Shown here: positions 1 through 64,000 of the stretch, piece by piece
Numbering within the stretch: the stretch's first letter is position 1
Layout: every line of letters starts with the position of its first letter
Assembly: GCA_025937835.1 (NCBI GenBank)
Contig: JAICQO010000003.1
Location: 1-64,000, forward strand
DNA length: 64,000 bases
Source of the DNA: Polyangiaceae bacterium
GTDB taxonomy: Bacteria; Myxococcota_A; Polyangia; Polyangiales; Polyangiaceae
Reading direction: 5' to 3'
The notes under the pieces: generated by a model
Seen by the model: the letters and a program-made list of their open reading frames with translations, nothing else
Database searches by the model: none
What the model was told of the DNA's origin: nothing
Position numbers and translations under genes: made by a program

Positions 1-8
1 ACGCACGC

Positions 9-173
9 TCACCGCACTTCGACCGGGATCTCCGAAGTTACCGGCGCGGGAGCTCGTGACGGCTTTGGCACCTTGGTCGCAACCGAATACGCCACCCCCG
101 CTCCGAACAGCGTGATCGCGATCGCGACGGCGATCGGCACGCTCATGCCGCCGCGGACGTTGGGCTGCTTCAC
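9..173 (-). CDS. Small single-pass membrane protein, 54 aa
   Basis: I read this from the sequence as a short GTG-start frame whose first codon overlaps the stop of the upstream ABC ATPase (GTGA). The product has a short polar start, one hydrophobic segment at about residues 11-33 and a Pro/Ala-rich tail (residues 35-54), so it is probably an inner-membrane anchor with an exposed tail. No family is recognised. The overlap suggests co-translation with the ATPase. It could be an accessory subunit of that transporter or a small unrelated membrane protein. Confidence 0.6.
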
Positions 174-1165
174 TTTTCGGCCGGGTCGGAGAGGAAGCAG
201 CGGCTCGCGCCGCCCGCGGGGAGCGGATAGAGCTCGGGCATTTCCCTGGGGCAGCGGTCGAAGCGGTCGGGGCAGCGCGGGTGAAAGCGGCAGCCACTCG
301 GGGGGCGGAGCGGGGATGGGACCTCGCCGCTGACGAGTCCGCGGCCCGCGAGTCCCGCTCGGCCGACGCGCGGGCTCGAGCCGATCAGGGCGCGGGTGTA
401 GGGGTGCGCGGGGTCGGTGAAGAGCTGCTCGGAGTCGCGGACCTCGACGAGCTGGCCGAGGTACATGACGAGGACGCGCTGCGCGATGTAGCGGACGAGG
501 CCGAGGTCGTGGGTGACGAAGAGGTAAGCGACGCCGAGGCGCTGCTGGAGGGACTTCAGGAGCTCGAGGATCTGGGCCTGGACGGAGACGTCGAGGGCGG
601 AGGTGACTTCGTCGCAGAGGATCAGGCTCGGGCGGACGGCGAGGGCGCGGGCGACGCTGATGCGCTGGCGCTGGCCGCCGGAGAATTCGTGCGGGTAGCG
701 ATCGGCGAGGGTCGGGTCGAGGCCGACGCTCTCGAGCAGCTCGGCGATGGCTCGCTCCACGCCGCGGGCGTCGAGCTCTTGGTGCAGGCTGATTGCCTCG
801 GCGAGCGTGGCGCGCACGGTGAGGCGCGGGTTGAGGCTCGCGTAGGGATCCTGGAATACGAGCTGCACGGCGCGGCGCACGGGGCGCAGGCGTGCGCGGG
901 ACTTGAAGTCGAGCGCTTCGCCGCGGAAGCGCACGGAGCCGCGCGTGATGGGCGAGAGGCCGACCAGCGCGCGGGCGAGGGTCGACTTGCCGCAGCCGGA
1001 TTCGCCGACGAGCGCCACGGTCTCGCCGGAGTAGAGGTCGAGATCGACGCCGTCGACGGCGCGCACGGAGCCGGAGGGGCCGGGAAAGTGCACGCGCAGG
1101 TCGCGCACTTCGAACAAGATCTCGCGTGATGGCTTCTGTTCGATGGCGACGGCCGCGGCGGTCAT
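170..1165 (-). CDS. Oligopeptide/dipeptide ABC transporter ATP-binding protein, OppF/DppF type
   Basis: This is an ATPase subunit that would power peptide uptake at the inner membrane. The 331-residue protein has Walker [10 protein letters not shown] at about 54-62, FQDP at the Q-loop, signature FSGGQRQR near 161, Walker B LILCDE near 181, and an H-loop THD. Its C-terminal oligopeptide-type domain has HPYTRAL and the Cys-containing CRFHPRCP segment. The start at 1165 is chosen because ATGA overlaps the stop of the 103-residue gene upstream; the frame stays open further upstream but without homology. Permease and binding-protein partners are not beside it on this strand, so they may lie left of the window or be shared with the opp operons to the right. 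Confidence 0.88.
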
Positions 1166-1473
1166 CGAGCGCGCCCTCTGCCGAGCAACTTCAGGGCGCC
1201 TTTGGCGGCGCCGCTGAGCCACGGCGCGGCGGTGATGCTGCGTGCGAGCGACAGAGCGAGCGCGAGCGGCGTCGTACCGCGGGCCAGGATCGCGACTTTT
1301 TGACCCGACTGAGCGTCCTCCATCGCGCCGCGCGCTACGGTGGTGGTGCCGTCGGATCGAATTTCTACGATCAACCGGGCCACGACCGGCGGTTCGTTCG
1401 CGAGCTCGGAGTCCGGCGTTTCCGCCTGCCTCACGGGGAGCGGCCCGCCCGAGCGGGGGTCGCGCGGATCCAT
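1162..1473 (-). CDS. Conserved-looking hypothetical protein, 103 aa
   Basis: This small protein is translated just ahead of the OppF-type ATPase and overlaps it by 4 bp (ATGA), which supports it as a real gene. It has a polar, Pro-rich start, a central stretch (about 28-70) that looks like short beta strands, and a basic Ala/Leu-rich C-terminus ending in GRGRAR. There is no signal peptide and I recognise no family. It is separated from the divergent opp operon by only 80 bp, which must hold both promoters. The exact start is uncertain. Confidence 0.5.
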
Positions 1474-1553
1474 TCCCGGTTCTTTGCCACGCCGGTCCGG
1501 GGCCGTCGACCAGGAGCGCGCAGCCGAGCCCGGAAAGGTGTAACTTGCCGGCG

Positions 1554-2567
1554 ATGAGCGATGCCCCCGGACCCGCGCCCCGCGCCGAGTCCGCGCCGCT
1601 CGTGGAGGTGGAGCACCTCGTGAAGCACTTTCCGACCCGCGGCGGCTGGGGGAAAAACCGGGAGGTGGTGCGCGCGGTGGACGGCGTCTCGTTCACGATC
1701 CGCCGCGGCGAGACGCTAGGCCTGGTCGGCGAATCCGGCTCCGGCAAGACCACCGTGGGGCGCACGCTGCTGCGGTTGATCGAGCCGACCTCGGGGCGCG
1801 TGCGCTTCGACGGCGTCGAGCTCGGCTCGTTGACGTCCGGGGCGCTGCGCCGGCTGCGCCCTCGGATGCAGATCATCTTCCAGGATCCGTATGCGTCGCT
1901 GAATCCCCGGCTTTCGGTGGGCGAGGCGATCGCCGAGCCGCTGCGGGTGCACGGGCTCGCCAGAGGGCCCGAGCTCGAAAGGAACGTGGTGTCCCTGCTC
2001 GATCGCGTGGGGCTGCCGTCGAGCGCGCGCGACCGCTATCCGCACGAATTCTCGGGCGGGCAGCGGCAGCGCATTTGTATTGCGCGCGCGCTGTCGGTGA
2101 AGCCGAGCTTCATCGTCTGCGACGAGGCGGTCTCGGCGTTGGACCTGTCGATCCAGGCGCAGGTCCTGAATCTGCTCCGGGATCTGTCGGACGACCTCGG
2201 ACTCACGTACCTGTTCATCACCCACAACCTGAACGTGCTGCGCAGCATCGCGGACCGGGTGCTCGTGATGTACCTCGGGCAGGTGGTCGAGAGCGCGACG
2301 GTGGAGCAGCTGTTTTCCGCACCGGGCCACCCGTACACGCGCGCGCTGCTGTCCGCGAACCCCTCGCCGGATCCGCTGGCTGCGTTCGATCCGGTCAGCC
2401 TCGAGGGTGAGATCCCTTCCGCCGTGCACCCGCCTTCGGGCTGCCGCTTCCACACTCGTTGCCCCGAGGTGTTCGAGCCCTGCCCGACGATCATACCGAG
2501 CAACCACCTCGTGAACCGCGAGCCGCCGCACCGCGTGCTCTGCCACCTCGCCGAAGATGCTGCGTAG
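1554..2567 (+). CDS. oppF: Oligopeptide ABC transporter ATP-binding protein OppF
   Basis: This is the first gene of a rightward peptide-uptake operon. The 337-residue protein has all ABC motifs: Walker [10 protein letters not shown] at 59-67, Q-loop FQDP near 109, signature FSGGQ at 166-170, Walker B FIVCDE at 186-191 and H-loop His224. The C-terminal oligopeptide domain carries HPYTRALL and the CRFHTRCP / C-rich tail typical of Opp/Dpp ATPases. The ATG at 1554 is used; longer in-frame starts add only low-complexity sequence. It overlaps the substrate-binding protein gene by 11 bp. An ATPase leading the operon, rather than ending it, is unusual in order but functionally normal. Confidence 0.92.
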
Positions 2568-4587
2568 CCTGCTCGGGATCCTGCTGGTGTTCGTGTGCGG
2601 CTTGCTCGCCGTGGGCGTGACGTTTTCGGCTTCGAGCCAGGATCGCGCCGAGTTCGCCTTCATCAACCCGGTCGAGCCGCGCTCGCTCGACCCGACGCGG
2701 ATCAACGGCGAGCCCGAAGGCCGCGTGCTCGACGCGCTGTTCGAGGGCCTCACTTACCTCGACGCGAAGTCGCTCAGGCCCGCGCCCGGCATGGCCGAGA
2801 GCTGGGAGATTTCCGCGGACGGGCGGCGCTACGTGTTCCGGATCCGGAAGAGCGCGCGCTGGAGCGACGGGCACCCGGTGACGGCGCACGATTTCTGCTT
2901 CGCGTGGCGGCGCTTGCTCGACCCGTCCCTCGGCGCCGAGTACGCGGGCGTGCTGTTCCCGGTGCGCGACGCCGAGGCGTACAACACCTACGCGAGCCGG
3001 GCGGATTCGCTCGAGCAGCCGATCGCGAAGGCGCTTTCGGCGCTCGGCCGGGCCCACCCCGAGCGCATCCCGAGCGCCGCGTTCCGCGCGTTCGCGAGCG
3101 AGCAACACCTCGAGGCCGCGGTGAAGGGCACTCCCAACGCCGAGCTCCTGTCCTTGCTGAAGGAAGCGGACGCGGGGCTTCCGAGCTCGCGGCTGCCCTT
3201 ACTGTCGAGAGCGCTCGAGAGCGAGGCGCAGCGGCTGCGGAGCGAGGGCGCGCTGGCCGAGCGGCGCTTCGGCCGGGAAACGGGCGTGGTCGCGGCGGAC
3301 GATCACACGTTGATCGTGGAGCTCAACGCGCCGACGCCTTACTTTCTCGAGCTCACCGCGTTTTATCCGACGTACCCCGTGCCGCGCTGGGTGATCGAGC
3401 GGCCCGGGCTCGGGGAAACCTGGTTTTTGCCGGAAAACATCGTGTCGAACGGGCCGTTCCGCCTCGCGAGCTGGCGCGTGGGCGATCGGATCCGGATGGT
3501 GAAGAGCGAGACCTACTGGGGCAAGGACCGTGTGCGCCTGAAGAGCGTGGACGCGCTGCCGATCGAAAATGGGACCACCGCGCTCAACATGTACCTGACC
3601 GGGCAAGCCGATTGGATGCCGACCAATTCTTTTCCGGCCGATCTGATCGACGAGCTGAAGAAGCGGCCGGACTTCAACAAGGGCCCTGCGCTCGCGGTCT
3701 ATTACTACCGCGTCAACACCACGCGAAAGCCGTTCAACGATCCGCGCGTGCGCAAGGCGCTGAGCATGGCCATCGACCGCGAGGTGATCACGCGCGACGT
3801 GCTCGCGATCGGACAGGAGCCGACGTTCCGGCTCGTTCCGCCAGGGATCGCTGGCTACGAGCCGCCGGTGCCCGAGCTGCGCTACGACCTGGCGCAAGCG
3901 CGCGCGCTGCTCGCAGACGCCGGATTTCCGGGCGGCAAGGGCTTTCCGAAGTTCGGCATCCTGTTCAACACCATGGAGGCGCACAAGAAGATCGCCGAGG
4001 TGATCGCGGATCAGTGGAAACGAGGCCTCGGCATCGAGGCCAACGGCTACAACCAGGAGTGGCAGGCCTATCAAGCCACGACGCAGCTGCTCGACTACGA
4101 CCTGTCCCGCGCAGCCTGGATCGGCGACTACGAGGATCCGAACACCTTCCTCGAGCTGTACGTGACCAACGGCGGCAACAACCAGACCGGCTGGGGTAGC
4201 CGCGTTTACGATCAGCTGATCGCCGCAGCGGGCGACATCGAACGCTTTCTGAAGTCGCCAGGAGCTCTCTTGCCCGAGCTCCGCGAACGCGAGAAAATCC
4301 AGGCCTTGATCGACGCGGCCTTGGCGGAGCAGGAGCCGGCCGCGCACCTCGTGCTCGCCAACCGCCTGCGCATGGCGCTGTTCCGCGAGGCCGAGGCCTT
4401 GCTGATCAACGACGCGGTGCCGATCATTCCGATCTACTTTTACGTCAACAACGGGCTCGTGAAGCCGCGCGTCCACGGCTTCTACAAGGAGCTCCGCGAT
4501 CCGGACGGGAAGAAGCGACCGAATCTGCGCGACCGGCACCCGCTGCGCGAGGTCTGGGTCGAAGACGGCGAGGCGCATGGGCCCTAA
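2557..4587 (+). CDS. Peptide ABC transporter substrate-binding protein (SBP_bac_5 family)
   Basis: This is the extracytoplasmic receptor for the forward opp operon. The 676-residue protein starts with a hydrophobic signal or anchor segment (about 3-25) without a lipobox Cys. Family-type features follow: the PRSLDPTR-like N-lobe start, LYFEGLTYLD-like segment, AESWEISADG, WSDGHPVTAHDFCFAW, and the PFNDPRVRKALSMAIDR stretch near 395. It is about 130 residues longer than usual OppA proteins. Most of the excess is a helical, charged insert at roughly residues 140-240 in the N-terminal lobe. It overlaps oppF before it and the permease after it by 11 bp each. Confidence 0.9.
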   Translation: MLRSLLGILLVFVCGLLAVGVTFSASSQDRAEFAFINPVEPRSLDPTRINGEPEGRVLDALFEGLTYLDAKSLRPAPGMAESWEISADGRRYVFRIRKSARWSDGHPVTAHDFCFAWRRLLDPSLGAEYAGVLFPVRDAEAYNTYASRADSLEQPIAKALSALGRAHPERIPSAAFRAFASEQHLEAAVKGTPNAELLSLLKEADAGLPSSRLPLLSRALESEAQRLRSEGALAERRFGRETGVVAADDHTLIVELNAPTPYFLELTAFYPTYPVPRWVIERPGLGETWFLPENIVSNGPFRLASWRVGDRIRMVKSETYWGKDRVRLKSVDALPIENGTTALNMYLTGQADWMPTNSFPADLIDELKKRPDFNKGPALAVYYYRVNTTRKPFNDPRVRKALSMAIDREVITRDVLAIGQEPTFRLVPPGIAGYEPPVPELRYDLAQARALLADAGFPGGKGFPKFGILFNTMEAHKKIAEVIADQWKRGLGIEANGYNQEWQAYQATTQLLDYDLSRAAWIGDYEDPNTFLELYVTNGGNNQTGWGSRVYDQLIAAAGDIERFLKSPGALLPELREREKIQALIDAALAEQEPAAHLVLANRLRMALFREAEALLINDAVPIIPIYFYVNNGLVKPRVHGFYKELRDPDGKKRPNLRDRHPLREVWVEDGEAHGP

Positions 4588-5710
4588 GGAAGTCGTGGCG
4601 CTGCTGGTCGGGCTCGCGCTGCTCGTGGGGACGGTGTTCTTGCCGCCGCGCCCGACGCGCTGGGTCTCGGCGCTGTGCGTATTCGCGGCGGCTTTCGTGG
4701 GCTTCCGCATCGCGCTTTCCCCAGCCGCATCCGCCGTGATCGCGACGGGGCTCGCGCTGGCTGCGTTCGCGTATCTGCCGGCGCTGGCGCAGCGCCGTGT
4801 GGTGTTCCTGGTGCCAGCGATGGTCGTGTTGATCTTCGCGACCACGCTCTTGATGTATGCGGCTCCGGGCAACCCGTTCGCCAACGAGCGCGTGGCCACG
4901 CCCACGGTCGAGGCGGCGCTGCGCGCGAAGTACGGCGTGCCGAAGAGCGCGACCGATTTCTTCTTCGTGTACATGGGCCGGCTGATCCGCGAGGGCACGC
5001 TCGGCCCGTCGATCAAGGTGCTGGGAAGGAGCGTGGAAGATCTGCTCTTGCCCGCGTTCCCCGTCAGCGTCTCGCTGGGCTTGTTCGCGATTCTGTTGTC
5101 AGTCGCAATCGGCGCTTCGCTCGGAGTCATCGCCGGCTTGAAGAAGAACTCGGCAGCCGACTACGCAAGTATGGCCCTCGCGCTGATCGGCGTGTCCTTT
5201 CCGAACTTCCTGATCGGCGCGGGGCTGATGGTGGTGTTCGCGATCTGGCTCGGCGTGTTGCCGGTGGCGGGCTGGGGCGGTTACGCGCATCTGGTGATGC
5301 CTGCGATCGCCCTCGCCTTGCCGAGCGCCGCGGTGATTGCGCGCCTCGCGCGGGGCGGCGTCGTCGAGGTGATGCAGCAGGATTACATCCGGGCGGCGCG
5401 GGCCAAGGGCTTACCCGAGAGCTGGGTGGTGGTGCGGCACGCGCTGCGCGGCGCGCTCACACCGGTGGTCTCGTACCTGGGCCCCGCCGCGGCCACGACC
5501 ATGACCGGGTCGTTCGTGGTGGAAGTCTTGTTCGGCGTGCCCGGGATGGGGCAGTGGTTCGTGAAGGGCGCCGTGAACCGCGACTACTCGGTCGTGCTCG
5601 GCACGGCGATCGTCTATTTCGGGATGATCATCGTCTTCAACCTGCTCGTCGATCTCGCTTACGTGTGGCTCGACCCACGGCTCCGCACTCAGAAAGCGGG
5701 GGACGCTTGA
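4577..5710 (+). CDS. oppB: Peptide ABC transporter permease, OppB type, with N-terminal extension
   Basis: This is one of two inner-membrane permeases of the forward opp operon. The canonical OppB part begins near residue 75 with a hydrophobic helix followed by AAPGNPF, and carries the BPD_transp_1 domain with the EAA-type coupling segment RAARAKGLPESW near 271-282. Ahead of this lies an extra hydrophobic region of about 70 residues that could form two or three additional membrane segments not found in standard OppB. Total length is 377 aa against about 310-335 for the family. The gene overlaps the binding-protein gene by 11 bp and runs into oppC through a TTGA overlap. Confidence 0.9.
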   Translation: MGPKEVVALLVGLALLVGTVFLPPRPTRWVSALCVFAAAFVGFRIALSPAASAVIATGLALAAFAYLPALAQRRVVFLVPAMVVLIFATTLLMYAAPGNPFANERVATPTVEAALRAKYGVPKSATDFFFVYMGRLIREGTLGPSIKVLGRSVEDLLLPAFPVSVSLGLFAILLSVAIGASLGVIAGLKKNSAADYASMALALIGVSFPNFLIGAGLMVVFAIWLGVLPVAGWGGYAHLVMPAIALALPSAAVIARLARGGVVEVMQQDYIRAARAKGLPESWVVVRHALRGALTPVVSYLGPAAATTMTGSFVVEVLFGVPGMGQWFVKGAVNRDYSVVLGTAIVYFGMIIVFNLLVDLAYVWLDPRLRTQKAGDA

Positions 5711-6560
5711 GGGACGGGCCCTGGGCCGCTGCCGCGCGGCGCCTGTCGCGAAACCGCCCTGCCCTGCTCGGGGCGGCCGTGTTGTTGGTGCTTTCGCTGT
5801 TGTGCGTGCTCGGGCCGTCTTTGCTCGGCCTCGACGCGATGCTGACCTCGCCAGAGCTGCGCAATCGGCCGCCGTCGTCCGAGCACTGGTTCGGCACCGA
5901 CGCAATCGGACGCGACCTGTTCGCGCGCGTGCTGGTCGGCGGGCAGGCTTCGCTCGCCGTGGGCGTGGTGGCGACGCTGGTCTCGGTCGTCGTCGGCGTG
6001 AGCTACGGCATGGTTGCCGGCTTTTACGGCGGAAAGCTGGACGAGGTGATGATGCGCTTCGTCGACTTCATGTACGGCCTGCCCTACATGTTCCTGGTGA
6101 TCCTGATCATGCTGCTGTTCTCCGAGACGGCGCGCGGTCAGATGCTGCCGGTGTTCGTGGCGCTCGGGCTCGTGCAGTGGCTGACGATGGCGCGGATCGT
6201 GCGCGGCCAGGTGCTGTCGCTGCGCCATCGGGAGTTCGTGCTGGCGGCAGAGCTCCTCGGGGCGAGCGACCTCAGGATCCTCTCGCGCCACTTGTTGCCG
6301 AACATCACGGGCGTGGTGATCGTCTATGCGACGTTGATGGTGCCGCAGGTGATCATCCTCGAGTCGTTCCTGTCGTTCCTGGGCCTCGGCGTCGCGCTCT
6401 CGTGGGGTCAGCTGGTGTCCGACGGCATCGCGGTCGTGAACCCGGTGCGGTCGTACTGGTGGCTCTTGGTGTGGCCCGGCGCGTTCCTCGGCCTCACCCT
6501 GCTCAGCCTCAATTTCCTGGGCGACGGCCTGCGCGACGCCCTCGATCCGAAGAGCCGCGA

Positions 6561-6564
<4 letters not shown>
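5707..6564 (+). CDS. oppC: Peptide ABC transporter permease, OppC type
   Basis: This is the second permease of the forward opp operon, 285 aa. It has an N-terminal helix (about 17-35), the conserved HWFGTDAIGRDLFARVL segment of OppC proteins, then the BPD_transp_1 membrane domain with the coupling motif AAELLGASDLRIL near residue 178, and a C-terminal FLGDGLRDALDP tail. The start is a TTG at 5707 overlapping the oppB stop (TTGA); no ATG or GTG offers a full-length product. It overlaps oppD by ATGA. It would pair with OppB to form the translocation pore. Confidence 0.9.
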
Positions 6565-7558
<994 letters not shown>

Positions 7559-7562
<4 letters not shown>

Positions 7563-8470
7563 TTCGCGACAGCAAAGAGCCGAGCGTTGCCCTGAGCTAC
7601 GGGCTGATGGCCGTCCTGTGTCTGCTCTGGGGCAGCACCTGGCTCGTGATCAAGTGGGGCCTGCGTGACGTGCCGCCGTTCGCGGGCGCATCCGCGCGCT
7701 TCGTGGTGGCCTTCCTGGTGATGGCCGCGCTCACGGTCTTGCTCCGGCGGCGCGAGGGCGGCGATCGGCCGCCGTGGGGCGTGGTGCTGGCGCAGGGGCT
7801 GTGCCAGTTCGTGCTGAACTACGCGCTCGTCTACCGGAGCGAGACGATCCTGCCGTCGGGGCTCGTCAGCGTTCTGTGGTCGGTGTTTCCGCTGATGATG
7901 GCGTTTGCCGGTCATTTCGTGACCCGCGCCGAGCTGCTCCGACCGCGCCAGTGGCTGGGCTTCGCGGTCGCGTTCGCCGGCATCGTGAGCTTGTTCCTGA
8001 CGGACGTGGCCGCCATCAGCCGGGAAGCGGTGTGGATGGGCCTGCTCTTGCTGCTCGCTCCGCTGTCGGTGGCCTATTCGACGACGTTGATCAAGGTGCG
8101 CGCGCAGGGCTCGAGCTCGCTGCTTTTGAATCGCGACAGCATTCTGGTCGGCGCGCTCGGGCTCGCGCTGCTGTCCCTGCTGTTCGAGCGTCCGAGTAGC
8201 GCCGTCTGGTCCGGGGCGGCCGTGTTCAGCGTGCTCTACCTGGCGATCCCGGGCACCGTCATGACCTTCGGTGTCTACCTGTGGCTGCTGCGCTACGTCC
8301 CTGCGTACCGCCTCAGCCTGACCGCGTACATCACGCCCGTGGTCGCGCTGCTCTTGGGGAGCGCCGTGGGACAAGAGCCGCTGCGCGCGAGCACCCTGGC
8401 CGGAACGGCGCTGGTACTGAGTGGCGTGGCCCTGACGTTGGTCACGCGCCGAAAGCCCCGGCCGAGCTAG
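7559..8470 (+). CDS. DMT-superfamily transporter (EamA family)
   Basis: This is a 303-residue inner-membrane protein made of two EamA repeats, about ten membrane helices. The first helix contains the typical [14 protein letters not shown] motif, and the second half ends in [13 protein letters not shown]. Such proteins usually export or exchange small metabolites such as amino acids; the substrate cannot be read from sequence. The TTG at 7559 overlaps the oppD stop (TTGA); a downstream ATG at 7607 is an alternative but would cut into the first helix. As the last gene of the opp operon, it could remove excess amino acids derived from imported peptides, which is inference. Confidence 0.85.
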
Positions 8471-8483
8471 CCGTCGCCCGGTG

Positions 8484-9464
8484 TTACGTGGTTTCGGTCT
8501 CGACGGCCCAGCAGGCCACGTGCTGCCCGGTCGAGTCGCCGAGGACTCGAGACAGCGGCGGCATTTCGACGCAGCGGTCGAAGGCGAGCTTGCAGCGCGG
8601 CGCGAACGGGCAGCCCGCGGGCATCTGGTCGAGCGCAGGGACGCGGCCCGGGATCGCCTCGAGGCGTGCGCGGCCGAGCTCGGCTCGCGGCATCGCGGCC
8701 AGCAACGCGCGCGTGTACGGGTGGGACGGCGACGCGAACAACGGCACCACCGGCGCGCGCTCCACGATTTTTCCGCCGTACATCACGTTCACCTGCTCGG
8801 CAAAGTGAGCCACGATCCCGAAGTCATGCGTGATGAGCAAGAGCGCCATGTTCTGCTCGCGGCACAGCGTGCGCAGGAGCTTCAAAATCTGCGCCTGGAT
8901 CGTGACGTCGAGCGCCGTGGTCGGCTCGTCCGCGATCAATAGCTTGGGGCGCCCCGCGACGGCCATCGCCAGCATCACGCGTTGCTTCATGCCGCCCGAG
9001 AGCTCGTGCGGGTACTGATCGACGCGGCGCTCCGGCGAGGCGATGCCCACGTGCCCGAGCAGCTCGATGGCCTCGGCCCGTGCCCGCACCGCGTCGAACC
9101 CTCGGTGCAACGCCAGCACCTCCTCGATCTGACGCCCGATGCGCAGCACCGGATTCAGCGAGGTCATCGGCTCCTGAAACACCATGGCGATCGAGCCGCC
9201 GCGCACCTTGCGGAGCTCGGACGGAGCCAGGCGCAAGAGCTCCCTGCCCTCGAACCGCACGCTGCCGCTGACGCGCGTGCTGGGCGGTAGCAGGCCCATC
9301 GCCGCGAGCGCCGTGACGGATTTGCCGGAGCCGGATTCGCCCACCAGCGCCACCGTCTGGCCGGGCGCGATTGCGAAGCCCACCGAGCGCACGGCCGGCA
9401 GAGCCCCGGCGTCGCTCGGGAACGACACCGAAAGCTCCTCGATCTCGAGCAGCGGACCGCTCAT
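8484..9464 (-). CDS. oppD: Oligopeptide ABC transporter ATP-binding protein OppD (second system)
   Basis: This is the ATPase of the leftward opp operon, 326 aa. Walker A GESGSGKS at 42-49, FQEP at the Q-loop, signature LSGGM at 155-159, Walker B LLIADE at 175-180 and His213 at the H-loop are all intact. The C-terminal domain has HPYTRALL and [14 protein letters not shown]. The start overlaps the stop of the permease upstream (ATGA). No OppF-type ATPase follows; the gene converges with the EamA gene 13 bp away. The dimer is therefore either a homodimer or uses an OppF from one of the neighbouring sets. Confidence 0.92.
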
Positions 9465-10426
9465 GCGCGCGCCCTCCGGAGCTTCGGGTTCATCGCCTCG
9501 CGCAGCCCCTCTCCCACCAGGTTGAACGCCAGCACGATCAGCAGGATGGCCGAGCCCGGGATCAGGAACAGCCACGGCGCGTCGAACAGGAACGCGCGTC
9601 CGTCCGCCAGGATGTTGCCCCAGGTGGCGTACGGCGGCTGCACGCCGAAGCCGAGGAAGGACAGCGCGGACTCCGTCAGCACCGCCCGCGCCACGTCGAT
9701 GGTCGCGGATACGAACACCGGCGAGAGCGCGTTCGGCACCATGTGCCGGAAAATCAGGCGCCACGACGGCAGGCCGAGCGCTCGCGCCGCGAGCACGAAG
9801 TCGCGCTCGCGCAGCGACAGGAACTCGGCGCGGATGAAGCGCGCCGTGCCCATCCAGCTCGTCACGCCGATCACGATCATGATGTTGAAGATGCTGGGCG
9901 GCAGCAGCGCGACTACGGTCAAGATCAGGAAAAACGTGGGAAAACACAGGGCCACGTCCGTGAAGCGCATGATCCACGCGTCGATGCGCACGAACAGGAA
10001 CTTGCGCTCGCCGTAGTAGCCGGCGATGCCGCCGAGCAACACGCCGATGCCGACCGAGATCCCCACCGAGACCAGCCCGATCGTCAGCGACACGAACGAG
10101 CCCTGCAGCATGCGAGCGAACACGCTGCGGCCGAGGTCGTCGGTGCCGAACAGGTAGAACCCGAACTCGGGCAGCCGCTCCGCACCGATCACCTCGGATG
10201 GACCGCTCAGCGGCGGGCGCAGCTTGTCGGGCAAGCGGACCGTGGCCGGGTCGATCACCACCCACCACTCCGTGAGCAGCTTTCCGAGCAGCGCACAGAC
10301 CACGAGCACCGCGAGCGCCACGAGGCCCGTCATCGCCAGACGGTCCCGGCGAAAGACCTGCCAGACCTCGCCGAACGGTGTGCGCCGCTCGCCGAGCTGC
10401 TCGGGGTCGGAGCTACCGTCGTTCAT
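9461..10426 (-). CDS. oppC: Peptide ABC transporter permease, OppC type (second system)
   Basis: This is a permease subunit of the leftward opp operon, 321 aa. It has a first helix near 32-50, a periplasmic loop with a family-type GTDDLGRSVFARML segment, the BPD_transp_1 domain with coupling motif AARALGLPSWRLIFRH near residue 210, and the final GEGLREAMNPKLR tail. ATGA overlaps join it to both neighbours. It would form the pore with the OppB-type permease encoded upstream. Confidence 0.9.
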   Translation of the reverse strand: MNDGSSDPEQLGERRTPFGEVWQVFRRDRLAMTGLVALAVLVVCALLGKLLTEWWVVIDPATVRLPDKLRPPLSGPSEVIGAERLPEFGFYLFGTDDLGRSVFARMLQGSFVSLTIGLVSVGISVGIGVLLGGIAGYYGERKFLFVRIDAWIMRFTDVALCFPTFFLILTVVALLPPSIFNIMIVIGVTSWMGTARFIRAEFLSLRERDFVLAARALGLPSWRLIFRHMVPNALSPVFVSATIDVARAVLTESALSFLGFGVQPPYATWGNILADGRAFLFDAPWLFLIPGSAILLIVLAFNLVGEGLREAMNPKLRRARA

Positions 10427-11391
10427 GACAAGCGGATCCGGGGATCGACCAGCGCGTAAAGCAGATCGGAGATGAGCACGCCGACCAGCGTCAGCACGGC
10501 CGCGAAGAAGTTCAGCGTCAAAATCGTGGGGAAATCCCGACCCAGGACGGCCTCGTAGCCGAGCCGGCCGAGCCCCGGCCAGGCGAAGATCTGCTCGAAG
10601 ATCACCGAGCCACCGATCATGCCTGGTAGTAGGAAACCGAACATGGTCACGAACGGGAGCAGCGCGTTCCTGAGCGCGTGGCCGTAGACGACCTCGTCTT
10701 CCGGCAGGCCCTTGGCCCGCGCCGTGCGCACGTAGTCCTCGCCGATCACCTCGAGCATCTGCGTCCGCACATAGCGCGACAAGATGGCGATGCCGGTCAT
10801 GGCAGACATCAGCGCCGGAGTGACGAGGTGCCAGAGCCGATCCATCACCTGGACGAAGGCGCTGGCACCCTCGACCCCGATCGTGCGGTTGCCGAGGATC
10901 GGCAGATCGAAGGTGCGCGACATGCCGAGGATCACCACGTACGACAGGAAAAACCCGGGGACCGAGATCAGCGTGTAGGCCAGGAACGTAGTGGCGCGAT
11001 CGAACCTCGAGCCGCGCCGGATCGCGGCCGCTATCCCGAGCGGGAACGACAGGCCCCAGACGATCAGCGTCGTGGCCGCGAACAGCGGCAGCGAGTTCAG
11101 GAACCTGTCCCAAATCCGCGGCAAAACCGGCTGATTGTCGCGGAAGGAGCGGAGCTCGCCGCTGAACAGATCCGAGAGCCAGTACCAGTATTGGACGTGC
11201 AGTGGCTCGTCGAGGTGGAAGGACTTGCGGATCTTGAGCACGTCCTCCGCTTTCATCATCGGGTTCAGCGAGTCGACCTCGGCGGGCGACCCGGGAGCGA
11301 GATGCACGACGGCGTGCGATACGATCGAGATCAGCACCAGCAGCAACAGCCGCTCCACGATCGTCCTACCGAGGTAGCGCCACATGCTCAC
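10423..11391 (-). CDS. oppB: Peptide ABC transporter permease, OppB type (second system)
   Basis: This 322-residue permease has the standard OppB layout: a first helix at about 10-29 followed by HLAPGSPAEVD, then the BPD_transp_1 domain with coupling motif RTARAKGLPEDEV near residue 220 and a C-terminal LYALVDPRIRLS. Unlike the OppB of the forward operon it has no N-terminal extension. The ATG at 11391 overlaps the stop of the binding-protein gene; a second ATG two codons later is possible. Confidence 0.9.
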   Translation of the reverse strand: MSMWRYLGRTIVERLLLLVLISIVSHAVVHLAPGSPAEVDSLNPMMKAEDVLKIRKSFHLDEPLHVQYWYWLSDLFSGELRSFRDNQPVLPRIWDRFLNSLPLFAATTLIVWGLSFPLGIAAAIRRGSRFDRATTFLAYTLISVPGFFLSYVVILGMSRTFDLPILGNRTIGVEGASAFVQVMDRLWHLVTPALMSAMTGIAILSRYVRTQMLEVIGEDYVRTARAKGLPEDEVVYGHALRNALLPFVTMFGFLLPGMIGGSVIFEQIFAWPGLGRLGYEAVLGRDFPTILTLNFFAAVLTLVGVLISDLLYALVDPRIRLS

Positions 11392-13520
11392 TCCGCGACC
11401 GCGGCCGGATCGGCGCGCGTGAACCAGCGCGGGAAGAAGTAGTCGATCTCACCCGAAGGCGTGGTCGTGATCGGCAGAAAGCGCCCCGGGCCGAGCTCCG
11501 GCGCGTCGATGGCGATCCGCGCGTCGAGCGCGTAGGGCCGAGACGGCTCGTAGAGGAAGGTGTACGGGACGTCTTCGGCGATGCGCCGGTGCAGCTTGCG
11601 TGCGAGGGCGATCTGCTCGTTGCGATCGTACTCGAGCAGGATCTTATCGATCAGGGCGTCGGCTTCGGGGCTGGCGTAGCCCGTGAAGTTCAGCTTGTAG
11701 TTGCCACCCTGGCTCGAGTGCCAGATCTGCCGCCGATCCGGCGTGATGTCGGCGCCGATCCAGCCGAGCACGAAGGCGTCGAAATTTCGGACGTGCACGA
11801 ACTGCTCGAGAAAAACCGGGAACTCGAACAGCTGGGTCGTGCAGCGCACGCCGAGCCGCCGCCAGGCTTCCTGCACGATCGTGACGACGGCCTTGCGCTG
11901 CGGGTTGCCGGCGTTCGAGATCAGCGTGAACTCGAAGGGCTTGCCGTCTTTTTCGAGGAAGCCCTGGGCGTTCTTCCTGTAACCGACCTCCTCGAGCAGG
12001 GCGAGCGCGCGAGCGGGGTCGTAGGGCTGGAGCGGAGTCTCCGGATCGTGGAACGGCGTGTTGGAGAAGTAGGGCCCGCTGGCGCGTTTGCCCTCGCCGA
12101 ACAGGACGTAGTCGATGATGTCGTCGACGTTCACGGCCATGCTGAGCGCGCGGCGCACACGGACGTCGTCGAACGGCGGCCGCCGCAGGTTGTAGGCGAC
12201 GTACATGTAGTAGCCCTCGCCCCGCGACACGACCTGAAGATTGGGGTCGGTGCGGAGCCGGGCAGCCTGGTGCGGCTCGGCCTCGTAGCGGTCGACCGAG
12301 CCCGCGTGGAGCTCGAGCTCCTGCGCGAGCCGGTCGGGGATCACGCGCGAAATGATCCGCTGATACCGCGGCTTCTCTCCCCAGTAATCGTCGTTCCGCT
12401 CGAGGACGGTGTACTGATCGGGTACGTGCTTCACGAACTTGAACCGACCCGTGCCGATCGGGCTGCGGTTGAAGCTGGAGTCGCGGATCGAGAATTTTTC
12501 GCGCTGCGCAGCCGGGATCTGCCGCGCCTTCATCTCGCGCTCCAGCGCTTCTCGGTTCAAGAGGTGTTCGGGCAACATGCCCATCATCGCCCAGTCGAGC
12601 AGCGACGTGGAGTTCAGCTTCTTGTAAACGACTCGCGCTGTGAGGTCGTCGGGGACGTCGATGCGCTCGATCGCCTCGTAGCTGCTGGTGCGCGGCGAGG
12701 CGTTCTTGGGGTCGAGGATCGCCTGGTACGTGAACCGCACGTCCCGCGCCGTGAACGGATGCCCGTCGTGGAACCGAACGCCGGGGCGGAGCTTGAAGGT
12801 GACGATCGGGTTGTGCTCGCCGACGGCGAAGAGCTCGTCGAGCTTGCTTTCGAAAGCCGGAGCCGCCGCGGGCGGATCGATCTCGATCCTCCCCTTCACG
12901 TCGATCGAGCTGAAGTAACCCTGGCCGAACACGGGCTCCAGTCGCTCGAACAACTGCGGCTCGACCGTGTCCAGCCTGAGGCGGAGCCGCTCGGGTAGCC
13001 GCACGCGCACCGTGGCCGAGATTGACTCGGACTTTCCCCCGGCCATTTGCTGGAGCGCCGTCTCCCGGCGCGTGCGCTCACCGGGAGGGGCCAGCTCGAC
13101 CGCGCGCAGCTTGGACGAAAGGTCCGACAGTGGCCCGCGGAGCGCCGCGTCGATTGCCGCTCGCAGTGACTCGCCGCTCACCGGCGTTCCGTCCGGCAGA
13201 CGCCGCTCGGGTCGCACGGCGACGTAGGCCTCCTCGGTGACGGTCCAGGACTCGGCGAGGCAGGGCACGACGTCGAGCTTTTCGTCCGCCTCGAGCAGGC
13301 GGTCGTAGATACGTCGATCCATCATCTCCGCCGTGGTCGCGTCGCTGTTCAGCGCCGGGTTCAGCAGCTTGAAATCGCTGAGGCGAGGCTCGATGAAGGT
13401 CTGGAGCCGCCCCGAATTCTGCGCAGCCTGGCTACCGTAGGTGGGAACCCAGAGCGCGGACTGGAGCAGCAAGAGCGCCAGAAGCAGCGGCAAAATCAGG
13501 AGGATTTGCTTGGTCCGCAT
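11388..13520 (-). CDS. Peptide ABC transporter substrate-binding protein (second system)
   Basis: This is the first gene of the leftward opp operon and its extracytoplasmic receptor, 710 aa. A strong N-terminal hydrophobic segment (about 5-28) acts as signal or anchor, without a lipobox. The SBP_bac_5 features include VRFHDGHPFTARDVRFTYQ near 250, a YWGEKPRYQRI segment and PFDDVRVRRALSMAVN near 445. It is about 170 residues longer than typical OppA; the excess lies mainly between about residues 95 and 225, rich in Arg/Glu and Leu. It starts 69 bp from the divergent aminotransferase gene, so promoters for both must lie in 13521-13589. Confidence 0.9.
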   Translation of the reverse strand: MRTKQILLILPLLLALLLLQSALWVPTYGSQAAQNSGRLQTFIEPRLSDFKLLNPALNSDATTAEMMDRRIYDRLLEADEKLDVVPCLAESWTVTEEAYVAVRPERRLPDGTPVSGESLRAAIDAALRGPLSDLSSKLRAVELAPPGERTRRETALQQMAGGKSESISATVRVRLPERLRLRLDTVEPQLFERLEPVFGQGYFSSIDVKGRIEIDPPAAAPAFESKLDELFAVGEHNPIVTFKLRPGVRFHDGHPFTARDVRFTYQAILDPKNASPRTSSYEAIERIDVPDDLTARVVYKKLNSTSLLDWAMMGMLPEHLLNREALEREMKARQIPAAQREKFSIRDSSFNRSPIGTGRFKFVKHVPDQYTVLERNDDYWGEKPRYQRIISRVIPDRLAQELELHAGSVDRYEAEPHQAARLRTDPNLQVVSRGEGYYMYVAYNLRRPPFDDVRVRRALSMAVNVDDIIDYVLFGEGKRASGPYFSNTPFHDPETPLQPYDPARALALLEEVGYRKNAQGFLEKDGKPFEFTLISNAGNPQRKAVVTIVQEAWRRLGVRCTTQLFEFPVFLEQFVHVRNFDAFVLGWIGADITPDRRQIWHSSQGGNYKLNFTGYASPEADALIDKILLEYDRNEQIALARKLHRRIAEDVPYTFLYEPSRPYALDARIAIDAPELGPGRFLPITTTPSGEIDYFFPRWFTRADPAAVAE

Positions 13521-13589
13521 CGGCTCCGGCGCTGGATGCTAGCGCGCGGGGCGCAGATTCGCGACCAGGATGCTACTCTCCGCCGCGCC

Positions 13590-14882
13590 ATGTCCGTCTC
13601 CGCTTTTCGCCCCGTGCCTCGAACCGGTGTCATCTACGTCACGGTCGAGGCCCAGGCTCGCGGCTTTCAGACCGGCGCCGCCGACTGGTGCAACCTCGGC
13701 CAGGGACAGCCCGAGACCGGCCCGCTCCCCGGCGCCCCGCCGCGCATCGAACACGTTCGAATCGACGAGCTGACGCAAGAGTATGCGCCCGTGGCCGGGC
13801 TGTGGGAGGCGCGCGAGGCCGTCGCGGGCCTTTACAACGACCTGTTTCGCCGCGGCATGCCGTCGAAGTATTCCGCCGAGAACGTCGCGCTGTGCGGCGG
13901 TGGGCGCGTCGCGATCATGCGCGCTTGTGCCGCGATCTCGCAGATCCATCTCGGGCACTTTTTGCCGGATTATACGGCGTACGAGGAGCTGCTCGACATC
14001 TTCCGGCGCTTCACGCCGATCCCGATTTTGCTCGACCCGATGCAGGGCTACGATTTTTCCCTCAGCGATTTGCGCCGGGAGATCTCGGGCCGCGGCCTGG
14101 GCGCGCTGCTGCTGTCGAACCCGTGTAACCCCACCGGCAAGGCCATCACCGGTCCGGAGCTCGCGTCGTGGGTGCACACCGCGCGCGATCTCGACTGCGC
14201 GCTGTTGCTCGACGAGTTCTATTCGCATTACGTCTGGAACGACGGCCCGCCGATCTCGAGCGCAGCGGAGTTCGTGGAAGACGTCGAGAAGGACCCCGTG
14301 GTCATCTTCGACGGCCTCACCAAGAATTGGCGTTACCCCGGCTGGCGCACCACCTGGACCGTCGGGCCGAGCAAGGTGATCGAATCGCTGGCGAGCGCCG
14401 GCTCGTTCCTCGACGGCGGCGGCTCGCGCCCGCTCCAGCGCGCCGCTCTGCCGCTCCTGTCGCGCGAGCACACGCTGAAAGAGGCCGAGGCGATCCGACG
14501 CGCCTTCCGCTCGAAGCGCGACCTCTTGATGCACGGCCTGCGAGCGCTCGGCGTGCGCTTCGAGCGCGAATCGGAGGGCACCTTCTACCTTTGGGGCAAT
14601 CTTTCGAACCTGCCGCCTCCGCTCGACACGGGTGAAGGCCTGTTCCGCGCGGCGCTCGAGCAAAAGGTGATCGTCGTGCCCGGCCATTTCTTCGACGTGG
14701 ACCCGGGCCAGCGGCGCGTCGGTCGCACCTCGCGCTTCGTGAACTATGCGCGGTTCTCGTTCGGTCCGAGCGAAGCGGTGCTCGAGACCGCGCTCGAGCG
14801 CCTTCGGGACGTCGTGAAGCAGGCGAAGCAAGCCGTCGATCCGCCGACCGAGCGCATGCCGAGCCCGGACGATTTCTCCTAG
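13590..14882 (+). CDS. PLP-dependent aminotransferase, class I/II fold
   Basis: This is a fold-type I PLP enzyme of 430 aa. Visible motifs are SNPCNPTGKA near 177, LLDEFYSHYVW with the cofactor Asp and Tyr, and TKNWRYPGWR with the likely Schiff-base Lys245 before a conserved-looking PGWR. The C-terminus has RFVNYARFSFG with the carboxylate-binding Arg region. Substrate cannot be assigned. The start is the ATG at 13590; upstream frame extension adds no homology. It stands alone between the divergent opp operon and convergent pstB, with an 18 bp gap to the latter. Confidence 0.85.
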   Translation: MSVSAFRPVPRTGVIYVTVEAQARGFQTGAADWCNLGQGQPETGPLPGAPPRIEHVRIDELTQEYAPVAGLWEAREAVAGLYNDLFRRGMPSKYSAENVALCGGGRVAIMRACAAISQIHLGHFLPDYTAYEELLDIFRRFTPIPILLDPMQGYDFSLSDLRREISGRGLGALLLSNPCNPTGKAITGPELASWVHTARDLDCALLLDEFYSHYVWNDGPPISSAAEFVEDVEKDPVVIFDGLTKNWRYPGWRTTWTVGPSKVIESLASAGSFLDGGGSRPLQRAALPLLSREHTLKEAEAIRRAFRSKRDLLMHGLRALGVRFERESEGTFYLWGNLSNLPPPLDTGEGLFRAALEQKVIVVPGHFFDVDPGQRRVGRTSRFVNYARFSFGPSEAVLETALERLRDVVKQAKQAVDPPTERMPSPDDFS

Positions 14883-14900
14883 GCCCTCCTTCGCAGCGGC

Positions 14901-15677
14901 TCAGCCGAAGCGCCCCGTGATGTAGTCCTCGGTGCGGCGTTCTTTGGGGCGCGTGAAGATCACGTCGGTGCGGCCGTACTCGACGAGCTTTCCGAGGTAG
15001 AAGAACGCCGTGAAATCGGCCACGCGCGCGGCTTGCTGCATGTTGTGGGTGACGATCACGATCGTGTAACTCTGGCGTAGCTCGTGGATTAGCTCCTCGA
15101 CGCGGGCGGTGGCGATCGGGTCGAGCGCCGAACAGGGCTCGTCCATCAGCAGCACTTCTGGCTCGAGCGCCAGCGAGCGCGCGATGCACAGGCGCTGCTG
15201 CTGGCCGCCGGACAGGCTGGTGCCGGCTCTGCCGAGGTGGTCCTTCACCTCGTCCCAGAGCGCCACCCGGCGCAGAGACTGCTCGAGCAGCGTGTCGGGG
15301 TCGTCTATCTGAATGCCGTTCAGGCGAAGCCCTGCGAACACATTGTCGCGGATCGACAGGGTCGGAAATGGGTTCGCCTTCTGAAACACCATGCCGACGC
15401 GCCGGCGCACGCGCACCGGATCGACGTCGCGGGCGTAGATGTCTTGCGACTCGAGCAACACCTGGCCGCTGACGCGGGCGTGCGGAACCACCTCGTGCAT
15501 GCGGTTCAGGCAGCGCACGAACGTGGACTTGCCGCAGCCGGACGGGCCGATCACGGCGGTGACGCGGTGCTCGGCGATCTCGAGATCGATGCCGCCGAGC
15601 ACCTGGCTTTCGCCGAAAAAAGCGCAAAGCCCCAGGGTTTGCAGCTTGGGAAGCGCGCGCGCGTCCTCTGCGTTCAT
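14901..15677 (-). CDS. pstB: Phosphate ABC transporter ATP-binding protein PstB
   Basis: This is the ATPase of the high-affinity phosphate importer, 258 aa, the usual PstB length. Walker [10 protein letters not shown] is at 44-52, the PstB-typical FLNRMHE-like [14 protein letters not shown] segment follows, FQKANPFP marks the Q-loop, the signature LSGGQQQR is at 155-162, Walker B LLMDE at 176-180 and His201 is the switch. The start overlaps pstA (ATGA). It is the last gene of the phoB-phoR-pstSCAB run; no phoU follows, and the next gene is convergent. Confidence 0.96.
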
Positions 15678-16522
15678 CGCCCGCCCACCCGGTGGCGCAC
15701 GAGCAAGCGCGCCGAGACGTTCAAGAGCAGCACCACGAGCAAGAGCACCAGCGCCGCCGACCAGGCTTGACGGTGCCAGTCTTCGTAAGGCGACAGGGCG
15801 TACGTGTAGATGCTGACCGGCAACGAGGCAGTGGGCTCGAACAGCGACTCCGCCGCGAAGCGGTTGTTGAAGGCCGTAAAGAGTAAGGGTGCCGTTTCGC
15901 CGGCGGCGCGCGCCACGGCCAGCATCACGCCGACCGCGATGCCCGGGGCCGCGGTGCGCAGGACCACGCGGATCGTGGCGCGCCAGTGCGGGACCCCGAG
16001 CCCGAGCGCCGCCTCGCGCAGCGCTTCCGGAACCAACTTCAAGAGCTCTTCGGTCGAGCGCGCGATGGTGGGCAGCATCAACACCGCGAGCGCGATGCCG
16101 CCCGCGAAGGCCGAGAAGTGCTTCATGGTGGTCACCACCACGGCGTAAACGAACAAGCCGACCGTGATCGAGGGCACGCCGGACAGCACGTCGGCGGCGA
16201 AGCGCGCCACGCGACCGAAGCGCGTCTCCCCCCGCTCCGAGAGATAGACTCCCGCGAGCACGCCCGGGGGTATCGCGAACAGACACGACAGCCCCACGAG
16301 CTTCAGCGTGCCGGTGATCGCCGGAGCCATGCCGCCGCCGGGCTCGCCCACCGGCTTCGGCAGCTCGCTGAAGAACGCGAGATCCAGGCCGCCCACGCCT
16401 CGCGAGAAGACGTAATAGAGCACGCTGCAAAGCGGCAGGAGCGCGAGCCCCATCGACAGCACACAGCCGGCGCGTACGGCGCGGTCCACGAGCCGCCGCC
16501 ACGCGTAGCGCTCGAGCCTCAC
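15674..16522 (-). CDS. pstA: Phosphate ABC transporter permease PstA
   Basis: This is an inner-membrane permease of the Pst system, 282 aa with about six helices. PstA-type features include [25 protein letters not shown] and the coupling segment [20 protein letters not shown], then [14 protein letters not shown] near residue 210. GTG start at 16522 overlaps the pstC stop (GTGA). It pairs with PstC to form the phosphate channel driven by PstB. Confidence 0.95.
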
Positions 16523-17520
16523 GGCCGCCCTCGCGCAGAGCCTGCCGCAACGCGAAAGACCAGCACGCGCGCGAGCAGGTTCAAGAGCACGGTCACGACG
16601 AACAAGAGTAGACCGATCTCGGCCAGCGCCGCGAGATGCAGCTCCCCCGTCGCCTCGCTGAACTCGTTCGCGAGCACGCTGGCCATGGTGTACCCGGGCG
16701 CAAACAGCGACGCGCTGATCTCGGCGCGGTTGCCGATCACCAGGGTGATCGCCATCGTTTCGCCCAGGGCGCGCCCCAGGCCGAGCAGCGTCGCGCCGAT
16801 CAGGCCCGAGCGCGCCAACGGCAGCACCGCGATCCGCACCGACTCCCAGCGCGTCGCGCCGAGCGCGAGCGCCGCTTCACGCAGCGACAGTGGCACGGCC
16901 CGCAGCACCTCGCGTCCGACGGACGCGATCGTGGGCGTGATCATGATCGCCAGCACGACCCCGCCCGCCAGCATGCCGAAGCCGTGGGCCGGACCCGAGA
17001 ACGCGGGCAGGAAGCCGAACCAGTCCGAAAGCAAAGGCTGAATCGAGTCCCGGAGCCAGGGTGAGAGCACGAAGATGCCCCACAAGCCGTAGACCACGCT
17101 CGGCACCGCCGCGAGCAGCTCGACCAAAAACCCGAGCACGTTGCGGAGCCAGTCCGGCGCGAGCTCCGACAGATAGATGGCGATGCCGAGGGATACCGGC
17201 ACGGAGAGCAGCAGCGCCAGCAGCGACGAGACCACGGTCCCGTAGACGAACGGCAAAGCGCCGAAGATCCGACGCGCCGGGTCCCAGACCGTACCGAACA
17301 CGAAACCAGCTCCGAGCTCTCGGAAAGCAGGCAGCGAAGCGATGGCCATCGTCAGCGCTATCGAACCGAGCGTCGTGACCACCAGGAGCGCACACAGCCA
17401 GGTGACGCGACGGAACAGGAAGTCCGCCCAGTTCCGCTCGCTACCGAGGCGCGCCAGAAGCTTCGAGCGAGCCCGCAGCAACGAGGCCGCGCCCCCGACC
17501 GTTCGCCCGCTAGACGCCAT
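16519..17520 (-). CDS. pstC: Phosphate ABC transporter permease PstC
   Basis: This is the other Pst permease, 333 aa. Features are [51 protein letters not shown], the coupling helix [20 protein letters not shown] and [15 protein letters not shown] near residue 230. The N-terminus has a cytoplasmic stretch of about 35 residues before the first helix. It overlaps the end of pstS by 11 bp and pstA by 4 bp, so the transport genes are translationally coupled. Confidence 0.95.
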
Positions 17521-18553
17521 CGAGCAGCTTCTGCGTCTGCAGCTCGGACTCCACCTGGCGCATCACGGTCGCCGGCAGCGGCGCGTAGTCGAGCTGCTCT
17601 GCGTAGCGCTGGCCGTCGTGCAACGCCCACCACAAAAAGCGCGCGAGCGCGCGGCCCTTTTCGGCGTCCCGAGGCGCCTCGTACACCAGCAAATAGGTGT
17701 ATGAGGCGATGGGGTACGCCCCCGCGCCCGGCGCGTCGATCAGCGAGACCCGGAACCCCTCCGGCATTTCCACGCTCTCGGCCGCCGCGAGCGCAGCACT
17801 CGGCGAGGGAGCCACGAACTTTCCAGCGCGGTTTCGCAGCAGCGCGCGCGACAGGCCCGTCTGCTTCGCGTAGGCGAGCTCCAGGTAACCGATCGCGCCC
17901 GGTGTTCCCTGGATCAACCCCGCCACGCCCTCGTTACCTTTGGCGCCGAGCCCTACCGGCCAGCGCACGCTCTTGCCGGAGCCGACCTGCTTCTTCCAAG
18001 TCGGGCTGACGCTCGACAGATACTCGCTCAGCGCGGCGGTCGAACCGCTGCCGTCCGTGCGAAACACCACGGTGATGTTGCGATCCGGCAAGGCGAGCTG
18101 GGGGTTCTCCGCGGCGAGCTCCGGATCGTTCCAGCGCCGGATCTCGCCGAGGAAGATCCCGGCCAGCACGCCCGGCGTGAGGCGCAGCTCGCCGGGCATA
18201 CCATCCAATTGGTAGCCGATGGCGATCGAGCCGATCGCCGTCGGCAGGTGGAGCAGCGGCCCGCGCGCGCTCTTGGCCCCCTCGTCACCGACCGGTGCGT
18301 CGGTGGCGCCGAAGTCGACCGTCTCCGCCACCAACTGGCGGATGCCGCCGCCCGAGCCGATCGACTGGTAGTTGATACGCACGTTGGGGTAGAGGCGATG
18401 ATACTCGGCGATCCACTTCGAATAGAGAGGGAACGGGAAGGTCGCGCCGGCGCCGTTCAACGAAAGGGTCCGCTCGTCGTCATTCGAGCTCGCTTCCCGG
18501 CCGCAGGCGCAAGCCAGCAACCCCAGCAGGAAGACGGCGCGGCGACCGAACAT
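17510..18553 (-). CDS. pstS: Phosphate-binding protein PstS, lipoprotein
   Basis: This is the phosphate receptor of the Pst system, 347 aa. The N-terminus is a lipoprotein signal with Cys residues after LLGLLA (LACACGR). Ligand-binding signatures are visible: NGAGATFPFPLYSKW near 33, SIGSGGGIRQL near 65, GATDAPV and FRTDGSGSTAALSEYL near 168. A strong Shine-Dalgarno (AGGGAG) lies 5 bp before the ATG. A Pho-box-like repeat lies 22 bp upstream, between phoR and pstS, so pstSCAB can be induced separately from phoBR under phosphate limitation. Confidence 0.95.
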   Translation of the reverse strand: MFGRRAVFLLGLLACACGREASSNDDERTLSLNGAGATFPFPLYSKWIAEYHRLYPNVRINYQSIGSGGGIRQLVAETVDFGATDAPVGDEGAKSARGPLLHLPTAIGSIAIGYQLDGMPGELRLTPGVLAGIFLGEIRRWNDPELAAENPQLALPDRNITVVFRTDGSGSTAALSEYLSSVSPTWKKQVGSGKSVRWPVGLGAKGNEGVAGLIQGTPGAIGYLELAYAKQTGLSRALLRNRAGKFVAPSPSAALAAAESVEMPEGFRVSLIDAPGAGAYPIASYTYLLVYEAPRDAEKGRALARFLWWALHDGQRYAEQLDYAPLPATVMRQVESELQTQKLLDGV

Positions 18554-18575
18554 TGCGACTCCCTATCAGCGCTGC

Positions 18576-18592
18576 GTGACGATTTGGTGACA
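18576..18592 (-). promoter_or_regulatory. Pho-box-like direct repeat upstream of pstS
   Basis: Read on the minus strand this is TGTCACCAAATCGTCAC: two GTCAC half-sites with an exact 11-bp period. That matches the spacing of the PhoB-binding Pho box (two CTGTCAT-type repeats 11 bp apart). It lies in the 50-bp gap between phoR and pstS and ends 22 bp before the pstS start. A similar repeat precedes phoB. PhoB binding is inference. Confidence 0.7.
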
Positions 18593-18603
18593 CGGAGCCC
18601 GCT

Positions 18604-20388
18604 TCACGCGACGGCGGCCTGCGCGGTAGGCCGTGCCGGCCCGCGCTCGGCCTTCTTCAGGGTAAAGCTGAAGGTCGTCCCCTGCCCCGGGCGACTCTCC
18701 ACCTGGACGATCCCCCCCTGGGCCTCGACCAGGTGTTTGACGATCGACAGGCCGAGGCCGGTGCCGCCGAGCTCGCGCGAACGCCCCGCATCGACTCGAT
18801 AGAAGCGCTCGAAGATCCGCGGCAGGTGACGCGACTCGATACCGGGGCCGTCGTCGGCGACGGACAGCGTGACTTGCTCGCCGAGCTCGGTGGCACCGAG
18901 GCTCACGTGCGCGCCCCTGCCGCAATACTTCACGGCGTTATCGACGAGGTTCGTGAGCACGTGCTCGAGAGCGCGGCGATCTCCCTGCACCCGCACTCCT
19001 GCGCCCAGGTTCACGAGCTCGATGCCGTTGCGGTCGGCGCGCTCCCTGAACAAGCTCAAGATTTGCTCGTACAGCGCGCCGAGCTCGAGCGCTTCGAAAT
19101 GCAGCTCGAGCTCTCGCGATTCGATGCGCGACAGGTCCAGCACGTCTTCGACCAGATCCTGGAGCCGCGCCGCGTTGCGATCGATGATGCCGAGAAACAG
19201 CTCGAGCGTGGCCGGATCTTCGGGGCGCCCGGTCTGCAGCGTCTCGGCGGCCGACCGGATTGCGGTCACGGGCGTGCGCAGCTCGTGAGACACGTTGGCC
19301 ACGAAATCTCGGCGCATCGACTCGAGCTTGCGCACTTCGGTCACGTCCACGAACACCGCGAACAGCTGCCCCTGCTCGCTCGGCAGCCGGGCGAACCGCG
19401 ACAACAGCCGGCGCGGCTTGAGGCCGCCGGTCTCGATTTCGCGCGTGACCGGCTGTTCGGAGACGCGCGCCTGGTCGAAGAGCTCCTTGAGCTCGGCGTG
19501 GCGGATCGCTTCGAGCAGCGTGCGGCCGACGGCGTCCTGACCGATCAACAACATCTCGCGCAGCGCCGGGTTGACCAGCACGATCCGGCCGGAAGCGTCG
19601 AGCAGCAGCACGCCCTCGACCATCCCCGACAGGATCCCGCTCATGCGATCGCGCTCTCCGCGCAGGTCCGAGAGGGAGGTCGTCAGATTTTTGGCCAGCT
19701 GATCGAGCGAACGACCGAGCTCGCCCAGATCGTCCCGCCGCGAAAGGCGAGCGCGCGTGGTGAGATCCCCGGCGGCCATGCGCCGCGCCACCTTCGAAAG
19801 GGCGCGCGCTGGTCGCGCCGCGAGCTCGGAGGCGAGCACGGCGAAGCCGACGCAGAGCAGCGCGGCGAGCCCGAACGCGAGCAACGAGTAGCGCAGCACG
19901 GCGGCGCGCACGGCCTCGAGCTCGGGCACCTGGCGCGTGATCCGGACCACGCCGCTCGGCTTGCCGGCAGCGCCGAACGGCGCCGCGAGTTGTAAGCGTT
20001 TGCCGGAGAGCAGCAGCGCCGGAGTCTGCGCGCGTCCCTCGAGCTGGGCGCGCACCTCGGGATGGGTCGAGAGCACTCGCACGTCGTGGGTAGCGCCGCT
20101 CGAGTCGGCGAGTAGCCTGCCCGCGCGGTCAATCAGCGTGACGCGCGAGTCCGTGAGGGCGGCCGCGCGCGCAGCCAGCTCCGACCAGGCCTGCTCGCCC
20201 GCGGCATCGGACGCGCCGTGCTGCACGATCTGCTGCGCCAGAAGCAAGCGCAGCGTCCCGCCCTCGCGCGCCTTCGCCGAGACCTCGGCCTCGAGCTTTC
20301 CCCGCACCAACGAAGATCCGAGCGCGCACAGGCAGGCCACAATCGAGAGCGAGACCAGCAGCAGCTTGGCCCGGATCCCCAGCGTCAA
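18604..20388 (-). CDS. phoR: Phosphate regulon sensor histidine kinase PhoR
   Basis: This is a membrane sensor kinase of 594 aa. Order of parts: TM1 about 8-28, a periplasmic region of about 130 residues, TM2 about 165-187, HAMP about 190-245, PAS about 250-345, HisKA with the phospho-accepting His368 in NVSHELRTP, and HATPase_c with VDNAVKYC, DDGPGIE and GTGLGLSIVKHLVE. The large periplasmic domain makes it longer than enterobacterial PhoR (about 430 aa) and closer to the Gram-positive PhoR/WalK layout. Its start overlaps the phoB stop (ATGA). Context with phoB and pst genes fixes the role. Confidence 0.92.
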   Translation of the reverse strand: MTLGIRAKLLLVSLSIVACLCALGSSLVRGKLEAEVSAKAREGGTLRLLLAQQIVQHGASDAAGEQAWSELAARAAALTDSRVTLIDRAGRLLADSSGATHDVRVLSTHPEVRAQLEGRAQTPALLLSGKRLQLAAPFGAAGKPSGVVRITRQVPELEAVRAAVLRYSLLAFGLAALLCVGFAVLASELAARPARALSKVARRMAAGDLTTRARLSRRDDLGELGRSLDQLAKNLTTSLSDLRGERDRMSGILSGMVEGVLLLDASGRIVLVNPALREMLLIGQDAVGRTLLEAIRHAELKELFDQARVSEQPVTREIETGGLKPRRLLSRFARLPSEQGQLFAVFVDVTEVRKLESMRRDFVANVSHELRTPVTAIRSAAETLQTGRPEDPATLELFLGIIDRNAARLQDLVEDVLDLSRIESRELELHFEALELGALYEQILSLFRERADRNGIELVNLGAGVRVQGDRRALEHVLTNLVDNAVKYCGRGAHVSLGATELGEQVTLSVADDGPGIESRHLPRIFERFYRVDAGRSRELGGTGLGLSIVKHLVEAQGGIVQVESRPGQGTTFSFTLKKAERGPARPTAQAAVA

Positions 20389-21086
20389 TTCACTGCCTCG
20401 CCCGGGGCCCCCACGAAGCGGTAGCCAACGCCGCGCACGGTTTCGACGTAGTCACGCGCAGCCTCGAGCTTCTCGCGCAAGCGCTTGACGTGCGTGTCCA
20501 CGGTGCGCGTCGTGATGTCCGCCTGGATGCCCCACACGTCGTCGAGCAACGCGCTGCGTGTCTGCACGCGGTTCCGGCGATCGTAAAGCGTGACGAGTAG
20601 CCGGAACTCGAGCGCGGTGAGCTCGATCTCCCGTTCCTCGACCCAGACCCGGTACGCGCCCCGGTCGATGCGCAGCTTGCCGAACTCGACGAGCGCCTCG
20701 GGCTCCTGCGGTTCGCTCTTGCCTCGCCGCAGCACGGCCTGCACGCGCAGCAAGAGCTCGCGCACGCTGAATGGCTTGACGACGTAGTCGTCGGCCCCGA
20801 GCTCGAAACCGACGACGCGATCGATCTCTTCGCCGCGCGCCGTGACCATCAGCACCGGGATGCCCTTGGTGGTGGAACCTTCTTTCAGGGTCTTGCAAAC
20901 CTCGGTCCCGGGGAGATCGGGCAGCATCAGATCGAGCAGCACCACGTCCGGGCGGTGTTCGCGCGCCAGCCGGATACCCTCGTGCCCGAGCTTGGCCGAC
21001 AAGACGTCGTGACCGGCCTGGCGCAGGTTGTACTCGAGCACCTGCTGAAGGTCGGGTTCGTCTTCGACGATCAGGATTCTTGCCAT
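20385..21086 (-). CDS. phoB: Phosphate regulon response regulator PhoB
   Basis: This is an OmpR-family transcription factor, 233 aa. Receiver domain 1-120 has acidic residues in VEDEPD, phospho-accepting Asp in LLDLMLP (about residue 52), and the conserved Lys in VVKPFS. The winged-helix domain (about 135-228) has TALEFRLLVTL and TVDTHVKRLREKL. The ATG at 21086 gives the exact family N-terminus (ARILIVEDE); an upstream extension has no receiver homology. A Pho-box-like repeat lies 24 bp upstream, consistent with autoregulation. Cotranscribed with phoR. Confidence 0.95.
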   Translation of the reverse strand: MARILIVEDEPDLQQVLEYNLRQAGHDVLSAKLGHEGIRLAREHRPDVVLLDLMLPDLPGTEVCKTLKEGSTTKGIPVLMVTARGEEIDRVVGFELGADDYVVKPFSVRELLLRVQAVLRRGKSEPQEPEALVEFGKLRIDRGAYRVWVEEREIELTALEFRLLVTLYDRRNRVQTRSALLDDVWGIQADITTRTVDTHVKRLREKLEAARDYVETVRGVGYRFVGAPGEAVN

Positions 21087-21110
21087 CGCTGCATCCGGTA
21101 ATCGGGACCT

Positions 21111-21126
21111 GTGACAGCCAGGTGAC
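21111..21126 (-). promoter_or_regulatory. Pho-box-like direct repeat upstream of phoB
   Basis: Read on the minus strand this is GTCACCTGGCTGTCAC, two GTCAC half-sites at an 11-bp period, ending 24 bp before the phoB ATG. Spacing and position mirror the site before pstS, which argues against chance. It suggests that PhoB controls its own operon. Confidence 0.65.
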
Positions 21127-21203
21127 GCAAGGGTAGTAGGAAAGTGCCAGAAAAGTGCCGGGGCAGCACGCCGAGGCGGGATTTTGGCGTCGCCGGGGGC
21201 GCA

Positions 21204-21232
21204 TTGACAGCGCTCGAGCATTCGACGTTACT
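21204..21232 (+). promoter_or_regulatory. Candidate sigma-70-type promoter of the OmpA-like lipoprotein gene
   Basis: A perfect -35 TTGACA (21204-21209) is followed after 17 bp by GTTACT (21227-21232), a weak -10. Transcription would start only a few bases before the ATG at 21245, giving a near-leaderless message. The -35 is convincing; the -10 is not. Confidence 0.4.
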
Positions 21233-21244
21233 TCGCGCTGAGAA

Positions 21245-22093
21245 ATGTCGAAATCCACGATACTGCTGGCATTGCTTGGATTCAGCCTGGTGGGCTGCGG
21301 GTACTCGGAAGACCAGTGGCGCGCTCAACTGCAGAAGTACGGCGAGCTCGCGCACCAGTACAACGCCCAGCAACAGCAGCGCGCAGCACTGCAGGCCGAG
21401 CTCGACCACGCCAACAACGTGGTCGCTCAGCTCAAGGAGCAGCTGCAGCGGATGGGCGTGGATATCGAGGCGCTCAACGTGCAGCTCGAGCAGACCGGCT
21501 CGCAGAACAAGGAGCTCGCGAAGAGCCTGGAGGAGATGACGCGCGCGCTCGAGGAGTACAAGAACCGCGCCGCCCAACTCGAGCGGATCCGCTCACGCTT
21601 CGAGCAGCTGCGCGACAAGCTGAAGAAGCTGACAGAGCTCGGGCTGAAGGTGGAAATCCGCCGAAACCGCATGGTGATCCGCCTGCCAGGCGACGTGCTC
21701 TTCGCATCCGGCAAGGACAAGCTACGCCCCGAAGGCGTTCAGGTGCTCGACGCCGTCGCCGAGGTGATCCGCAACGACAAGCAGCTCGCGGGGCGTTTCT
21801 TCCAGGTGGCCGGTCACACCGACAACAAGCCGCTCGCGGGCGGACGCTTCATCGACAATTGGGGCCTGAGCGTGATGCGCGCACGCCAGGTGCTCGTGTA
21901 CCTGATCAGCCCGCTGGAATCGAAGACGGGCGGCGGTGGCCTCGATCCTCTTCGCCTGCACGCTGCGGGCTACGGCGAGACCGATCCGGTCATGCGGAAT
22001 GATTCGGACGAGAACCGGCAGCAGAACCGCCGCGTCGAGCTCGTGCTCATGCCCGACGTGGAAGAGATGCTGGATCTGCGATCGCTGATCTAG
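21245..22093 (+). CDS. OmpA-family lipoprotein with coiled coil
   Basis: This is a probable outer-membrane lipoprotein of 282 aa that binds peptidoglycan. The signal ends in a lipobox LVGC (Cys18). Residues about 25-135 are Gln/Glu/Leu-rich and predicted by eye as a long coiled coil. The C-terminal OmpA domain (about 145-275) has LFASGKDKLRPEG, VAGHTDNKPLAG and NRRVELVLMPD, the peptidoglycan-binding signature. It is divergent from phoB with a 158 bp shared upstream region. The coiled coil could span the periplasm; a role in envelope spacing or integrity is inference. Confidence 0.85.
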   Translation: MSKSTILLALLGFSLVGCGYSEDQWRAQLQKYGELAHQYNAQQQQRAALQAELDHANNVVAQLKEQLQRMGVDIEALNVQLEQTGSQNKELAKSLEEMTRALEEYKNRAAQLERIRSRFEQLRDKLKKLTELGLKVEIRRNRMVIRLPGDVLFASGKDKLRPEGVQVLDAVAEVIRNDKQLAGRFFQVAGHTDNKPLAGGRFIDNWGLSVMRARQVLVYLISPLESKTGGGGLDPLRLHAAGYGETDPVMRNDSDENRQQNRRVELVLMPDVEEMLDLRSLI

Positions 22094-22191
22094 TCGGCGG
22101 ATCGGCACTGTAAGTCCGTTCAGGGCCAAAAACCCCTTTCCTGCCCGAGAAACCTGCGCGACGGCCGGGGCGTAAACCTGCCTTGTGAGCC

Positions 22192-22842
22192 GTGATCGTT
22201 GCTAGCGCCGAAGCAAACCTCGGGATAGGTATCCGCAGCGTGGATGCCGATCGCGGCGTGAGGATCGCGCCGCAGCAGTCGCCTGCTGCAGCCGATGTTG
22301 CCAACGGCACTGTCGAAGCGCTGATGGAGGCGTACGTCGACGGCAGCAGCGCCGCTTTCGAGGCGCTGTATCGCCGGATTTCGAACACCGTGTATGCCTA
22401 CCTGCTCCGCCTCACCCGCAACCGCGAACGGGCGGAAGATTTGCTCCAGGTGACCTTTTCGAAGGTTCACCGAGCGCGCGGCAGCTACTTGCGAGGCGCC
22501 CCGGTTCTGCCGTGGGTGCTGGCGATCGCCCGCCGCAGCTTCCTCGACGAGCGACGTTCGGCCCGCGTCCGAACGGAAGATCTGAGCAGCGACGGCAGCT
22601 TGCCCGAGCCGCCGCCGGAACCCGCCGGCGTGTCCGCGGACGTCGCGGCTGCGCTCGAGCGCGCCCTCGACGAGCTGCCCGAAGCGTACCGAGAAGCGAT
22701 TCAGCTCACGAAGGTGTCAGGGCTCTCGATCGCGGAAGCCGCCAGCGTGCTCGGCGCCAGTGAAGCGGCGGTGAAACTCAGGGTCCACCGCGGCTACAAT
22801 CTTCTGCGCAAGCAGCTCGAAACCTTCAGTCGGCGGTCATGA
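22192..22842 (+). CDS. ECF-type RNA polymerase sigma factor
   Basis: This 216-residue protein has sigma region 2 at about 45-115 (AFEALYRRISNTVYAYLLRLT, RAEDLLQVTFSKVHRA) and region 4 at about 155-212 (LDELPEAYREAIQLTKVSGLSIAEAASVLGASEAAVKLRVHRG), with a short linker and no region 3, as in ECF factors. The GTG at 22192 adds about 40 non-conserved residues before region 2; an ATG at 22324 would give a minimal protein, so the start is uncertain. The stop overlaps the next gene, an NrsF-type anti-sigma, which fixes it as an ECF factor under membrane control. Confidence 0.88.
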   Translation: MIVASAEANLGIGIRSVDADRGVRIAPQQSPAAADVANGTVEALMEAYVDGSSAAFEALYRRISNTVYAYLLRLTRNRERAEDLLQVTFSKVHRARGSYLRGAPVLPWVLAIARRSFLDERRSARVRTEDLSSDGSLPEPPPEPAGVSADVAAALERALDELPEAYREAIQLTKVSGLSIAEAASVLGASEAAVKLRVHRGYNLLRKQLETFSRRS

Positions 22843-23543
22843 GCAACTCTCCCGAGCTCGATCCGTTGGACGACCTGCCGTGGCCGAAGGCAGGGCCCAG
22901 CGCCCACGTCTCCGCCACCATCCACAAGCAGTGCACCAAGGGCCTCGAGCCCTGCCGCGGCCCTTCCGCGGGGCATCGGATGGGCCTATCGCTCGTGGTC
23001 TCGTTCGCGGCAATCGCGATCTTGCTGCTGCTCACGCACGGCGCCGAGCGGCACGAAGAGACCTTCCACGCCGCGCTGATCGGCGCCGCGGGCTGGGGCA
23101 TCGTGCAGGCGGTCGTGCTCTGGGTGGGCTTCGCCAAGCCGCCGGGGCGCCGTTGGTCGGCCGGTGCGCGGGTCGCCGTGGCGCTGGTGTTTCCGCTGTT
23201 GTTCATCGCCTACGTCGCGTTCCTGGCGCCCGAGTGGGTGCCGTTCAGTGACTTTTTGACGGCTGCGCGTCTGGAGCGAACCGCGAGCTGCGGCGTCGTG
23301 GGGCTAATCGTCAGCGCGCTCGCCTCGCTCGGCGTGCTGACGTTGTGGCGCGGCACGGATCCTCTGAACCCGGGCGTATCCGGGGCGCTCGCTGGGTTGG
23401 TCGGGGGCATCGGCGGTGGCGTCGCGATCGGCGCGGCGTGCCCCACGCAAGAGGGTTGGCATGCGGGCGTCGCACATGGCTTGGCCGTGATCGCCTTCGT
23501 GGCGTTCGGGTGGGTGGTGGGTAGACGACTACTCGCACCGTGA
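22839..23543 (+). CDS. NrsF/DUF1109-type membrane anti-sigma factor
   Basis: This is a 234-residue membrane protein with about six helices, coupled to the ECF sigma gene by an ATGA overlap. The layout (short N-terminal cytoplasmic part with Cys32 and Cys39, first helix at about 49-65, Cys near 146, and ACPTQEGWHAGVAHG near 197) fits the NrsF/DUF1109 anti-sigma family, which in Caulobacter restrains SigF and senses redox or heavy-metal stress through Cys residues. By analogy it would hold the sigma factor at the membrane. The following thioredoxin-like gene overlaps its stop. The family call is by pattern, not by search. Confidence 0.7.
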   Translation: MSNSPELDPLDDLPWPKAGPSAHVSATIHKQCTKGLEPCRGPSAGHRMGLSLVVSFAAIAILLLLTHGAERHEETFHAALIGAAGWGIVQAVVLWVGFAKPPGRRWSAGARVAVALVFPLLFIAYVAFLAPEWVPFSDFLTAARLERTASCGVVGLIVSALASLGVLTLWRGTDPLNPGVSGALAGLVGGIGGGVAIGAACPTQEGWHAGVAHGLAVIAFVAFGWVVGRRLLAP

Positions 23544-24046
23544 AACTCCCCCGCATCCATTGGTTAGACGCTTGCATCTGGGGCGCGCTGGTCGTGCTCG
23601 CAGTGATGTTCGTGTCGCGTAAGTTTTCCGGTCCCCGCGAGGGGGTGCAGGCTGCGCTGTTCGATCTGCCGCTCGTCGGCGCGAGCGAGGGCCAGCGCTT
23701 CCGGCTCGAGGAGCACCGCGGAAAGCCGGTGTTGATCGAGGTCTTCGCGGGTTGGTGCGGCGCGTGCAAACGTTCGTCCCCGGCGCTCGCGGAAGCGTAC
23801 CGGCAGAACGCGGGCGTCTCTTTCCTCGGCGTGAGCATGGATGGCTCACCCGGCGATGCGCTGCGCGTCAAGAAGGATTGGGGCATCCCGTTCGACGTGG
23901 CGCACGACGACGGCTCGGTCGCGAAGGGTTACGACATCGAGGTGCTGCCGACCTTCATCCTGGTCGGCAAGGACGGCGTGGTGCGCCGCGTCTCGACCGG
24001 CGTCGCCAGCCCGAGTGAAGTTTCGGGCTGGCTGAGCGAGCTGTAA
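23540..24046 (+). CDS. Membrane-anchored thioredoxin-like protein (TlpA/ResA type)
   Basis: This is a 168-residue protein with an N-terminal anchor helix (about 10-26) and an extracytoplasmic thioredoxin fold. The redox motif is WCGAC at 72-76, and VLPTFIL supplies the cis-Pro region. GTG start overlaps the NrsF-type gene. Proteins of this type reduce or oxidise disulfides in the periplasm, for example in cytochrome c maturation. Here its place in an ECF/NrsF operon suggests that it adjusts the redox state of the anti-sigma cysteines or of envelope proteins; this is inference. Confidence 0.82.
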   Translation: MKLPRIHWLDACIWGALVVLAVMFVSRKFSGPREGVQAALFDLPLVGASEGQRFRLEEHRGKPVLIEVFAGWCGACKRSSPALAEAYRQNAGVSFLGVSMDGSPGDALRVKKDWGIPFDVAHDDGSVAKGYDIEVLPTFILVGKDGVVRRVSTGVASPSEVSGWLSEL

Positions 24047-24055
24047 CCGCGACCG

Positions 24056-24841
24056 TTACGGGCTGGCGGCGGGAGCCGGAGCCGGGACCCGCGGGCGAGC
24101 GGGCTTGGCCGGAGCGGGCGCGGCGCTGGACGCCGCCGGTGCGGCGTCGAACCGGAAGCTGTGGGGATCGGGCGGTTGCACCAGCACCGCCGGCGGCAGG
24201 TTCGCGCCGGGCGCGTCCGGCACTCGCGAAGTGACCTTCCAGGTCGCACCGTCACGCTCGGCGCGGACGAGCACGGCCTTCGGCGCGCCCGAGACGCCGC
24301 GGGTGACGACGCGAACGCGCGCCGTGCTCGGATCGCGGTCGAGGACGATGCCGCTGCTCTGAGTCTTCGCAGCCGCGAGCTTCTTCGCTGCACAGCCGGA
24401 GGCGTCCGCGTCGCAGCTCGCCTTCTCTTTCTTGAGCTCTTCCGCGAACGGACCGGCGGCGAGCTCGAGCGCGCCCTTGTAGTCGTAAAGGGCGGCGCGC
24501 TGGATCGCCTCCACCGCAGCGCTCTTCGGCTCGCGCGCGAACTCCTCGGTCTTCACGTCGCGCGGCCGGCGAGTTTCGCGCGGCGGGTGGTAGTTGCAGG
24601 CCGCGTGCGCCAATGCCCACAGCACGATCGAGACGAACGCCAGGACGCCGAGCATCCCGAGCGTCTGGATGTCGGGAGCGTTCAGCTGGCGCTCGTCGGG
24701 AGGATTGCCGACCGTCGGGCGACGGGGCTTCTTCTTCTTCCGCTTCGGGGGGCGCTCCTTGCTCGAGCGCACGCGTTCCGGAGCCTCGCTCGGGGGCGTG
24801 GAGGGCACGGACTCGCGTTCGGCTTCCGGTTCGGTGGACAT
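24056..24841 (-). CDS. Hypothetical single-pass membrane protein with basic N-terminal tail
   Basis: This is a 261-residue protein of unknown function. The cytoplasmic start is polar, with a lysine cluster (RPPKRKKKKPRRP at about 28-40), followed by one membrane helix (about 62-82), then an exterior domain of about 110 residues containing two Cys (ASCDADASGC) and beta-rich sequence, and an Ala/Pro-rich tail. ATG at 24841 is chosen; two upstream in-frame ATGs (to 24880) are possible. It converges with the thioredoxin-like gene, 9 bp apart. No family recognised. Confidence 0.65.
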   Translation of the reverse strand: MSTEPEAERESVPSTPPSEAPERVRSSKERPPKRKKKKPRRPTVGNPPDERQLNAPDIQTLGMLGVLAFVSIVLWALAHAACNYHPPRETRRPRDVKTEEFAREPKSAAVEAIQRAALYDYKGALELAAGPFAEELKKEKASCDADASGCAAKKLAAAKTQSSGIVLDRDPSTARVRVVTRGVSGAPKAVLVRAERDGATWKVTSRVPDAPGANLPPAVLVQPPDPHSFRFDAAPAASSAAPAPAKPARPRVPAPAPAASP

Positions 24842-24925
24842 GGCGCGCGGAAGCATTCCTTCGGGCGGGGCGATCCGCAACCTGGTTTTCGCAACTCGGG
24901 CGGAGGGCGGGCCGATGGGGCCTCT

Positions 24926-25759
24926 ATGTCGAGGATTTGGCTCACGGTCCTATTCGCGGCCGCGCTCTCTTGCAGCGGCCGCGCACCGCTGCCGCCACGG
25001 GCCGTTGCGTTGAACGAGAGCGGCGCCCGAGCCCTCGCCGAGGGCGACCTCGAGACGGCGGATGCGCGGCTCAGCGTCGCGCTCGAGTACAGCCCGCACT
25101 TCGTTGAGGCGCTCGTCAATCTCGGCCTGGTGGAGGTCGCGCGCGGCAACTTCGCCCGCGCACGAACGCTGCTCCAGCGCGCACGGCGCCTGAATCCCGA
25201 CGTCGCCCAGCCGCATCACGCGCTCGGGATCCTCGCGGAGCGTGAACGCCGCCCCGACCAGGCGTCCCAGCATTACCGGGAAGCCCTGGCCGTAGACCCA
25301 GGTTTTTTCGCGGCACGCGCCAACCTCGGGCGCTTGCTGTTCGACGCGGGGCTGTTCGAGGACGCTCGCCTCACGTTCAAGAAGCTCTCCGAGGTTGCGC
25401 CCGACGCCGCGGTGGGCCACGCCGGTCTGGCCGAGTCGCTGATCCGCCTCGGTCGCGTCGCCGAAGCAGAGCGTGTGATCGACGCTGCATCGAAGCGCTT
25501 CCCGGACGACGGCGCGCTCTGCCTGTTGCGTGCGCGCTCCGCGTTGCGCCGGGGGCAGCCGGAGCGGGCCCGTGCGCTGCTCTTACCCCTGAGCGAGGCG
25601 CGGAGCGAGCTCACGCCCCGGGCCCTGTCCTGGTTGGCGGTCGTCGAGCTCTCGCTGGGCCACCGCAGCGAGGCGGAAAAGTTGGCGCGCCGCTCGCTGT
25701 TGCTCGATCCGGAAGACGGGTTGGCCAGGCACGTGCTCCTCGGCACGCGGCTCGAGTAA
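24926..25759 (+). CDS. TPR-repeat lipoprotein
   Basis: This 277-residue protein has a lipoprotein signal (AALSC, Cys16) and then about seven tetratricopeptide-like repeats from residue 28 to the end, recognisable by alternating Leu/Ala/Gly/Tyr and Pro at repeat ends (for example NPDVAQPHHALGILAERERRP). TPRs are protein-protein scaffolds. It is followed 9 bp later by the membrane-protein/dead-ATPase cluster and may be transcribed with it. Confidence 0.8.
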   Translation: MSRIWLTVLFAAALSCSGRAPLPPRAVALNESGARALAEGDLETADARLSVALEYSPHFVEALVNLGLVEVARGNFARARTLLQRARRLNPDVAQPHHALGILAERERRPDQASQHYREALAVDPGFFAARANLGRLLFDAGLFEDARLTFKKLSEVAPDAAVGHAGLAESLIRLGRVAEAERVIDAASKRFPDDGALCLLRARSALRRGQPERARALLLPLSEARSELTPRALSWLAVVELSLGHRSEAEKLARRSLLLDPEDGLARHVLLGTRLE

Positions 25760-25768
25760 GCTCGGCGC

Positions 25769-26428
25769 GTGGTGCGCCTTCTGCCGCTGATCCGCCTGAG
25801 CAGCCGTCGCCTGAGCGAGGCCTTCGGGATGCGCGCCGGGCGGACCTACGCGATCGGCATCAGCGTCAGCTACGCGCTGCTTCTACTGCTGCTGCCCGCG
25901 AGCACCGAGGCGCGCACGGCGGGGTTGGTGTTGAGCGAGGCGCTGCGCGCCGCGTCCTGGGCCGTGGCCGGATTCGGGGCGCTGTCCGCGGCGCGTGATC
26001 TGTCGGCTCGGGACCAGAACGACGGCGTCGTGTCCCTCGCCGGCGCGAGCGGGTATCGAGAGCGCGACGTCGTCTTCTCGCACTGGGCAGCGGGCGCGCT
26101 GCGGATCGCGTTCTGGCTGTTCGTACCGTTCGCGGCGCTCGCGCTGTTCGCCGGTCTGCGCTTCTCGACTCCGCGGTCACTCGTGTGGGCGTGCGGTTGG
26201 CTCGGGTTGGCTCTGGTCTATGCGCCGCTGCTCGGCGTGACGGCGAGCACGCTGTCGCGGGCCGCGGCGCGGCTGTTCCCGAGTCACGGCCGAACAGCGC
26301 TGCTCGTGCTCGTGTTCGTGCCTCACCTGCTACGGCTGAGCTTTCCGGGCCTGCCGAGCCTGCCGGCGGCCTTCGACGGGCTGTTGGAACGAGGAAACGA
26401 GCTGATTCAACGGCTTTCCTGGGCATGA
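25769..26428 (+). CDS. Polytopic membrane protein, possible ABC-2-like subunit
   Basis: This 219-residue protein (GTG start) has about five to six hydrophobic segments (about 28-47, 52-75, 105-128, 133-160, 170-190). A charged loop SARDLSARDQNDG near 74-86 lies between helices 2 and 3, which resembles the coupling loop of ABC-2-type exporters, where a short Ser/Arg/Gly-rich stretch faces the ATPase. It overlaps the following ATPase-like gene by ATGA. With the next two genes it forms a coupled three-gene unit. No family assigned. Confidence 0.6.
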   Translation: MVRLLPLIRLSSRRLSEAFGMRAGRTYAIGISVSYALLLLLLPASTEARTAGLVLSEALRAASWAVAGFGALSAARDLSARDQNDGVVSLAGASGYRERDVVFSHWAAGALRIAFWLFVPFAALALFAGLRFSTPRSLVWACGWLGLALVYAPLLGVTASTLSRAAARLFPSHGRTALLVLVFVPHLLRLSFPGLPSLPAAFDGLLERGNELIQRLSWA

Positions 26429-27351
26429 CCGAGCTCCGCCTCACCCACGCTTTCGCTCATGGGCTCGGCCCGCTGAACGCGCAGTTTTCCATCGGGCTGT
26501 CAGTGGTGCTCGGCGCATCGCCGAGAGACCTGTCGAGTCTGTGTGAGCTGCTCGCCGGAGTGCGCCCGCCGCGGCAGGGGCACGTCACGCTCGACGGCGA
26601 GGAGCTCGGCGATCGCCCGAGCGCGCGACGGCGTGTGCTGTCGCTTCTCGCCGACGAAGAGCTGCTCGCGCGGAGCAGCGTGCGAGAAGCGTTGTCGGAG
26701 GCGTGCACGCTGCGCGGCTCGCGCCCAGCCGTCGACGGCTGGCTCGCCGAAGCCGGCGTCGCGGACCTCGGCTCGCGCAGCCCCGGGAACCTGAGCCCGG
26801 ACGAGCGGCGCGCCGCCGTGCTGTCGCTCGCGCTGGGAACAGAAGCTGCGGCTCTGGTGACGCTCTACGAGCCGCTGCTGCTCGTTCCTCGTGTCTCGGA
26901 GCGCTTCCTGATCGAGGGGTGCAGGCGCCGTGCCGAGCAGGCGGTCGTGGTCGTCCTCACCACGTCGATCGAGCACGCGCTGCGCCTCGGGGGTGCGGTG
27001 TTTTGGCTCGAGCGCGGACGGATCGAAGGTCCGGCCGAGGCGGCGCCGGGAGGTCTCCACTGGTTCACGCTGAGCGTGCGAGGCGGCGACGCGGAGGCCC
27101 TGGCCGGCGCACTCGCTCAGGATCCGGACGTGGGCGGGGTCGGGTTCGACAGGCAACGGAACGCCGCCGAGCTCTGGGTGCGCGGCAGCGATCCCGAGCG
27201 ACTCGCGGCGTGCATTGGCCGCCACGCCCACACCCTCGGCATCGCACTCGACACGCTGCGTCCCGCGCTGCCGACGCTCGAGTCGGTCTTGCTGAGCCGC
27301 GCTGGCTGGACGGATCCGAGCTATCACCGCGCTGCGGGGGCTCCACGATGA
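26425..27351 (+). CDS. ABC-ATPase-like protein lacking catalytic motifs
   Basis: The 308-residue protein keeps the overall order of an ABC ATPase, but each catalytic motif is altered. The P-loop place reads LGASPRDLSSL (29-39) with no GKS/T. The signature is LSPDE (123-127) instead of LSGGQ. Walker B is LVTLYEP, with Tyr148 for the Mg-binding Asp and Glu149 kept. The H-loop region is LTTS, with Thr180 in place of His. Helical and beta elements around them still look like the family. ATP binding and hydrolysis therefore seem unlikely. It is coupled to membrane-protein genes on both sides by ATGA overlaps, so it probably works as a structural or regulatory cytoplasmic subunit. Calling it ABC-derived is my inference from motif order. 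Confidence 0.65.
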   Translation: MTELRLTHAFAHGLGPLNAQFSIGLSVVLGASPRDLSSLCELLAGVRPPRQGHVTLDGEELGDRPSARRRVLSLLADEELLARSSVREALSEACTLRGSRPAVDGWLAEAGVADLGSRSPGNLSPDERRAAVLSLALGTEAAALVTLYEPLLLVPRVSERFLIEGCRRRAEQAVVVVLTTSIEHALRLGGAVFWLERGRIEGPAEAAPGGLHWFTLSVRGGDAEALAGALAQDPDVGGVGFDRQRNAAELWVRGSDPERLAACIGRHAHTLGIALDTLRPALPTLESVLLSRAGWTDPSYHRAAGAPR

Positions 27352-28031
27352 GCGTGCTGGTCCGGTCTTTGCTCGAAGGGGCGCGTGGTGTTCGAAACGT
27401 GCGCGCGCTGATCGTGGCGTGCGTTGCGCTTTCGTTGGGACCGGTCATCGCCAAGCTGGCGCCGAGCTCGGGGGCGAGCGCGGCAGACGACGCTTTGCGA
27501 GCCGGCGTGTTCGGCATTGCGCTGCCGCTGGCCGCGTACCTGAGCGCTGAAGCCATTCTGCAGGGGAAAACTCTGGACCAGGCGGCGCGCCGTATCGCTC
27601 GCTACGGAACCAGCGGGCGGCTCGCCGGGCTCGGTCTGGTTCTGGCGCTGGCCGCGGTGTCGATCGCGGCTGCGTTGCTCGGCTCCGTGGCTGCGCTGCT
27701 CGGCGCCTACCCCGCGCACGGTTCGGATTTCTATGGTGACCTTTTTCGCTCACTGCCGATCGCGGCCACGGCCGGGGCGGCTTACGCAGGCTGGTACGCG
27801 CTCGCCTCGTGCTTCGGCGCGCGCGGCGGCGGCAGAAAATGGTTGCTGGGGCTGGACTGGGTGCTTGGCGCATCGAGCGGTGTTTTGGCTGCGCCGTGGC
27901 CCCGCGGGCACGTGCGGAATCTGCTCGGGGGGAGCCCCGTGCTCGAGCTGAGCCAAGCTGGGGCATTCGGGGTACTGCTGCTCGGCACGAGTCTTGCGGT
28001 GCTCGCTGCGATCGCGCGCTCCCACGACTGA
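27348..28031 (+). CDS. Polytopic membrane protein, third gene of the dead-ATPase unit
   Basis: This 227-residue membrane protein has about six hydrophobic segments (about 17-36, 50-66, 90-118, 134-150, 163-178, 204-222). Between helices 2 and 3 is a charged loop (QGKTLDQAARRIARYGTSGR, about 68-87), again like the coupling loop of ABC-2-type permeases. It starts inside the stop of the ATPase-like gene (ATGA). Its stop shares one base with the start of the next gene. It probably forms a heteromeric membrane complex with the protein encoded at 25769. Confidence 0.6.
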   Translation: MSVLVRSLLEGARGVRNVRALIVACVALSLGPVIAKLAPSSGASAADDALRAGVFGIALPLAAYLSAEAILQGKTLDQAARRIARYGTSGRLAGLGLVLALAAVSIAAALLGSVAALLGAYPAHGSDFYGDLFRSLPIAATAGAAYAGWYALASCFGARGGGRKWLLGLDWVLGASSGVLAAPWPRGHVRNLLGGSPVLELSQAGAFGVLLLGTSLAVLAAIARSHD

Positions 28032-28825
28032 TGCTTCGTGCCTCGGTTCGGAACGGCTCGACCCGGATTGAGGCCCCCGGAAACTGCGCTACGCTCCCGC
28101 GAAACGTGCAGGGTATTGCCTACCAGTTCGGAAGCTTGGACGAGTTCGCCGGTGCTCTCGATTCGAGCGGCGACGAGCAGGATTTGGCCCTGCCCTGCAA
28201 CGACGGCGTGCGAGACGGCGAGTGGTTGCTGGTGACGGTGGCCATCGGAGAAGACACGACCAGCGTCGCCGGACGAGTTCGCGATCGCGGCAGCGAGCTG
28301 CGCCTCACGTTCGAAGAGCGCGACTGGCACAGGCTGCAGCGCTTCGCGCGCGGCGAGAGCTCGCCGTCCATCCCTCCGCCGAGCCTCGGGCAACAGCCGG
28401 AGTCGGTGTGCGCGCCCGAGGGCTCGACGGCGCTCGTGATCGACGCCGACACCAAGGTTCTGGGGCTCGTGACGGCGCTGCTCGACGCGTGCGGCGTGCG
28501 CACGGAAGCCGCGCACGGCGCGGAGGAGGCGCTCGATCGCCTGCGCTCCGAGCACTTCGACCTGATCGTCGTCGAATCGTCGCTCGACGGGATGAGCGGG
28601 CTCGAGCTGTGCCGCCGCGTGCGCGCCGATCCGGTGCTGTCGAGCACGCCGCTGCTCGTGGTGTCGTCGCACGCCTCCACGCGAGACATGCAAGAGGCGC
28701 TGGCCGCGGGCGCGGACGACTTCGTGCCCAAGCCGTTCCGCGCGCTCGAGCTGCGCGCGCGCGCCGTCGGCTTGATCCGACGAGCGATCGTGTTCGGGGG
28801 CCCGGCTCCCGCCCGGCTCGAGTGA
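28031..28825 (+). CDS. PilZ-like/receiver protein with Asp-to-Glu phosphosite
   Basis: The 264-residue protein has an N-terminal domain (about 20-105) of PilZ-like beta-barrel character (the ...GEWLLVTVAI...GRVRDRGSELRLTF pattern) and a C-terminal receiver domain (about 132-255). In the receiver the acidic pocket is kept (IDAD, Asp138/Asp140), as are Ser212/213 and Lys234 (PKPF), but the phospho-accepting Asp is replaced by Glu182 (VVESSLDGMSG). This could lock the domain in an active-like state. The ATG at 28031 overlaps the previous stop by one base; a GTG at 28107 is an alternative. Assignment of the N-terminal domain is tentative. Confidence 0.72.
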   Translation: MLRASVRNGSTRIEAPGNCATLPRNVQGIAYQFGSLDEFAGALDSSGDEQDLALPCNDGVRDGEWLLVTVAIGEDTTSVAGRVRDRGSELRLTFEERDWHRLQRFARGESSPSIPPPSLGQQPESVCAPEGSTALVIDADTKVLGLVTALLDACGVRTEAAHGAEEALDRLRSEHFDLIVVESSLDGMSGLELCRRVRADPVLSSTPLLVVSSHASTRDMQEALAAGADDFVPKPFRALELRARAVGLIRRAIVFGGPAPARLE

Positions 28826-28857
28826 TCGACGTCAGCGCGAGCCGAGAGCTTTTCGTG

Positions 28858-30423
28858 TCAGTTCTCGCGGAAGGCTTCGGCGGGGCGCAGCTTCGCCGCG
28901 TGTCGCGCCGGGCCGACGGTCGCGACCAGGCACACCAGGATCGCGAACACGCCGACCCAGACGAAATCGCTGAGCCGCACGATCACCGGCAGCCGCGAGA
29001 TGAAATAGACCTTGGGATCGAGCGGCAGGCCGTAGACGAGGAGGCCCTTGCAGATCGCGAGCCCGAGCCCGAGGCCGATCACCGTGCCGACCACGCCGAT
29101 CAACGTGCCCTGGTAGACGAAGGTCCGGAGCAGCTGCCCGTCGCTCGCGCCCATCGCCTTCAGCACCGCGATTTCGCGCTTTTTGTCGATCACGATCATG
29201 ATCAGCGTCGCGATCACCGTGAAGGCCGCGACCACGATGATCAACGCCAGGACCAGGCTCATCAAGATCTGCTGGATGCGTAGGGCCGTGAACAGACCGT
29301 GGTTCAGCTCCTCCCAATCCATGGTGTGGTAGATGCCGCTCTTCAGCCTGTCCTCGATGTCGCGCGAGATCTGCCGCGCCTGATCGATGTCCGCGACCTT
29401 CATCTCGATGCCGGTCACGCTGTCGCCGGCGTCGTAGAAAATCTGAGCTTCGTACAGGTCCGTGTAGACGAGCTTCGCGTCGTACTGATCGAACCCCGCG
29501 TCGAAGATCGCGATCACGCGGAACTGCCGCGCGACCGGCGCGCGGATCGCGCCGCGCGAATACGAGAAGCCGATCGTCGGCGACGTCACCTGGATACAGC
29601 CGCCGACGCCCACGCTCAGGTTCCGCGCCAGCGTGCGGCCGATCACGATCCCCGGTAGCGCGGAGACCTTGACCGCGTCCGCGCAGGGGTCCGGGTCGAG
29701 CTCCTCGGGGATGAGGTCATCCTCGGGCAGCACGCTCTCGTAGCCACCCTCGGGGACGACGCTGCCCTCCGGCAGATATCCGGAATTTTCTGGCACCGCG
29801 CTGGCGGGCGGCGCGGCGAAAGGAGCCTTGGCCGAGTCGGCCGCGGTCGCGTCGATCAGGTCTTCGATCTCGTCCAGGACCGACTTCTCGGGCGCCTTGG
29901 CGGCGGGTTTGTCGAGCGCCAGATCGTTGAGCCGGGTGTCGAGGCCGCGGCGGCGGCGCTCGGGGGGCTTGGCGTTCCGTGCGCGCAAACCCTGCAAGCT
30001 CCCCTCGACGATGTGGCGCGGCAGATCGAGCACCTTGCCGACGCGATCGGGATCGACCCCTTTGACCAGGACGCCGGTCGCGGTGCGCTCGCCGTGCGTC
30101 ACCATCATCGGGCTGATCACGAAGGGCGCGATGCCGACGACACCCGGCATGCCCTTCAGCTGCTCCATGATCTTGCGGTACTCGCTGAAGTCGCTCGAGT
30201 ACTTGAGCACCAGCACGTGCGCGTTGACGCCCAGGACCTTCTCGCGAAACTGCGCGCGGAAGCCGCCGGTGACGCTGATCACCGTCGCGAGCGCCGCGAC
30301 ACCGAGCGCAACACCCAGGATCGCGAACAAGGTCCCGACCGAAACGAACGCGCGCTTCTTGGAGCGCATGTAACGAAGCGCGAGCTCGAGCGGGAACTCC
30401 ATTTGGGGGCTCGGGTTTACCAT
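28858..30423 (-). CDS. LolC/LolE-type ABC transporter permease with long periplasmic insert
   Basis: This 521-residue permease is of the lipoprotein-releasing (LolCDE) family. It has one N-terminal helix (about 26-52) after the LALRYMRSKKRAF motif, a large periplasmic domain, and three C-terminal helices (about 395-425, 440-470, 488-510) of the FtsX type, with the EIAVLKAMGASDGQLLRTF coupling region. It is about 110 residues longer than usual, due to an Arg/Pro/Asp/Glu-rich insert at about 145-255. It stands alone: no lolD ATPase lies beside it, so the ATPase must be encoded elsewhere. Start at 30423, with an ATG at 30402 as an alternative. Confidence 0.87.
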   Translation of the reverse strand: MVNPSPQMEFPLELALRYMRSKKRAFVSVGTLFAILGVALGVAALATVISVTGGFRAQFREKVLGVNAHVLVLKYSSDFSEYRKIMEQLKGMPGVVGIAPFVISPMMVTHGERTATGVLVKGVDPDRVGKVLDLPRHIVEGSLQGLRARNAKPPERRRRGLDTRLNDLALDKPAAKAPEKSVLDEIEDLIDATAADSAKAPFAAPPASAVPENSGYLPEGSVVPEGGYESVLPEDDLIPEELDPDPCADAVKVSALPGIVIGRTLARNLSVGVGGCIQVTSPTIGFSYSRGAIRAPVARQFRVIAIFDAGFDQYDAKLVYTDLYEAQIFYDAGDSVTGIEMKVADIDQARQISRDIEDRLKSGIYHTMDWEELNHGLFTALRIQQILMSLVLALIIVVAAFTVIATLIMIVIDKKREIAVLKAMGASDGQLLRTFVYQGTLIGVVGTVIGLGLGLAICKGLLVYGLPLDPKVYFISRLPVIVRLSDFVWVGVFAILVCLVATVGPARHAAKLRPAEAFREN

Positions 30424-30575
30424 CGTCGCCGCCCCGTGCGCCCGGCCGTTGGACCGGGACGGGCACGATGCCGAACCGGCTTCCGCGCGACACGCGCTCC
30501 CAGCCGGACAATTTCGGGAATTCTCGGCCGGCCCGCGCCCGAACTACGCGTTAGATTGCGGCGGTCGAAACCGCC

Positions 30576-31970
30576 GTGACCGTCTCCACCGAACGCCTCG
30601 CCCGCGCCATCCCGCGCGACATCCACAAGCTGTGCCAGCGCCTGAACGAGGCCGGCTTCCGCGGTTGGGCGGTGGGCGGCTCGGTGCGCGACGAGCTCTT
30701 GCGCGACCTGTCCGCGGCGCCGCCCGCCGACGCCGACTGGGACGTCGCGACCAGCGCCAAGCCGGAGCAGGTGATGGCGCTGTTCCCGCGCGTGATCCCG
30801 ACCGGCATCGAGCACGGCACGGTGACGGTGATGCTCGGCAAGAATGGCTACGAGGTAACAACCCTGAGGGGTGAAACAGGCTACAGCGACGGCCGCCGCC
30901 CCGACAGCGTGTACTTCGTGGACGACATCGTGGCCGATCTCGCGCGCCGCGATTTCACGATCAACGCCATCGCCTACGACGTGCTCGACGATCGACTGAT
31001 CGATCCCTTCGACGGCCTGTCCGATCTGAAAGCGCGGACCCTGCGAGCCGTGGGCGAGCCGGCCGAGCGCTTCCGGGAAGACGGCCTGCGCGTGCTGCGC
31101 GCAGCTCGCTTCGTGGCAACCCTCGAGGTGGAGCTCGATCCGGCGACCGCGCGCGCGATAGAGCCGTCGCTCGCGAGCTACCGCCAGGTCAGCGCAGAGC
31201 GCATCCGCGACGAGTGGCTGAAGGCGATGAAGGCCCGCGCGCCCAGCCGCGCCTTCGAGGTGATGCGCGAGCACGGCCTGCTCGCGATCACCGCTCCCGA
31301 GCTGCTCGAGTCGGTCGGCGTCGAACAGAACCGCCACCATCGCTACGACGTCTGGACCCACGCGCTGAAATGCCTCGACGGCTGCCCGCGCGTGCCGACC
31401 CTGCGCGTGGCCGGGCTGATCCACGACATCGGCAAGCCGAGGACCCGCGCCTTCAGCGACAAGACCCAGGACTACACTTTCTACCAACACGAGCGCGTGG
31501 GCGCCGAGATGGCAGACCCGCTGCTCGCGCGGCTGCGCTTTTCGAACGCGGACCGCGGGCGGATAGTCGCGCTCGTGCGGCACCACCTGCTCTGCTACGA
31601 CGGGACCTGGAGCGACGCGGCGGTGCGGCGCTGGCTTCGTCGCGTCACCCCCGAGCTCACCGAGGATCTGTACCAGCTCGGCGAAGCGGACGTGCTGGCC
31701 AAGGGCCGCGACGCGAGCGACGACCTGGCGCAGATCGCCGCCTTGCGCGAGCACGTCGCGCGGGTCGTCGCAGCCGGGGCAGCGCTCAGCTTGCAGGATC
31801 TGCAGGTGAATGGCCGCGACCTGTCGAGCGAGCTCGGCCTGCGTCCCGGGCCACGCTTCGGCGAGATCCTGCGGGCGCTGCTCGACGAGGTGGTCGAGGA
31901 TCCTTCGCGCAACACCCGCGAGCATTTGCTCGCTCGCGCCGCCGAGCTCGCGGCGGCCGCCGAGCGATGA
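30576..31970 (+). CDS. cca: CCA tRNA nucleotidyltransferase with HD domain
   Basis: This is a class II tRNA nucleotidyltransferase or poly(A) polymerase, 464 aa, which adds or repairs the 3' CCA of tRNA. Head-domain motifs: GWAVGGSVRDELL at 30-42 and metal-binding DADWD with Asp54/Asp56, then RRDFTINAIAYD, DPFDGLSDL and ERFREDGLRVLRAARF. An HD domain (HDIGKPRTRAF, His283/Asp284) follows, as in enzymes with extra phosphohydrolase activity. GTG start at 30576. The stop overlaps the M28 peptidase gene. Confidence 0.93.
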   Translation: MTVSTERLARAIPRDIHKLCQRLNEAGFRGWAVGGSVRDELLRDLSAAPPADADWDVATSAKPEQVMALFPRVIPTGIEHGTVTVMLGKNGYEVTTLRGETGYSDGRRPDSVYFVDDIVADLARRDFTINAIAYDVLDDRLIDPFDGLSDLKARTLRAVGEPAERFREDGLRVLRAARFVATLEVELDPATARAIEPSLASYRQVSAERIRDEWLKAMKARAPSRAFEVMREHGLLAITAPELLESVGVEQNRHHRYDVWTHALKCLDGCPRVPTLRVAGLIHDIGKPRTRAFSDKTQDYTFYQHERVGAEMADPLLARLRFSNADRGRIVALVRHHLLCYDGTWSDAAVRRWLRRVTPELTEDLYQLGEADVLAKGRDASDDLAQIAALREHVARVVAAGAALSLQDLQVNGRDLSSELGLRPGPRFGEILRALLDEVVEDPSRNTREHLLARAAELAAAAER

Positions 31971-34219
31971 CGCCGCGCTTCGCCTGGATCGCGCTGCTGG
32001 TGTTCCTGGCAGTGACGATCGCCGGGGTGCTCGTCAATCGCCCGACGCGCGTGCTCGGCGCGGGCGCTCCGCCCGAGGAGTTTTCGGCCGGCCGCGCCGT
32101 CTCGACGCTGACACGCCTGCTCGGCGATCAGCGCGCGCATCCGACGGGCAGCGCCGCAAACCTCGAGGTCCGTGCCCGGCTCGAGGGCGAGCTCCAGCGT
32201 TTGGGCCTCGAGCCGCGCGTCTTCAGGGGCGTGAGCTGCGGCAAGTACGCGCTGTGCGCGGAGGTCGAGAACGTCGTCGCCGAAATCCCTGGTCGGATCC
32301 GCGCTCCGGCGATCGGCCTGGCGGCTCACTACGACTCCGTTGCGGCCGGGCCTGCCGCGGCCGACGACGGCGCGGGCGTCGCCGCGCTGCTCGAGATCGC
32401 GCGCGCTCTCCACCACGGGCCCGCGCTCGAGCGCTCGCTGTGGCTGATCTTCACGGACGGCGAGGAGATGGGCCTGCTCGGCGCGCAGGCGCTCGCGAAA
32501 GAGCGCGAGCTGCTCCGTAAAATCGGCCTGATCGTCAACGTCGAAGCGCGCGGCGTGCGCGGACCGAGCCTGATGTTCGAGACCAGCTCGCCGAACGACG
32601 CGCTGATCTCGCGCTTCGCCGCGAGCGCCGTACGGCCCGTCACGAGCTCCGCGTTCTACGCCGTCTACAAGAGGCTGCCGAACGACACCGACCTGTCCGT
32701 GTTCCGCCGCGCCGGGTTGCCGGGCATCAACTTCGCCTTCCTCGGCGGCACGGCCCACTACCACACGCCGCAAGACGACCTCGCGCACCTGTCGCACGCG
32801 AGCCTCCAGCATCAGGGCGAGCAGGCCCTGTCTTTGGTTCGAGAGCTACTCGAGCACGGCGTGCCCGAGAGCCGGCACGACGCCGTGTTCTTCGACGTGC
32901 TGTCGCTGGGGGTCGTCCATACGTCCGTACCCCTGTTTCGCGCCGCAGCGCTGCTGCTGGTGCTGGCAGGCGGATTTTTGCTTTGGCGCGCGCTCGGACG
33001 GGACGGCGCCCAGGTCCGGCCCGGCGCGCGCTGGGCAGCGGCGAGCGCGGGGGCCGGAGTGTTGCTGGCGGTCGCGGCTTCGGTGCCGCTCGATCTCGGG
33101 CTGCGAGCTCGCGGTAGCCTCGAGCAGCCGTGGCCGGCGAACGGGCCGTGGATCACCGCGGCCGCGGCGTCGGTTACGCTGTTTGCGCTTGCCGTGATGG
33201 CTCGCGTTTGGAGGCGGAGGTACGACGCCCGCGGCGCGTTCCTCGGCGTGTGGGGGAGCTTGCTGGCGCTCACGCTGCTGGTCGCAGCCGCGATGCCGGA
33301 GGCGGCCTACCTCTTCGCCGTGCCCGCGCTGGCAGCGACGGTGTTCGGCGCGCTGCTCCCGACCGCGTACGGCGCTCGAGCCCTCCCCTGGGCGGTGCTC
33401 GGCACGGCCGTCGCGAATGCCGTGATCTGGGCGCCGATCGCGGGGCTCTCCTACGACGCACTCGGAGTCGCGATTCCGTCGTTGTGGGCGGCGCTCACGG
33501 CGTTGCTGTGCTTTCCGCTGCTGCCGCTGGCGACGCTGTTCGACGACGGAGCTCGGCCCAAACAGCTGTACGCGCTCGGGGCGGCCGGGCTGATCGCGAC
33601 GCTTTTCGCCGTGGCCACGCCGGCGCGCTCTGCCGAGAACCCGGCGCGCGTGAACCTGGGACACCACACCGATCTGGACACGGGCAAGTCGCGCTGGCTG
33701 CTCGAAGCCACGAGTGTTCCTCCCGAGCTCGCCGCCGCCATCCCGTTCGTCCCGAACTCGGCCGACGACTACCCCTGGTACGGAGCGTTCCTGGTCGCCA
33801 AATTCCAGGCCCCGGCCCCGCCCCATCCGCGTCCGGCGCCCGAGCTCGGGTTGGACGCGGAGTCGAGCGGCAGCGACGGCCGCCGACTGGAGCTCTCCTT
33901 CACGGCAGGCGATCCGGACGCGCTCGCCGTGTCTCTGGGGTTCCCGGTGTCGGCGCGGGTGCGTGTGAGCGTCGACGGCGAGCCCGCGGCGTTGCTCGAT
34001 GTCGGCAGCCGCAGCGTGCTCGGCGTGGTCTCGCCCGGAAGGCGGCGAGTTCGGCTGTCCGTGCTCACGGCGGACCGCTCCCCGTTGAAGATCCGCATCG
34101 CCGAGATCGCCTCCGGGCTGCCGCCGAGCGCGAAGCCCTACGCGGCGCTTCGCGACGGGCTGTCGACCGCGTCGCAGACCGGCGACATCCTGGCCGTGAG
34201 CCGCGATCTCAGCTTCTGA
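31967..34219 (+). CDS. Polytopic membrane M28-family metallopeptidase
   Basis: This 750-residue protein has an N-terminal anchor helix (about 6-24), an M28 aminopeptidase-like domain (about 45-300) and then eight or so membrane helices (about 320-550), ending in an extracytoplasmic beta-rich domain (about 560-750). Zinc-ligand candidates are His121 in AAHYDS, the Asp in ADDGAG, Glu166/Glu167 in DGEEMGLLG, a Glu in VNVEARG and His266 in HYHTPQDDL. The catalytic domain lies outside the membrane. The layout resembles eukaryotic ERMP1/Fxna-like and bacterial membrane M28 peptidases. The start overlaps the cca stop; the stop abuts the next convergent stop exactly. Confidence 0.87.
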   Translation: MTPRFAWIALLVFLAVTIAGVLVNRPTRVLGAGAPPEEFSAGRAVSTLTRLLGDQRAHPTGSAANLEVRARLEGELQRLGLEPRVFRGVSCGKYALCAEVENVVAEIPGRIRAPAIGLAAHYDSVAAGPAAADDGAGVAALLEIARALHHGPALERSLWLIFTDGEEMGLLGAQALAKERELLRKIGLIVNVEARGVRGPSLMFETSSPNDALISRFAASAVRPVTSSAFYAVYKRLPNDTDLSVFRRAGLPGINFAFLGGTAHYHTPQDDLAHLSHASLQHQGEQALSLVRELLEHGVPESRHDAVFFDVLSLGVVHTSVPLFRAAALLLVLAGGFLLWRALGRDGAQVRPGARWAAASAGAGVLLAVAASVPLDLGLRARGSLEQPWPANGPWITAAAASVTLFALAVMARVWRRRYDARGAFLGVWGSLLALTLLVAAAMPEAAYLFAVPALAATVFGALLPTAYGARALPWAVLGTAVANAVIWAPIAGLSYDALGVAIPSLWAALTALLCFPLLPLATLFDDGARPKQLYALGAAGLIATLFAVATPARSAENPARVNLGHHTDLDTGKSRWLLEATSVPPELAAAIPFVPNSADDYPWYGAFLVAKFQAPAPPHPRPAPELGLDAESSGSDGRRLELSFTAGDPDALAVSLGFPVSARVRVSVDGEPAALLDVGSRSVLGVVSPGRRRVRLSVLTADRSPLKIRIAEIASGLPPSAKPYAALRDGLSTASQTGDILAVSRDLSF

Positions 34220-34534
34220 TCACAGCGCCGGCAGCTCGGAGCGGCAGCTCCAACAGGTCTCGAAGTTCGGAGGGTTTTCGGCCTTGCAGCGCGGACACGG
34301 TCGATCTTCCCCCACCACCTCTTCGCGAAGCAGCGCGTCGAACTCGAGGCTGATCGCGCGCGCTTGCTCGAAATCCTTCGGCTCGAGCACGCACACTTCG
34401 GGCGGCACGATCGCGAGCAGCTCCGTGCCCTGCAGATCCGCGTTGCGCACGAAGGTATCGATGCCCTGGCGCTCGAGGTGCTCGACCAGCATCTGCGCCT
34501 CGGTCAGGTTCTTGGCTCGATACACCGGGATCAT
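34220..34534 (-). CDS. DUF2007-like protein with C-terminal zinc ribbon
   Basis: This small protein of 104 aa has a DUF2007-like (putative signal-transducing) fold: it starts with VYRAKNLTEAQMLVEHLERQ, a pattern typical of that domain. A zinc ribbon CPRCKAENPPNFETCWSC (CxxC...CxxC) is at the C-terminus. The ATG at 34534 is preferred over one seven codons upstream because the domain begins there. Its stop abuts the stop of the convergent M28 peptidase gene (TGATCA junction). Function unknown. Confidence 0.78.
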   Translation of the reverse strand: MIPVYRAKNLTEAQMLVEHLERQGIDTFVRNADLQGTELLAIVPPEVCVLEPKDFEQARAISLEFDALLREEVVGEDRPCPRCKAENPPNFETCWSCRSELPAL

Positions 34535-34571
34535 CGCTGCCGGGGACGATACCACGCTCGGCGCGGGCGAA

Positions 34572-34600
34572 CGCGGGGAACGGAGACACCGCTCCCCGCG
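34572..34600 (-). terminator. GC-rich hairpin downstream of the di-heme cytochrome gene
   Basis: CGCGGGGA (34572-34579) pairs with TCCCCGCG (34593-34600), with an inner CGG/CCG extension and a five-base loop. It begins 12 bp after the stop of the cytochrome gene on the minus strand. There is no T-run, so it may be a factor-assisted terminator or an mRNA 3'-end stabiliser. Confidence 0.5.
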
Positions 34601-34612
34601 CCGCGCGCAGGC

Positions 34613-36076
34613 TCACAACGTGTAGAGGAACGCGAGCAGATCGCTCTTCTCTTGCGTCGAGAGGCGCGTCTCGAGGACCAGGTTGAAGAACTCGATCGTG
34701 TCCTCGAGCGTGAGCAAACGGCCGTCGTGGAAGTACGGCGGCGAGTCCTTGATGCCTCGGAGCGGGAAGGTCTTGATCGGCCCGTCCGCGCTCGCCATGA
34801 TCCCGTTGATCAGCTGGGGCTCGTAGAAACGTTCGACCTCGAGATCGTGCATCGTGAGGTCGGTGTAGTACGGCGGCTCGTGGCACTCCGAGCAGCGAGC
34901 GGCGCCGAAGAACAGCTCCTGTCCCCGGAGCTCGGCTGCGGTGGCCTTCTCGGGGTCGAGCTTGCCGTCGATCCCGAGCTTGGGCGCAGGCGGGAAGTCG
35001 AGCAGCTTCTGGAACTCCGCCATCACGTGCACCTGGGAGCCGCGCTCCAGCGGGTTGATTCCTTTCTTGGTCGCGAGCACCGGGTCTCCGTCGAAATAGG
35101 CGGCTCGCTGCTCGAACTCCGTGAAGTCCTCGACGCTCATCAGAGCGCGCTGCGAACCGAATAGGCGCTGGATGTTGACCCCGCGTAACGACGGCGTATC
35201 GATCCGGTGCCGGAACTCTTGCGGGCGGATATCACCGACCAGGTGCGTGCCGGCGTTGGTATGTCCGTTGGCGTGGCAGTCGAAGCACGAGACGCCGAGG
35301 CTCGGCCGCTCCGAGCGCCGGTCGTCGATCAGGTTGAACTGCTGCTGGGCGAACGGCGTCACCAGCAGGCGCAGGCCGTCGAGCTGCTTCGGGTTCAGGA
35401 TGCACTTGAACAGCTCGTAGAAGTTGTCCTGCGTCACGAGCTGCCCTTGAGAGACGTCTCCGAGATCTTTCCTCGTCGTGAGAAAGATCGGCGCGGGGAA
35501 CTCGGGCAGGAAATGGTCCGGCAGGTCGAACTCGAGATCGAAGCGGTTCAGGTCGCGCCCCGTCTGGGCGAGCACTTCCTCGATGTGGAAGTGCGGGAAC
35601 AACATGCCGCCTTCGGGCTGCTTGGGGTGCGGGAGGGGTAAAAATCCCAGCGGGAAAAGCCCCTCCTCCCGGATCTGCTCGGGATCGGTGATGGACAAGA
35701 GATCCCAGCTCGCGCCATCGGGCAGGCGTACGCGAACACCTCGTTGCACGGGCTTGCCGCGCGTCATCGTCACGTCCGAAGGATCGTCGGAGAGGTCGTA
35801 GCGTGCCTCGAGCAGCGCCAGCTGGCGCTCCATCGCTATTGGCTTCTCTTCGATCTTGGCGGCCATCAGCGCGTCGAAGTCGACGTGTTGATCACCGCCG
35901 CCGTTCATGTCGCCACAACTTGCGGCGGGTGGCGGAGAATTGGGCGGAGAATCCGGGTACGGGTTCTCCGGTGACGTGACCTCTCCCGTGAGCGGTTGGT
36001 CGCTCGTTCCGCCCGGTTCCTGGTTCTGACATCCGAGCGCAGCGCACACGCTCGCGATCGTGACGAACTTTCGCAT
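34613..36076 (-). CDS. Di-heme cytochrome c peroxidase-like lipoprotein
   Basis: This is a 487-residue extracytoplasmic protein with a lipoprotein signal (AALGC, Cys16) and a Pro/Asn-rich linker to about residue 60. Two covalent haem sites are visible, CFDCH at 264-268 and CSECH at 395-399, in the order and spacing of the MauG/CcpA di-heme peroxidase family, with FPLRGIKDSPPYFHDGRLLTLEDTIEFFN near the C-terminus, also family-typical. It probably reduces peroxide or oxidises a protein partner. It stands alone, with no electron-donor gene beside it, and is followed by a strong hairpin. Confidence 0.85.
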   Translation of the reverse strand: MRKFVTIASVCAALGCQNQEPGGTSDQPLTGEVTSPENPYPDSPPNSPPPAASCGDMNGGGDQHVDFDALMAAKIEEKPIAMERQLALLEARYDLSDDPSDVTMTRGKPVQRGVRVRLPDGASWDLLSITDPEQIREEGLFPLGFLPLPHPKQPEGGMLFPHFHIEEVLAQTGRDLNRFDLEFDLPDHFLPEFPAPIFLTTRKDLGDVSQGQLVTQDNFYELFKCILNPKQLDGLRLLVTPFAQQQFNLIDDRRSERPSLGVSCFDCHANGHTNAGTHLVGDIRPQEFRHRIDTPSLRGVNIQRLFGSQRALMSVEDFTEFEQRAAYFDGDPVLATKKGINPLERGSQVHVMAEFQKLLDFPPAPKLGIDGKLDPEKATAAELRGQELFFGAARCSECHEPPYYTDLTMHDLEVERFYEPQLINGIMASADGPIKTFPLRGIKDSPPYFHDGRLLTLEDTIEFFNLVLETRLSTQEKSDLLAFLYTL

Positions 36077-36307
36077 GATGACCTCCGTGTCCTTCCGGCC
36101 CCCAAGGCCGCCCTGAACGCGCGTTCGACTCCGCGCGCGCGGCGCGCCGTTGCAGCGAACATGCCGCTCGGAGATCTCGACGAACTCTCGGCGAATCGCA
36201 TCGTGCGGTCGGAGCCCCCCGCTTCACTCCCGCCCCGCCGCGATGTTTTGCTACGAAAGAGCCCCTTCGACGCGCTGCGTATCCGGCTGGGCCAACCGGC
36301 CGGCAGG

Positions 36308-36336
36308 TTGACGCACTCGGGATCCGTCGGTATCGT
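36308..36336 (+). promoter_or_regulatory. Candidate sigma-70-type promoter of the desaturase gene
   Basis: TTGACG (36308-36313) and TATCGT (36331-36336) are separated by exactly 17 bp. A start near 36343 would give a leader of about 27 bases containing AAGGA (36360-36364), five bases before the GTG at 36370. The rest of 36077-36307 shows no gene or repeat that I can support. Confidence 0.55.
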
Positions 36337-36369
36337 CCGGCCTCCGCTAGCAGGGGACCAAGGATTTCC

Positions 36370-37326
36370 GTGAAGCCGCGATTCGCAGCAGATTACCGAA
36401 CGCTACTCTGGATTTGTGTGCTTGCCCCGGGGCTGATCGCCGTGCAGTACGCGCGGCCCGATCTGATCCCGTATCTCAGCTGGCTCACATTCTACTTCGC
36501 CGTCACGGCGTCGGTGGTGGCTCACAACCACAACCACTGCCCGACTTTCGCGAGCAAGCGCATGAACTTCTGGTTCGCGAGCTGGCTCTCGTTCCTCTAC
36601 GGCTACCCGACCTTCGCGTGGATCCCGACTCACAACCTGAACCACCACAAGCACGTCAACAAGGCCGGCGACGCGACCATCACCTGGCGCTTCACCAACC
36701 GCCACAATTTCCTGGTCGCCTCGACCTACTTCTTCGTGTCGGCCTACTTCCAGAGCGGACCGATCGATCAGTTCGTCAAGCGCGCGAAGGCCTCGAACCC
36801 GGCGCTCCACGCGATGATCAAGAATCAGGTGCGCGCCTACCTCGCGCTGCACCTGACGGCGCTCGGCATCGCGTTCGCGCTCCACGGCCTGAAGACCGGC
36901 CTTTACGTCTGGGCCCTGACCGTGTTGTGCCCGGCGGTGTTCTCGCTCTGGACCGTGCACCTCTTCAACTACGAGCAGCACGTCCACACCGATCCGTGGT
37001 CGAAGTACAACCACTCGCGGAACTTCGTGGGCCCGATGTTGAACTTCCTCCTGTTCAACAACGGCTACCATAGCGCCCACCACGAGCACGCCGGCTCGCA
37101 CTGGAGCTTGCTGCCGGAGCTCGACGCGCCGCTCGCGCCACACATGGATCCGTCCCTCCGCCAGAAGAGCCTGTGGTGGTACTGGGCGAAGCAGTACCTG
37201 CTCGCCCCGCTGTTCCCGAGCCTCGGCACGAAGCAAATCGGCCGCGCACCGTTCGACACGGGCTCGCCGCTCGACCTGCGCTCCGACGACGTCGAAGCCG
37301 TCACCGACAACGCCGCACGCGTCTAA
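36370..37326 (+). CDS. Membrane fatty acid desaturase
   Basis: This is a 318-residue integral membrane di-iron desaturase or hydroxylase. The three histidine clusters are HNHNH at 52-56, HNLNHHKH at 88-95 and YHSAHHEH near 232. Helices surround them at about 15-50, 65-85, 100-125 and 150-200. It would introduce a double bond into acyl chains of lipids; regiospecificity cannot be read. GTG start at 36370 with a good ribosome site (AAGGA) 5 bp upstream. It is monocistronic. Confidence 0.88.
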   Translation: MKPRFAADYRTLLWICVLAPGLIAVQYARPDLIPYLSWLTFYFAVTASVVAHNHNHCPTFASKRMNFWFASWLSFLYGYPTFAWIPTHNLNHHKHVNKAGDATITWRFTNRHNFLVASTYFFVSAYFQSGPIDQFVKRAKASNPALHAMIKNQVRAYLALHLTALGIAFALHGLKTGLYVWALTVLCPAVFSLWTVHLFNYEQHVHTDPWSKYNHSRNFVGPMLNFLLFNNGYHSAHHEHAGSHWSLLPELDAPLAPHMDPSLRQKSLWWYWAKQYLLAPLFPSLGTKQIGRAPFDTGSPLDLRSDDVEAVTDNAARV

Positions 37327-37412
37327 CGCGGGTTTCAGCGCGGGGGCTCTCGCGGGCTCCAAACAATTGCGACCGGCACGCAACTCGACTGGGTTGCAGC
37401 CGAGTAGCAGGG

Positions 37413-37703
37413 ATGGGAAACAACACCATCGACTGCTCGCGGATGAGTCACCTCGCGTGTCTGGAGCCCGAGCCCGAACCGGACTTCGAGAGCGCTGCCA
37501 ACGACCCGCTCGAATGCCTGAGCGAGTGCGTCTCGTCACTCCGCGTGGTGACCATGGCAAACTCCGCCCTCGTCGCACTGGGCTGCGCCGCCGTCCCGCC
37601 CGCGTGCCCGATCTTCAACGCCGCCAGCGTCGCCGCAGTCATCGGCAGCTGCGCCCTGGCCTGCGACGAGCTCTCCGACCCTCCGATCACCACCAAACCC
37701 TAG
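37413..37703 (+). CDS. Small cysteine-rich hypothetical protein, 96 aa
   Basis: This short frame encodes eight Cys residues (about 8, 16, 35, 39, 58, 65, 80, 84), acidic residues near the start and a hydrophobic Ala/Val stretch near 55-80. There is no clear signal peptide. The AGCAGGG before the ATG is too close to be a good ribosome site, so translation from a different start (the frame is open to 37173) or no expression are both possible. It fills the otherwise empty 500 bp between the desaturase gene and ftsH. Confidence 0.4.
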   Translation: MGNNTIDCSRMSHLACLEPEPEPDFESAANDPLECLSECVSSLRVVTMANSALVALGCAAVPPACPIFNAASVAAVIGSCALACDELSDPPITTKP

Positions 37704-37729
37704 CCGGCGCAGCTTTCGCGAAGCGGCTT

Positions 37730-37744
37730 GCGGGCGAAGCCCGC
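37730..37744. repeat. REP-like palindrome GCGGGC-GAA-GCCCGC
   Basis: A perfect 6-bp inverted repeat around GAA, followed by CCTACGG. The whole resembles the short REP-type palindromes scattered between genes in many GC-rich genomes. It lies between convergent genes. Copies elsewhere cannot be checked here. Confidence 0.45.
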
Positions 37745-37779
37745 CCTACGGAGTGAAGGCCACCCAGGCGCAGCAGCCC

Positions 37780-37801
37780 GTGGGGAGGGCCCCGTCCCCA
37801 C
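37780..37801 (-). terminator. Strong hairpin downstream of ftsH
   Basis: GTGGGGA (37780-37786) pairs with TCCCCAC (37795-37801), extended by two more GC pairs after one mismatch. It starts 26 bp after the ftsH stop on the minus strand. No T-run follows, so it is a possible factor-assisted terminator. Confidence 0.45.
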
Positions 37802-37826
37802 GCTGCGTTGCCGCGGGCGACGAGCC

Positions 37827-39764
<1,938 letters not shown>

Positions 39765-39819
39765 CCTGTTGACCTCAGTAATCGAGTCAGAAGCTCGGTT
39801 TCGGAATCATGCCACCGTT

Positions 39820-39841
39820 CCCCCCGATCGTCGATGGGGGG
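39820..39841. other. C6/G6 inverted repeat between tilS and ftsH
   Basis: CCCCCC (39820-39825) and GGGGGG (39836-39841) flank a 10-base loop. It lies in the 189-bp gap, 113 bp after tilS and 56 bp before ftsH. It could attenuate or terminate tilS transcripts or sit in the ftsH leader. No consensus promoter was recognised in this gap. Confidence 0.3.
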
Positions 39842-39953
39842 TAGGCTGGGAGTTTTCCTGGGCGGCGAAAAATATCGAGTGTGACGCGGGACCATGCCGC
39901 CACACTCGGGTAGCCCTGGCCCCACGCTGCGAGGAATCCGCACAGCCAGGGTT

Positions 39954-40841
39954 TCAACGACGATACGGCACGGTCTGCGTTGGGGTTTCGGAGGACTCGA
40001 TTTCGATGCTCCCGCTCGCTGGATCGAATCGCAGCTCGCGACCACCGCGGAGTCGCACCCGACCGCGCGTGGATTTTCGGGACAGCAGCTCGAGGAGTTG
40101 ATTCCTCTGTGCACGGCCGAGCACGAGCTCCCCGAAACCGCCCGATCGGACTGGCTCCGCAGCAAGCTCGTCCGCGAGCGCCGTCAAGTGGTCGACGATC
40201 TTCGGTGAAAGCTCGACCAGCAAGGGCAGGAGCTCGTGTCGCACCCGCGAGCGGAGAAAGCGCGCATCTCGATTCGAGGGATCGTCGGCGAATTTTACAG
40301 CGTGGCGTTCGAGGTGCAGGAGCACGTCCGCGCGCCGGGCGCGGATCAAGGGTCGGAGGCGAGCGCCGTCCCGCGCCGGCAACACGGAGAGCGCGGCGGG
40401 GCCCGCGCCGCGCAACAGGCGGATCAGCACAGTCTCGGCGCGGTCGTCGGCGTGATGCGCGGTGGCGATCGACGCTCCCCCGACGGCGCGCGCACGCTCT
40501 TCGAGGGCGGCGTAGCGGGCGGCGCGTGCGCGAGCCTGCAGGTTCGAGCCGTGCGCGAGCGCGAGCTTCGTGGTCGAAAACGGCACGCCGAGCGCCGCGG
40601 CCAGGCTGCTCGCTAGCTCGAGCTCGGCAGAGGCTTCGGCGCGGAGGCCGTGATCGACGCCGTGCGCGAAGAGCTCGAACGAGAACTCGGCGCGCAGCTT
40701 GGCGAGCACGTGCAGGAGCGCCATCGAATCGGGACCGCCGGAGACCGCGACGATCAGGCGCGAGTCGCGGTCGAGCCTGCACTCGGAGCGGAGCGCTCGC
40801 CGCGCATGCGTGAGCAACGCCGGCGGGTGGCTGCGTTTCAC
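39954..40841 (-). CDS. tilS: tRNA(Ile)-lysidine synthetase TilS
   Basis: This enzyme attaches lysine to the wobble C of tRNA-Ile(CAU), making it read AUA. The 295-residue protein has the PP-loop SGGPDSM at 34-40 and the N-type ATPase features HGVDHGLR and ATAHHADDRAETVLIRLLRG. It is at the short end of the family: the C-terminal TilS domains are mostly missing, leaving about 70 residues after the catalytic part. GTG start at 40841 overlaps the lipB stop (GTGA). Confidence 0.92.
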   Translation of the reverse strand: MKRSHPPALLTHARRALRSECRLDRDSRLIVAVSGGPDSMALLHVLAKLRAEFSFELFAHGVDHGLRAEASAELELASSLAAALGVPFSTTKLALAHGSNLQARARAARYAALEERARAVGGASIATAHHADDRAETVLIRLLRGAGPAALSVLPARDGARLRPLIRARRADVLLHLERHAVKFADDPSNRDARFLRSRVRHELLPLLVELSPKIVDHLTALADELAAEPVRSGGFGELVLGRAQRNQLLELLSRKSTRGRVRLRGGRELRFDPASGSIEIESSETPTQTVPYRR

Positions 40842-41640
40842 CCGAGCGACTCCACGCCCAGCGCCCGCTCGTCCGGGAGCGGCTCGAACGCGGAGTCCGA
40901 GAGCCGCCCCGACGTCGCGCCCAGAATGTCGCCGAGCGCCGAGAGCGCGAGCTCGGCCGCTTCGCGGACAGCGGGCGCCTTGCCGGTGAGCGCGGCAAGG
41001 CTCGTCACGCCGTGCTCGCTGATCCCGCACGGGACGATGTGCTGGTACAGGCCGAGGTCGTTGGCGAGGTTGAGCGCGAAGCCGTGCATGGTGATCCAGC
41101 GCGAGATCTTGACGCCGATCGCGCCGATCTTGAGCGGTGCGCGTGAAAGCGACTCGCCCGGCCAGGCCTCGGGGCTCTCGGCGTCGACCCACAGCCCGAC
41201 GTACTTGTCGACCAGGCCCGCGCCCGCGCCGTGGGCCAGCAGCACGCGCCGCATCGTCTCGGCCAGATCCTTTACGTAGCGGCGGACATCGCGCCGATCC
41301 GGCGACAGGTCGAGGATCGGGTAGGCGACGAGCTGACCGGGGGCGTGCAGTGTCACGTCCCCACCGCGCCCCGTCCGGAACAGATCGATGCCTGCGCGGG
41401 CGAGCGCGGCTTCCCCGCCGAGCAAGTGCTCTTCCTTGGCGCCGCGGCCGAAGGTGACGACCGGCTCGTGTTCGACGAACAGCACCGTGTCGCCGATCGT
41501 GCCTTCGCGGCGCGCCTCGAACAGCCGCTCCTGCAGGGCATGCACGGGCGCGTAGGGCTGTCGTCCGAGCCAGATGCCGTGAAGATGCCGGGTCACGTGG
41601 CTGGTACTACCGGCGAAACTCGGGCCTCGCCAGCAGCCGC

Positions 41641-41644
<4 letters not shown>
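40838..41644 (-). CDS. lipB: Lipoyl(octanoyl) transferase LipB
   Basis: This enzyme moves octanoate from acyl carrier protein to lipoyl domains, the first step of lipoate cofactor assembly. Motifs: WLGRQPYAPVHALQERL near 25-41, RGGDVTLHAPGQLVAYPIL with His100, LKIGAIGVKI with the catalytic-type Lys169, and PCGISEHGVTSL with acyl-accepting Cys196. The GTG at 41644 overlaps the stop of the HD-GYP gene; a GTG at 41596 would give a product closer to the usual N-terminus. No lipA lies next to it. Confidence 0.93.
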
Positions 41645-43098
<1,454 letters not shown>

Positions 43099-43237
43099 GA
43101 CGAGGACTCGAGGTCGCTCCTCCGGGTGAAGCGATCCGAGCTCCGAAGCCGGCGCATACGGAGCCTTGGATTCGGGGGCGGGGGCGATGGGACCTACGAT
43201 ACCAGAAAGCGGGGTGATTCCTGCGCGCCGCTCTGCG

Positions 43238-43840
43238 TCAAGCGCGACTTCGGTGGCCTAACAACCCACCTAGACCGCGACGCGACAGCTCCGGGTCGTG
43301 GCTCTGCAAGTAGTTCAAGTTGAAGCCGTTGATGATGGCGTGCGCCACGACCGGCCCGACGAGCGAGCCCGTTCCCGCGAAAACGGCGCCGAACACCAGA
43401 CCGATCACGCTCGCCCAGCCGACCCAAGCCCAGCGGCTGGGGCCCGGCATCTGGTGGAGGAGACCGAACAGCAGCGCCTGCAGCCACAGCCCGACCCAGG
43501 GCTGCACCAGCCCGCGGAACAACAGCTCTTCCCCGACGCTGCTCAGCAACGCCACGACCACGATGCCGCCGCCGCTCAGGTCGCGGGCGAACGGACGCAG
43601 CGCGCTGGCGAGCTCCTGCGCCCAGCTCAATCGCTCGACCATGCGCCGTGTGCCGAAAACGACCAGCGCGCCCAGCGCAACGCCGAGCGCCAGGCTATAG
43701 ACGTGCGCCGCCGGCCCCTCGAGACCGAGCCACGGTGTCGGATAGAGCCAGACGCTGCGCTCCAAAAACAGCTCCGACACCCCGAGCGCCAGGACCGCCA
43801 TGCTGGCGTAGGCGATAGCGAGCAGGCCGTAGCGGAGCAT
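43238..43840 (-). CDS. CPBP-family intramembrane metalloprotease
   Basis: This 200-residue membrane protein is of the CAAX-protease/bacteriocin-processing (Abi) family. Motif 1 is EELLFRG with Glu104, Glu105 and Arg109; motif 2 GLLHQ has His129; a further His lies in VVAHAIINGFN near 168. There are about six helices. It is the first gene of the leftward cluster ending in tilS. Substrate unknown. ATG at 43840 is the start that gives a complete first helix; the longer frame upstream has no homology. Confidence 0.83.
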   Translation of the reverse strand: MLRYGLLAIAYASMAVLALGVSELFLERSVWLYPTPWLGLEGPAAHVYSLALGVALGALVVFGTRRMVERLSWAQELASALRPFARDLSGGGIVVVALLSSVGEELLFRGLVQPWVGLWLQALLFGLLHQMPGPSRWAWVGWASVIGLVFGAVFAGTGSLVGPVVAHAIINGFNLNYLQSHDPELSRRGLGGLLGHRSRA

Positions 43841-44005
43841 CCCGCGGGGAGCATGGCACAGAAGGGCGCAGCCAGCAGTCCCGGTCCACCAGCCCCGACG
43901 AAAGTCCGGGGCTGGCTGGTTCCGGCAGAAAATGCCGCCAGACACGCGGGCAGGCCGAACGCCCTCTCCCGGCGCTGACGTTCCCGCGATAGATTCGCGC
44001 ACACG

Positions 44006-44716
44006 GTGACCCGAACCCTCGACCAGCCAGAGGCGCTGAAGCGCTTCGAGAGCACGCTGGACCTCGTCGACATCGTGGCGCGGCAGGTGGGGCGGGCCAT
44101 GGGCGGCTCCGTGGAGCTCGACGATCTGCTGAGCTTTGGTCGCGAAGGTTTGCTCGACGCGGCGCGCCGCTTCGACGAGAGCCGCGGAGTGCCCTTCCGC
44201 GCGTACGCGAATTACCGCGTGCGCGGCGCGATCATCGACGGCGTGCGGCGCATGTCGATGTTGCCGCGGAGGGTCCACCAGCGGCTCGCAGGGCTGGCAG
44301 CGATGAACGCCGCGAGCGAAGGCGCGCTCGAAGATTTGAATGCGCCGAAGCCGCCGGGCTCGGGCAGCGCGGACGCCGACGCAGCCCTCGCTGCACACCT
44401 CGGTGCGATGGCCACGGCCATGGCCCTCGGCATGCTGGCACCCACGGCGCAAGACGACGAAGGCGCGCGCATCACCGTCTCCACCGAACCGGATCCGGAG
44501 CTTGCCTTCCAACACGCCGAGCTGCTCGAGCTGGTGCGCTCCGCGATCCGAGATCTGCCGTCACAAGAGGCAGAGCTCGTCCGTCGCCACTACCTCGAAG
44601 GTGAGCGCTTCGATCACGTCGCGGCCGAGCTCGGGCTCAGCAAGTCGTGGGCGAGCCGCCTGCACACGCGAGCGCTCGGACGGCTGTCGTCACGGCTGCG
44701 GCGCGGCGAACGCTGA
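44006..44716 (+). CDS. FliA/WhiG-type sigma-70 family factor
   Basis: This 236-residue protein has region 2 at about 15-90 (DLLSFGREGLLDAARRFDES, FRAYANYRVRGAIIDGVRR) like flagellar/sporulation sigma factors, a degenerate, Ala-rich region 3 (about 95-150), and region 4 at about 178-232 (LPSQEAELVRRHYLEGERFD, AAELGLSKSWASRLHTRAL). GTG start at 44006. No flagellar genes lie near; the next gene encodes a secretion inner-rod-like protein 69 bp downstream, so the pair may belong to a specialised secretion or cell-surface programme. Confidence 0.85.
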   Translation: MTRTLDQPEALKRFESTLDLVDIVARQVGRAMGGSVELDDLLSFGREGLLDAARRFDESRGVPFRAYANYRVRGAIIDGVRRMSMLPRRVHQRLAGLAAMNAASEGALEDLNAPKPPGSGSADADAALAAHLGAMATAMALGMLAPTAQDDEGARITVSTEPDPELAFQHAELLELVRSAIRDLPSQEAELVRRHYLEGERFDHVAAELGLSKSWASRLHTRALGRLSSRLRRGER

Positions 44717-44785
44717 CGCCCACCAGCGGCCCGCGAGCCGGTCTCATTTCACGCAACCCGACGCGCGGGTGGTCGAAAAGCGCGC

Positions 44786-45103
44786 ATGCCCTTTCGTGTG
44801 GAAGGCGGCCCCCGCGCCGCGGTCTCGCCACCTGGAACGCCCGCCAGAAGCGCGCCCGCGCAGGCGAAAGCCGAACCCAGTGCCTTCGCCACGACTCTCG
44901 AGAGCGTCGCCCGGCGCGTCGACGCGGGTGAGTCGCTGATCCGCCGAGCGGTTCACGGCGGCGGTTCCGCAGGGCTCGATCCGGGCCAATGGATCGCGCT
45001 TCAAGCCGGCATCTATCGCTATGTGGAGGCGCTCGACCTCGCGGCCAAGCTGGTCGACCGCGCCGGAAATGCGGTGAGAACCCTGCTCCAGGGTGGACAC
45101 TAG
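44786..45103 (+). CDS. Small protein resembling type III secretion inner-rod proteins
   Basis: This 105-residue protein has a Pro/Ala-rich disordered start (1-32) and a helical C-terminal half. The end, ALQAGIYRYVEALDLAAKLV followed by DRAGNAVRTLLQGG (about 71-104), has the amphipathic helix-turn pattern of YscI/PrgJ/EscI inner-rod subunits (…LQ…Y…L…K…V…AV.TLL). No other secretion gene is present in the window. The call rests on pattern memory only; a plain hypothetical helical protein is the alternative. It lies between the FliA-type sigma gene and mnmA. Confidence 0.5.
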   Translation: MPFRVEGGPRAAVSPPGTPARSAPAQAKAEPSAFATTLESVARRVDAGESLIRRAVHGGGSAGLDPGQWIALQAGIYRYVEALDLAAKLVDRAGNAVRTLLQGGH

Positions 45104-45149
45104 AGCCTGCGACGGCGCGAACGTTCGCCCGTGCTAGACCGCGGGCCTG

Positions 45150-46241
45150 ATGGCTGAGCGCGTGCTGGTCGCCATGAGTGGCGGCGTCGATTCGTCGGTC
45201 GCCGCCGCGCGGCTCGTGCGCCAGGGCTACGACGTGGTCGGCGCGACGCTCCACCTCTGGGACTACCCGGACGACGGCACGGTGCGCGGTCGCTGCTGCG
45301 CGCCCGAAGATGTTCACGACGCGCGGCGCGTGGCGGATCGCCTGGAAATCCCTCACTACGCCTTCGACCGGCGCGAGCTGTTCGCCGAGCGGATCGTGGC
45401 TCCGTTCGTGGAGGCGTACCTCTCGGGTCAGACGCCCAGCCCTTGCTCGAGCTGCAATCGGGGCGTGAAGCTCGGAGAGTTGTTCGGGATCGCCGAGCGC
45501 CTCGGGGCATCGCGGATTGCGACGGGTCATTACGCGCGGCGCGTCGAACGCGACGGCACGGTCGAGCTCTGGCGCGGACAGGACCCGTCCAAGGATCAGA
45601 GCTACTTCCTCTACATGCTGGGTGCGGAGGCGCTCGAGAAGCTGATGTTCCCGCTCGGCGAGAGCAGCAAGCTCGAAGTGCGGAGCGAGGCTCGGGAGCT
45701 CGGGCTGCCCGGCGCCGAAAAGGGCGAGAGCCAGGAGCTGTGCTTCGTGCCGAACGGCCGCTACGACGCCTTCATCGAAGAGCGCGCGGGCACACGCTTG
45801 AGGCCGGGACCGATCGTCGACCACGACGGGCGTGTCGTCGGCGAACACCGCGGCGTGCACCGGTTCACGGTGGGCCAGCGCAAGAACCTCGGGGTCGCGC
45901 TGGGCGAGCGCGCGTACGTCGTGGGCGTCGAAGCCGAAACCGCGACCGTGCGGCTCGGCCCGCGCTCGGAGCTCGCGTGCTCGGGCGCCCGGCTCGAGAA
46001 CGTGACGCTCGCCGCCGGCGTGCGCCTGCCTTGCCGCGCGGCCGTGCAGGTACGCTACCGGGCCAAGCCCATGCCGTGCGAGGTGCGCGCCGCCGCCGAC
46101 GGCGCCGAGCTCGCGTTCGATGCACCGATCGCCGCGGTCGTGAAGGGCCAGCACGCGGTGCTCTACGACGGTGATCGCGTGCTCGGCGGCGGCACCATCG
46201 TGGACGCGACCAGGAGCCAGCCCGGGGAGTCGGCGGCATGA
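45150..46241 (+). CDS. mnmA: tRNA 2-thiouridylase MnmA
   Basis: This enzyme thiolates U34 of tRNA for Glu, Gln and Lys. The 363-residue protein has the PP-loop SGGVDSS at 10-16, the catalytic first Cys in TPSPCSSCNRGVKLGEL, ATGHYAR, DQSYFLYML, and the second catalytic Cys in GESQELCFVPNG. The C-terminal beta domains have HRFTVGQRKNLGVA. The C-terminus overlaps the start of the lipoprotein gene by ATGA. Confidence 0.96.
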   Translation: MAERVLVAMSGGVDSSVAAARLVRQGYDVVGATLHLWDYPDDGTVRGRCCAPEDVHDARRVADRLEIPHYAFDRRELFAERIVAPFVEAYLSGQTPSPCSSCNRGVKLGELFGIAERLGASRIATGHYARRVERDGTVELWRGQDPSKDQSYFLYMLGAEALEKLMFPLGESSKLEVRSEARELGLPGAEKGESQELCFVPNGRYDAFIEERAGTRLRPGPIVDHDGRVVGEHRGVHRFTVGQRKNLGVALGERAYVVGVEAETATVRLGPRSELACSGARLENVTLAAGVRLPCRAAVQVRYRAKPMPCEVRAAADGAELAFDAPIAAVVKGQHAVLYDGDRVLGGGTIVDATRSQPGESAA

Positions 46242-46867
46242 ACGTCGTGCGACCGGCCACGCTGTTCGCGCTCGCCTGGCTCGCCAGCGGCTGCACCGTC
46301 GGCGAGGGCGAGGGTTGGGTCCGGAGCGACCGGCTCTACGTCGAGGACTGCTGGAACGGCGCGTTCGACCTGGATCCCGATTTCTTCGGCGCGAACCCGT
46401 ACCGCGAAGAGAGCCTTTTGATCCGCATTCAGCGCGGCGACAACATCGAGGAGCAGTCGGACGGGCTGACGGTGCTCGTGAACGACCTCCAGGAGCTCCG
46501 CCAGAACCTGAACACGCCGGTGAAAGTCGGCTTGCCCGTCGGGGTTTCGCCGCCCGGAGTTCCCGTCACGCCCGTGGCCGACGCGCCGAAGGTCAGCCTG
46601 TCGGTGTACCTCCACAACAGCTGCCACGTGCAGAACGCCGTCGTGTACTCGATGTCCGGCACGATCACCTTCAAGTCGCTGTTCAACGGCGATCCGAACG
46701 AAGACGACGCCGAAGAGCGCCTGACGGAAGCCAGCTTCGAGGCCTCGTTCGCCGATCCGCGCCGCGTCGCCATCAACGCCGAGGCAGATCCGGAAGCGAC
46801 CAGCGTGGTGCGCGGCTACTTCAGGTTCTATTTCCAGCGCGGACAACCCGCGCAGCCCTTCCCGTGA
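46238..46867 (+). CDS. Hypothetical lipoprotein, 209 aa
   Basis: The signal ends in LASGC (Cys19), giving a lipid-anchored protein of about 190 residues. The body is beta-rich and acidic, with single Cys in VEDCWNGAFDLDPDFFGAN and HNSCHVQNA that may form a disulfide. No family is recognised. ATGA overlap with mnmA and GTGA overlap with the 62-residue gene make a three-gene translational unit. Confidence 0.75.
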   Translation: MNVVRPATLFALAWLASGCTVGEGEGWVRSDRLYVEDCWNGAFDLDPDFFGANPYREESLLIRIQRGDNIEEQSDGLTVLVNDLQELRQNLNTPVKVGLPVGVSPPGVPVTPVADAPKVSLSVYLHNSCHVQNAVVYSMSGTITFKSLFNGDPNEDDAEERLTEASFEASFADPRRVAINAEADPEATSVVRGYFRFYFQRGQPAQPFP

Positions 46868-47052
46868 AGACGCTCGTCGATGCGCGGCTCAGGGACGAGG
46901 CCCGCCGCTTCGAGCTGCGGCTCGCCTGCGAGGACTGCGCGCATTTCTGCCCCGAGCAGCGCGGCTGTGCACACGGCTACCCGAACCGCGTCGAGCGGCG
47001 GCTCGACGGCGCGGAGGAGCTCGAGTTCTGCAAAGAGTTCGAGCTGGTTTGA
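46864..47052 (+). CDS. Small cysteine-rich protein, 62 aa
   Basis: The GTG start overlaps the stop of the lipoprotein gene. The product has CEDCAHFCPEQRGC, that is CxxCxxxCxxxxxC, and one more Cys near the end (EFC). Spacing suggests a small zinc- or metal-binding fold rather than a ferredoxin. It contains many Arg, Glu and Leu and no signal. Unknown function, but the tight coupling supports expression. Confidence 0.6.
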   Translation: MKTLVDARLRDEARRFELRLACEDCAHFCPEQRGCAHGYPNRVERRLDGAEELEFCKEFELV

Positions 47053-47077
47053 CGGCGGCTCCGAAGCTCGGAGCGCT

Positions 47078-48181
47078 TCAAACGGGCGGGGGCGAGAGCG
47101 TGGCGACGATCAGCGCATTGTCGAAGGGCGTGCCGGCGCTCGCGTCGCGGACGTGACAGCGAAACCCGAGCGCTTCGAGGCGCTGCACGATCTCGGACAC
47201 GGGCCGGAAGCCGAGCGCGCCCGACGCGCGGTTGTAGCCGAGGGTCGTGGCCACGCGTTCGAAGAGCCGGGTCACGAGGCTGAAGGCTCCGGGCTTGCGA
47301 TCGACCTCGCGCACGAACAGCCGCCCCCCCGGGACGAGCCAGGACTTCACGCGCGCGAGCGCGGCGTCTTGCTCGCCGGGGGATAGATAATGCAAGACGT
47401 CGATCAAGAGCACGCTGTCGGCGCTGCCTGCGGCAGCCTCGAAGCTCGCCAAGTCGGCGACCTCGAAGCGCTCGCGGCTGGCCGCGGCGGCGCGCGCCAC
47501 GGCGACCTTGCGCGCGTCCGGATCGAAGCCCAAAAGCTCGCTCACTTGGCCCCGATCCTTGAGAAATAGGCCGATTTGTCCGCGCCCGGCGCCCGCGTCG
47601 AGCAAGCGCCCGAGGTCTCCGGCGGAGCACAGCTCGCTCACCACCGGATCGCTCCGCAGCTTCAGATCGACGTACCAGCGATCACCCCGCGGGGCAGACG
47701 CGTACCGCTCGAGGGTGCGCTCGAAGCGAGTGGCGCTCTCTCGCTCCCCGCCACGGCGTGCGATCAGGTACGTGAGCAGCGAGCCGAGCAGCGCGAGCCC
47801 GGTGCCGACCACGAGCGAGCCGACCAGGGCACGCTCGAAGACGTCGCCGAAACGGCCGAGCTCGAGCTCGCCGATCGCGAGCGGCGCGCGCCCGAGCAGC
47901 GCCGAGCCCACGCGCGCTTCGAGCGTCACGAGCAGCGGCGCGAGCCACGGGTTCGAAATCTGCGCGGCGAGGTAAGCCGCCACCAGATCGAGCCCGAATG
48001 GCACGCAGGCCGCGACGCACAGCGGGAAATGCAGCCCGTACAGCGGCAAGCAGCCGATGAACAGGCCGAGACCGACCGAGACGGCCCGCTCGAACGGGGA
48101 GCCGCCTCCACGAGTCCGGCGCCACAGCCGTTGGAACCAGCGATGAATGCGGCGGAAAGGCGAGGCGGGCTCTTCGGTCAT
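47078..48181 (-). CDS. DUF2062-SAM methyltransferase fusion protein
   Basis: This 367-residue protein joins two parts. Residues about 10-155 are a DUF2062-type membrane domain with GLGLFIGCLPLYGLHFPLC and NPWLAPLLVTLEARVGSALL, forming about four helices. Residues about 165-360 are a class I methyltransferase with motif I LLDAGAGRGQIGLFL near 192, an acidic end of beta 2 (GFDPDARKV), VLLIDVLHYLSPGEQ and PGGRLFVREVDR. DUF2062 is normally a separate small protein or joined to glycosyltransferases. Fusion would tether the methyltransferase to the inner membrane. Substrate unknown. Converges with the 62-residue gene. Confidence 0.8.
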   Translation of the reverse strand: MTEEPASPFRRIHRWFQRLWRRTRGGGSPFERAVSVGLGLFIGCLPLYGLHFPLCVAACVPFGLDLVAAYLAAQISNPWLAPLLVTLEARVGSALLGRAPLAIGELELGRFGDVFERALVGSLVVGTGLALLGSLLTYLIARRGGERESATRFERTLERYASAPRGDRWYVDLKLRSDPVVSELCSAGDLGRLLDAGAGRGQIGLFLKDRGQVSELLGFDPDARKVAVARAAAASRERFEVADLASFEAAAGSADSVLLIDVLHYLSPGEQDAALARVKSWLVPGGRLFVREVDRKPGAFSLVTRLFERVATTLGYNRASGALGFRPVSEIVQRLEALGFRCHVRDASAGTPFDNALIVATLSPPPV

Positions 48182-48211
48182 CGAGCGGTACGGCGTGCAG
48201 TGTGCCGCCGA

Positions 48212-48940
48212 TTATGCCCGAGGCTGCTCCGAGCGCCCGCGCTGGCCGTGAGCGAGCCTGAGATACATCTGCGCGCTGCGGTTCTCGGGGTCGCTCGAAA
48301 GCGCCCGATCCAGCTCGGAAATCGCTGCGTCGTGCTCGCCGTGCGTGAGCAAGATGACGGCCAGCGTGATGCGCGCGGGGACGTAATCGGGGTTGCGGTC
48401 GAGCGCGGCTTCGAGCTGCCCCTTGGCGAGCTCGATGCTGCCCGCGTCGCGATACAGCACCGCCAGGCGCGTGCGCAGATCGAGGAAGCTCGGGCACAGC
48501 GCGACGGCCCGCTCGAGCTCGCGGATCGCTTCGTGGCCCATCCCGAGGTCGAGGTAGGCCTGGGCCGTCTCGGCGTGCATGTTGGCGATCTTGCCGCGCG
48601 CGAACGGATCGTTCTTCGCCGCGCCGTCGCTGCCTCGATGCCGGATCGTGGCGTAGATCTCGCGCGCCTTGTCGTACTTGCCGAGGTCGTTGTAGGTGAC
48701 CATCAAGTTGAGCTGCGCTTCGGTGTAGTTCGGGTTCAGCGACACCGCCTTTTCGAAGTGGCGCTCCGCTTGCGCGAAGTCGCCGCGGCTGTGCGCGATC
48801 ACGCCGAGCATGTCGAACACGTCGGCGTGGCGCTCGGTCTCGGCGACCACCTGGCGCAACAGGTACTCGGCGCGATCGAACTCCCGCTTCGTGTAGTGCT
48901 CACGACCGAGCAGAATGAGTTGCTTCAGGTGATCGTCCAT
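48212..48940 (-). CDS. TPR-repeat protein
   Basis: This 242-residue cytoplasmic protein is made of about six TPR units: residues 14-50, 52-85 (HFEKAVSLNPNYTEAQLNLM), 86-120, 132-165, 166-200 and 201-235 (DAAISELDRALSSDPENRSA). The beginning (MDDHLKQLILLGREHYTKREF) matches a common myxobacterial TPR start, which supports ATG 48940 rather than longer upstream frames. It probably acts as an adaptor. A 138-bp gap precedes the divergent M23 gene. Confidence 0.82.
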   Translation of the reverse strand: MDDHLKQLILLGREHYTKREFDRAEYLLRQVVAETERHADVFDMLGVIAHSRGDFAQAERHFEKAVSLNPNYTEAQLNLMVTYNDLGKYDKAREIYATIRHRGSDGAAKNDPFARGKIANMHAETAQAYLDLGMGHEAIRELERAVALCPSFLDLRTRLAVLYRDAGSIELAKGQLEAALDRNPDYVPARITLAVILLTHGEHDAAISELDRALSSDPENRSAQMYLRLAHGQRGRSEQPRA

Positions 48941-49078
48941 GGCGGTGGATGAAACCCCTCCGTCGCTCGATCTTGGGGGACGGCGCGCGCCCTGGGAAGG
49001 GTAAAGATCGAGATCCGGGCGGGCCTCGACTGCGGGCGGTTGCCCGCGCGAGCCTCGACTGCTACCCCCGGGTTGTCC

Positions 49079-51115
49079 GTGGCGCCCTCCGACCCCACCC
49101 TGCGCCACGTCGGCCGCGTCGTGGACCCTGCTGCCCGTGAAGACGGGGATACAGACGCCGAGCCGATCGTGGAGCTCGAACCCGCCCCAGCCGAAGAAGC
49201 GAGCGGGCCGACCCCGCCCGAGTCACCTCGGGCAGGCGGTTTGTTGCGCGGCCAGGAGCTGCGCGACCGCCTGCTCGCGCGTGCGGAGTCTGCGCGCCGG
49301 GTCGCCGACCCGCCTGCGACCGCGACCGCGACCGCGACTGCGGCTGCGACCACGACCGAGGCCCCGGCGGAGCCGGAAGAGGCGCCGAAGAGCTTCGGCG
49401 ACCTGGACGAGATCGGTCGCACCCGCTCCGAGGAGGCTGCCGCGCCTCTGCCCCGCGCGCCGAACACCGGGTTTTTCCCGAGCGGCAGCGAGCTGTCGCC
49501 GAATTGGATTGCCGTCTTCGGCGCGCTGCTCGGTGTCGCCACGGCGGTGTCTCTGTTGTCGCTGGTGATGAACCTCGATCCGAAGCAGCGCGGGGCGATC
49601 GCCACGCCCTCCGCCGCGCCCTCGCCGTTGGCAGCGCCGAGCGCGGCGGTCGAGGCGCCGGAGGTGGCCAAGCCCAAGCGGGTCCGAACTCGCCTGCCCG
49701 GCCCCTGGCGCATCGCCGACGACAAAGCTCAGCCGGGCACGCGGGTGATCGAGGGCAAGATCGGCACGAACTCGTTCCTCAAGGAGCTCGAGAGCGTCGG
49801 CATCCCGCTGAAGGAGGCCTACCGCGTGATCGCCTCGATGAAGGGCGTCCGCAATTTCGACCGCTGTAGCTCCGGCGATCGCTTCGTCGCGCTGATTGAC
49901 CGCGGGAGCTCGAAGCTGCGCGCCTTCGAGTACGAGGTCAGCCCGGAAGAAATCTATCAATCGCGCGAGGACGCAAGCGGCTTACTGCGCGGAGCGAAGC
50001 TGGACCTCAAGGTCGAGAAGGCTCAGGCGATAGGCGCGCTGGTGTTCAAAGGTAAGAGCTTCGACGAGGCGGCAGAGCTCGCCGGGCTCGAGGCGGGCCT
50101 GGCGCGCGTCACGGCGAAGGCGCTCGAAGGGCACATGAGCCTCGACGAGCTCGAGTACGGCGACCGGGTCCGGATCGTGGTGCAAGAGCTGACTGTGCTC
50201 GGCGAGTTCGGCCGCTACACGGGCGTCGAAGCGCTCGAGATCCGGAGCGCCGACCAGAGCCGCACGCCCTTCCGGCTCTACTACTTCGACGGCGCCGGCG
50301 AGCGCGGCTACTACGACGCCGAAGGCCACGCACCCTACGAGGGCGGTTGGCGCAAGCCGGTGAAGGACGCGGCGATGACTTCGCCTTTCAATCCGAAGCG
50401 CATGCATCCGGTGCTGAAGAAGGTGATGCCGCACAACGGCGTGGACTTCGGATCGCCGGTGGGCACGCCGGTCGGAGCCTCCTCGTACGGCACGGTGAGC
50501 TTCGTGGGCAACGCCGGTCCTTCCGGGAACCTCGTCAAGATCAGCCACGAAAACGAGATCGAGACCGGCTACGCGCACCTGTCGCGCTTCGAGCCGGGCA
50601 TCAAGGTCGGGGACAAGGTGAAGCGCCTGCAGGTGATCGGCTACGTCGGCTCTACGGGACGCTCGACCGGACCGCACCTGCATTTCAGCGCCAGCAAGAA
50701 GGGCGAGTTCTTCGACCCGCTTTCGTTGAACCTGGACGGCATGCGCACGATCTCGAAGGCGAGCCGCGACGCCTTCGCCGAGCTGAAGCGCAAATACGAC
50801 GCGCTGCTCGACAGCATCCCATTGCCCCCCGCACCCGCGCCCAAGGCTCCGCCGGCGAACGCCCCGAGCGCGGTAGCGGCAGCGGTCGAAGCCGCACCCG
50901 ACAGCGCGCCCGAGCCCGACGATGCCGCCCTGGCAGCGATGGGCGACGGGGAAGAGGACAGCGAGCCGGCAGCCCTGGCCGCCGCAGCGCCGCCGATGCC
51001 CGCCCCTCCCGCGGGAGCCGCGCCGAGGGCCGCGGGCGCGAGCGCCGTTCACCTGAGCGACAGAGAGATCCTGCAGCTGCAGTCCGCCACCGACGACGGC
51101 GAAGTCCCCGAATAG
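49079..51115 (+). CDS. M23-family metalloendopeptidase, membrane-anchored
   Basis: This is a putative peptidoglycan endopeptidase of 678 aa. A long, low-complexity cytoplasmic N-terminus (1-138, with an Ala-Thr repeat) leads to one membrane helix (about 140-165). The external part has OapA/CsgH-like beta domains (about 215-405), and an M23 domain near 430-560 with HNGVDFGSPVG, and GPHLHFS, supplying zinc ligands (His near 451, Asp, and His in HLH near 536). An Ala/Pro-rich tail of about 100 residues follows. GTG at 49079 is chosen; TTG at 49073 or 49040 are possible. Roles in cell division or elongation are usual for such enzymes. Confidence 0.85.
   Translation: MAPSDPTLRHVGRVVDPAAREDGDTDAEPIVELEPAPAEEASGPTPPESPRAGGLLRGQELRDRLLARAESARRVADPPATATATATAAATTTEAPAEPEEAPKSFGDLDEIGRTRSEEAAAPLPRAPNTGFFPSGSELSPNWIAVFGALLGVATAVSLLSLVMNLDPKQRGAIATPSAAPSPLAAPSAAVEAPEVAKPKRVRTRLPGPWRIADDKAQPGTRVIEGKIGTNSFLKELESVGIPLKEAYRVIASMKGVRNFDRCSSGDRFVALIDRGSSKLRAFEYEVSPEEIYQSREDASGLLRGAKLDLKVEKAQAIGALVFKGKSFDEAAELAGLEAGLARVTAKALEGHMSLDELEYGDRVRIVVQELTVLGEFGRYTGVEALEIRSADQSRTPFRLYYFDGAGERGYYDAEGHAPYEGGWRKPVKDAAMTSPFNPKRMHPVLKKVMPHNGVDFGSPVGTPVGASSYGTVSFVGNAGPSGNLVKISHENEIETGYAHLSRFEPGIKVGDKVKRLQVIGYVGSTGRSTGPHLHFSASKKGEFFDPLSLNLDGMRTISKASRDAFAELKRKYDALLDSIPLPPAPAPKAPPANAPSAVAAAVEAAPDSAPEPDDAALAAMGDGEEDSEPAALAAAAPPMPAPPAGAAPRAAGASAVHLSDREILQLQSATDDGEVPE
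49316..49357 (+). repeat. Hexanucleotide tandem repeat, about seven copies of GCGACC
   Basis: Seven imperfect 6-bp units (three GCGACC, then GCGACT, GCGGCT, GCGACC, ACGACC) inside the M23 peptidase gene, encoding an Ala-Thr run in its disordered N-terminus. Copy-number change in sixes keeps the frame. Confidence 0.7.
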
Positions 51116-51138
51116 TCCGATCCTGAAGGCTGACGGCC

Positions 51139-52722
51139 CTAATTCGCTCGCGCCTTCCTCGGCTGTTTCCGGCCGATCTCGACGCTGAGCACGAACACGC
51201 TCCCGCGCGGCGATCCGTCTCGCACCCAGGCGTTCCCGCCGTGGGCTTCGGCGATGTGCTTGACGAGCGCGAGGCCGATGCCGCTGCCGCGCACCTGCTT
51301 GCCCGTCGCGTCCTTGCCGCGCACGAAGCGGTCGAAGATCCGCTTGCGATCCTCCGGGGCGATGCCGGCGCCCTGATCCGCGACGCGCACTTCCAGGTCA
51401 CCGCCCTGGCGCTGGACGGAGATGGTGATGCGCTTGCCGTCGGGGGCGTACTTGAGCGCGTTGTCGACCAGGTTGATGACGGCGATCTCGATCGCGCGCT
51501 CGTCGAGCCAGACGCTGGGCAAGCCTTTTGCGACCTCCAGCTCGAGCGTCACGGCTTCGCGCTCGGCGCGCACGCGGCAGGCCTCGACGGCGCGCGCCAC
51601 GACGTCGCCGAGGTCGTGCTCGGAGAACTCGTAGGCGGCCTGCCCGCGCTCCACCTTGGCGAAGTCGAGCACGTTCTCGATCAGCGCCGCCAGACGCTCG
51701 CTCTCGGAGACGATGATTTGCAGGTACTGGCGGCGCTTCTCCTCCGTGTCTGCGCGACCCGACTGGAGGAGCTCGCCGAACATGCGCACCAGCGACAGCG
51801 GCGTCTTCAGCTCGTGCGACACGTTGGCGACGAAGTCGCTCTTCAGGTTCGAGAGCTTACTCTCACGCGCGGCGGCCAGCAGGATCACGATGATGCCCGC
51901 GATCACCACGATGCCGGACAGGCCGACCAGGGTCATCTCGAGCACGCGGCGGCGGGCGACGGCCGCGGCGAGCTCCTCGGCCGAGGTCATGGTCACGTTC
52001 AGGGTCCACTTGTAGAGCGTGGTCTCGAACTGGCGCCCGAGCGTCAGACCACCGCTGCGCAGCGGCGGCCCGAACACGATCCGGCCCTCGCCGTCGACCA
52101 CGTTGACGCGGCTCTGCTGCGCGTCTTGCGCGTCCGCGTAGAGCTGCGGGAACAGATCGTGAACGATGCGGGGCACGTCGTGCCAGACCACGACCAGGTA
52201 GCGGCGGCCGTCGTGCTCGACGCCCCAGTGGCTGATGAGGTAGCTCTGGCCGCGGTAGCTGCGGTGCAGATGACGGAGCTCGTCGTCGGGCGCCCCCACC
52301 TTCATGTCGTTCAGCATCGAATGCACGAGCAGCCGCCGGAATCGCTCGTTCTCGAGCCCGGGTGCGCGCGATGCCACCGCCACCACGTCGCGCTCGGGGA
52401 GCGTGTAATCGACGAGCAGCACGGCGCGCACGGTGGGCGTCTGGATCGCCGCCGACTCCAGCCACTTCGAGCCGAAGTCTTCGCGCTCCGAAACGTCGAG
52501 CACCGAGCGCACGGTGTTGTCTTGCTCGATGATGCGCTTGTCGAGGCGGTCGGCCTTCTCGTTCGCGAGCAAGAGCGTGGCCTCCACCACCGACTGCTCG
52601 CGCAGCTTTTCGAGCTGGAAGCTCGAGCGAAACATCACGCCCGCCAGCACGAACACGCCGACGATGATCGCCGGCAAGAGCAGGAACGTCAGCAGGCGCT
52701 CGCGCCGAGGGCGGTCGGCCAT
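51139..52722 (-). CDS. Membrane sensor histidine kinase
   Basis: This 527-residue kinase has TM1 at about 10-31, a periplasmic sensor domain of about 230 residues, TM2 at about 265-287, a HisKA domain with His303 in NVSHELKTP and HATPase_c with VDNALKYA, DQGAGIA and GSGIGLALVKHIAE. No HAMP or PAS is evident. No response regulator gene is adjacent. It follows the GAF-domain gene by 17 bp and is likely co-transcribed with it. It converges with the M23 peptidase gene. Confidence 0.9.
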   Translation of the reverse strand: MADRPRRERLLTFLLLPAIIVGVFVLAGVMFRSSFQLEKLREQSVVEATLLLANEKADRLDKRIIEQDNTVRSVLDVSEREDFGSKWLESAAIQTPTVRAVLLVDYTLPERDVVAVASRAPGLENERFRRLLVHSMLNDMKVGAPDDELRHLHRSYRGQSYLISHWGVEHDGRRYLVVVWHDVPRIVHDLFPQLYADAQDAQQSRVNVVDGEGRIVFGPPLRSGGLTLGRQFETTLYKWTLNVTMTSAEELAAAVARRRVLEMTLVGLSGIVVIAGIIVILLAAARESKLSNLKSDFVANVSHELKTPLSLVRMFGELLQSGRADTEEKRRQYLQIIVSESERLAALIENVLDFAKVERGQAAYEFSEHDLGDVVARAVEACRVRAEREAVTLELEVAKGLPSVWLDERAIEIAVINLVDNALKYAPDGKRITISVQRQGGDLEVRVADQGAGIAPEDRKRIFDRFVRGKDATGKQVRGSGIGLALVKHIAEAHGGNAWVRDGSPRGSVFVLSVEIGRKQPRKARAN

Positions 52723-52739
52723 GACGCGCCGGTTCGCCT

Positions 52740-54527
52740 TCAGCCGCCGAGGACGACGTCGCGATCGATCACCACCGGGTGAGTCGCGACGTACTCCGCG
52801 AACTGCTCGCACGCGTAGTCGAGGGCGTTGACCTCGTTCTTGCCGTAGGGCTTGCCGCCGAGCGGGTTGGCGAGCTCGATCATGCCGAGGTAGCGGCCGC
52901 CCTGCTGAACGGCACCGCACAGGACGTGCTGCAGAGGCGACGCCGCAGCGCGCCAGCGACCGCGCTGGAAACGCGCGTCACCTGCGGCCTCGACCGTCAG
53001 CGCACGGGGCCTGTGCATCACCTCCGCGATCAGCTCGTCGGTGTCGGGCGTGGTCTCGAGCAGCGCCTTCTCGAGGCCGGGGCCGCGCGCCTGCACGACC
53101 ACGAACTTTCGGGTGTTGAGATCGAACACCTGGACGAGCGCGAGCTCGCTCGGGATGAGCTCCATCAACACGTCGAGCACGTACCCGGCTCCCGCCACGA
53201 CCCCGCTCGCGAACACCAGCTCGTGCAGCCGCTCGAACAGCTCGCTCACCAGGTCCTCGTCGGCGCCACGACGAACCGCGTCCGGTTTCGAGTCTTGCCG
53301 GGGCCGAGCAGCGAGGTCGCGCTTGGCCGGTGTCTCGGGGGGGGTCGCGGGCTCGTTCTTTTCGGGGGCGGGCACCGGCTCGCTCCGAGCCTCGGCCGGC
53401 GCGGGCTCGTTCTTCGGCTCCGGCGGGAGCATCTCCGCCAGCGAGGGCGCGGGGTTCTGAGGCACGATCACGACGTCCGACGCAGCGCTCGGCCGCGGCG
53501 GAAGGCTCGAGGTCATCGGCGGCGCGGCCTCGCCGAAGTACGGAAAGCCGAGCACGGGAGGGCCGCGCCAGTCCTTCCACGCCAGCGTACCGAGCGGCGG
53601 GTGCGGTGGCTTGCCCTCGAACTCGACGTCGAACACCGCGAGGCGCACGAGCTGCCCCGGCGGGCTCGACGCGAGCTCGGAGCGCACGCGCTCGAAGCGC
53701 TCGATCAGGAGGATTTCAGTGCTCTCCCGCGAGGTGCCGGGGTCGACCACGTACACCTCTTCACGATAAGTGATCGGGGTCTCGGCCTTCGGCGTCTCGA
53801 CCCGCGTGCTCAAGACGCGATGGGCCGGCGGGGTCGGCGCCATCGCCAGCGGCACGTTCGCCGGGACGGACACCGACGGACGCGGCAAAATCGACGGCGC
53901 TGCGGCGGGCGAGGCGCCCGAGGGCCGCGGAGGTCGCGCCGCGGATGAAACGGAGGCTGCGGCGGCCGGCGCGACGCTCGGCCCGAACGGTGTGGGCACG
54001 AGCGAATCCACCTGCGCCGACGGCTTGGTGGAGGGCAGGGGTGTTCGCGTCGCGGCCGGGGACGCGGGCGGGATCGGCGTCCGAGTTGGCGCGACCGCGG
54101 CTGTCGCAAGCGCGGGGGCCGGCGCCGGGTGCTTGGGCGGCTCCGGATCGGGCGGGGCCATCGCGAACAGGTCCGCGAGCGGAGGCGGCACCGACGACGG
54201 CTTCGACGGCTTCGACGTCGCTTCTCTGCTCGGAGCGGGAGTCGACGCCTTGGGAGAGGCGGCCGGGGCTGCGCCGTTGCTGGCCGAAGGCGCCACGAGC
54301 GGCGCGTCCTCGGGCGCGCGGTTCACGAAATAGCGGATCTTCTGGACCGGATCGACGGCTCGGTAGCCCTCGTCGAGCAGCTCGATCGAAAACTTCGAGA
54401 GAGGTCCAGAGTCGCCGCGCAGCTTGCGCGCCTCTTGGAGGGCTGCCTGCCAGGCCTTGGCTTCGAGACAATAACGTTCCGGCGAGCTGCCCTCGCCGAC
54501 GCGGGAAACCTCAACGAACCAGCGCAT
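52740..54527 (-). CDS. GAF-domain protein with long Pro/Ala-rich linker
   Basis: This is a 595-residue cytoplasmic protein. The first 70 residues are a compact domain (WFVEVSRVGEGSSPERYCLEA, then VQKIRYFVNRAP). About residues 75-440 are Pro/Ala/Ser/Glu-rich and probably disordered, interrupted by a folded stretch at about 250-330 (EEVYVVDPGTSRESTEIL, RLAVFDVEFEGKPP). The C-terminal region (about 445-595) looks like a GAF domain (FERLHELVFASGV, ELALVQVFDLNTRKFVVVQARG, GGRYLGMIELANPLGG). It sits 17 bp ahead of a histidine kinase gene lacking its own PAS/GAF, so it may be its cytoplasmic sensory partner. Confidence 0.75.
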   Translation of the reverse strand: MRWFVEVSRVGEGSSPERYCLEAKAWQAALQEARKLRGDSGPLSKFSIELLDEGYRAVDPVQKIRYFVNRAPEDAPLVAPSASNGAAPAASPKASTPAPSREATSKPSKPSSVPPPLADLFAMAPPDPEPPKHPAPAPALATAAVAPTRTPIPPASPAATRTPLPSTKPSAQVDSLVPTPFGPSVAPAAAASVSSAARPPRPSGASPAAAPSILPRPSVSVPANVPLAMAPTPPAHRVLSTRVETPKAETPITYREEVYVVDPGTSRESTEILLIERFERVRSELASSPPGQLVRLAVFDVEFEGKPPHPPLGTLAWKDWRGPPVLGFPYFGEAAPPMTSSLPPRPSAASDVVIVPQNPAPSLAEMLPPEPKNEPAPAEARSEPVPAPEKNEPATPPETPAKRDLAARPRQDSKPDAVRRGADEDLVSELFERLHELVFASGVVAGAGYVLDVLMELIPSELALVQVFDLNTRKFVVVQARGPGLEKALLETTPDTDELIAEVMHRPRALTVEAAGDARFQRGRWRAAASPLQHVLCGAVQQGGRYLGMIELANPLGGKPYGKNEVNALDYACEQFAEYVATHPVVIDRDVVLGG

Positions 54528-54642
54528 CTATTTGCTCGACGAGCTCCCTTCGGGCGGCAGCCGTGCCGAAAACTCGGCCTAGTAGAGCGCTGATCGCCCG
54601 CTCGGGCAAGGGGCCGACGACCTCGTGGTAAAAGGCCGCCCG

Positions 54643-56808
54643 ATGCCGAGCTCCCCTCGGGCTTTTGTCGACGCTCTGCGCGCGAGCTGGTCGCGCTTCG
54701 AGCCCGCCGTGTATGCGATCGTGGCAGGCCTCACGACGCTGTTCGTGGCCCGGGTTTTCTACGCGTCGCTCCGCCTGCAGACGCTCCACGACGTCTACTG
54801 GAGCGACCCGCCGGCCTTCGACGCCGCCCCGCCGGCCCCCGAGCTCGGGCCGTGGTCCGCGCCGCTCGACGACGTCTTCATCCATTTCGACTTCGCGCGT
54901 TCGGCAGCGCGTGGCTTCCCCTTCCAGTGGGTCGCGGGCAACGGTTACTCGAGCGGCGGGACGAGCTTGCTCTATCCGCTGCTGCTCGTGCCGGGGTACT
55001 GGCTCGGCTTCCGCGATTTGCGCTTGATGGAGTGGGCGGCGTGGCTCGCCTGCGTGTCGACGTTCGTGTGCCTGCTGGCAGCGCGGCGGCTCGCGAGTGG
55101 GCTGCCGCGACCACTCACCTACCTGTTGCCCTTCGGCTTCCTGTGTGTGGGCGCGCTCGATTGGTCCCTGTTCAGCGGCATGGAGGTGGCGGTGCTGCTC
55201 GCGTTCTGGGGGCTCGCGTACGTTGCGTACGACGAGCTGTCGCGCGCACCACTCGGACGCCTGCCCTGGGTTGGGATCGCTTGGCTGGCGCTCGCCAACA
55301 CGCTGCTGGTCGGTACGCGGCCGGAGAGCGCGGTCGTGGTCGGGCTGTTCTCGTTGCTCTTGCTGTGGCGCTGGCGCGAGCAGGGCCTGGCGAAGGCGGC
55401 GGGGATCGCGGTGGCCGCCGGCTTACCTGCCGCCCTGCTGCTTCTGGCGCAGAGCCTCGCCAACCGCGTGCTCACGGGCGAGAGCAGCGCCGCCGGCGCG
55501 CTGGTCAAGCTCGAGGTCCATCACCCGTATCTGACGCGCACGGAGGTGCTCGGCGCCTGGTGGTTTCACCTGAAATACCAGGTGCTGCGCGTCACGCAGT
55601 ACCATTTCTCGGACCAGGCCGTGTTCGGCTGGATCGCCTGGATCTTCGCGGCGCTCGGCGTGGCCTTCAGAGCGACTCGCAAGAGCGCGCTGCTGCTTCT
55701 GGCGAGCGCCACGCTGTGGGTGTTGGTCGTCGCCGGAAACGGGCAGGTGCGCTGGCAGAACGAGCGCTACACCATGCCCGCCGTCGCGTGGTTCTTGCTC
55801 GCGGCCTCGCTCGGCGCCGGCGCGCTCTTCTTCAAGGCCTTCGAGCTCCGGCGTCGGATCCGCGGCCCGCTGTTGGCGGTGGCTGGAGTCGCGGGCATCG
55901 CGCTGTTTCTCTGGCACCAGGCGCCGCGTTTTCGGGAACAGGTTTGGTTCTTCGGTAGAGCGTCGCGCAACATCCTCGATCAGCACGTGCGCGCCGGCAG
56001 GTTGCTGCGCGAGCTTTCGCCGAAGCCGACGCGCGTGCTGGTGGGCGACGCCGGGGCCATCCCCTACGCCAGCGATCTGCCGGCGCTCGACATCATCGGG
56101 CTCGGCGGCTTCCACGACATGCCGTTCGCTCGTGCGACGCGCCAGCACGTGGGCGCCGCGATCGAGCTCATCGAGCGCATCCCGCTCGCCGAGCGTCCGG
56201 ACGTGCTCGCGATCTACCCGAGCTGGTGGGGCGATCTCCCGCTCTGGTTCGGCCGCGAGTTCGCGCGCGTGCCCGTGCGCGGCAACGTGATCTGCGGCGG
56301 CGCGAGCAAGGTGCTGTACCGCGCCGACTGGTCCCCGCTCGAGCTCAGCGGGCGGCCGTTCGTGCTGCACCCGGGCGAGCGCTTGATCGACGAGGTCGAT
56401 CCGGCCGACCTCGTGAACGAGCGCGAGCACCGCTATCGGATCGACGGCCTCGACCGCGCGGCGGGCTACGTGAGCATGAAGCTGCTGCTGCACCCGAAGA
56501 CGCAGCGGCCGCTCTGGGACGCGGGTCGCGTCGTGCCTCCGGGTTCGAGCGAGACCTTCGAGCTCTCCGGGCTCTCGCCCTCGAAACCGCTGCGCCTGGT
56601 GGTGCGCGGCGCGCCGACCGCGGACCTCGACTTCACCGTCTTGGTCGACGACCAACCGGTCGGGAAGATCGAGCTCGAGCCGCGCGACGGCTGGTTCGAG
56701 GCCGAGCTTCCCGCGATCCGCGTCGACGCTCCGAACGCGCGCGTGCGCTTCGCGCCCTCGAAGAGCGAGCGCGTGCTCTACCACGTGTTCGCGTTGCAGG
56801 GCCCGTGA
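54643..56808 (+). CDS. Polytopic membrane protein, GT-C glycosyltransferase-like
   Basis: This 721-residue protein has about ten or more membrane helices between residues 20 and 435, then a soluble extracytoplasmic domain with beta-rich sequence (about 560-721). A conserved-type acidic motif PLDDVFIHFDFAR near residue 74 in the first external loop resembles the catalytic Asp motif of GT-C enzymes that use polyprenyl-linked sugars. The ATG at 54643 is preferred, with AAAGG 8 bp before it; a GTG at 54625 is also in frame. It overlaps the next gene by GTGA. Donor and acceptor unknown. Confidence 0.7.
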   Translation: MPSSPRAFVDALRASWSRFEPAVYAIVAGLTTLFVARVFYASLRLQTLHDVYWSDPPAFDAAPPAPELGPWSAPLDDVFIHFDFARSAARGFPFQWVAGNGYSSGGTSLLYPLLLVPGYWLGFRDLRLMEWAAWLACVSTFVCLLAARRLASGLPRPLTYLLPFGFLCVGALDWSLFSGMEVAVLLAFWGLAYVAYDELSRAPLGRLPWVGIAWLALANTLLVGTRPESAVVVGLFSLLLLWRWREQGLAKAAGIAVAAGLPAALLLLAQSLANRVLTGESSAAGALVKLEVHHPYLTRTEVLGAWWFHLKYQVLRVTQYHFSDQAVFGWIAWIFAALGVAFRATRKSALLLLASATLWVLVVAGNGQVRWQNERYTMPAVAWFLLAASLGAGALFFKAFELRRRIRGPLLAVAGVAGIALFLWHQAPRFREQVWFFGRASRNILDQHVRAGRLLRELSPKPTRVLVGDAGAIPYASDLPALDIIGLGGFHDMPFARATRQHVGAAIELIERIPLAERPDVLAIYPSWWGDLPLWFGREFARVPVRGNVICGGASKVLYRADWSPLELSGRPFVLHPGERLIDEVDPADLVNEREHRYRIDGLDRAAGYVSMKLLLHPKTQRPLWDAGRVVPPGSSETFELSGLSPSKPLRLVVRGAPTADLDFTVLVDDQPVGKIELEPRDGWFEAELPAIRVDAPNARVRFAPSKSERVLYHVFALQGP

Positions 56809-58847
56809 TCGAGCTGCCTTCGCTCCTGTTTTCGGCCGGGGCGAAAGGGGCGCCCTATCTCACGTTCGGTGTGTCGCGCGACGGCGCGTCCTGGGGCGCG
56901 GCCGCGCTCGCGCTCCTCACTTTGGGCATCTCGCTGCACCGCCCGAGCCGCGCGTGGCTCGCAACGCTCCGACCCGCGCCGGTCCTCGCGGCGCTCTCGG
57001 TCTCCGCTGCGGCGCTGTCCACGGCGTACGTCGTCCATTACCTGCACGGCGGGCCGCGGATCGTCGACGCGACGAGCTATTTTCTCGAGGGCCGCGCGCT
57101 GTCGCACGGGCAGGTCTGGTTTTCGGTGCCCGAACCGCGCGCCTCGTTTCACGGCCGGTTCCTGCTCGAGTCGGAGCGGGGGCTCGCGGTCTTGTTTCCG
57201 CCGGGCTACCCGCTCTTGCTCTCGCTCGGGTTCTTGCTCGGTGGCCCGATGGCGGTCGGACCGGTGCTCGCCGCCTTGCTCGTGCCGGCCAGCTACGGCG
57301 TGGCTCGCGGCTTCGGCGCCGAGCGCGTCACGGCCTACGCCGCCGCAGCGCTCGGCGTGGTCTGCGCGGCGCTCCGCTATCATACGGCGGACACCATGTC
57401 GCACGGGCTGTGCGCCCTGCTCGTGGCGAGCTCGGTCGCGTTGTTCTTACGGCCCGGGCGCGCCGCCGCGCTCGGCTGCGGATTCGCGCTCGGGCTGTTG
57501 ATTGCGACCCGACCCGTGAGCGGGCTGTGCGCGAGCGCCGCCGTTGCCTGGGCGAGCCGCGCGGGCGGCAGCGAGCGGTTCGCGCGCGCCGTCGGTGTCT
57601 TACCCGGGCTGCTCTTCCTGGTCTGGCACCAGCACACCCTGACGGGTGATTGGCTGAGCTCCGGCCAATCCGCGTACTACGCCGTGGCCGACGGCCCGCC
57701 CGGCTGCTTCCGCTACGGCTTCGGCGCGGGCATCGGTTGCTGGTTCGAGCACGGCGAGTTCGTCCGCGCGAGGCTCCCAGAGGGCTACGGCGCGACGGCC
57801 GCGCTCGGAAATACGCTGCGGCGCCTGGCGCTCCACTCGGCCGACATCACGAACTTCGCCCCGCTTTCGCTGCTCGTTCCGCTCGGCGTGTGGCTCGGCC
57901 GGCGCGAGCGAGGCGTGCGGCTCGCAGCGTTCGTGATCGTCGCCGTGATCGCCGGCTACGTGCCGTTCTACTTCGAGGGCAGCTACCCCGGCGGAGGCGC
58001 ACGCTTCTTCGCGGATCTGTTGCCGCTCGAGCACGCGTTGATCGCGCTCGCGGCCGCGCGGCTCGCCTGGCTTTCGAAACTCGTGCCCACCTCGCTGCTC
58101 GGCTTCGCTCTCCACACGAGCCACCAGCACGAGCTGCTCGCCGAAAGAGAGGGCGGCCGTCCCATGTTCAAGCCCGAGCTCCTGGCTGAGCGCGGGCTAA
58201 CGGCCGGCCTCGTGTTCGTGAGCACCGACCACGGCTTCTCACTCGGCCATGACCCCGGGGTGTCGGATCCGCGGAGCGGGCTCGTCATCGCGCGCGAGCG
58301 GGGAGACGCCCTCGACTCCCTGTTGTGGCAGCGGCTCGGCCGGCCTCCCGCCTTCCGCTATCGCTACGATCCCCTGGCGGCGCACGCACGGCCCAGCCTC
58401 GTCCCCTATCGGCCGGCCGCTCTCACGCGTGTCGAGGGCGAGAGCCTGTACCCGCCGGCCGGGGTGTCCGGTGGGTTGGCGCACCCGGAGACCCGCGCCG
58501 AGCCCTGCGTGTCGCGCCAGCGAGCGCTCCGGCTCCAGGCAACGTCCGAACGGCCGCTCAGCGTCTCGCTGCGACTCCCTCCTCTCTCTGGGCTGGTGCG
58601 CCGGCCCTCGACCCTGGTTGTCGGCTGGCTCGGCGAGCAACCTCCACGAGTCCGCTGGCGAGGCGGGCAGCTGGCGACGGCCTGGGTTCGGGGGTTACCG
58701 GCCGGTGGACCGTGCGGCGTGCTCGAGCTCCCGACCCTACCTTCTGAGGCGTTCGAGCGCCCCTCGGAGCTCGAGGTCGAAGCACAGGGCGCTTCGGGAC
58801 TCGACTACCTCGAGCTGGTCCCCGAAAGAAAAAGCGTTGACAATTGA
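56805..58847 (+). CDS. Polytopic membrane protein, second GT-C-like protein of the pair
   Basis: This 680-residue protein shares the layout of its upstream neighbour: ten or so helices (about 25-425) and a soluble C-terminal domain (about 430-680). In the first external loop, RIVDATSYFLEGRALSHG has the Asp-containing segment expected for a GT-C-type active site. FPPGYPLLLSLGFLLGG follows, typical of ArnT/PMT-like folds. The GTG start overlaps the previous stop. The two may work together in envelope glycan or lipid glycosylation, which is inference. Confidence 0.68.
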   Translation: MIELPSLLFSAGAKGAPYLTFGVSRDGASWGAAALALLTLGISLHRPSRAWLATLRPAPVLAALSVSAAALSTAYVVHYLHGGPRIVDATSYFLEGRALSHGQVWFSVPEPRASFHGRFLLESERGLAVLFPPGYPLLLSLGFLLGGPMAVGPVLAALLVPASYGVARGFGAERVTAYAAAALGVVCAALRYHTADTMSHGLCALLVASSVALFLRPGRAAALGCGFALGLLIATRPVSGLCASAAVAWASRAGGSERFARAVGVLPGLLFLVWHQHTLTGDWLSSGQSAYYAVADGPPGCFRYGFGAGIGCWFEHGEFVRARLPEGYGATAALGNTLRRLALHSADITNFAPLSLLVPLGVWLGRRERGVRLAAFVIVAVIAGYVPFYFEGSYPGGGARFFADLLPLEHALIALAAARLAWLSKLVPTSLLGFALHTSHQHELLAEREGGRPMFKPELLAERGLTAGLVFVSTDHGFSLGHDPGVSDPRSGLVIARERGDALDSLLWQRLGRPPAFRYRYDPLAAHARPSLVPYRPAALTRVEGESLYPPAGVSGGLAHPETRAEPCVSRQRALRLQATSERPLSVSLRLPPLSGLVRRPSTLVVGWLGEQPPRVRWRGGQLATAWVRGLPAGGPCGVLELPTLPSEAFERPSELEVEAQGASGLDYLELVPERKSVDN

Positions 58848-58865
58848 GGCCTTACCGCAGAGCAT
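58837..58865 (+). promoter_or_regulatory. Candidate promoter of the IHF/HU gene
   Basis: A perfect TTGACA (58837-58842) lies within the end of the upstream gene; 17 bp later is GAGCAT (58860-58865), a weak -10. A start near 58872 would give a 30-base leader with GGGAGG before the ATG at 58902. Confidence 0.4.
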
Positions 58866-58901
58866 CAAGCCTTCGAAGGTTCGAGGGAGGACCTGTAGCG
58901 G

Positions 58902-59219
58902 ATGACCAAGAGCGAGCTCATCGAGGCCATCGCCGCCCGTGGCGAGCTGACGAAGGCTCGCGCGGAAATGGTGGTCAACTGCGTGTTCGAGAGCATGACC
59001 GAAGCGCTCAAGCGCGGTGAAGGCATTGAAATCCGCGGGTATGGGAGCTTCACGGTCCGACCGTACAAGCCCTACGCCGGTCGCAATCCGCGAACCGGTC
59101 AGCCCGTGCCGGTGCCCGCCAAGCGCTTGCCGTTCTTCAAGGTCGGGAAAGAGTTGAAGGAACTCGTCAACGGCAGCCGTCACCGTCCGATCACGGGCGG
59201 CACCGACGAAGACGATTGA
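58902..59219 (+). CDS. Integration host factor / HU-family DNA-binding protein
   Basis: This 105-residue nucleoid protein begins MTKSELIEAIAARG and has the DNA-binding arm region IRGYGSFTVRPYKPYAGRNP with RNPRTGQPV, where the Pro of the arm tip inserts into DNA. The pattern is closer to IHF-beta than to HU. A short acidic tail (TDEDD) and about ten extra residues extend the C-terminus beyond the usual 90-95. It overlaps the next lipoprotein gene (TTGA). It probably helps to organise DNA and assist promoters. Confidence 0.92.
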   Translation: MTKSELIEAIAARGELTKARAEMVVNCVFESMTEALKRGEGIEIRGYGSFTVRPYKPYAGRNPRTGQPVPVPAKRLPFFKVGKELKELVNGSRHRPITGGTDEDD

Positions 59220-60262
59220 GTCTGTCTCACTCTGGGCGCCTCGGGGGTCGAGGTCGACGCACCCAGCGCGCGCTCCCGATCGCGTGGCTGTGCGCGGCAT
59301 CGCTCGGGTTGAGTGCGTGCGCTGGCGGCGAGCCTCGTCCGAGCTCCACGCCGGCCGCTCGTACGCTCGCCACCGAGCAGCCCGTCGAGCTGTTGCCGGC
59401 GGCCGGGCTGCGCTGGCTAGTGCGCGTGAAGCCGCGGGTTCTGCTGGAAAACGAGGCATTTCGCGACGCAATCGCGGCGCTCGTTCCTGCCTCGCGGCGT
59501 GCTGCGTTCGCGGCACGGACGGGCGTGCGCCTCGAGGACGCGGAAGAGGCGGTGATCGCCGGTTACGATCTCGCGACCGTTTACGGAGTTCGGCTGCGAA
59601 ACCCAGAGGCACGGCGCGCGCTCGAGCTGTTCCGTGAACACCTCCGGGGTGGTGGCGAGCTCGCGGAGGCCGCTCCCGAGCTGTCACGCGTCACCGGTGT
59701 CTCGGGCGAGCTCCCGGAAGCGCTGGTTCGCGTGGGCGAGCGCACCGTGCTCGTCGCGCGTGGCGACGTGACTCTGGCTCGAGTCGCGGAAGCCTTCGCG
59801 CTGGGCTTGCTGCGGCGCTCGCCGCCGGCATTGCGCGGAGCCGCGCTATCTCGCTTGCCCGAAACGACGCGAGACTCACTGGCAACCCTCTACGTCCCGG
59901 GCCCGTTCGAGGGCGAATGGACGACCGCGGCGCTCGGCCTCCTGGGAACGACCGAAGCATTGTCGATCTCGCTCTCGCCGGGCGGCGCGCGCACTTTGAA
60001 ACTTCACCTCGACGCCCGCGGAGAGTTTCCAAACGACGCCGCGGAGCGGTTGAAAGCGACATTCGAAGCGATCGCGGCCAGCCCCACCGGCAGCGTGCTC
60101 GGCCTGAATCAGCCCGCGGAAGCACCTACCGTGCGGGTTTTCCCGGGCCGTTTGGAGCTCGACGTGGCGCTCGAATCTGCGCCGATCGCCGCGGGACTTC
60201 GAGCTGCGATTTCGGCCGAAGTCTGGGAAATTCTGAATTTGCCGACACCGACTCCACACTGA
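59216..60262 (+). CDS. Hypothetical lipoprotein, 348 aa
   Basis: The TTG start overlaps the IHF/HU stop. An Arg-rich N-region and hydrophobic core lead to lipobox LSAC (Cys35). The body (about 50-348) has alternating short strands and helices, for example LRWLVRVKPRVLLENEAFRD, and DSLATLYVPGPFEGEWTTAA, and ends with PTPTPH. I recognise no family. Such proteins in related genomes are often of unknown envelope function. Followed by 298 bp with no gene before carD-type regulator. Confidence 0.7.
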   Translation: MSLSHSGRLGGRGRRTQRALPIAWLCAASLGLSACAGGEPRPSSTPAARTLATEQPVELLPAAGLRWLVRVKPRVLLENEAFRDAIAALVPASRRAAFAARTGVRLEDAEEAVIAGYDLATVYGVRLRNPEARRALELFREHLRGGGELAEAAPELSRVTGVSGELPEALVRVGERTVLVARGDVTLARVAEAFALGLLRRSPPALRGAALSRLPETTRDSLATLYVPGPFEGEWTTAALGLLGTTEALSISLSPGGARTLKLHLDARGEFPNDAAERLKATFEAIAASPTGSVLGLNQPAEAPTVRVFPGRLELDVALESAPIAAGLRAAISAEVWEILNLPTPTPH

Positions 60263-60369
60263 CGAAACTCGATAAGCAACCGCCAGCGCGCTGGTCGCAT
60301 GTCGGCGCTTGTCCGGAAATCTCCTGCAATTTCCGCCGAATATCCGGCCGCGAACGTCACGCTATTCAA

Positions 60370-60398
60370 TTGACCAGGGTGCCTCCACGGTGTTAAGA
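60370..60398 (+). promoter_or_regulatory. Weak candidate promoter in the 298-bp gap before the CarD gene
   Basis: TTGACC (60370-60375) and TTAAGA (60393-60398) are 17 bp apart. The -35 is good, the -10 poor. The remainder of 60263-60560 holds no supportable gene; an in-frame extension of the CarD frame back to 60429 looks like leader rather than protein. Confidence 0.35.
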
Positions 60399-60550
60399 GG
60401 CTTCGGTGTCTGAGCGCGGCGTTCTCACATGAAGGATAGAGGCAACGCTGCGCCGGCAAACGAGGGCGGTCGGCGCGCCATCTCGCGTATGAGTCGTTCG
60501 GCGCCGGGCAGCGCGATGGAGTCGCAAGCTCGCGATGCCGTCGTGCATTT

Positions 60551-60556
60551 AGGAGG
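60551..60556 (+). promoter_or_regulatory. Perfect Shine-Dalgarno AGGAGG that decides the CarD start
   Basis: AGGAGG lies four bases before the ATG at 60561. It is the strongest ribosome site I noticed in the window, implies high expression, and rules against the longer in-frame starts at 60429 and 60489. Confidence 0.8.
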
Positions 60557-60560
60557 CGGT

Positions 60561-61091
60561 ATGCAATCTTCTTCTTCGGTTACCACGGAAGCAGCGGTTC
60601 GGTCGGTCGTGTTCAAAGTGGGTGACATGGCCGTGCACCCGAACCACGGTGTCGGCGAGGTCGTGGAGATCGAGACGCGTGATCTCGGCGGGCGCAGCAC
60701 CACTTGCTACGTGATCAAGATCCGGGACTCGGGGCTCAAGGTGATGGTGCCCACCGAGGCGGCGGCACGCGTCGGCCTCCGTCCGGTGATGAAGAAGAAA
60801 GAGGCGCAAAAGATCCTCGACATCCTGAAGGCTCCTGAAGTCGCGGTCGACCTCCAGCCCTGGAACCGCCGCTTTCGCGCCTACACGGAGATGCTGAAAA
60901 GCGGCCTTCCGTCGGAGATCGCCAAGGTGCTGCGCGACATGTATCGCCTCAAGTTCGACAAGGACCTGTCGTTCGGCGAGCGCCGCCTGCTCGATCAGGC
61001 GCGCAGCCTGTTGATCCAAGAGCTCGCCCTCGCCAAGAAGGTCGCGCCCGCCGCGATGGAAGGCGAGATCCAGCAAATCTTCTCGGCGTAG
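60561..61091 (+). CDS. CarD/CdnL-family transcriptional regulator
   Basis: This 176-residue protein binds RNA polymerase beta and stabilises open complexes at promoters. The N-terminal Tudor-like RNA polymerase-interaction domain (about 20-80) has FKVGDMAVHPNHGVGEVVEIE, and the helical C-terminal domain (about 85-170) has RPVMKKKEAQKILDIL, WNRRFRAYTEMLKSG and LSFGERRLLDQARSLLIQELALA. The layout matches CdnL-type members rather than full-length CarD with an HMGA-like tail. Start fixed by the AGGAGG ahead of it. Transcribed alone. Confidence 0.95.
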   Translation: MQSSSSVTTEAAVRSVVFKVGDMAVHPNHGVGEVVEIETRDLGGRSTTCYVIKIRDSGLKVMVPTEAAARVGLRPVMKKKEAQKILDILKAPEVAVDLQPWNRRFRAYTEMLKSGLPSEIAKVLRDMYRLKFDKDLSFGERRLLDQARSLLIQELALAKKVAPAAMEGEIQQIFSA

Positions 61092-61260
61092 CTCGCTACC
61101 AGCCGGAAACACGCCGCTGCGTGGGGATCGTGAACGTGGTCTTTTTAGGCCATCGCGGTCCCGCTCGCCCACCTCGCCGCACCTTCGCTCGTCGCGCCTT
61201 CGAAGCAGCGAGCACGCTTGTTAGACGTAGACCGGCCTTTCGCCGTAACATGGGCTCTCG

Positions 61261-62352
61261 ATGACGTCCCGCCCGACGCTGGTCTTCGGGAAGTTCGGCT
61301 CCGCGGCGCTGTCGCGAATCGCCGAAGCCGCCGAGCAAGCCGTCTGCGAGGCCACGCACCTCGAAAGCATCGACGAAGCGCTCGGCTGGCTCGAGGCGCA
61401 CGAAGCGCCCGCGGTCGTGTGCCGCACGGACGATGCCGAGCAGCTCGTGGTGCGCACCCGCAGCCTCTCGCGCTTCTCGCGGCTGCCGGTGCTCGCCGTC
61501 TCCGACACGATGAACGACCTGTCCTTCGCCACCGCGTACAGCTGGGGGGCCGACGACGTCGTGCCGGCAGAGTCGGTTCGTCCGCTGATGCTGCGGCTCC
61601 GGGCGCTGCCCAAGCAGGCCCCGCCGCCGCCGCAGGAAACGCGCGGGCCAGCCTTGGTGGCAGAAGCCGATCGCACGCGGCGGGCAGCCGTGGCGCGGGT
61701 GCTGCGCAACGCGGGCTTCGCGGTGAGCTTCGCCGCCAACGCCGAAGACACGCTGAAGTTCGCGCGCGATCCCAAGCTGACGCTGATCGTGGCCTCGACC
61801 GAGCTGGTCCCGGAGCTGCCGGCCTTCGTCGCCGAGGCGCGCGCCGATCAACGCCAGGTGCGCGTCGTGCTGAGCTGCCCGCCCCGGCAGATGAAGACCG
61901 AGCGCGCCGGAGTCTCGGGCACGGACGGCGTGACGATCACGGACGGCTTCGCCGCGCCGGAGAACGTGTTGTTCGCCGCCAACGAGCTGCTCACGGTGGA
62001 TCGCTCGAGCGGTCGCGCCAGCGCGCGCGTCGCGCACGGTACGGCGGTCGCGTTCCGTGCCGCAGGCCGCGAGCTCGACGAGCACGGCTTCACCTACAAC
62101 GTCAGCGAGCGCGGCCTCTACGTGCGCACGCTCGCCGCGCCGGAAGACGACGAGACCTGGCTCGAGCTGTGTCCGCCACGGCTCGACCGCCGCGTGCGCC
62201 TGGTCGGAAGAGTCGCCTGGCGCAGGCCGTTCGGGTACAACGAAACGGCCACGGTGCCGCCGGGCTTCGGCGTCGAAATCGTAGACGGAGCCAAGCGCGA
62301 TCTCGCGCTGTGGAGCGAAGGCTACCGTCAGCTGCTGGAATCCGTGGGCTGA
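61261..62352 (+). CDS. PilZ-domain protein with two pseudo-receiver domains
   Basis: This 363-residue protein has two receiver-like folds (about 5-118 and 128-245) followed by a PilZ domain (about 250-345). In the first receiver the phosphosite region reads AVVCRTDDAE and the usual Lys is absent (DDVVPAESV). In the second, LTLIVASTEL has no Asp at the acceptor position. So neither is likely to be phosphorylated. The PilZ domain keeps RASAR (RxxxR) and NVSERG ([D/N]xSxxG), suggesting it can still bind cyclic di-GMP. ATG start at 61261. Monocistronic or leading the cobalamin gene 53 bp downstream. Confidence 0.8.
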   Translation: MTSRPTLVFGKFGSAALSRIAEAAEQAVCEATHLESIDEALGWLEAHEAPAVVCRTDDAEQLVVRTRSLSRFSRLPVLAVSDTMNDLSFATAYSWGADDVVPAESVRPLMLRLRALPKQAPPPPQETRGPALVAEADRTRRAAVARVLRNAGFAVSFAANAEDTLKFARDPKLTLIVASTELVPELPAFVAEARADQRQVRVVLSCPPRQMKTERAGVSGTDGVTITDGFAAPENVLFAANELLTVDRSSGRASARVAHGTAVAFRAAGRELDEHGFTYNVSERGLYVRTLAAPEDDETWLELCPPRLDRRVRLVGRVAWRRPFGYNETATVPPGFGVEIVDGAKRDLALWSEGYRQLLESVG

Positions 62353-62405
62353 GGCCACGCTCCGCGCGCGCTGCGCCGGCCGACAATCCGGGGTATGTAC
62401 GGGCC

Positions 62406-62984
62406 ATGCGCCTGTACACGAAGACCGGGGACGACGGAACCACGGGGCTCTTCGGCGGAACGCGCGTCGGCAAAGACCACGATCGGGTCGAAGCCTACGG
62501 CACCGTCGACGAGCTGAACGCCGTGCTGGGCCTGGTGCGCGCGACGGAGCCACCCCGCGAGCTCGACGAAATTCTGGAGGCCGTACAGAACGATCTGTTC
62601 GCCGTCGGCGCGGAGCTCGCCTGCGCGCCCGGGCGAGAGGCGCGGCTCGCTTGCCGCCCGGTGGACGGCCCCGAAATCGCCGCGCTCGAGGCAGCCATCG
62701 ATCGCGCCGAGGACGCGCTGCCCGCGCTGCGCAATTTCGTGTTACCGGGCGGCTCTGCGACGGCCTCCGCGCTGCACCACGCCCGCACGGTCTGCCGTCG
62801 CGCCGAGCGGCGCGTGCTGCGCGCCGGCCGGGCAGAGCACCTGCGCAGCGAGCTAGTCGTGTACTTGAACCGGCTGAGCGATCTACTGTTTGCGCTCGCA
62901 CGCCGCGCAAACCAGCTCTCAGGGCGCCCCGACGTGCTCTGGGAGCCGCGCAAGGACCAGACCGAAACCGGCACCTCTGGTTGA
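62406..62984 (+). CDS. Cob(I)alamin adenosyltransferase, PduO/MMAB type
   Basis: This enzyme converts cob(I)alamin to adenosylcobalamin using ATP. The 192-residue protein has the ATP motif KTGDDGTTGLFGG at 6-18, RVEAYGTVDELNAVLGL, NDLFAVGAEL, FVLPGGSATASALHHARTVCRRAERRV and YLNRLSDLLFALARRAN, all diagnostic. It is followed 12 bp later by peptide deformylase. No B12-dependent mutase lies near. Confidence 0.95.
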   Translation: MRLYTKTGDDGTTGLFGGTRVGKDHDRVEAYGTVDELNAVLGLVRATEPPRELDEILEAVQNDLFAVGAELACAPGREARLACRPVDGPEIAALEAAIDRAEDALPALRNFVLPGGSATASALHHARTVCRRAERRVLRAGRAEHLRSELVVYLNRLSDLLFALARRANQLSGRPDVLWEPRKDQTETGTSG

Positions 62985-62996
62985 CCTCGCCGAACC

Positions 62997-63593
62997 ATGG
63001 CTATCCGCAAAATCGCGCAAATGGGCGAACCGGTGTTGCGCCGGGTCGCCCGCGAGCTCACTCCCGCCGAACTTCGATCGCCGGCCACGCGCGCCCTGAT
63101 CGAAGATCTGATCGAAACCATGCACGACGCCGACGGCGCAGGCCTGGCCGCGCCGCAGGTCTACGAGTCCGTGCAGCTGGTGGTGATCGAGGTGCGAAGC
63201 AACCCTCGCTACCCGAACGTCGAGCCGATCCCGCTCACCGTGCTCGCCAACCCCAAGCTCACGCCGCTGCTTTCCGCGCCGACCGAGGGCAAGCTCCGCG
63301 ACGAAGACTCGATCTGGCTGTACGAGGGTTGCCTGTCGGTGAGCGGCGTGCGCGGGCGCGTGCAGCGGCCTCGCCGCGTGCGCGTCCAGGCGCTCGACGC
63401 CGAGGGAGAGCCGGTGGACCTGGTCTGGGAGGGGTTTCGCGCGGCCGTCGTGCAACACGAGACCGATCACCTGTTCGGCACGCTGTTCGTCGATCGCGCA
63501 GAGCCGCGCACCCTGACGTTCTTGCGTGAATACGAGCGTCACGTGCCGCTCGCTGAGCGCCTCGTCGACGGCGGTCGCGGAGTCTCGGCATGA
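62997..63593 (+). CDS. def: Peptide deformylase
   Basis: This enzyme removes the formyl group from the N-terminal Met of new proteins. The 198-residue protein has the three motifs: GAGLAAPQ at 47-54, EGCLS at 110-114 (metal-binding Cys112) and HETDH at 154-158 (metal His and catalytic Glu). The ATG at 62997 gives the family start (IRKIAQMGEPVLRR). It is 25-30 residues longer than E. coli Def, mainly at an internal loop near 80-105 and the tail. Overlaps the kinase gene (ATGA). Confidence 0.95.
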   Translation: MAIRKIAQMGEPVLRRVARELTPAELRSPATRALIEDLIETMHDADGAGLAAPQVYESVQLVVIEVRSNPRYPNVEPIPLTVLANPKLTPLLSAPTEGKLRDEDSIWLYEGCLSVSGVRGRVQRPRRVRVQALDAEGEPVDLVWEGFRAAVVQHETDHLFGTLFVDRAEPRTLTFLREYERHVPLAERLVDGGRGVSA

Positions 63594-64000
63594 CGCTCAG
63601 CACGGGCGAGCTCATCAACGGCAAGTACCGGATCTTGCGGCTGATCGGCGACGGCGGCATGGGCTCGGTCTACGAGGCCCGCCACGAGCAACTCGGCGTG
63701 TCCGTGGCTCTCAAGTTCTTGCGCGCAGACATCGCCGAACGGCCTGGGCTCGCCGCCCGCTTTCTTCAGGAAGCACGCGTGTCGGCCACGCTCAACAGCC
63801 CGCACGTCGCGCACGTCACGGACGTGGACACCGCGGCCAACGGCTCTCCGTACCTGGTGATGGAGCTACTGTCGGGTGAGTCGCTGCAATCGCTGTTGAA
63901 CCGCCGCGGGCAGCTGAGCCGCGACGAGTCCCTGGACTTCGCGCTGCAGATCCTGGTCGGCCTCGACACGGCGCACGCGCTCGGCGTGGTGCACCGCGAT
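63590..64000 (+). CDS. Ser/Thr protein kinase, N-terminal part (cut by window end)
   Basis: Only the first 137 codons are present. They encode the N-lobe and start of the C-lobe of a eukaryote-type kinase: Gly-rich loop GDGGMGSVYE (20-29), the ATP-binding Lys42 in VALKFL, a Glu in FLQEARVSATL, and VMELLSGESL. The last three codons encode the HRD triad start (VHRD). The start overlaps the def stop. Such Pkn kinases are abundant in myxobacteria and often carry variable C-terminal sensor parts, not visible here. Confidence 0.92.
   Translation, partial: MTLSTGELINGKYRILRLIGDGGMGSVYEARHEQLGVSVALKFLRADIAERPGLAARFLQEARVSATLNSPHVAHVTDVDTAANGSPYLVMELLSGESLQSLLNRRGQLSRDESLDFALQILVGLDTAHALGVVHRD

Follow-up and report, generated by a model that had tools for sequence, protein, structure and literature searches.

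ATP-driven cassettes are the defining feature of ABC complexes, in which two cassettes dock via coupling helices on two transmembrane domains, and in the degenerate ABC cases known to us, one site or more can still work or bind. We questioned whether a cassette that has lost most of its catalytic motifs could persist as part of a conserved membrane complex, a question raised by three genes in a 64,000-nucleotide stretch of bacterial DNA (the whole stretch is referred to here as the window). The genes, designated mem1, mid and mem2, are arranged as follows:

25769–26428, forward strand: mem1, an open reading frame with a GTG start encoding 219 aa; first membrane protein, putative divergent ABC-2-like permease half
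26425–27351, forward strand: mid, ATG start, 308 aa; predicted pseudo-ABC ATPase
27348–28031, forward strand: mem2, ATG start, 227 aa; second membrane protein, putative divergent ABC-2-like permease half, and the best marker of the system

At both junctions (mem1/mid and mid/mem2) consecutive genes overlap by four bases (ATGA), which is also the commonest spacing at both positions across the related loci described below. In three loci (L021/L110, L022/L114 and L064), mid and mem2 are fused into one open reading frame, an arrangement that argues for joint action of their products:

L064, 7779–9263, reverse strand: mid-mem2 fusion, the cassette part of which is too diverged for Pfam recognition
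L110 (G049) and L114 (G030): pseudo-cassette and mem2 naturally joined in one protein

The middle protein of the window exceeded the cut-off of Pfam ABC_tran (E 6.7e-6; 27.2 bits, cut-off 25) and matched a solved ABC ATPase (PDB 2onk, E 3e-8), and ABC_tran was matched at E<=1 by 20 of 26 mid family members. When the mid family profile was searched against all PDB sequences, the cassettes of ABCA7, ABCA3 and ABCA4 ranked first (E 1e-42 to 1e-35), implying type V/ABC-2 ancestry, with profile positions ~7–202 covered in the ABCA matches (ABCA7, E 2e-42). Judged from these matches, mid is a full-length ABC cassette. Two readings of the initial annotation, that the middle protein is ABC-ATPase-like and that it is translationally coupled to a membrane protein on either side, are thus borne out by the Pfam, PDB and ABCA profile matches and by the ATGA overlaps, respectively. 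An AlphaFold model of the window mid, built from the single sequence, was too poor for a fold search (pLDDT 40). Beyond the cassette lies a second domain:

27037–27294, forward strand: C-terminal regulatory-type domain of mid (~residues 205–290), with a resemblance, and a resemblance only, to DrrA1-3_C of ABC-2 ATPases

Only one of 26 mid members matched DrrA1-3_C (at E 0.18), and the domain adopts a beta-alpha-beta-beta-alpha order in the low-confidence model (pLDDT 40). In two loci from genomes of the same genus (L018 in G007, L019 in G003), mid ends at ~residue 205–216 without any C-terminal domain, so this domain appears to be dispensable in some members.

We assessed the catalytic motifs by aligning mid members to an intact relative from locus L066 (described below), with the number of readable members varying by site (76–80). 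The corresponding positions in the window are:

26512–26538, forward strand: degenerate Walker A (residues 30–38, GASPRDLSS), with Leu36 at the Lys position
26644–26661, forward strand: Q-loop region (residues 74–79, LLADEE), with Ala76 at the Gln position
26791–26808, forward strand: degenerate ABC signature (residues 123–128, LSPDER in place of LSGGQ; LSPDE is 123–127)
26854–26874, forward strand: degenerate Walker B (residues 144–150, LVTLYEP region), with Tyr148 at the Asp position and Glu149-Pro150 kept
26959–26967, forward strand: degenerate H-loop (residues 179–181, TTS), with Thr180 at the His position

The window mid (GASPRDLS) does not fit the Walker A pattern G-x4-G-K-[ST], and the Walker A Lys was found in 0 of 76 readable members. 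Across the family, the consensus G-[TA]-P-x-D-G-T replaces GPNGAGKST, with Asp at P-loop position 5 in 62/77 and Gly at position 6 in 63/77; the window protein deviates from this consensus at R34-D35, yet has the common losses. The Q-loop Gln was present in one of 78 readable members. No member has LSGGQ: a Glu occupies the position of the signature Gln in 64/80, and Arg129 is found in 74/80. Similarly, the H-loop His was absent from all 80 members (Ser or Ala in 63), while Thr179 occurs in 68/80. The Walker B Asp position was more variable (among 80 members, His in 26, Glu in 16, Asp in 10, Tyr in 8 and Phe in 8). Every readable member lacks the Walker A Lys, LSGGQ and the H-loop His, which argues against chance. 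The initial annotation had stated that all catalytic residues were gone; the individual losses it named (at Leu36, LSPDE, Tyr148 and Thr180) are confirmed, but "all" was wrong, since Glu149, at the position of the catalytic Glu, and Pro150 are retained in the window, as in 75/80 and 78/80 members, respectively. Because the Lys and His are absent and the P-loop usually contains an acidic residue, binding and hydrolysis of ATP by mid are unlikely, although the persistence of Glu149-Pro150, together with DEP kept in a few members, could reflect a residual nucleotide-related role.

In 97 related genomes searched at the protein level, we found ~30 clear mid orthologues (27–41% identity), nearly all adjoining mem2-like genes. 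Using a mem2 profile, we found one good copy each in 86 of 108 genomes, representing 42 of the 48 genera of the family to which the window belongs (probably Polyangiaceae); outside this family, across the sampled remainder of the order and phylum, matches were merely scattered. Of the 86 loci examined, 85 come from the window's family; the exception, L065, belongs to a different family of the order, and a degenerate triad was also present in a second genome of that other family (L256). A search for related loci found one MAG contig (L082). A recognisable mid lies beside mem2 in 80 of the 86 loci, the remaining six being contig ends or cut contigs (four) or loci with an extremely diverged mid (L065, and the mid-mem2 fusion of L064). 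Orthologues of mem1 were detected by profile upstream of mid in 64/86.

Pairs of related genomes with >60% identity gave dN/dS values for mid of 0.14–0.51, comparable to those of mem1 and mem2 from these pairs, supporting the trio as a conserved unit under purifying selection. Among intact ABC-2 pairs of the same genomes, the ATPase was more conserved than the permease in 205 of 231 pairs. In contrast, mid and mem2 were equally conserved (mean 0.381 each, from local identities, a rough measure), which fits a lifted catalytic constraint on mid. The proposal that the trio reflects conservation and not decay thus holds, given its occurrence in 86/108 genomes, the dN/dS range, the conserved replacement residues and the mid-mem2 fusions. 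Orthologous triads share the losses in all readable members at this low dN/dS, and close orthologues are as dead as the window copy, intact relatives being found only at a distance (L066 and L258).

In a tree with 30 intact ABC-2 ATPases of the same phylum, a branch with SH-aLRT 98 separates the pseudo-cassettes from the intact proteins. After removal of the motif columns, the pseudo-cassettes were not strictly one group and the label required two changes, so a single loss of the ATPase motifs is likely but not proven. The operon in L066 is organised as follows:

L066, 1018–4609 (G114, from another family of the phylum): coupled genes in the order ATPase-permease-ATPase-permease, with both ABC-2 ATPases intact

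Its second ATPase-permease pair is an intact relative of mid-mem2: the genes are likewise coupled, the second ATPase matches the mid profile (E 6e-41) and the permease matches mem2 (E 3e-7). However, both L066 ATPases are intact (LGPNGAGKS), and the L066 permeases match PF12679 (one over the cut-off, the other at E 8e-4). L258 contains another intact relative.

Neither mem1 nor mem2 matched any Pfam or NCBIfam family, and PDB searches with the profiles of both returned no meaningful match. Profile-profile alignment (hhalign) gave weak matches of mem1 to ABC-2 permeases (ABC2_membrane_2) of the same genomes (P 5.5e-4; 0.16 for the BPD_transp_1 control) and of mem2 to ABC-2 permeases of the same genomes (P 1.9e-4 over 207 columns; control, 0.24), while an extended mem2 profile that included the L066 permease matched two PF12679 permeases at E 2–3e-4. 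Together, these results are suggestive of an ABC-2 permease fold in both proteins. Three segments stand out:

25994–26077, forward strand: charged segment of mem1, predicted to be cytoplasmic (residues 76–103, RDLSARDQNDGVVSLAGASGYRERDVVF), at the ABC-2 coupling-helix position
27564–27635, forward strand: charged segment of mem2, predicted to be cytoplasmic (residues 73–96, GKTLDQAARRIARYGTSGRLAGLG), at the coupling-helix position
27816–27932, forward strand: mem2 signature segment (residues 157–195, GxxGGGRxxxLxxDWxLGSxxGxxAxPWPRGHVRNLLGG)

Both charged segments follow TM2 and were placed by hhalign on the ABC-2 coupling segment. In mem1 this segment carries the motif D-x3-G-x3-L-x4-G, the D, G, L and G of which are conserved in 79–94% of mem1 proteins, and in mem2 G87 is conserved in 99%. 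The early remark that both proteins keep loops like the coupling loops of ABC-2 permeases is in line with this conserved mem1 motif and with the weak permease matches. Within the signature segment, D170, G174, P185, L192 and G194 are conserved in 98–99% of the 86 mem2 sequences. Charged or polar residues of mem2 near the membrane (R163, D170, H188 and Y146) are strongly conserved; of these, D170 is also found in the ABC-2-like permease encoded in L066, where the system is intact. Hydropathy and a low-confidence AlphaFold model of mem2 (built with the single relative L082; pLDDT 45, too poor for a fold search) suggest the order helix, TM, TM, short helix, TM, TM, TM, TM, which would fit the type V layout of an elbow helix and six TM helices, with the coupling helix following the second of these.

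Two accessory genes flank the trio in the window:

24926–25759, forward strand: TPR lipoprotein-like gene (Pfam TPR), ending 9 bases upstream of mem1
28031–28825, forward strand: response-regulator (REC) protein (Pfam Response_reg, E 1e-21), overlapping the mem2 stop as TGATG

Counting the window, homologues of the TPR gene lie just upstream of mem1 in 12 loci, and those of the response regulator downstream of mem2 in 22 of 84. Both accompany a subclade only, and the neighbours of the trio gave no hint of its function. No intact ABC ATPase gene was found as a neighbour of the trio; an intact ABC open reading frame occurs in two of the 86 stretches and is adjacent in neither. An anti-phage defence system was also considered and rejected, as no PADLOC model matched at E<=0.01. 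Several further features of the region were observed. The response-regulator gene (28031–28825) encodes ~130 residues N-terminal to its REC domain. Upstream of the trio (21245–24046) are genes for an OmpA-like lipoprotein, an ECF sigma factor, a probable membrane anti-sigma and a thioredoxin-like protein, homologues of which are found in several related loci (e.g. L077 and L078). Downstream, on the reverse strand (28858–30423), a LolC/E-like permease gene, a conserved neighbour in seven related loci, has a ~100-residue Ala/Pro/Glu-rich insertion in the periplasmic region. In related loci a Ser/Thr protein kinase gene (L077, 11326–12996) lies between the LolC/E-like and tRNA nucleotidyltransferase genes, and is absent from that position in the window.

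Considering this evidence together, we think it rather probable that the trio encodes a type V-like complex of ABC-2 ancestry, in which two different permease-like subunits are accompanied by a conserved pseudo-ATPase that serves as a scaffold or regulator without ATP hydrolysis of its own. With ATP handling by mid unlikely and no intact ATPase encoded nearby, an ATP-independent complex is the simplest reading, in which the cassette would act as a scaffold or be moved, like a lever, by a partner. Two copies of mid would bind mem1 and mem2 at their cytoplasmic coupling segments; without hydrolysing ATP, the docked pair may clamp the two permease subunits together, either rigidly or under the control of a partner, or, alternatively, may relay a conformational signal between cytoplasm and envelope. 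In the subclade of the window, the overlapping downstream response regulator is, speculatively, a candidate cytoplasmic partner. A non-transport or regulatory role of the trio, as initially suggested, is a reasonable proposal. More tentatively, and as something possible rather than probable, the trio may represent an entire ATP-free branch of ABC-type machines, inherited vertically and acting as a receptor, a regulator or a gradient-driven transporter; it would then be an ABC counterpart of pseudokinases.

Other readings of the same loci have to be weighed against this complex. The machine might still be ATP-driven if mid were to form a heterodimer, one half dead and one live, with an intact ABC-2 ATPase encoded elsewhere, an arrangement akin to that of degenerate-site exporters or of fused importers such as RbsA/NupO. 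ABC proteins commonly pair degenerate with active sites (PMC11466899). The distant relative L066, with its two intact ATPases and two permeases, is also compatible with such an arrangement. However, in the degenerate-site heterodimers that we know of, the two halves are encoded together, and no intact ATPase is adjacent to the trio (two of 86 stretches, neither adjacent), making this reading unlikely. We regard a passive or ion-gradient-driven transporter or channel, with the cassette kept solely as an assembly part, as distinctly unlikely. The strong conservation of R163, D170, H188 and Y146 near the membrane would suit it, as would the ABC proteins turned channel (CFTR) or channel regulator (SUR1) (PMC8386196), but the neighbouring genes suggest neither a substrate nor an energy source, and D170, being shared with the ABC-2-like permease of L066, is not specific to an ATP-free state.

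A sensor role for mid, with nucleotide still bound but in a changed manner, is very unlikely. Most members do keep the P-loop Gly positions and the Walker B Glu-Pro, and the cassette as a whole is preserved in them, but the P-loop has lost its Lys (0/76) and usually carries an Asp unfavourable to phosphate at position 5 (62/77), and the Q-loop, signature and H-loop are lost as well. Scarcely credible is the ordinary decay of a redundant ABC transporter, with mid a pseudogene in progress. Such decay might be read from dN/dS values of up to 0.5 in some pairs, and from mid being no better conserved than its membrane partner, unlike intact ABC-2 ATPases. Against it, frames are open in 80 loci from some 40 genera, dN/dS is well below 1, the coupling is preserved, most genomes carry a single copy and the replacement motifs are conserved. 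A decaying pseudogene or an assembly artefact was accordingly rejected on the basis of presence in 86 genomes, open frames and dN/dS of 0.14–0.51.

If the favoured reading of a scaffolding or regulatory pseudo-ATPase is correct, ABC architecture would be useful without ATP, in a complex present as a single copy in most species of a family. The trio would also be a natural system for asking what a cassette contributes mechanically once catalysis is removed.

Among known systems, those of type V/ABC-2 (ABCA, ABCG, Wzm-Wzt, TarGH, NosFY and DrrAB) resemble the trio in their cassettes, the best solved relatives of mid being ABCA-type nucleotide-binding domains; type V includes the ABCA, ABCG and Wzm systems (PMC8386196). 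The membrane proteins are also alike in that mem1 and mem2 are ~220 aa long and show weak ABC-2 profile similarity, and the segment linking TM2 to TM3 is charged in both. However, mid is without ATP-handling motifs, no intact ATPase is encoded with the trio, and the permease halves, which differ from each other, have diverged beyond Pfam recognition.

Cassettes that have been retained despite losing the signature and the Walker A Lys are known from ABC proteins with one degenerate site (PMC11466899, PMC12038006). BmrCD, TM287/288, CFTR, SUR1 and RbsA/NupO resemble mid in this respect, but in these systems the dead half accompanies a live half, whereas the only cassette encoded by the trio is dead. 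In the open-licence literature we found degenerate single sites and no precedent for an ABC cassette with every site dead. FtsEX, a type VII signal transmitter and not a transporter, is an earlier example of envelope proteins being regulated by an ABC complex. It differs in its ATPase, FtsE, which is intact, and in the MacB-type fold of FtsX, and we saw no sequence relation of FtsEX to mem1 or mem2. An FtsEX ATPase mutant can still rescue some ftsEX defects (PMC7343993), implying that ABC complexes can be signal devices, some roles of which survive without ATP hydrolysis.
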